The position numbers and the translations under genes are program-made. This document shows positions 1 to 30,366 of a stretch of 30,366 nt of DNA, piece by piece. Location: assembly GCA_027604665.1 (NCBI GenBank), contig JADGIZ010000074.1:1-30366 (forward strand). The letters are read 5' to 3'. The notes under the pieces were generated by a model. It searched no databases. It was not told the DNA's origin and worked only from the letters and a program-made list of their open reading frames with translations. Each line of letters starts with the position of its first letter. Position 1 is the first letter of the stretch. This stretch comes from Polyrhizophydium stewartii (taxonomy: Eukaryota > Chytridiomycota > Chytridiomycetes > Rhizophydiales).

Positions 1-534
1 CCTGGCCCCGCCCCGACCCCGCCGGCCGCAATGGTGCTCGTGTCGCCCGACAGCCCGCACGCCGACAAGGACGCCGCCGCGCTGCTGGGCCGCATCGACG
101 CGGCGCTGGCCGCGCTGCTCGCCGACATCGGCTCGGTGCCGCCGTCGCCGCTGGCGCAGCACGCCGTCTCGGCCGGCCGCCCGGCCGCGCCGGACCTGGA
201 CGGCCCGCTGCCGCCGCAAGCCGCGCCGGCGGCTGCCTCCGCATCCGCCGCCGCCGCGCTGCCGCGCACGGCCACGGTGTCCAGCGCCGCGTCGGGCAGC
301 AGCATCGGCTCGCCCGGCGACGGCGACGTCGCGGCGCCGGCGCTGGCGCTGGAGCCGCCGGCCACTCCCATGGCCGCAGGCAGCCCGCAGCCGTCGCCCA
401 TCGCACCCAACCCAGATCCTGCAACCCGCCGCTTCACAACCACCGGCATCGTCATTCCACGCCGTGTGCAGTCCCGCTTCGCCATCGCCATCGGGCCAGA
501 ACCCGCCATCCCCCCGGCCCCTCACTCACAGTGA
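1..534 (+). CDS. Ala/Pro-rich protein, 3' part only (5' end outside window)
   Basis: The frame is open from base 1, with the first ATG at 31, and runs to a TGA at 532-534. The product is low complexity: Ala, Pro and Ser dominate, and one short helical-looking stretch rich in Ala and Leu lies near residues 10-30 after the ATG. Third codon positions are almost all G or C up to about base 360 and then become less biased, so the true exon may end earlier or contain an intron. No family is recognised and no catalytic motif is seen. In GC-rich DNA such a frame can be chance, so the coding call is weak. It lies tail to tail with the TMEM62-like gene; the 172 bases between the two stop codons show nothing I can name. 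Confidence 0.35.
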   Translation, partial: PGPAPTPPAAMVLVSPDSPHADKDAAALLGRIDAALAALLADIGSVPPSPLAQHAVSAGRPAAPDLDGPLPPQAAPAAASASAAAALPRTATVSSAASGSSIGSPGDGDVAAPALALEPPATPMAAGSPQPSPIAPNPDPATRRFTTTGIVIPRRVQSRFAIAIGPEPAIPPAPHSQ

Positions 535-706
535 ACGCCCGCTTCGATTGAGACTGTACATATCATCGAATGAACCGAGATCCTTCAATTGTCAATGGAT
601 GTGGCTGGCCATGCATCCTGCGAGCGCGGCGGGCCGGTTGCCGCAGCGCAGCCTGTCGCCTCCGCGAGGTGCCTCCCGCCCGCGGGCTTCGTCATTTGCG
701 GTGGCG

Positions 707-3578
707 TCAAGCGCCACCGCCGCTGGCGGCACGCCTCATACGAACGCCGGGCACGTGTTGCGGGCCTGAGCCCGCGGCGGCCTTGCCCGGCTCGTCGCCG
801 GCGACCTCGGCGTATCCGTGCGCGGGCGTTCCGTGCGGGCCCTTGCGCCATGCCCACAGCACGGCCGCGGCCCACAGCGTGAGCCACGTCTTAGCCGGGC
901 TGACGAATGCGCTGATTGGGCCATAGAACGTGGCCATGCCCAGAGAGTCGCCGAGGTGGTACATGAGCGACACCACGACCATCAGGTGCACGTACCACCG
1001 CCGGTGGATGGGCCGGAAGTGCCGTGGGTTCGTGGGCGCGTACAGCAGCGCGGGCGACGTGCAGCAGAACGACAGGTACATCTCGAGGGGCAGCACCGAG
1101 TACACGATGCCGTAGAACGCTGTTGCAGCCGTGTTTCGCAGTCGCGCCCGAGACAGCGCCAGGGGCGTGACGCCACCGCTGCGTCAGAGTTTGGCTGAGC
1201 GACGCAAGGCACCAGTGGCTATCCAGTTTGAAACCCACCAAAGAGCCAATTGTCCAGCAGCGGGGTCCACGTCCCGTCCTGGAACCAGATGCCGTAGACC
1301 ATCATCCATCCGTACCGACGGCCCGAGTCGGCTGGCGCGCTCGGCACAAACTCGCCAACGAACCACGGCCCCACGAGCAAGTACAAGTTGAACAGAAAGA
1401 GCGGGTAGAACAGCGACGGATACGTCGCCATCTCGCAGAACCTGAAAAACGTGGCGCGCGTTGTGAAGGCAAAGTCCGACAGCGTGTGGTGCAGCCGCTC
1501 GCTTGGCGTTGCGAGTCGCGCCATGGTCAAGTACTCTTGCGCCTCAGTGTCGCGCTCAACCAGACGCTGCGACGCGGTTCGACGGAGCGTATCGTAGGTA
1601 CCAAGAATCTGTGTGGCAAGCACAAACAGCTTGGGGATGAGGAGGAAGCCGATCGAGACAAATAGATAGCCGATAACAAAGAGGTCCTTGAACTGCTCGC
1701 CGGCATCATTAGCTCACGTGGCGCATATGTTGCACGGTCGTGCGCGACGCACCAGTAGCCCAAACGGGAATCCGATGATGGCTCCGCCGACGCCGGTGTC
1801 CATCTCGGCGATGCGCTGCCCGTCAACGCGAAACACCACCGTGTAGTTGGTCGACGCGCCGGCAGAGTCCCACGCCGTGGCGATAAGCGTGTGTTCGTGG
1901 TCGTCGTCGTACACAACAGGGCTCCATGGGATCGTCCAAAGCGGAAGGTGCGGGTCCTCGTCGGCAAGAGACTTCCAGGGCTTGCCACGTCCGCGGTACG
2001 TCGCCTCGGCCAGCAGCACGTCGCCGTCGATGGACGCCTGAACGCGCTCGATCGGCCGCTCGGACCACACAAAGACGCGAATGTGCCGCGATCGCCGGAT
2101 CATCTCGACCGGTTCGCGACCCTCGAGCACAAAGCGTCCGTCCTTGGGGTTCGTCACAAGCACAATCGGCGGCCTCCCACGAATGTACGTCTGCGGCACA
2201 AAAGGCGACTGGTGCGGGATGGGAAGCACCGGCGTGAACAGCGGCAGGTCCAAGAATGACACGAGGTCGTGGTCAACGACGACGATGCGGTACGTGGCGT
2301 GCGACTTGAGGTCGGCCAGCTCCAGCTCCAGAAAGTGGTTGTCCTGGAACGCATACATGGTTTCGCCAAGCCCGCCGGCAAGTTTGTGCAGGTGGCCGCA
2401 CAGCCAGACGGAAATGTGATGCGAAATGTCCCAGAAGGACAGCCCGTCGGACGTCTCGCCAAAGAGCATCGTGGACGTCGGGTAGTGGCTCATGACAAAG
2501 GTATGGTTGTGCGCCTGCTGCTGGCCGACAAGGATTTGCGACGCAAGAAAGTCCATGTCCTTGGTGTCGAGATAACCAAAGAAGTTGATTGGTCGAGTTG
2601 CTCCGGCCTCGGGACTGTTCGGATGCATGGCAACCACGGCGGCGAGTGGTCAGCCTTCGGGGAAGCTTGAGCGCATCGTGCGGGCGACTGTGCACACCAT
2701 GCGTCGACGGCAATGAACGAGTAGACTCCAAACGGCTTGCGCAAATGGAATGCGTAGCCTTCCTGCTTGACGGCCGACAGCGTCCGGAACATGTTCTCGG
2801 AGCTTGCAAACGAGGGGATGTTGAAGCAGTCGTGATTGCCGCGCTGGTCCCACCAGAAGCGACCTTGCTGGCGCTTTAGGACGCCGCTGTCCTCGAGCAT
2901 CGTGTGGTATGCGACCCATTCCTCGCGGTGCTGCTGCGAGTTGAGCGTGCTCTTGGACTTGGCGTCGGTCAGATCGCCCGTGGCGAGCACCAGATCGGGG
3001 CCAATGAGGTTCATCTCGTGTTGAAGAAAGTGGCCAAGGTGCGCAATGCCGCCCTTGGCGCGGAACCGCGAGACATGCAGATCCGAAACCTGCGTGTGCG
3101 CAGCGCCGTCAAGCACGACCAGGCGCAAGGCCCGTCAGCCGCGTGCCGCTCAACGAGTCCCCTCTCCGGGCCGTCCGCTGGTTTGGCCGAATCCGCCGAC
3201 GCCGCCACCGCCGCCTCGGCAGGCCGGCGAGCGACAGCCGCGGCGACGGCGGCCGATCCTGGCACACTGCGCGCCAGAGCGCGCCCGGGCGCAGGCCCAC
3301 GAGCCTGAGCGCCTGCCCAACAGCCCAGCCGGCTCCGAGCCACCTACCTGCATGAAGTGCATCACGTTGTCGGCCGAGTCGGAGAAGCCGGCCGATGAGC
3401 GGCTGCGCTGCGGCGGCGTGGCCAGCACGGCGCTGGCGTCGGCTCCCAGCGGCGCCGTGCGCGCACGCAGGTCGGCCATCGATGCGTCGTAGAGGTACAG
3501 CCCGCCGCGCAGCGCAGCGAGCGCCAGCGCGACCAGCACGACCATGGTCAGCGCCAGCCGGCGCGGATCCGAGGGCAT
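707..3578 (-). CDS. TMEM62-like transmembrane metallophosphoesterase
   Basis: Five exons read on the minus strand: 3578-3348, 3089-2698, 2614-1753, 1692-1239 and 1119-707, giving about 783 aa. All introns are GT-AG and keep frame. Residues ~12-30 form an N-terminal membrane anchor. The calcineurin-like metal-binding motifs follow in order: SDLHVS (Asp80, His82), TGDLTDAK (Asp116), RGNHD (161-164), SHYPTSTM and CGHLHKL. The segments LVLATGDLTDAK and RPINFFG match my memory of human TMEM62 closely. An immunoglobulin-like region follows, then several C-terminal membrane helices in exons 4 and 5. It is likely an endomembrane or surface protein with the phosphoesterase domain on one side; its substrate is not known. 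The protein is longer than human TMEM62 (~640 aa). The exon 2/3 junction was chosen because the upstream frame hits a TGA and because the splice gives the family spacing VDA..RPxNFFG. The last exon's C-terminal tail is poorly conserved. Confidence 0.85.
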
Positions 3579-3736
3579 TCGATTTTGGGAAGAGATTTTG
3601 GCGATTCTGCCTCGCTGCCAGGATCCAACAACATGAGCATGATTTCAGTGCCGCCCCAGCTTAAGGAGATGAGGGTGTGGTCAGTTGTAGCGCCACGACT
3701 AGATTAACTAGAGGGCCGGCCAGTACCGATCGGGTC

Positions 3737-4647
3737 CCAGCGTGCCCGCGCACTCAAGAGCAAAGGGATTCTGGTGCCTTGAGCCGACATTTGGACGATG
3801 GAGATAATGGGAGAGTGTTGCGAGGTCGTGTCTGGTGAGTGGCGTGAGAGAGGGTCTTGGTCTCTTTGGAAGGCTGGGGTGAATTCTTGATCGGAATGAG
3901 AGTGTGCAGTTTGCCGGTGGTTGCCCTTGTGGTGGGCGGCAGACTGGCAGGAGATCGCTTCTCTGTTCGAGGGTCGTTGCGGCGATGGCGTCAAACCAGG
4001 CGAAGCCAGTGCCCTGCACCACCACCCATGGATGTTGATGCTTCCAACGGTCCGTGCCGCATTGCTTTGTCGCGCCACCCTTGCGCTTGACACTTGCCGC
4101 CCCTCATGCTCCAGGCGGCGATGCCATTCTGATTCCTGAGCAGATCCGCCACAAGAGGCAGCCGCCTCGAGTTGGCAGCCGCAAGCCGCCGAGGCCGACT
4201 CCTCCTCAGCATGCGACGCCGCCGAAATCGCATGGGGCCGCTGGCAACCACGACGCCAAGGACCTGATCGTGCCCTGCGGCCTCCGCCACTGCGACAAGT
4301 GCGACACCATCTGGTGCCGCCACAAGAACGCGTGCATCAACATGCACATGCACGCCATGTTCTGCCTGAAGCAGCTTCTGAAAGACGAGCAAGGCATGAC
4401 CCTCAGGCAAGACAGCACGCTGTACTTGCGGCCTCAACAACGTGCTCAAGCATGATGTGCGGCTCCTGCTGTGCACTTCTTTGGCTCGACAAGGAAACCA
4501 CAAGTGCGAATCAGCAATACTCAATGTTTACTCCTGTGCTCAAGCACAAACGAGCACTGGTGCGTTGCTGACCGCTTGGATCCTGCGTCTGTTTGGTGAT
4601 ATGCGGTCGACACAGCTAGTTTGTATCGCTGTGATGCTGTTTCCTGG
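3737..4647. repeat. Dispersed ~0.9 kb repeat, copy 1
   Basis: This stretch is closely similar to 8004-8892. Homology starts abruptly at CCAGCGTGCCCGCGCACTCA in both copies and is nearly free of indels for about 820 bases; I estimate by eye over 90% identity up to about base 4500. It then weakens, with a ~20-base length difference, and ends near TATCGCTGTG..GCTGT. No clear terminal inverted repeats or target-site duplication could be seen. Both copies lie in the gap between two minus-strand genes, here between the start of the TMEM62-like gene and the stop of the SET gene. It fills most of the gene-free interval 3579-4724. On its plus strand it holds the Fanzor-like remnant at 4054-4455. Confidence 0.85.
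4054..4455 (+). pseudogene. Fanzor/TnpB-like C-terminal remnant, copy 1
   Basis: A 133-codon frame starts at ATG 4054 and stops at TGA 4453-4455. Its last third reads GLRHCDKCDTIWCRHKNACI followed by NMHMHAM. The order Gly-Leu-Arg-x-Cys, Cys-x-x-Cys, x-Ile-Trp, Arg-x-x-Asn-Ala, Asn-Met is the pattern of the zinc finger plus RuvC-III motif at the C-terminus of Fanzor and other TnpB-like proteins (typically W-[ND]-R-D-x-N-A-A-x-N). The catalytic Asp of RuvC-III is His here, and no RuvC-I/II core or wedge domain is seen upstream in any frame. It is therefore a dead fragment, not a nuclease gene. The alternative is an unrelated small Cys/His zinc-binding ORF. The family call rests on memory of the motif. 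Confidence 0.42.
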
Positions 4648-4724
4648 AATCCCGCATCTGCATGGCGATCTGTGTATCTGATGTGTGAATTCAGCAACCA
4701 AAAACTTGCAACGCACAATTGGAT

Positions 4725-6512
4725 TCATTCGCGACTGGCATCAGAAACACCAAGGCTCGCAAGCCTCTCGCTGACAATTCCATCCGTGGCCGCATCATCA
4801 TCTGCTTCGCCTTCTGCCTCGTCGCCGCTCCTGTCCATCACCAGGCCATACTCGACCATGTTCTCCTGGATCTCGGGCATCTGCAGGTACGCCTCGACAA
4901 CGTTTCCAAGATACATGCACGTGTCGCTGACCTTTGAGACGTAGTCGGTGCGAAAGTCGAGCAGAAGCTGTATCATTGCGCTGTTGCCCATGTCGGCGGC
5001 CATCTGTTGCATGTCGAGGCTCAGTAACACGTTCAGTTTCTCTTGGACCTCGCGGAACAGCGTCATCCACATGCGCAGCGAGAGCGCAGTGTAGTGGCCG
5101 AGCCCGCGGAGCGAGGCAGCTATGGTGTTGCGCGTCGGATCAGTGATATGCGCGTTGCCGATTACAAACACAGAAACATCATCATCCTCGTAAACCTTGA
5201 ACTTGTCTGCGCGAGTGAGGGCTGCAATGTGGAGGGCCAGCAGATCGTCGTACGAAATCAGATCCGGCGCGGCGTTTACAAGCCTCCAATCTTTGGCGGG
5301 ATCTTGGTCGAGCTTGGCAAAGGGCGGGCTCATGTCATCATTGACCGTCATGCGAATCAGCTGCTTGAGACCAAGCTGGTTCAAGAGATACATGCGATCT
5401 GTCATGAGCATTGCCTTTTCGAGATCCTCGATCTTCTCATCGTCGGGCTTGTCGTCGTCGTCGACGACGTCGTCGTTACCGTCGTCCTCATTGTCGCCAG
5501 ACTCGGTCTGAGCAGCTCGCATCTGGGCCAGAAGCTCGGATGCCGATGCATGGGCCAGCCTGGCTTCCTCGCTTGGCACGGGCGGACCGATCGCGGCGAT
5601 GGTCTCGACAGGGACTTTGAACACGACGACGCGGTTCGAGTTGCCGGGAACAATGAACCCGTGGGTGAATAGCAGTTCCTCGTTGGGCTTGTCGCCGTAC
5701 GAAATGAAGATCTCGTCGCCCTCGGCGAGCGGTTCTTTGAGCCGGAGCTCCATGCCGCGCTCGGTCAGGCACCAGTATGCGTTGGGCGTAGGCGAGTGAT
5801 TCGCAAAGTCAATGAGAGGCACAATGACCAGATCGTCGGTCCAGCCGCCTGCCGGTGCGGTCTTGCCCTGCGGAGGCGGTGCCGCTTCGGCCGCAGACGC
5901 AGCCGACATGGCACGGCTCCACACGGCGCCGTTGCTCCACATGAAGTCCTCGAGCGTCGGAGGCTCAGACGCCGCGGCTGCCGCCATGGCCGACCAAACT
6001 GGGGCGAGGCGCGCGTAGTCGCCCTCGAGCGAGCGCCGCTTGGCCCGGACGGCGTCGTCAACGTGCGTTGCATCGAGAGCCTCCAGCTCGCGGTCGCTCG
6101 CAAGCAGCGGCGTCAGGAATCGCTTGGGGAACAGGCGCATGTACGGCGCCCAGCGCTCCGACGGCTGCAGCCGCAGCCAGAGCAGCAGCACGCGAATGTA
6201 CATGGACTCTGGCGGCGGGCCTGCAGGACTGGCCTCGGGCTGCGGGGCTTCGTACACGGCTTGGAGCTGCTCGATTGCGGCTCGCAGTCCTGGGCTGTCC
6301 TTGGACTCGGCGAGCGCCAAGGTTTTCGACAGCATGAGCGGGTGCGGGACGGACAGGAGCACCGTGTCGCTGCCAGAGAGGGCATCGGCGGCAAACAGGC
6401 CCATGCCCTTGTCGGGCGACTCTGCGACCGCAACGCCTGGGTGCACCGCGCAACCGCGGGACGAGGCCCAGCGCAGCATGTCGGCGCACACGTCGCTCGC
6501 GGTGGCGGTCAT
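4725..6512 (-). CDS. SET-domain protein lysine (or histidine) methyltransferase, SETD3/SETD4/Rubisco-LSMT type
   Basis: A single uninterrupted frame of 595 codons. Near the N-terminus, GMGLFAADALSGSDTVLLSV is the usual first SET strand and turn (G-x-G-x-F/V-A). A long helical insert follows, containing MYIRVLLLWLRLQPSERWAP. The core SET motifs are VPLIDFANHSPTPNAYW (the N-H-x-x-x-x-N cofactor loop) and EGDEIFISYGDKPNEELLFT (the ISYG/N-E-L-L signature). This spacing is that of the SETD3/SETD4/SETD6/LSMT group, whose C-terminal Rubisco-LSMT substrate-binding domain would be the second half here. An Asp/Glu-rich acidic linker (DNEDDGNDDVVDDDDKPDDE) splits that half. The substrate cannot be read from sequence; family members act on Rubisco, actin His, or ribosomal and signalling proteins. 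The start was taken as the first ATG. The stop lies 78 bases from the edge of repeat copy 1. Confidence 0.85.
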   Translation of the reverse strand: MTATASDVCADMLRWASSRGCAVHPGVAVAESPDKGMGLFAADALSGSDTVLLSVPHPLMLSKTLALAESKDSPGLRAAIEQLQAVYEAPQPEASPAGPPPESMYIRVLLLWLRLQPSERWAPYMRLFPKRFLTPLLASDRELEALDATHVDDAVRAKRRSLEGDYARLAPVWSAMAAAAASEPPTLEDFMWSNGAVWSRAMSAASAAEAAPPPQGKTAPAGGWTDDLVIVPLIDFANHSPTPNAYWCLTERGMELRLKEPLAEGDEIFISYGDKPNEELLFTHGFIVPGNSNRVVVFKVPVETIAAIGPPVPSEEARLAHASASELLAQMRAAQTESGDNEDDGNDDVVDDDDKPDDEKIEDLEKAMLMTDRMYLLNQLGLKQLIRMTVNDDMSPPFAKLDQDPAKDWRLVNAAPDLISYDDLLALHIAALTRADKFKVYEDDDVSVFVIGNAHITDPTRNTIAASLRGLGHYTALSLRMWMTLFREVQEKLNVLLSLDMQQMAADMGNSAMIQLLLDFRTDYVSKVSDTCMYLGNVVEAYLQMPEIQENMVEYGLVMDRSGDEAEGEADDDAATDGIVSERLASLGVSDASRE

Positions 6513-6602
6513 ACGTGGTTGGCTGAAGGAGGGTCAAGGACGAAGGGGCGGCAGATCGCCCGTCCAGACGGCATGACCGCAGCTTTCCGAAACAGAGTTC
6601 AT

Positions 6603-7865
6603 TCATACGGGCTGGATCCCCGCAATACTCCGAAGCTGCTCGAGGATCAGGAACGTGATGATTGTGTGCGGGCCGAGCCTGCATGCGGACAGATCTTGCG
6701 TCAGCGGGCGGCGTGACGGAGCATTCGCGGCCAGCGGCACCGCACCGCATCCATTGCGGCAGCCAGCCCTTGAACAGGCCGCGCACTCCTTCGGTCTGCA
6801 TTGTCTTTTGGAAGCAGTCCAGCGCCGATGAGTACTTGAGGCCGACGCCATCGGGGCCAAACTTTTGGTTCATGTACCGCGACTTGATCGTGTCCTGCAG
6901 AGAAAAGCGGATGAGCACTTGTACTCGGCCGCAGGCCTGAGAGCGTCTCATGTTGCGCTCACGATGGGCGATGTTGCCGTTGCGCACACAAGCCCGGCAA
7001 ACATGGAGCACACAAAGTGCGCCAGGATGCCTTCGGACATGTATCCAGATTCAAGGAGTAGGCGCTTGGAGTGGTCGTAGCTGCGCACGAGCCAATGTAA
7101 GCACATCCATTGCAATATCAGCTTGCGCAGCACTCCCCACGCACCTGGGCAGTTGCGACGCGCACAGCACAATCGCTCGCTGGGTCGTCGGGCCGACGCC
7201 GCGGTACAGCCCGCGGAGGCCCTCTTTGCGCCAGATGTCCATGCCGATCGCGAGTGCGCCTTGGGAAAGCTCCGACGTCTGCGCCTGCATGCGCACCTTG
7301 ATCAAGTCTGTTGGGTTGGCAACGGCCGACCCGATCATGCCGGATCCGCCGGCAGCGACGACCTTTTTCCAAAGCGGCTCTCGCTGCTCGCCCTCGGAGC
7401 GCAAGGCATGCTTGAATGGCTCGTAGAGCCCCATGCGCAGCGTCGAGTATGTGCCCTCGCGCAGCAGGGACGCCGAGAGTCCCTTGTAGACTCCCGCGAC
7501 GCCCTCGTCGCGCATGATGGTGAGCAGGCCGCGAATGAAGCCCTTGTACTTTATCGGCGCCGGCCCAGCCGCCGCGCCTGCAGGTGGGTGTGCGGCCGTG
7601 CGCTTGGCGAGCTCGCCCTGCAGCTGCAGCCGCACCTTGATGGTGTCGACCGGGTGCGTGACTGCCGGCCGCGGGGAAACGTCAGCGCCACAGACGCCAG
7701 CGAGCCTCGGGCAGGCAGGCCGGCGCGGCTCGAGCCCGTGCGGGCGGCGGGGGGAGGCGCTGGAACATGGCAGGGCCGCGGCATGTGGGGCTCACCAAAG
7801 GCAGCCGCCATGCACGAGACGCCGCCAAAGGCGAACCCGAGCGCCTTGTGCTGGTCGGCAGACAT
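6603..7865 (-). CDS. Mitochondrial carrier, uncoupling-protein/dicarboxylate-carrier-like (SLC25 family)
   Basis: Five exons: 7865-7796, 7661-7145, 7080-6963, 6894-6746 and 6678-6603, giving 309 aa, the normal SLC25 length. The three PxDxxK/RxR signatures are THPVDTIKVRLQLQGE, ANPTDLIKVRMQAQ and TSPIDTIKSRYMNQ. Each is followed by the second-half motif GVYKGLSASLLREG, GLYRGVGPTTQRA or GLFKGWLPQWMRLGP. The motifs around SYDHSKRLLL and the final RLGPHTIITFLILEQLR resemble UCPs and the brain/kidney UCP-like carriers. It is expected in the inner mitochondrial membrane as an antiporter or proton leak. Ligand type cannot be fixed: family members move dicarboxylates, phosphate or protons. All four introns are GT-AG (134, 64, 68 and 67 nt). 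Exon 1 is short and ends within the first signature, as is common in this family. The stop is 90 bases upstream (in transcription terms) of the SET gene start. Confidence 0.88.
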
Positions 7866-8003
7866 GTCTCCAGACGGGAAAGCACGAGCTCACGCGACCC
7901 GGCGCCTCCAGAGAGACGGCCAGAGCGATGGTCGTGGAGATTGGCTGTGCCGGGTCGGGCGAGATCTCTGTCGGGCGAGCGACCGACGGCCGGCTCGGCG
8001 AGA

Positions 8004-8892
8004 CCAGCGTGCCCGCGCACTCAAGACCAAGGGGAGTCTGGTGCTTTGAGCCGACATTTGGGCGATGGTGATCATGGGAGAGTGTTGCGAGGTCGTGTCT
8101 GGTGAGTGGCGTGAGAGAGGGTCTTGGTCTCTTTGGAAGGCTGGGGTGAATTCTTGATCGGAATGAGAGTGTGCAGTTTGCCGGTGGTTGCCCTTGTGGT
8201 GGGCGGCAGACTGGCAGGAGATCGCTTCTCTGTTCGAGGGTCGTTGCGGCGATGGCGTCAAACCAGGTGAGGCCGGTGCCCTGCACCACCACCCACGGAT
8301 GTTGATGCTTCCAACGGTCCGTGCCGCATTGCTTTGTCGCGCCACCCTTGCGCTTGACACTTGCCGCCCCTCATGCTCCAGGCGGCGATGCCATTCTGAC
8401 TCCTGAGCAGATCCGCCACAAGAGGCAGCCGCCTCGAGTTGGCAGCCGCAAGCCGCTGAGGCCGACTTCTCCTTGGCATGCGACGCCGCCGAAATCGCAT
8501 GGGGCCGCCTGCAACCACGACGCCAAGGACCTGATCGTGTCCTGCGGCCTCTGCCACTGCCACAAGTGCGACACCATCTGGTGCCGCCACAAGAACGCGT
8601 GCATCAACATGCACATGCACGCCATGTTCTGCCTGAAGCAGCCTCTGAAAGACGAGCAAGGCATGACCCTCAGGCAAGACAGCACGCTGTACTTGCGGCC
8701 TCAACAACGTGCTCAAGCATGATGTGCGGCTCCTGCCGTGCACTCCTTTGGCTCGACAAGGAAACCACAAGTGCGAATCAGCAATATTCAACGTTATTTC
8801 GTGTGCGAGCACAAGCGGACACCGCTGCGTTGCTGACCGCTTGGCTGCCGTGTCTATTTGATGATCCGTATCGCTGTGTTGCTGTCTGCAGG
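8004..8892. repeat. Dispersed ~0.9 kb repeat, copy 2
   Basis: Second copy of the element at 3737-4647, in the same orientation and offset by 4267 bases at the left edge. It begins 139 bases upstream of the start codon of the UCP-like carrier and ends about 30 bases before the stop of the Cdc25-like gene, filling the interval 7866-8923. Copy 1 has the same placement relative to its neighbours (159 bases from an ATG, 78 from a stop). The bases on the left side outside the repeat do not match copy 1. Inverted termini or target-site duplications were not found by eye. Confidence 0.85.
8321..8722 (+). pseudogene. Fanzor/TnpB-like C-terminal remnant, copy 2
   Basis: A 133-codon frame aligns without gaps to the one at 4054-4455, with nine amino-acid differences by eye. 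The key part reads GLCHCHKCDTIWCRHKNACI then NMHMHAM. The Cys-x-x-Cys pair, the Ile-Trp and the Arg-x-x-Asn-Ala / Asn-Met positions are kept. The presumed RuvC-III Asp is His, the same change as in copy 1. Most differences change the amino acid, which fits drift without selection. As for copy 1, no nuclease core lies upstream, so this is read as an inactive mobile-element fragment. Confidence 0.42.
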
Positions 8893-8923
8893 ATCGATAG
8901 AGTCAATAATGACCGAGATTGTC

Positions 8924-9535
8924 TCATTCCAGAACGACCAGGTCGTTCCGATTGCCGTACAAGCCGGCCCAGCCCTTGAATCCACCTTCGAGCACGGCAA
9001 CGGGAAGCAACAGCCCCCTCTCGGCATCGATCAGTCGTTCGAGATGTGCCGCAGCCTTGGGACCGCGGATGAGCGAGAGCTGGCAATGAACAAGGAGCGT
9101 CTGACGAGGTTGTCGCGAGATCTGTGGGGGGCCACCCTGATCCTTGGAGCCCGCGCCGTCCCGACTTGCCTCTGCGGCAGCAGCGAGATGCGTGAGGCCC
9201 ATGAGCGCAAGCGCGTCTCGAAGCGAGTGTGCGTTCAGGAGTTGATCGACGGGCACGTTGAGTGCGCCAACAATGTGCATGCGACGGTGCATGGCGGGCT
9301 CGCGGACATCAACGATGGTGTACCGTGTCGTGCTGAGCAGCATGAGCGGTCAGCTGGACTGCGGCTGCGTGCGTGCCGTTGCTGTTGCCGTTGCGCACCT
9401 GGCTGGGTCGAGCATCCGCAGCGCGACAACCTGCGGCTTGACGAGCTCAAAGTTCGCGACGGACGTGGACGAGAGCCGGCGGACGCCCGGCAGCGCGCGC
9501 GCAAGTGCGAGCGCTTGCCCGCACAAGCTCGCCAT
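8924..9535 (-). CDS. Rhodanese-domain phosphatase, Cdc25/arsenate-reductase-like, with N-terminal presequence
   Basis: Two exons, 9535-9399 and 9332-8924 (66-nt intron), give 181 aa. The acceptor was placed after the in-frame TGA upstream of 9343; this yields a smooth join into STTRYTIVDVREPAMHRRMH. The rhodanese fold is marked by TIVDVREP, HIVGALNVP, the active-site loop LLVHCQLSLIRGPKAA (Cys129, Arg135, C-x5-R) and the closing VAVLEGGFKGWAG. The loop C-x-x-S-x-x-R-G-P-x-A matches small plant and protist Cdc25/ACR2-type enzymes rather than sulfurtransferases, so tyrosine/dual-specificity phosphatase or arsenate reductase activity is likely. The first ~25 residues (MASLCGQALALARALPGVRR) are Arg/Ala/Leu-rich without acids, like a mitochondrial targeting peptide. 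Its start faces the start of the dienelactone hydrolase-like gene 69 bases away. Confidence 0.75.
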
Positions 9536-9604
9536 GACTCTGGCCGTCCCAGGTCGCCACTTGCGAGCTTTGCGGGCGAGTTCAATCTCGCACTTTGACG
9601 CAAG
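9536..9604. promoter_or_regulatory. Short divergent promoter region, rhodanese / dienelactone hydrolase genes
   Basis: Only 69 bases separate the start codons of two divergent genes, so both promoters and both 5' leaders must lie here or overlap the coding sequences. No TATA box is visible. The call follows from gene arrangement only. Confidence 0.4.
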
Positions 9605-10558
9605 ATGCTGATCGTCGAAGACTTCACCGACGTGCCCACGTCGTCGGGCCCCATGCGCATCCACTGGTTCCGGCCCAACACGCTGCCAGAGCACCCGCGC
9701 GCGCGCTTCCCCGGCGTCGCCGTGTTTACTGAGATATACCAAGTCACTGGGCCTGTTGAGCGCTTCTGTCGCCAAATCGCCTCGCAAGGTCGGCATGCGG
9801 TGCCTCGCTCGGCCCCCTTGCCGTGGCGTGCGCTGACGACGGCTGCCGCTGCTCTCGCGCGCAGGCTACGTGGTCGGCTGCCCAGAGTCGTACCACGAGT
9901 TTGAGGTGCCGGGCACCGTGATCCCATACGACGTTGAGGGCACCGACCGCGGCAACCGGTACAAGGTTGGTTGGGCGGCAGTGGCGGCGACCGAGCGATA
10001 TTGGTGCACGGCTGCCGCTGACCTCTCTTCGAGATCGAGAAGGAGCTTGCGGCCTATGACGAGGATGCAACGCTGCTTCTGGACGCCCTCGAACGCCACC
10101 CCAACTGCAATGGCAAGCTTGCGGCCACGGGCATGTGCCTCGGCGGCCACCTCGCCTTCCGCTGCGCGTTCGATCGCCGAGTCAAGGCCTCGGTGTGTTA
10201 CTTTGCAACCGACATTCACTCCGAGACGCTGGGCAAGGGCAAGCAGTCCGACTCGCTCGCACGGTGCAGCGAGATCCGCGGCGAGACGCTCATGATCTTT
10301 GGCAAGCAGGATACTCACATTCCGCCTGCCGGTCGTGCCAAGATCTATGGCGCTTTGACTGATGCTGGCGTCACGTTCAGCTGGTACGAGCTCCAGGCGC
10401 AGCATGCCTTTATTCGCGACGAGCTTTCCAAGGGCCGCTACGACCCCGCGGTTGCAAGCCACTGCTTCCAAATGCTTCTTGAGCTATTTTTCCGCAAGCT
10501 CTACATCGACTATGGCCCCTCGACTGGCCAGGAAATGGACATCGAGCACGTTTGCTGA
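9605..10558 (+). CDS. Dienelactone hydrolase family alpha/beta hydrolase
   Basis: Three exons: 9605-9788, 9865-9965 and 10034-10558 (introns of 76 and 68 nt, GT-AG), giving 269 aa. The catalytic triad of the family is present: nucleophile Cys in TGMCLGGHLAFR (G-x-C-x-G-G), Asp in GKQDTHIP and His in AQHAFIRDE. The N-terminal half has the expected FPGVAVFTEIYQVTGPVERF strand-turn and the segment CPESYHEFEVPGT. Bacterial relatives open dienelactones in chlorocatechol breakdown; eukaryotic relatives are cytosolic esterases of uncertain substrate, so the exact reaction is open. The 3' end lies tail to tail with the pol-beta-like gene, with just 21 bases between stop codons. Confidence 0.88.
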
Positions 10559-10579
10559 CAGCCCTGACGCAGCCATAAA

Positions 10580-11316
10580 CTAGCCATCGGCAGCCTTGTT
10601 TCCTGTATCGGCGCCTCCCGCACTGCTAGCTTCGCCATCTCCTGCCTTGTCAAGAGCAGCGTCCTGGCTTGTGGATACACTTGCCTTGGCGGGCGTTCGA
10701 TCAGAGTTCAGCTCGTTCTGATCCTGGGTGGCAGCATTTTCGCCATCTCCGGCCGCTTCAGCCTCTTCGCGGGCCTTGGCCCTGTCGCGCTGCACACGCT
10801 GCAATGTGCCCTGTGCCGCCTCGTCAGCACGCGAGACTCTGGAGTGTTGTCCAAAGAGCAAAAGCGGCTTACGGTTGCAAGGATCTCATCGATCTTGTCG
10901 GCAATCTTTTGTCCGATTCCGTCGAGCTTCTGCGCCTCTCGACCCGATGTGAAGCGAGTCGGGTGCTTCTTAATGGTCGCGATGGCTTTCCAATATGCGT
11001 TGGCAATGTGTCGCTTGCCATTCTTGATCTCGGTCTGGGCAATCTCTGAGCGAGCTCGTCAGCTGTGCGAGCTCGGGCGGCGCAACCGGTATTACGACCA
11101 GCATGCTCGCCTGCAATCAAGTCGATTATGTCTTGGTTTGGGCAAGCTGTGGCCTCGTCGCCAACCCCGGCGGATGAGGCCTTGCCAGCGGGTGGGCGAC
11201 GCGAGCGCTTCGACGGTGCCTGCGCATCACTGGCGGAGGCGCGCTTTCCGGGGCGGGTATTCGCAGGCGCTCCCTGTGCGTCGACTTTGTTTGTCCCCGC
11301 CGTGTCGTCCGCCGGC

Positions 11317-11349
<33 letters not shown>

Positions 11350-11393
11350 GCAGCAGCAGCAGCCGCACGCGAGCCTGCTCGAGACCTTTTCAT
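10580..11393 (-). CDS. Stand-alone DNA polymerase beta N-terminal (8-kDa, dRP-lyase-like) domain protein
   Basis: Three exons: 11393-11099, 11045-10873 and 10819-10580, with 53-nt introns, giving 235 aa. Residues ~99-156 hold the recognisable domain: HIANAYWKAIATIKKHP, FTSGREAQKLDGIG and QKIADKIDEILAT. This tracks the X-family polymerase 8-kDa domain with its helix-hairpin-helix, including Lys149 and Lys145 at the positions of pol beta Lys72 (Schiff-base nucleophile) and Lys68, plus His111 and Tyr116 at His34 and Tyr39. No palm or polymerase domain follows: the tail is an Ala/Gly/Asp-rich low-complexity segment. The N-terminus has a long poly-Ala run from a CAG/CTG microsatellite and basic clusters (MKRSR, SKRSRR) suggesting nuclear entry. 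It likely acts on DNA, perhaps in base-excision repair. The acceptor of exon 3 (GAG) is the least certain junction. Confidence 0.7.
11318..11368. repeat. CAG/CTG trinucleotide tract encoding poly-Ala on the minus strand
   Basis: A run of about 16 CAG units with two CCG interruptions. In the minus-strand pol-beta-like gene it is read as GCT/GCG and gives an uninterrupted poly-Ala near the N-terminus. On the plus strand the same bases form chance poly-Gln or poly-Ala frames, which were left out. Confidence 0.9.
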
Positions 11394-11443
11394 TCAGGTG
11401 AAGTCGCATGAATTACGCAAATCCAATTTTGCCTCGACGCTTC
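11394..11443. promoter_or_regulatory. Minimal divergent promoter, pol-beta-like / NDUFB8-like genes
   Basis: The start codons of the two divergent genes are 14 bases apart if the plus gene uses ATG 11408, or 50 apart if it uses ATG 11444. Transcription start sites must therefore overlap or lie inside the partner's exon. No TATA box is seen. The extreme spacing argues for the second ATG being used, or for a missing upstream exon on one side. Confidence 0.35.
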
Positions 11444-12695
11444 ATGATCGCTCGCTCGCTCGTCCGCGCCGCGCGCCTGTCGCGACAGCCGCTGCCCACC
11501 CCGGTGGGCCTGCGTGCATACGGGTGCGTGCGATTGCGCCACGCATGCAAGGTGCCTGGGCAGCCGCCGCGCGCAAGCGGCGTGCCCGCCACGCCCGCAC
11601 GGGAGACCGAGCCGACTTTCTTTGCAACCGAGATGATGCTGCGGCAAGCGGTGCTGCTGGGCGTTGACGGCCCAGTGCGGCGTCTGTGCGCCGCGTTGCG
11701 TCGCGCGCATGGCAAGCGCAGAGTCGCGCTGCGAGCGCGTGCGCCTGCGCGCGCCGCGGCCGCCGCTGTCGTGGCTGGTCCTGCTGCCGCCGCTGCTTTC
11801 GTCGGCCTGGGAGCTGCTCGTGCCTGCGTGTTGCTGACGCAGACACGTATCGTCGGGCCGGCCCGCACTTGACCCAGCTCGTACATTGGCGAGGGCACGA
11901 ACCCGAAGCTCGCGCCGCCCGAGCGGCCGGAGCCTGTCGCGGCGACAATCTGGACCAACAAGCACGTCAAGCCCGCGCCGCCCAAGGCCGAGTCGAACCC
12001 GGACGATCTCTTTTACCATCCCATGTACACGCCGCCTCTCAAGAACGACACAGCCGTCGGCCCTCTCATCAAGCCGCTGCACTATCCCGAGTTTGATCAG
12101 ATCAAGGACTACTGGACCAAGACCGGCATCGCCTCGTACGACTCGGTCTACGACCTGCGTCTCGAGAAGCCCCAGGACTCGTTCATCGGCGACTACCCCA
12201 AGATCACGCCGCAGTATTCGTGGATTCGCGACCCATATGCGTACTGGGACCAGCAGGGCCGCCGCGACTACGGCGAGATTCTCTACGACCACGACAACTT
12301 CACCGACGCCTGGGGCTTTGGTCCGACTTACCACTGGTACATCCCCGTGGTCACAACCAGCCGCGTCCTTGGCGCCCTTGCGTTTGGCGCCGGGCTGCTG
12401 TATCTCTGGAACCCTGCAGAGCGTGCCTGGATTGTCAGTAGACGTACCTCTCGACATTTTGCTTTTTTGGCTCGCTTTCTGACACTCGTTTTGTCTGCTC
12501 TACTCAGGCCGAGAAGGACTACCCCTACGACGGCCTGCGTGTCGAGCTCGGTGGCGACCCCAACAACGAGGAGGACAACTGGTCTGCGGTGAGGGCGGGC
12601 TGCTTGAAAGTAGCGGGCTGCCAGTGTCCTCGCATGGCCTGCTAACGGTTTGCAACGCACCCATCCCCATCCAGGCGCATGTCTACAAGATCTGA
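11408..12695 (+). CDS. NDUFB8: NADH:ubiquinone oxidoreductase subunit NDUFB8-like (complex I, ASHI)
   Basis: Four exons: 11408-11523, 11878-12433, 12508-12588 and 12675-12695. This gives 257 aa from ATG 11408, or 245 from ATG 11444; the latter starts right at an Arg/Ala/Leu-rich presequence (MIARSLVRAARLSRQPLP) and is the likelier start. The family pattern is IRDPYAYWDQQGRRDYGE, then YDHDNFTDAW, one membrane helix (TTSRVLGALAFGAGLLYLW), and the tail EKDYPYDGLRVELGGDPNNE ending in HVYKI. This lines up with human NDUFB8 RDPWYSWDQPG, YPYNNL, LERGGDP and VHYEI. It is an accessory subunit in the membrane arm of complex I of the inner mitochondrial membrane. Intron 1 (354 nt) is the longest in the window, and nothing else was recognised in it. 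The final exon is only 21 bases. Confidence 0.85.
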
Positions 12696-12825
12696 GCCGT
12701 GTCAGCACAGACTCCATATGCCGAGCCATCTCAATGAAGGCCAACACAGATGCTGCCTCGAATGGGTGTATTGATTGCGATTTGGATTCAACTCGCGAGA
12801 TCAAAAGCAATGGCGCAAGAGATCT

Positions 12826-13661
12826 TCACAGCTCATTGTGCCCGTCCTGGGAGCCAGTCGCCGCGGCGGCGGCAGCGGCAGCGGCAGCGGCAGCCTCCTT
12901 CCTGGCCTTTTCGCGCTTGAGATACGGGCACTCGGCAGCAGCCGCGTTCGCATCGTGGTCGTGGTGGACCTGGTGCGCGCCGTCCTTCTTGGCAAAGTGC
13001 GGGCAGCCGTGCAGGACAGGGCAGTCAAACGCCTTGGCCTTGTTCTTGACAATCTCGTCGTAGTAGGGGCACTTTCCGGCGAGCGGGCACTTGGTGTGGT
13101 CCCAGTCGATCTTGTCAAACGAAGCCTTGTCCACCCTCATGTCGTGATAGAACTTGCACTTTGTGTGCGCCAGCGGGCACTCGTGGTGGTCTCCCTGGAC
13201 GGCATCGGCAAGCGACGGGTCGCCCTTGTGCTGCTCAAAGTATGGGCACTTTCCACGCAGGGGGCAGCCCTTGTGGTCGCCGCCGTGGGCCTTGGCGATC
13301 TGCCAAAGATCGGCGGTGGCGCGGGAGGCAGAGACACTGATGTCAGCGGTCCCTGGCGGCGCGGGGCTCGCTCGGGCGACCCCCTGGTCGGTGCGCTGGC
13401 GCGACCAGAGGCCCTGGAGGCACGGCACAGGGGGCAGCAACAACAGCGCAGCCGAGCGGGGAAGACAGGCCGCCGCAGCCGTACCTTGTCGTAGTACGGG
13501 CACTTTCCGGAGAGCGGGCAGGCAGCATGGCCTTCCGTCGGCACACGGTCGGCAGCCGCGCCGGCACCGGCAGCCGAGACCGCGGGCGTAGCGTCTGCCG
13601 TAGCCGCCGAGGCGGCAACCAGCGGCAGCACAAGCGCAGCAAGAACGGCGGAGATGCGCAT
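12826..13661 (-). CDS. Secreted Cys-rich protein with CPLxGKCPYY-type repeats
   Basis: Two exons, 13661-13485 and 13299-12826 (185-nt intron), give 216 aa. The start has a classic signal peptide (MRISAVLAALVLPLVAASA). The mature part repeats a short unit: CPLSGKCPYYDK, CPLRGKCPYFEQ, CPLAHTKCKFYHDM, CPLAGKCPYYDEI, CPVLHGCPHFAK and a final CPYLK. Most are preceded by an acidic or His-rich stretch such as GGDHKG, QGDHHE or DWDHTK. Cys pairs spaced C-x5-6-C, with His and Asp just upstream, suggest either disulfide-bonded modules or metal binding. The C-terminus ends in a poly-Ala run and a short polar tail. I do not recognise the family. It lies head to head with MED31 and tail to tail with NDUFB8. 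Confidence 0.72.
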
Positions 13662-13970
13662 CCGGACCTTGGTCGCCAGGCTCTCGTCAGCGGTGTGCGG
13701 TTCGGGGCGCGGCGGCAAGCTCGCGGGACTTGCAGAAGGGCAGCCAGGCAGATGGACGGTGGCAGGGATGGGCAGCCAGGCAGATGGACGGCCAGGCGGC
13801 CAGCCAGCGAGCGCGCACCTTGCGGCTTTGGGAAGGAACTTGCAGAGCCCAAGCGGCGAGATCAGACGAGCGTTCATGCTGACTTTTTTTGCGGCAGAGG
13901 CGACGGCCGATGCTCGTCGTCTCTGGCTTGCCGACGACCGACCGCCGCGACCGCCGCGACCGCCGCGACC
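13662..13970. promoter_or_regulatory. Divergent intergenic region, CPYY-repeat gene / MED31
   Basis: About 309 bases between two divergent start codons. It contains a 22-base direct repeat (13738-13759 and 13770-13791, GGGCAGCCAGGCAGATGGAC plus GG) and, just before the MED31 ATG, three copies of the 9-mer CCGCCGCGA. No TATA box is apparent. Promoter function is inferred from position only. Confidence 0.4.
13738..13791. repeat. 22-bp direct repeat, two copies 32 bp apart
   Basis: The same 22 bases occur at 13738-13759 and 13770-13791 without mismatch. They lie in the gene-free divergent region and could be duplicated regulatory sites or a slippage product. Confidence 0.7.
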
Positions 13971-14592
13971 ATGGCTGGCATGCTCGAGGACGAGAAGCTG
14001 CGCTTCCAGCTCGAGCTCGAGTTTGTGCAGTGTCTTGCAAACCCAACGTATCTGCAGTACCTCGCCCAGCAGCGCTTCTTTGAAGACCAGGCCTTCATCA
14101 ACTACCTCGGGTACCTGATGTACTGGAAGCGGCCCGAGTACGCAAAGTACATTCAGTGCGTGCCGTCGCTGCTGCTGCCGCCTTCGCCACTGCCGCCGCC
14201 GCCGCCGCCGCTGCACACGGCCTGCAGCGTTTGGCACTGCACCAGCAGTCTGCGGGACCTCGCTGACCGTCGCCCGGCCCAGGTATCCGTACTGCCTGGC
14301 GATGCTCGACCTGCTTCAGCAGGAGTCGTTCCGCAAGGCGTGCGCGAGCGCCGACACGGCCGCGCTGCTGCACAAGGCCGAGTACTTCCATTGGGAGGCC
14401 TATCGCGCACGCGCGTGGGCGCCGGCCGCCGACGACGCACACCTTCGCGCTCTGACCGAGGTCGCTTCTGCGCCACCCGAGGCCGCGGCCGATCGAGATG
14501 CCCAGGCTGGTCACGATGCGAGCGATGCGCACGCCGCCGCGGGGGCGGCCGACGAGCCAGCTGGACTGGCACGGCAAGCTGCTGCGGAATAA
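13971..14592 (+). CDS. MED31: Mediator of RNA polymerase II transcription subunit 31
   Basis: Two exons, 13971-14155 and 14283-14592 (127-nt GT-AG intron), give 164 aa. The Mediator Soh1/MED31 signature is almost complete: RFQLELEFVQCLANPTYLQY, LAQQRFFEDQAFINYLGYL, then YWKRPEYAKYIQ, joined across the intron to YPYCLAMLDLLQQESFRKAC. The product belongs to the middle module of the nuclear Mediator complex, a bridge between transcription factors and RNA polymerase II. The conserved domain covers about residues 8-100; the C-terminal tail is Ala/Asp-rich, longer than usual and unconserved. The ATG is the first in frame after the CCGCCGCGA repeats and directly precedes the conserved domain. The TAA stop lies inside AATAAA. 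Confidence 0.93.
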
Positions 14593-14593
14593 A
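14588..14593 (+). terminator. AATAAA polyadenylation-type signal overlapping the MED31 stop codon
   Basis: The hexamer AATAAA at 14588-14593 includes the TAA stop of MED31. If used, the mRNA would have a 3' UTR of only some tens of bases, consistent with the compact gene spacing. No such hexamer was noticed after most other genes here, so its use is uncertain. Confidence 0.3.
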
Positions 14594-14891
14594 GATTGTC
14601 TTTTGCCGAGCGTCACAAATCGCTGTGTTACTTGTCCTCGAACCGCCTGCTCGCCAAAGACACAAAGAGACACACTCAAGCTTCGAGGCGTCTAATCAGC
14701 AACCCGCGCACCTCGCAGGAAACACGACATGAAGCAAGCGGCGCCCGAAGGGCATCCGCAGTCCTTCACGCGGCCGAGCCCCGTGCCGCAGACAACGTCC
14801 ACCGAGCGGCAAGATTCGACGCCTAGAAGCGGATCTGGCCGCCGCAATCTCGGCGGAGCGCAGTCGGGCAGCCATTGGGACAAGCACAACG

Positions 14892-17800
14892 ATGTCCCGA
14901 GACGCCAGCATGCGCCGCAGATCGCCGTAGAAGATCCTGACCTGACCGAGGTCTGTAAGCGCACCGGCCAGACCGCCGCCGTCCGGCGGGCTGCCTTCAC
15001 CGCCCAGGCCAGAGGCCCGCTCTTGCGAATCGCGCCTGGATCCGCAGCTGACGAATCGCCCGCAACGCAAACAAGGCCATCTCACCGTTCGCCAGCAGGT
15101 ACCGCAAGTATCCCAACCTTATTGAGATTTACGTCCCCACGAACCGAACATCGGCGCCATCCAAGTTTACAACAGCTGCCGCCGCCGATCCGCCAGAGCA
15201 GCAGCAACAACAACAGCAGCAGCAGCAGCAGCAGCCGCAGCAGAAGCAGCAGCAACAGCAGCAGCAGCAGCAGCAGCCGCAGGCTCATCACGCCCAGCCA
15301 AAGTCAAATATTGCTTCCCAGAAGCACGCGCCTCGCCGCGGAGGTGTGCGTGAGCGGCCTCAAAAGGAGGAGATTGTCTTTGAGCTTGCCAAGCTCGACA
15401 ATGTGCGCTGCTCTGTTTGTCACTGCCTCCCACGCCTCCCGACTATATGACCTGACTTTTGAGTGGGCGGTGCAGTTTACCCCTTTTATCATTGATCTGG
15501 AGAATGCAAGCTTGCCGCCGCTTCTCAAGCGATTCTCTTGGACTCTCACTGCGCCTTTCAAGGAAGAGCGCTTCCATCGAGCCGTGTCGGATTCGATTGG
15601 AAACAACTACAGCCCCAAGGCAACCGACATTAACATGAAGCAGATGCAGAAGCGCGGCCGTCCGCCTCAGACGGGTAGGCGGGCGCATGCAGAGACTGAA
15701 ATGCTGCGCTCGTTGACCGCCGCGCTTTGCAGACGAGGAGCTAGCAAAGCGACTCAAGACGACCGGCCGGCGTCACGTTGCGGTTCCTGGCGGCATTGCC
15801 GAGGTCGAGAGTCCACCCTTGTCCCCCATCACCCGCATCAAGTCGATTTTCACTGCGTTCGAGACGTTTCGCAAGCCAAAAGAGCCGAGCGCCTTTGATC
15901 TCGATCCGTTTGACCTCGAGCCGCACACAATCGCTCTTCAGATCACGCCAGAGCAGCGTTACTGGTACTACGTCGAGCGCGGCATCCCGGAAAACTCGCT
16001 GCACGGCATCGAGGAGAGCATGCTGCGCACCGTCGAGAGCAAGATTCCGCAACGGCTGTTGCGCGCCGACCACCTGCAAGAAACACTCAAGCAGGTCGTT
16101 GGCGAGGTCAAAAAGGTCCACTCTACGGCCGTCAAGCAGTCGATTGTCGACTACATTCTGCTCGATCCCCTTGAGCAACACAGGCTAATGATCCCGCCGT
16201 TTTTCGCAAACTACGTCCCACGCACGGCGCGCGCACCGGTTCCATGGCACCAGGACCTTATTCAAACTCGAGCATACATTGAGCAGAACCTGTACATCAC
16301 CAATCCGGTCATGCTCGAGCTCCTGCGCATCTACACGCAGTTTGAGAAATGCAAGGTCGTCGACATGAGCGTCTTTACGCCGAGCGTGCTTCCAATGACG
16401 ACCGAGGAGTTCCAAGGCATTCTAAAGAACCAGTGCCTGGCATTCAAGAACAAGATGCTCAACGAGTGAGGGCGCGCCACGTTTGACTGCACTGCGCAGT
16501 GCGAGGCCACTGACGCTTTACCTGGCCGGCATATGCAGGTGGATTCCGACCGTTGCCAACATGTTTTTCCAAACCAAGAGCACCTGGTACTCGATTGCAA
16601 CAGAGTGCGAAGACTCGGACGTAGGATTTCGCCGGCTCGACTCATTCTTCAAGTCCGTGACCGCGGTGCTATCGAATCAGCTTTGGGCTTTGGTTGAAAC
16701 CAGCCTGACCGAATTCGAGTCATTTTTTGAGCAGTTCTCGCAGGCAACTTCAGAGGTGTCGCTCTTTGCCGTGCACCTCAGTATCTCTGGCGCGCAGATT
16801 CGCTTTGACCCGCCGCTCACTGACCTCGAGGTCGTTGTCGTTTCAATCCTTAACGAGATCGTGGCCGTCGTGCGCGAGATTCCGCGCGTGGAGACCAAGC
16901 TGTTCACTACGCTGAACGGCGAGCATCTGTATCTGCCGGCGATTACGCTCGACGACGACCGCATCGCCGAGGGACGCTTCTTTCGCCGAATTGTCGCAAA
17001 GAACACCGTTGCGCCACAAAAGCACCTGATGAGCTACGACAAATACAAGTCGCTGCTAAACCACAAGGCCGAGAAGCGCATCGAGGACTTTTTGCGCGAG
17101 AAGCACGACCTAGACGACTACGAAGTCGAAATCAAGAAGCTCACGCGTCTTATCGACGAGATTGCGCTGTCGCCCTCGATCGTGCGCTTCAGCATGATCT
17201 TTCTCGAGTGCGAGGCACTCAAGGTCGAGCTCACGTCCAAGGCAAATCAGCTCGTGCAAAAGCTTGTCGACCAAGTCGCCGACATGAACCGCAAAAGCAA
17301 CCTCACCATCTGCGAATCGTACGAGAAGATCTCGGCAAAGGCGATGAAGGCCCCCAACGACACAGAGGAGCTCGTCGAGCTCATGAAGTACGTCGAGAAC
17401 GCCAAGACGCGGGATATCATTGTGCTGCGTGAGGAGATCAACAAGGGCAAGAAAAGGCTCGACTTTTTGCTTTCGTACGCCTTTATGAGCGAGGAGGACA
17501 TCAAGCTCAACGGCGTCACGTTCACCTGGCCGACTCGCATTCTGCCGATCTTTGAGCTCTCCAAGAAGCGCATGCTGCAGAAAAAGACAAAGGCGCAGGA
17601 GGACCTCAAGCTCAAAATCGAGGCAACAAACGCAGACCTCGATGAGTGCTACGACAGCGCGACAAAGTTCCAGGTTGGTTTGGGGGATTTGAAAGCGCAC
17701 AGTGCTGTGTGGAGCTGACAAAACGAGGTCCGCCTTCGCAGGACTATGGTATCATGTCGGAGCTGCCCGAGTACATCAAAAAGATCAAGAAGCTCGAAGC

Positions 17801-20800
17801 CAAGCTGGCCGAGCTATCAGACACAATCTCCAAGATCAACGTCGAGGAGGAGCTGCTCGAGTGGGAGAAGACGCCGTTTACAAAGTACCAGCAGACGATC
17901 GAGTTTCTCGACCCCTACAAGAAGCTCTGGGAAACGGCGTCGCAGTTCCAGAGCGACTATGGCCGCTGGATGAACGGTAGCTTCCGCGAACTCAACTCGG
18001 AGGAGGTCGAGGAGTCTGTCAGCAACATGTTCCGAATCATGTTCAAGCTCACCAAGACGTTCTCGGAGCAGCCTGTGCCCAAAAAGGTTGCCGAAAGCGT
18101 CAAAAACAAGCTTGAGAAGTTCAAGTCACACTTGCCGCTCATCACGGTACTGCGCAACCCAGGCCTGCGCGACCGTCACTGGGTCCAGATGGCGCAGATT
18201 GTCGGTCAGCCGATTCTTCCAGACGAATCGACGTCGCTCACCAAGATCCTCGACCTGAACCTAACGCCGTTTCTTTCACAGTTCGAGTCCATCTCGGACG
18301 CCGCGTCCAAGGAGCACTCGCTGCAAAAGACGCTCGCAAAAATGCGCGAGGACTGGGAGCCGCTCGCGTTCAACTGTATTGAGTACAAGGACACCGGCAC
18401 AAAGATCCTCTCTGCGCTCGACGACATCCAAGCGCTCCTCGACGACCAGATTGTCAAAGTGCAGACGATGCGCGGCTCACCTTTTGTCAAGCCGATCGAG
18501 AACGAGGTCAAGGCTTGGGAGACGACCCTGGTCAACGTCCAGGACATCATCGACTCCTGGCTCAAGGTCCAGGCCACGTGGCTGTACCTGGAGCCCATCT
18601 TCACAAGCGAGGACATTATGGCGGCCATGCCTGTGGAGGGCAAAAAGTTCAGGGCCGTTGACAAGACTTGGCGCGACATCATGGCAAACGCCTCGGACAA
18701 CCCAAAGATCCTTGCTGTCGCGGGCACGCCGAATCTGCTTCACCGTCTCAACGAGAGTGACGTACTGCTCGAGGAGATCCAAAAAGGCCTCAACGACTAC
18801 CTCGAGAAGAAGCGTCTGTTCTTCCCGCGTTTCTTTTTCCTCTCCAACGACGAGTTGCTCGAAATCCTTGCCGAGACAAAGGACCCGCTACGAGTGCAGC
18901 CGCACCTCAAAAAGTGCTTTGAGGGCATCGCCAGCCTCGTGTTCCAAGACGGAACCAAGATTATCGCCATGTGCTCGAGCGAGAACGAAAAGGTGCGACT
19001 CAAGGAAGTCATTGAGCCGGCCAACGCCAAGGGAGCGGTTGAAAAGTGGCTTCTGCAGGTCGAAAAAGTCATGCAGACGTCGGTACACCAGCAGATCATG
19101 AACGCCAACAAGGCCTACATGGACACCCCCCGCGAAAAGTGGGTGCTCGAGTGGCCCGGTCAGGTCGTTATTTGCGTGAGCCAGATCTACTGGACCAAGG
19201 AAGTCACCGAAGTGTTGCAAAAAGGAGATGGCCCGACGGGACTCAAACACTACCGAGACATTTGCACGCACCAGCTCGAGGACATTGTCGCCCTCGTGCG
19301 CGGCGAGCTCTCACCAATGGCGCGCATGACTCTTTCTGCCCTCGTTGTCATTGACGTGCATGCGCGCGACGTCGTCAACGATCTGTTCAAGGCGGGCGTC
19401 AGCGTCGAGAGCGACTTTGAGTGGCTCTCGCAGCTGCGGTACTACTGGGAGCACGATGAAGTCAACGTGCGTATGATCAACGCCACGATCAAGTACGGCT
19501 ACGAGTACCTCGGAAACTGCCCGCGCCTCGTCATCACGCCGCTCACGGACCGCTGTTACCGCACCCTTATTGGCGCGCTCGACCTGAACCTTGGTGGAGC
19601 CCCAGAGGGTCCTGCCGGTGAGTTGATATGTCGGCTTTGTGCTTGCCAACGCATTTAAGCTGACCACCGATCCAGGAACGGGCAAGTGCTGGGGCCGCGG
19701 CACGCGGCTGGTCATGCTCGACGGCACAACCAAGGCTGTCGAGGAGATCCGCGAGGGCGACGTGCTCATGGGACCGGACTCGCAGCCGCGCATCGTGCGG
19801 CCCGGCTCCATCACGCGCGGCACCGAGGCCATGTATCGCGTCACGGCGACCGACGATGCCCGCATCTCGTGGACCTGCAACGGCCCGCACATCCTCGTGC
19901 TGCAGCTCAACGACAAGCCCACCGTTGTTGCCGCCGGCGGCCGGTTCTTCGTCAAGACGTGGACGACGCGGCCCGGCACGAGCGCTGTCTCGCAGATCCC
20001 GTGTGCGGATCTCGTTGGCGGTGCATTCTCGACCCGCAACGACGCCGAGGCGTTCATCGAAGAGCTTGTGCGCACCGAATGGCAGCCACTCGTGTTCGAG
20101 TGCACCGTCGTCGATTACCTTGCCATCAAGGACGAGTCGCTGCGGCGGTCACTGGCCATGTTCCAGCCGCCGCTGATCGAGTGGCCGTCGCCGGCCGTCT
20201 CGCTCGCTGCGAGGATCAGCGAGATGCACGGCGCAGAGGCGTCGTTCACCATGGTCGCCCAGATTGCATGGGCCATCGGTGCATGGCTGGCGCTGAGCAC
20301 TGGCTCCGGTTGCGTTGAGACTTGTGAGCAAGTGCGCTCGGAGTTTGACCGCATCGCGGCGATGCTCGGCGAGGGCGTGTCAGGGAAGTGTGGATCGGCA
20401 TTCTCGGCATTGATCGGGTCGTACGGACTGACCCAGGCCACGCACATCCCGGGCGAATTGATGACCGAGTGCCCGACGGTACGCCGTGCGCTTCTGGCCG
20501 GACTTGTCGACTGCCGCGGACGCATTGGCGAGGACGGCAGCTGCACGATCACATCTGCATCGGCAGGCATCCTGACTGATGCAGCAAGCCTGGCTCGCGG
20601 CCTCGGCCTCGTCGTCGGAAAGTCGCACGGGCATGCATCCATCGCTGTCTGCGGCGTTGGCCTCACGGCTGTTGCCGAGCACATTGGGACCGACGACAAG
20701 CGCCGCGCTGTCGCTGAGCTTGCATCGAGCGCACAGAGCACCGACTCGTGCTTTGGCTTCACGATCGAGTGCGTTGGAGTCGACGACCACTTTGGCTTCT

Positions 20801-23800
20801 CGCTCGACGGCCGCGACGGCCGCTGCCTGCTCCAGGACTACACCGTGACGCACAACACCGAGTCCGTCAAGGATCTCGCCAAGGCGATCGCCAAGGCGTG
20901 TGTTGTGTTCAACTGCTCGGACGGCCTTGACTACATTGCCATGGGCAAGTTCTTCAAGGGCTTGGCTTCTTCGGGAGCGTGGGCGTGCTTTGACGAGTTC
21001 AACCGCATCGACCTCGAGGTGCTATCGGTCGTTGCGCAGCAGATACTGACGATTCAGCGGGCAGTTGTGGCCAAGATGGAAAAGTTTGTTTTTGAGGGCA
21101 CGACCATTTCACTCAACCGCGGTTGCTCGGTCTTTATCACCATGAACCCGGGATACGCCGGTCGCTCTGAGCTGCCCGACAACCTCAAGGCACTGTTCCG
21201 CCCGGTGGCGATGATGGTGCCCGACTACACACTAATTGCCGAGATCTCGCTGTACTCGTTTGGCTTTGTCGAAGCTCGCACGCTGGCTCGAAAGATCGTT
21301 GCAACATACAAACTGTGTTCGGAGCAGCTCTCGTCGCAGGATCACTACGACTACGGCATGCGCGCAGTCAAGTCGGTGCTGACGGCTGCGGGCAATCTCA
21401 AGCTCAAGTATCCTGACGAGAATGAGCACATTATCATGCTTCGATCGATCAACGACGTCAATTTGGCAAAGTTCTTATCGCAGGACATCCCGCTCTTTAA
21501 AGCCATCACAGCCGACCTCTTCCCCAAGGTGGTGCTGCCGACGCCTGACTATCGCAACCTCATGATCAGCATCCATGAGTACATGGAGCGGTCCAACCTG
21601 CAGGCCGTCGACTCGGCGCTTGAGAAGATCATGCAAACATACGAGATGATGCAAGTTAGGCACGGATACATGCTTGTCGGCATGCCGTGGTCGGGGAAGA
21701 CCACGGCCTATCGCGCGCTCGCGGCTGCTCTGTCGGACATGTTTGACCGCGCGCTCAACGAGAAAAAGGTCGAGTACAAGGTCATCAATCCAAAGTCGAT
21801 TACCATGGGGCAACTCTACGGCCAGTTTGATCCTGTCACGCACGAGTGGACCGACGGTGTGCTGGCGAACACGTTCCGATCGTTTGCGCAGCAGGGCACA
21901 GCCGAGCGCAAGTGGATAATATTCGATGGCCCTGTCGACGCCATTTGGATCGAGAACATGAACACGGTGCTTGACGACAACAAGAAGCTGTGTCTCACGA
22001 GCGGCGAGATCATGTCGATGACGAGCACCATGAGCATCCAGTTTGAAGTCTCGGATCTCGCCGTAGCCTCGCCAGCAACTGTGTCGCGTTGCGGAATGAT
22101 CTACATGGAGCCAGATTCGCTCGGCTGGCGGCCCATCATGCAGTCGTGGCTCAATACTCTCCCGCAGGGCGTCAAAGGAGAGCATCGGCTGCTGATTGCC
22201 ACTCTCTTTGACTGGGTCGTACCCGCGTGCATCGAGTTTGTTTCCAACCAGTGCCGCGAAGTCGTGGGTACATCGACCATCAACATGGCTGTGGCACTCA
22301 TGACCCTCATCACCTGCCAGCTTGACGACTTTGCTGCCGACCAAAAGAGCGTCGACGAGATCCCTGCAAACGTGCAGACTGTGTGGATCGTCTCGTTCTT
22401 CGTTTTTGGCTGCATCTGGTCACTCGGCGGCACACTCGACGGCCGGTCTCGCAAAAAGTTTGACACATTCTTCCGTGGCGTCATTGCCGGCAACAACAAG
22501 GACTTTCCGCCGCCAGAAAAGTTCAAGCTAGACAAGCCTCTGCCTGACGCAGGCCTCGTGTATGACTACATGTACGACAAAGACAAGAAGTCGGGCGGAA
22601 ACTGGCGGCTGTGGACCGAGACCATCGAAAAGTTTGATATTCCCCCAAAGACCAAGTTCAACAGCATCACGGTCCCGACTGTGGACACGGCGCGATACAG
22701 CTTCCTGCTCGACTTGATGCTGCGGCACAACAAGCAGTGCTTGCTCGTTGGGCCGACCGGCACAGGAAAGAGCGTCTATGTCAACAGCAAGCTCCTGAAC
22801 GGGCTTCCAAAGGAAAGCTACGTGCCCGTGTTCATTAACTTTTCCGCGCAGACTTCAGCAAACCAGACGCAGGAAATTATTTTGAGCAAGCTGGACAAGC
22901 GGCGGCGCGGCGTCTTTGGCCCGCCCCACGGCCTCAAGAGCGTCATTTTCGTCGACGATCTCAACATGCCGGCACGCGAAAAGTACGGCGCACAGCCGCC
23001 GATTGAGCTGCTCCGCCAGTGGATGGATCACGGCCAGTGGTACGACCTCAAGGACACGAGCTCGATGCAGCTGGTCGACATCCAGTTTGTCGCTGCCATG
23101 GGCCCTCCGGGTGGCGGCCGCAACCCAATCACAAACCGATTCCTTCGGCACTTTAACACCTTTTCGATTGCCGAGTTTGACGACTCGACGATGAAGCATA
23201 TCTTCACGACCATTGTCGAGTGGCACTTTGCCTCCAACAACTTTGCGGCCGCAATCTTGGGCACCAAGTCGCAGCTCGTGTGCGCAATTCTGGATGTATA
23301 CCAGGGTAAGGAAATCGAGCTTTACATTGCGTAATGTGCGCTGACGCTTCGACGGCAGGGGCCATCGCAAGCCTACTTCCAACTCCGGCCAAGTCGCACT
23401 ACGTCTTCAACCTGCGCGACTTTGCACGTGTAGTTCAGGGTGTCTTGCTGGCGACCCCCGACAAGTTCAACGAAACCCCAAAGATTGTGCGGCTGTGGTG
23501 CCACGAGGTCTATCGCGTGTTCTACGACCGCCTTGTCGACGATTCGGATCGAAGTTGGTTCTTCTCGACCATCAAGGACGTCGCGGCGCGCAACTTCAAC
23601 ATCAAGTTTGATGAAGTCTTTGCGCATCTCGACTCAAACAAGGACGGCAAGGTTGATGACGACGACTTGCGCAGCCTCATGTTCGGCGACTACATTTTGC
23701 CCGACGCGGCGGTGCGCATCTACGACGAGGTCGTCAACGTGGCCAAGGTCGGCGACGTCATCAAGGGACGGCTCGACGAGTACAACCAAATGTCAAAGGC

Positions 23801-26800
23801 ACCCATGAACCTCGTCATCTTCCGCTTTGCCGTCGAGCACGTTTCCCGCATCAGCCGTATCCTCAAGCAGCCCGCGGGGCACGCATTGCTCGTCGGAGTC
23901 GGAGGCAGCGGCCGCCAGTCCCTCACGCGGCTGGCGGCGTTTATGGCCGACTACCTCCTTTTCCAGGTTGAGATATCCAAGTCGTACGGACGCAACGAAT
24001 GGCGCGACGATCTCAAAAAGTTCCTCATCAAGGCTGGCGCCGAGGGCAAGCCTGGCGTCTTTTTATTTAGCGACACACAGATCAAGCAGGAGTCTTTCCT
24101 GGAGGACATCAACAACATGCTCAACACTGGCGAGGTTCCAAACATTTTCGCAATGGACGAGAAGGCGGCCGTGATCGAGCAGGTCAGGAACGCACTGACC
24201 AAAGACAATCCCAAGATGGACGCATCCCCGGCGGCGCTCTACAACGCATTTATCTCGCGATGCAAGGAGAACCTGCACATTGTGCTCTGCATGAGCCCCA
24301 TTGGCGACGCGTTCCGGAACCGCCTGCGCATGTTTCCAAGTCTGGTCAACTGCTGCACAATCGACTGGTTCCAAGTCTGGCCCGAGGATGCTCTCGAGAT
24401 TGTCGCGACCAAGTTCCTCGAAGAGGTTGAGCTCACGCCCGAGGTTCGCAAGAGCGTCGTCGTCATGTGCAAAGAGTTCCACACGGGCACGCGCCTACTC
24501 AGCCAGCGCTTTTATGAGGCACTTCGGCGGCACAACTATGTCACGCCAACGTCGTACCTTGAGCTTATCCAGACGTACAAACAGCTGCTCACGGCCAAGC
24601 GCAAAGAGATCAATGCTCTCAAGATGCGGTACGAGGTTGGGCTCGATCAGCTCGCGAGCGCAGCGTCGCAAGTCGGCACCATGCAAATCGAGCTTAACGA
24701 CCTTCAGCCGCAGCTAATTGCGACGCAAAAAGAGACGGACAAGATTATGGAGGTCATTCAGCGCGAGAGCGTCGAAGTCGAAAAGAAACGCGAGCTCGTC
24801 AAGATTGACGAGGAGATGGCAAATCGCAAAGCCGGCGAGGCTAAGGCCATGAAGGACGAGTGCGAAGCAGACCTGGCCGAGGCGCTGCCTGCGCTCGAAG
24901 CTGCACTCGAAGCCCTTGACACACTCAAGCCCCAGGACATTACAGTCGTCAAGTCCATGAAGAACCCGCCTGGCGCCGTGAAGTTGGTCATGGAGGCCAT
25001 TTGCATCATGAAGGGTATCAAACCCTCGCGCATCAAGGATCCCGGTGGCAGCGGAAAGATGGTCGATGACTACTGGGGACCAGCGCAAAAGATGCTCGGA
25101 GACTCGCACTTTCTCCAGGGCCTGCGCAGTTACGACAAGGACAACATTGACCCCAACATCATTGCAAAGATCCGCAAGACGTACATCCCGAACCCGGACT
25201 TTGACCCCAATATCGTCAAGAACTCGTCATCCGCTGCAGAGGGCCTGTGCAAGTGGGTGCGCGCGCTCGACAAGTACGAGGTTGTTGCCAAGGTTGTCGG
25301 GCCAAAGAAAGAGGCTCTCGGCAAGGCCGAGGCCGAGCTCGCGGTTGAGATGGCCAAACTCAACGCCAAGCGCGCTGAGCTGCAAGAGGTCGAAGACAAG
25401 ATGGCCAAGCTGCAGGCGGGCTTTAAGGAAATGACCGAGAAAAAGGCCGATCTCGAGCGCCAGGTCGACATGGTCGGGAAGAAGCTCGTGCGCGCGGAAA
25501 AGCTCATTGGTGGTCTCGGCGGCGAAAAGGACCGCTGGAGCGAGGCGGCTCGGTCGCTAACGATCACGTACACGAATCTTACGGGTGATGTTTTGATTGC
25601 TTCGGCCGTGATTGCATACCTCGGCGCCTTTACGCTTGGCTACCGCAACTCGATTCTTGCCGAGTGGAACCAAAAGTGCTTTGACCAAAAGATTCCGTGC
25701 TCGGCAACATTCTCGCTTATTTCGACGCTCGGCGATCCCATCCAGATCCGCGCATGGAGTCTCGCCGGCCTGCCCAACGACTCTTTCTCGTGCGATAATG
25801 GCATCGTCTCAACCAAGGCGCGCCGCTGGCCCCTCTTTATCGATCCACAGGGCCAGGCCAACAAGTGGGTCAAGAACATGGAGAAGCAGAACCGCCTGAT
25901 TGTAATCAAGCTCTCGGATGCGGACTATGTGCGCAACCTCGAGAACGCAATCCAGTTTGGCACGCCCGTGCTGCTTGAGAACATTGGAGAAGAAGTCGAC
26001 TCGGTGCTCGAGCCGCTCCTGACCAAGCAGATCTTTAAGCAAAGCGGCGTCATGTGTATACGCCTTGGAGAGGCAATCATCGAGTACTCGCCCGAATTCC
26101 GGTTCTACATCACAACAAAGCTGCGCAACCCGCACTATCTGCCAGAGCTTTCGACCAAGGTCACGATAGTCAACTTTATGATTACGCCTGACGGCCTCGA
26201 AGACCAACTTCTCGGAATCGTGGCGGCAAAAGAGCGTCCCGAGCTCGAGGAAGAAAAGAACAAGCTCGTACTCGCGTCGGCAAACAACAAAAAGCAGCTC
26301 AAGGAGATTGAAGACAAGATTCTGGCCATCCTCAGCTCGAGCCAAGGCAATCTACTTGAAGACGAATCAGCAATCACGGCGCTGACGAGCTCCAAGATTC
26401 TCTCGGACGAGATCGCACAGAAGCAAATGATTGCCGAGGAGACTGAGAAGCAGATTGATATCACGCGTCAGGGGTATCGTCCAATTGCATTCCATTCGTC
26501 GATTCTGTTTTTCGTCATAGCCGAGATGGCCAATGTGCGTCATGGACGTGACGACGCACAAACAGTTGATTGGAAGTGCTGACTAGGGCCACGCAGATCG
26601 AGCCAATGTACCAGTACTCACTCGGCTGGTTCATCAACCTCTTCCTCCAGTCAATTGCTGATTCGGAAAAGTCGGATGTGCTGGCCAAGCGTCTCGACAA
26701 CTTGCGTTCGCATTTTACATACTCACTCTACTGCAACGTGTGCCGGTCGCTGTTCAAGAAGGACAAGCTTCTGTTTTCGTTTATCCTGTGCATCGGCATC

Positions 26801-29289
26801 ATGCGCGGCAACGGCGAAATTGACGCCGATGAATGGCTGTTTTTGCTTACTGGCGGCCTTGTGCTCGACAGTAAGATGCCACCCAAGCCATCGCCCGACT
26901 GGCTGAGCGAAAAGGCATGGGGCGAGTCGGTGCGCGTCTCGGCCCTCCCTGGATTCAAAAACTTTTCGGCTGATCTCAAGGACAGCCTGTCATTCTGGGA
27001 GGAGATTTACAACTCGTCAGAGCCATATCGGATGGAGCTGCCAGCAGGCTGGGACCAAAGGCTCAATGCGTTCCAAAAGCTTGTTGTCATGCGCATTATC
27101 CGCCCTGACAAGCTTGTACCCGCCGTCATGGAGTTTGTGCGCAACAAGACGGGCCAAAAGTTTGTTGAGCCTCCGCCATTCGACCTCGCGGCCAGCTATG
27201 CGGACTCGAACAATTGCGCGCCACTCATCTTTATTCTCTCACCTGGAGCCGACCCAATGGCAGGGTGAGTGCTGCTACTTGTTGGCAGATGGAAAGTCTG
27301 GAAAAGACTGACTTGCTGGTCCGCAGGCTGTTGCGCTTTGCAGAGGGCAAAGGATTCAGCTCCAGCAAGCTCAACGCCATATCGCTTGGCCAGGGCCAAG
27401 GCCCCGTGGCGGCCGGCATGATACGACAGGCTGTCAAGGCCGGCACATGGGTTGTGCTCCAAAACTGCCACTTGGCCGTGTCGTGGCTGCCATCCCTCGA
27501 AAAGATTTGCGAGGAGCTGACGCCCGACGCCACCCATCGAGACTTTCGACTTTGGCTCACTTCGTACCCAACCGAGCGCTTCCCAGTGACGCTGCTTCAA
27601 AACGGCGTCAAAATGACCAACGAGCCACCGGCAGGTTTGCGAGCCAACATTTTGCGGAGCTACACATCAGATCCAATCTCCGACGATGCGTTTTTCCGCG
27701 GTGTCAAGCGCAGCAACGAGCTTGTTTGGGAGAAGATGCTCTTTGGCCTCTGCTTCTTCCACGCACTAGTTCAAGAGCGGCGCAACTTTGGCCCACTTGG
27801 ATGGAACATTCCATACGAGTTCAACGAGTCCGACTTGCGCATTAGCGTGCGCCAGCTGCACAAGTTTCTCAACGAGTATGAGGAAGTGCCATGGAAAGCT
27901 CTTGCGTATCTGGCAGGAGAGTGCAACTATGGTGGCCGCGTCACAGATGACCGTGACCGCCGCACACTTATGTCGTTGCTCTCGATTGTCTACACGCCAG
28001 ATATCCTTGACGACGACTACAAGCTCTCGCCATCAGGCGTCTACTTTGCGCCGCCAAAGGGCAGCTACGACTCGTACATCAAGTACATCAAGTCGCTCCC
28101 ACTGATTCAAAGCCCTGAAGTTTTTGGGATGCACGAGAATGCAGACATTGCAAAGGATCTCGCCGAAACAAACTTGTTGATCTCGTCGATTGTGCTCACA
28201 CAGGGTCGCGGCGGTGGAGGCGGCGGCGGCGGCGGAGGAAAGAGCCAAGAGGAGCTCACGGGCGATATTGCGTCGGGTATCCTATCAGGTCTCCCTCAGG
28301 AGTTTGATGTGGCGCTTGCCAAAAAGCATTACCCTGTCAAGTACGAGGAGAGCATGAACACCGTGCTCATTCAAGAGCTTGTGAGGTACAACAGGCTCCT
28401 GAAAGTTGTGCGTGAGTCACTCCAGAACGTTCTCAAGGCGATCAAGGGACTCGTAGTCATGTCAAAAGAGCTCGAAGAGGTCGCATCAAGTCTAACTCTG
28501 GGTAAGATCCCTGAGCTTTGGGCAGGGAAGTCCTATCCGTCTCTCAAGCCACTGGTGAGAGTATTCCGCGTTGGTGAGGCAAACAAAGGCAAAAGTACTA
28601 ACGAGTTTGTATAGGGCTCGTATGTGCAAGATCTCATTGCGAGGCTTCAGTTTCTGCAGACCTGGATCGAGCAGTCAACACCGCCGGTGTTTTGGATCTC
28701 TGGATTCTACTTTACGCAGTCGTTCCTGACGGGTGAGTGACGTTTGATATTGGACTGTGCAGAAAGCATTCCCTGACTGAGCATCGCATAACAGGCACGT
28801 TGCAGAACTACGCCCGAAAGTACTCGATCCCAATCGATCTCTTGGTTTTATCGTTTGATGTCATGACCGAGGACACGTATGCTCAGCCACCCGAAGACGG
28901 CGTCTATGTGCGCGGATTCTTCTTGGAAGGCGCGCGCTGGGATCGGGCAACAAACATGCTTGGCGACCAGCTGCCCCGACAGCTCACAGATGCGATGCCG
29001 ATCGTGCGCATGACGCCTTACAACAGCGACGCACCCGAGCTGCTCAAGGCTAAAGAAATTTGCTACGAATGCCCAGTCTACAAGACAAGCCAACGGCGCG
29101 GGACTCTGTCCACAACGGGTCACAGCACAAACTTTGTCATGAATATGTTCCTGCTCACCGACAAAATCAAGCGATATTGGATCAATCGCGGTGTTGCGGC
29201 GGTGGTGCGTATAGCTCTCGCTGGCGCATCAACACTTGCCAGTATGGCTGACTCTGGCGATTATGCAGCTCCAACTGAGCGACACATGA
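14892..29289 (+). CDS. Axonemal dynein heavy chain, single-headed inner-arm DNAH3/DNAH7/DNAH12 type, interrupted by an intein
   Basis: Exons, all GT-AG and frame-consistent: 15099-15402, 15476-15674, 15733-16465, 16539-17673, 17742-19617, 19676-23305, 23359-26534, 26597-27264, 27327-28554, 28615-28732, 28795-29204 and 29269-29289. The first exon (14892-14926, MSRDASM...) is tentative, and the 5' end may extend upstream. The precursor is ~4510 aa, or ~4120 after removal of the 390-aa intein, matching DNAH3/7 lengths. It has a tail and linker, then AAA1 (GPAGTGK^T, Walker [14 protein letters not shown]), AAA2 (GMPWSGKTT), AAA3 (GPTGTGKSV) and AAA4 (GVGGSGRQS). The stalk coiled coil with microtubule-binding tip (~24550-25560) follows, then AAA5/6 and the C-terminal domain ending [20 protein letters not shown] and RGVAAVLQLSD. 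An EF-hand ([12 protein letters not shown], 23631-23666) precedes AAA4, as in DNAH7. The motor drives ciliary/flagellar bending. Odd points: N-terminal poly-Gln, a poly-Gly loop and the intein. The intron at 28555-28614 has a TACTAAC branch point. Confidence 0.93.
15198..15283 (+). repeat. CAG/CAA tract encoding poly-Gln in the dynein N-terminus
   Basis: Two runs of Gln codons (CAG with scattered CAA) separated by Pro and Lys codons. They lie in the frame that continues into the well-conserved dynein tail ([13 protein letters not shown]). The Gln-rich segment sits before the conserved linker/tail region and is presumably disordered. Confidence 0.85.
19618..19675 (+). other. 58-nt spliceosomal intron inside the AAA1 P-loop codon run
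   Basis: Donor GTGAGT at 19618, acceptor CCAG ending at 19675, phase 1. Exon ends GGT CCT GCC G and GA ACG GGC AAG join to give GPAGTGK. Unspliced reading would run into a TAA at 19656-19658. It ends 11 bases before the first codon of the intein. Confidence 0.93.
19687..20856 (+). mobile_element. Intein (390 aa) in dynein AAA1 Walker A motif, with degenerate LAGLIDADG endonuclease domain
   Basis: The frame stays open through 1170 bases between GPAGTGK and [10 protein letters not shown], which are adjacent in every dynein. Block A begins at Cys1 ([20 protein letters not shown], then IREGDVLMG). Block B is [12 protein letters not shown] with His68. A DYL..W linker ([10 protein letters not shown] to IEWP) resembles eukaryotic and viral inteins. 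The endonuclease region is recognisable: block [16 protein letters not shown], block D THIPGELM, block [16 protein letters not shown]. Blocks F/G read [18 protein letters not shown] then DYTVTHN, ending His389-Asn390, with Thr as the +1 residue. Self-splicing should restore GPAGTGKTES, the main ATPase site. The Asp of GDG in block C is Leu203 and the second motif's catalytic Asp is Arg277, so homing activity is probably lost. GK^T is a common insertion point for inteins in P-loop ATPases. Confidence 0.93.
28206..28242 (+). repeat. GGC/GGA tract encoding poly-Gly in the dynein C-terminal motor region
   Basis: Ten consecutive Gly codons after a TQGRG start, followed by KSQEEL. This is in the region after AAA6 motifs such as [10 protein letters not shown], where other dyneins have a shorter loop. 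Mixed GGC/GGT/GGA codons suggest the length is not purely recent slippage. Confidence 0.85.
29205..29268 (+). other. Last intron of the dynein gene (64 nt)
   Basis: Donor GTGCGT at 29205, acceptor TGCAG ending at 29268, phase 0. It joins NRGVAAV to LQLSDT and a TGA at 29287-29289. This gives the usual dynein C-terminal end (RGVALLCQLS-like) in the correct length; reading through would add about 35 non-dynein residues. Confidence 0.85.
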
Positions 29290-29863
29290 GGGTCGCAATT
29301 GTGCTCATAGGCCAAGAAATACACAAGGCAAATGAAGCGATTTTGCCTTGCACTGATGTCACTCATCATATAACTTGCTGGAGAATGTCCTGGTAGGTGC
29401 AGATGTGTGTGACTGGCGGGTGTCGGTGTTGGAACACGTCAGAGCAGCCAGCAACAAGTAGAAGAAAGGAAAGAAGTTGTTATTGAGCTTATTGTGAAGG
29501 CAGGGAGCGAGAGCTCGCATTTTAAGCGATTCAAGAAGAGATGCAGTGGCACGTAGCGCAGTCCAATCAGAAATGTACCGATGACACGCAGAGTGACGTG
29601 GAGGTGAGATGAAAAACAAGCGATTAGGAAATGGGCGCGGGGGAGCAGGCCAGACCCCGAGAGTTCGGTGGCGCTGAGACCGGTGGAGGCGCTGGGAGGC
29701 ACTGGACGCGTTGGGACGCGTTGGACGCGTTGGACGCGTTGCAAAGGGGCCCAGAGTCGGGGCCTGACGCGATGGTGACGTGCTGGTGACGTATGCGTTG
29801 TGTGACGCGCCCAGAGCAGCCGAGATACACCCTCGAGGTACAGATCTTGTCCTTTCAACACGT
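29290..29863. other. Gene-free region between dynein and the last ORF
   Basis: About 570 bases without a convincing gene. The first part, to about 29620, is less GC-rich and would hold the dynein 3' UTR; no AATAAA was found. The second part holds clustered ACGCGT and TGACG motifs (see the separate entry). Antisense frames here lack family features and look like chance. Confidence 0.6.
29703..29810 (+). promoter_or_regulatory. Clustered ACGCGT and TGACG motifs upstream of the last ORF
   Basis: Four ACGCGT hexamers start at 29706, 29716, 29725 and 29734 as part of a GGACGCGTT tandem repeat. Four TGACG pentamers follow at 29765, 29775, 29787 and 29803. ACGCGT is the MluI cell-cycle box in yeasts and TGACG is the core bound by many bZIP factors. 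The cluster ends about 55 bases before ATG 29864. A regulatory role is inferred from motif density and position. Confidence 0.4.
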
Positions 29864-30366
29864 ATGGTGGCCGAGGAGGTGGCCAAGGTTCAGGCCACAG
29901 GCGAGGCAGGTGCCCGCCGAGCCACTGTTCGCGCTGCGAAGCGCCAGGCTGACCCAGACCTGCTGAAGGTCGCCGCCCCGGAGCAGCATGCCTCTCCGCC
30001 GCCATCCGCATTGGCGCCGCCGCCCGAGGTCTCAGGCCTGACCACCGAGGCGGCTGGCCCGGAGGCCCTCGAGCTGGCAGATCGGCGCGTGCAGGAGATG
30101 ATCCTGTCGCCGGCGGCGCCAGGGCTTGGTCTTACGACGATGGTGCGCACGCCCACGGCCACGCCGGCCCAGATCAAGGCAGTTGCCGAGGTGATCAACA
30201 GCCTCTCGGAGGGCGAGCGTCCTGCACCAGGCCTCACGCGGGTGGACCTGGGCGCGCGGTTCCGCGCGATCTCCAAGTGCGCGATCGCACTGCGGTCGCT
30301 GGACTCGACGCCAGTCGAGGGCGCCCCGCCGCACCTAATCGTAGGTCGCCTCGTGCAGAAGTGGGG
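29864..30366 (+). CDS. Unrecognised protein, 5' part (runs off the window)
   Basis: From ATG 29864 the frame is open to the last base, about 167 codons, with strong G/C in third positions (GAG, GTC, CTC, AAG) as in the confirmed genes. The frame is also open upstream to a TGA at 29765. The N-terminus is Ala/Glu/Lys-rich and probably helical (MVAEEVAKVQATGEAGARRA). A Pro/Ala-rich linker follows, and then a more ordered part with ATPAQIKAVAEVINSLSEGE and LGARFRAISKCAIALRSLDS. No known domain is recognised and no membrane segment is seen. A splice site near the window end (ATCGTAGGTCGC) cannot be judged. Confidence 0.5.
   Translation, partial: MVAEEVAKVQATGEAGARRATVRAAKRQADPDLLKVAAPEQHASPPPSALAPPPEVSGLTTEAAGPEALELADRRVQEMILSPAAPGLGLTTMVRTPTATPAQIKAVAEVINSLSEGERPAPGLTRVDLGARFRAISKCAIALRSLDSTPVEGAPPHLIVGRLVQKW

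Follow-up and report, generated by a model that had tools for sequence, protein, structure and literature searches.

Predicted inteins with an adjoining intron in the ATP-binding loops of axonemal dyneins of the chytrid Polyrhizophydium stewartii

In P. stewartii, seven of nine recognised axonemal dynein genes carry an insert in the AAA1 ATP-binding loop that consists of a spliceosomal-type intron, the codons for TGK and an intein, and that is predicted to be removed partly from the RNA and partly from the protein. It likely passed among these genes through gene conversion, as a single DNA cassette. To this account as a whole, removal and spread together, we assign a probability of about 0.85. 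We lean slightly towards the further view that intron and intein, 11 bp apart, constitute a composite selfish element propagating as a unit through a motor gene family.

Nuclear genomes rarely contain inteins. The eight dynein copies in this one chytrid provide a natural system in which occupied and empty paralogues stand side by side, so that intein jumps to new genes, spliceosomal intron gain, and flagellum assembly when seven motors must each splice themselves become testable. With the seven AAA1 copies, moreover, splicing, endonuclease decay and gene conversion can be told apart.

The insert and its host gene

The window, i.e., the whole stretch of DNA analysed, spans 30,366 nt (assembly GCA_027604665.1, contig JADGIZ010000074.1, positions 1-30,366, forward strand) and has the following features:

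17646..19617, + strand: host dynein exon with the DHC_N2 linker region and the start of AAA1 (open frame, Pfam, splice junction; the start is the open-frame limit and does not imply a mapped exon start)
19608..19617, + strand: first half of Walker A, GPA and the first base of G (sequence)
19618..19675, + strand: 58-nt spliceosomal-type intron, GT...AG, phase 1 (sequence; shared before all eight inteins)
19676..19686, + strand: 11 nt of the cassette that complete the G codon and encode T-G-K of Walker A
19687..20856, + strand: intein of 390 residues, Cys1 to His389-Asn390 (translation, Pfam, PDB matches)
19987..20706, + strand: degenerate LAGLIDADG-type homing-endonuclease part (Hom_end, alignment of viral relatives; residues 101-340 are our approximate division, used for dN/dS)
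20293..20295, + strand: intein codon 203, Leu in place of the expected block C LAGLIDADG aspartate
20491..20520, + strand: endonuclease block E, with Asp275 kept and the second Asp (position 277) lost (alignment)
20857..23305, + strand: host exon from Thr+1 (TES...), comprising the rest of AAA1, AAA2 and AAA3 (AAA_6, AAA_7)
23359..26579, + strand: next host exon region with AAA4, stalk and AAA5 (AAA_8, MT, AAA_9; junction read; the end is the open-frame limit)

The initial annotation had placed a 390-codon in-frame insert at 19687..20856, which was exact: there is no stop, Cys is first, His-Asn last, and Thr follows. In Pfam, Hom_end_hint covered nearly the whole intein, residues 1-389, with 62.4 bits against a cut-off of 32.1, and Hom_end matched residues 253-326 (33.5 bits, cut-off 21.1); no NCBIfam family was matched. 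Best PDB sequence matches were the PI-SceI, VMA1 and Prp8 inteins, and the intein has the HINT fold. Cys, Ser or Ala at position 1, the block B His, the C-terminal His-Asn, and Cys, Ser or Thr at +1 were present in all eight copies. These features support an intein, predicted to excise itself and ligate its exteins, and the eight open copies in the assembly place the insert far beyond chance. Blocks A to G had all been described as present in order; of these, A, B, F and G proved intact and those of the endonuclease degenerate (Leu203).

The upstream host frame contains DHC_N2 (507.8 bits) and positions 1-41 of Pfam AAA_6, whose positions 43-327 follow the insert; the downstream frame carries AAA_6, AAA_7 and lid domains. 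For the downstream exon, the best-labelled PDB matches were DNAH3, DNAH12 and DNAH7. Axonemal nearest solved relatives, DHC_N2, AAA1-5 and the stalk support the proposed axonemal dynein heavy chain as host, and the sequence and the two AAA_6 halves agree with the proposed GK^T site in the AAA1 Walker A motif. The upstream exon ends one base into the codon for the second Gly of GPAG. Retention of the intron at 19618-19675 gives an in-frame stop; as read from the sequence, its removal between GT-AG ends gives GPAG-TGK with the host frame open. The claim that the insert stands between GPAGTGK and the host residues that follow held in that the intein lies between GK and T, but in the DNA GPAGTGK itself is broken by the 58-nt intron.

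Copies across the dynein gene family

Inteins were open in all eight copies in the assembly, seven in AAA1 loops and one in an AAA2 loop. They occupied 7/9 recognised axonemal dyneins (host types of four of the seven were named by automatic annotation) versus 0/2 cytoplasmic dyneins. The 58-nt intron precedes every intein, 11 nt upstream, and the intervening TGK segment differs by at most 1 nt between any two copies. A DNA search of the assembly with this intron gave eight matches, all at intein sites; very common words were skipped, so uniqueness of the intron is unproven. Introners are near-identical spliceosomal introns that multiply in one genome. An introner was rejected here on the basis of this search, in which all eight copies stood beside inteins and many copies dispersed through unrelated genes were not seen.

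Mean divergence among copies was equal for intron and intein, which makes it likely that the two moved between genes together as a single mobile unit. Intein dS was 0.171, compared to an exon synonymous difference of 0.60, which is near saturation; on this contrast, vertical descent from before the dynein paralogue split, with no exchange, was rejected. Mean dN/dS among the seven AAA1 intein copies was 0.29. The purifying signal was clearest in the N-terminal splicing part (0.14), and the C-terminal part (0.33) was no tighter than the endonuclease part (0.32). Weighing against the cassette reading, the near-against-far incompatibility test gave p 0.08, which is not significant, and the run test gave p<0.05 in 5 of 21 pairs, one of which remained after correction for 21 tests. 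The simulated alignments differed from the real one in site counts, with 306 variable sites on average versus 249 and 63 two-state informative sites versus 86.

At position 203, Leu was found in 7/7 AAA1 copies, Arg in the AAA2 copy and Asp in 49/50 viral relatives; Asp275 of block E was kept in 8/8 copies and 50/50 viral relatives. The two catalytic acidic residues by which LAGLIDADG homing inteins are recognised are thus not both present in the dynein inteins, and from these residues the endonuclease looks dead in all eight copies. Break-driven spread would then lack a present-day cutter of its own. Another endonuclease, at C180 of the same genome, has intact-looking motifs and could act in trans.

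Proposed removal and spread of the cassette

In the expressed gene, the spliceosome would remove the 58-nt intron, restoring GPAG-TGK, and a precursor protein would be made in which the intein interrupts Walker A between Lys and Thr. An acyl group would pass via Cys1 and Thr+1, Asn390 would cyclise, and Lys would be joined to Thr, making AAA1 able to bind ATP; the predicted ligated junction is GPAGTGKTESVK. The insert may have spread when an empty P-loop, after a break in or close to it or through ordinary ectopic recombination, was repaired from an occupied paralogue. Since intron and intein are only 11 bp apart, the nearest long homology on that side would lie beyond the intron, and repair would have to take the intron with it. 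The spread was probably set off by a live LAGLIDADG endonuclease, whose block C aspartate was probably gone in the ancestor shared by the seven AAA1 copies. Goodwin 2006 (PMC1635734) argues that ectopic intein movement is very rare for want of flanking homology, an obstacle that disappears where the members of a multigene family share one loop. If the composite-element view is true, the host erases such an element twice, in RNA and in protein, within eight residues of one ATP-binding loop; the conserved P-loops needed by the intein become a vehicle for the intron; and spliceosomal introns would have a new route of gain that can be seen directly, here into the AAA2 loop of DNAH5.

It is possible, though we consider it doubtful, that the intron had long occupied the AAA1 P-loop when the intein arrived beside it, with the likeness among copies due to concerted evolution and the intron never mobile in an element. 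C27 (DNAH10) has an intron at the identical position and phase without an intein, weakly similar in sequence to the cassette intron (p 0.01, 1000 shuffles), and the intron position may therefore predate the cassette; also consistent are three Entrophospora dynein models in which the residues directly upstream of TGK are missing, as though the end of an intron lay at that point as well. However, both intron and intein are missing from C123, C267 and C19. At a different site, the C59 AAA2 loop, the same intron is present and matches the C169 intron at 97% identity, whereas the AAA2 loops of 10 other recognised dyneins are uninterrupted GK[TS]. The intron has thus moved at least once. Likeness between the AAA2 and AAA1 copies fades over some 200 nt without a sharp break.

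An equally tentative explanation is classical homing, in which a live LAGLIDADG endonuclease cut the paralogous P-loops for each copy and was lost later. Same-family viral P-loop inteins do keep both aspartates, and C180 could have supplied the activity in trans. On the other hand, Leu203 is common to all seven AAA1 copies at a synonymous divergence of about 0.17, implying that their ancestor probably already lacked the Asp, barring parallel loss or conversion.

The initial annotation also raised gating of motility by temperature, redox state or metals, a possibility for which the analysis gave no support. That conditional protein splicing serves as a maturation check, with zoospore motors dead until a signal releases the intein, seems improbable: occupancy of axonemal but not cytoplasmic dyneins fits it, but this contrast is weak, and the same pattern is predicted if a selfish insert spread within a set of genes used in a single life stage. 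It is least probable, and very much so, that the inserts are unusual introns removed from mRNA or an assembly artefact: some dynein gene models (e.g., P0004) drop part of the P-loop, but the insert ends TGC...AAC rather than GT-AG and TGK is coded upstream only, so that RNA-level GT-AG removal is excluded, and both the open frames with their mean dN/dS of 0.29 and four nr proteins that retain the intein (one from residue 10 on), although probably derived from the same assembly, point the same way.

Relatives and known systems

No publication with a dynein intein as its topic, in the title or the start of the abstract, was found among the listed open-licence PMC papers that contain both words. 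In the portions available, the word dynein is absent from the main text of Green 2018 (PMC5784728), from PMC2814812 and from PMC8778642, and the word intein from a fungal-flagellum paper (PMC13358043). The 2018 survey (PMC5784728) lists the nuclear hosts in which inteins are most common, namely Prp8, VMA1, polymerase subunits, ThrRS, GLT, CHS and IF2/eIF5B. Several inteins can share one genome, as it illustrates with Fusarium fujikuroi, which has three. RNA polymerase subunit inteins, according to PMC1635734, are likewise nuclear and occupy several conserved sites, chytrids included. Inteins prefer conserved sites and spliceosomal introns do not, as stated in Swithers 2009 (PMC2814812).

The dynein intein is about 20% identical to the Saccharomyces VMA1 intein, PI-SceI, but lacks an expected catalytic Asp and, next to an intron, occupies seven paralogues; PI-SceI has endonuclease activity and sits in a single gene. 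Cryptococcus Prp8 inteins, also nuclear and fungal, have a splicing domain that superposes on that of the dynein intein (1.5 A over 141 residues); unlike it, they are small, endonuclease-free, single-copy and located in a spliceosome gene.

According to the initial annotation no dynein intein is known; nr contains same-site inteins in dyneins of Entrophospora, an arbuscular mycorrhizal fungus without flagella (P0009, P0014 and P0015; TGK| in 3/3 and |TESVKALG in P0009). P0009 likewise lacks the block C Asp. These inteins are only 26-28% identical to the chytrid intein, their host has DHC_N1, and no evidence of paralogue spread was seen for them. The three models read LGG-S/R-TGK, a hint that an intron lies here too; in P0014 and P0015, however, the intein's C-terminal end and the host residues that directly follow are missing as well, so these models are unreliable and an Entrophospora intron is not counted as shown. 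The Entrophospora inteins, the seven further copies, the co-travelling intron and the decayed endonuclease all lay beyond the view of the initial annotation.

Protein searches gave 12 matches among 7975 scored candidates, 5 among 1541 and 7 among 1389; in the searches with 7975 and 1389, only candidates sharing most words were scored, so other chytrid relatives may have been missed. P0001 gave 33 pattern matches in viral contigs, none confirmed. With the eight-copy alignment, prokaryote genomes gave 126 pattern matches, none confirmed, and viral contigs at least 600, among which 423 were confirmed and 80 kept; 50 of the 80 were read and 42 entered the structure alignment. Among the matches listed, the viral relatives are distant, about 23-34% identical (one 45% over its best segment). 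A recent viral or prokaryotic origin was rejected, as no close relative was found in these viral contigs or prokaryote genomes.

P-loop inteins of viral contigs, RecQ-like P0006, midasin-like P0010 and AAA protein P0011 lie at GK|T or before TGK/SGK and have a TVTHN end; in contrast to the dynein intein, the viral ones have a mostly intact endonuclease. The proposal that GK^T in P-loops is an intein hot spot was borne out by the 50 viral relatives: in 39 the insert follows a Lys and precedes Thr, Ser or Val; in 10 it lies one step earlier, ahead of TGK or SGK; and one is elsewhere.

A doubly interrupted P-loop and its paralogues

The observation made in the initial annotation is correct, and its headline claim, an intein in a dynein, was borne out. 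The intein was also said to split GPAGTGK^T (^, insertion point). The insert does lie after GK, but the upstream half of the loop is itself not contiguous:

19618-19675, + strand: 58-nt intron, GT-AG, phase 1, in the second Gly of GPAG

When the sequence is read with 19617 joined to 19676, GPAGTGK and an open frame result. Retention of the intron shifts the frame (58 is not divisible by three) and brings in an in-frame stop, the upstream frame ending at 19658. With an intron in the GPAG half and an intein after GK, the eight-residue GPAGTGKT loop is thus interrupted twice.

The assembly that holds the window comprises 690 contigs totalling 12.86 Mb and may be incomplete. Four nr proteins of Polyrhizophydium stewartii (Chytridiomycota, Rhizophydiales) align to its loci across many exons at 97-100% identity, among matches above 97%, which makes it that species or an extremely close one. 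We searched this assembly with the window's intein and found eight copies, none with a stop; a Pfam search returned the same eight. Seven occupy AAA1 loops, in loci named here by contig: C74 (the window), C106, C59, C169, C246, C15 and C49. The six other AAA1 inteins are 89-93% identical to the window's, and the eighth, in the AAA2 loop of C59 (GPTG/TGK^TKCINALL; /, intron), is 43% identical.

DHC_N2 marks 13 heavy-chain loci in the assembly. PDB matches identified C74 as DNAH3/7/12-like, C59 as DNAH5, C169 as DNAH9/17, C27 as DNAH10, C19 as DNAH2, C267 as cytoplasmic dynein 1 and C123 as cytoplasmic dynein 2. For C59, DNAH5 came second to a 4730-residue chain labelled CFAP57, whose length and match suggest a heavy chain under a wrong label. 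By names of nr entries, C106 and C15 are DNAH7-like, C246 is DNAH1 and C49 is DNAH6. Two divergent heavy chains, C7 and C45, were left outside these nine recognised axonemal and two cytoplasmic dyneins. No intein occurs in C27, C19, C267, C123, C7 or C45; inteins therefore occupy 7/9 recognised axonemal and 0/2 cytoplasmic dyneins. In the alignment, Cys1, Thr63, Asn65, His68, His389 and Asn390 are kept in all eight copies, and Thr+1 is likewise present in all. AAA1 is essential for dynein; from this role and the intact residues, splicing of the intein and its importance for motility are predicted.

An intron-intein cassette

The 58-nt intron precedes every intein (8/8) at a constant distance, with pairwise identities of 78-97%. 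In a search that disregards very frequent words, a 70-nt query containing it matched the eight intein sites and nowhere else in the assembly. At the DNA level, the AAA1 inteins share 91-96% identity. Identity of the flanking exons (120 nt on each side) is 56-83% when AAA1 copies are compared with one another, and 29-38%, the level of unrelated sequence, when they are compared with AAA2. The mean intron distance of the seven AAA1 copies (0.166, range 0.072-0.266) is close to their mean intein dS (0.171), and both are far below the synonymous difference of the flanking exons (0.60, near saturation). Intron and intein therefore have one last common ancestor, through insertion or exchange, which is much younger than the dynein paralogues. 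With matches that touch the cassette in both partners set aside, there were 200 BLAST matches between the 11 loci; six of them reached 85% identity, and the longest of these six is 68 nt. This multi-paralogue cassette is a larger finding than the single dynein intein.

The AAA2 copy has an intron 83-97% identical to the other cassette introns, and the first 75 bases of its intein are 93-97% identical to the AAA1 copies. Further on, the likeness declines gradually within some 200 nt and is about half for most of the intein. The four BLAST matches shown between AAA2 and AAA1 copies are 296-299 nt long and start within the GPxG codons, 10-12 nt upstream of the intron. Given that the AAA1 exons bear no relation to those of AAA2, the intron entered a different loop, or was replaced there, along with the 5' portion of an intein. 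The AAA2 copy is direct evidence of movement. In the 10 other recognised dyneins, the AAA2 loop reads without interruption. At the C169 AAA2 loop (L051, 5966), the frame seems to depart from dynein sequence immediately downstream of GNSGTGKS, much as it would if a further intron started in the P-loop.

Joint copying could proceed if a break in an empty P-loop were repaired with an occupied paralogue as template, which would need homology on either side. Downstream homology would start at Thr; the upstream 11 bp would be too short, such that pairing would have to start in the exon preceding the intron, and copying from there through to the intein would necessarily take the intron along. This would account for a boundary that coincides with the 5' splice site in 8/8 cases. 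C27 has an intron at the identical position without an intein, barely similar to the cassette intron (p 0.01). This suggests that introns can occupy the AAA1 P-loop position independently of the intein, and a site of this type may be the birthplace of the cassette.

Relatives in other P-loops

Protein searches found other dynein inteins only in Entrophospora (nr entries P0009, P0014 and P0015), all after the same AAA1 TGK, at GK^TE in P0009, and 26-28% identical. In these three gene models the residues directly before TGK are missing, which would fit an intron ending at that point as well. No description of a dynein intein was found in those parts of the searched literature that were accessible; nr already contains several, unremarked. 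More distant relatives interrupt the P-loops of other NTPases, among them RecQ-like and midasin-like ones. Of 50 viral-contig relatives read, 39 are at xK^T/S/V, 10 before TGK or SGK (L065, L081, L083, L085, L091, L093, L102, L105, L108 and L110) and one elsewhere. The site before TGK/SGK, one step earlier, is a second hot spot, adjoining the dynein intron position, and the family seems to specialise in P-loops. The midasin-like case is P0010 (ena), which has an intein at residues 526-969, in a P-loop of a protein with midasin-type domains (GSPGVGK^C...HN^V). The Prp8-like P0012 (ena) has several intein-like stretches, with four plausible HN-ended candidates by motif.

Probable exchange between copies, and endonuclease decay

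In the AAA1 cassettes, 249 of 1239 positions are variable, and tree splits are weakly supported (34-79%). Of the pairs of two-state informative sites, 54.8% are incompatible with a single tree. Simulations without recombination on the best tree gave 43.5% (sd 4.0, max 53.1%; 0/200 attained the observed value), with more variable sites (306 vs 249) and fewer two-state informative sites (63 vs 86) than the data. Runs of shared variants were unexpectedly long (p < 0.05) in 5/21 pairs; the C74/C106 run (34 sites, 0/2000 permutations) was alone significant after correction for 21 tests. The near-against-far incompatibility test on the cassette alignment was not significant (p 0.08). Gene conversion between the dynein paralogues is moderately supported by these patterns.

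LAGLIDADG double-strand cleavage requires both acidic residues. The viral relatives have the block C Asp in 49/50 and the block E Asp in 50/50. All eight P. stewartii copies keep the latter; at the block C position, the AAA1 copies have Leu (7/7) and the AAA2 copy has Arg. The Asp is also absent from P0009. Since Leu is common to all seven AAA1 copies, its presence places loss of the Asp before their common ancestor, unless Leu spread by conversion. For these seven copies, dN/dS is 0.14 in the N-terminal splicing part, 0.32 in the endonuclease part and 0.33 in the C-terminal part; selection is tightest on the first of these, with no excess in the C-terminal part over the endonuclease part.

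Elsewhere in the assembly, a homing-endonuclease stretch (L142; C180 12397-12636, - strand) lies in a 1266-residue open frame that is not a dynein. Its motifs look intact (VGLYCGD..., FAGLVDSDG), and it is probably another intein, perhaps with a still active cutter. A weak Intein_splicing match (24.9 bits, below the cut-off of 35.8) lies in a 2092-residue open frame at C356 10922-11272 (- strand).
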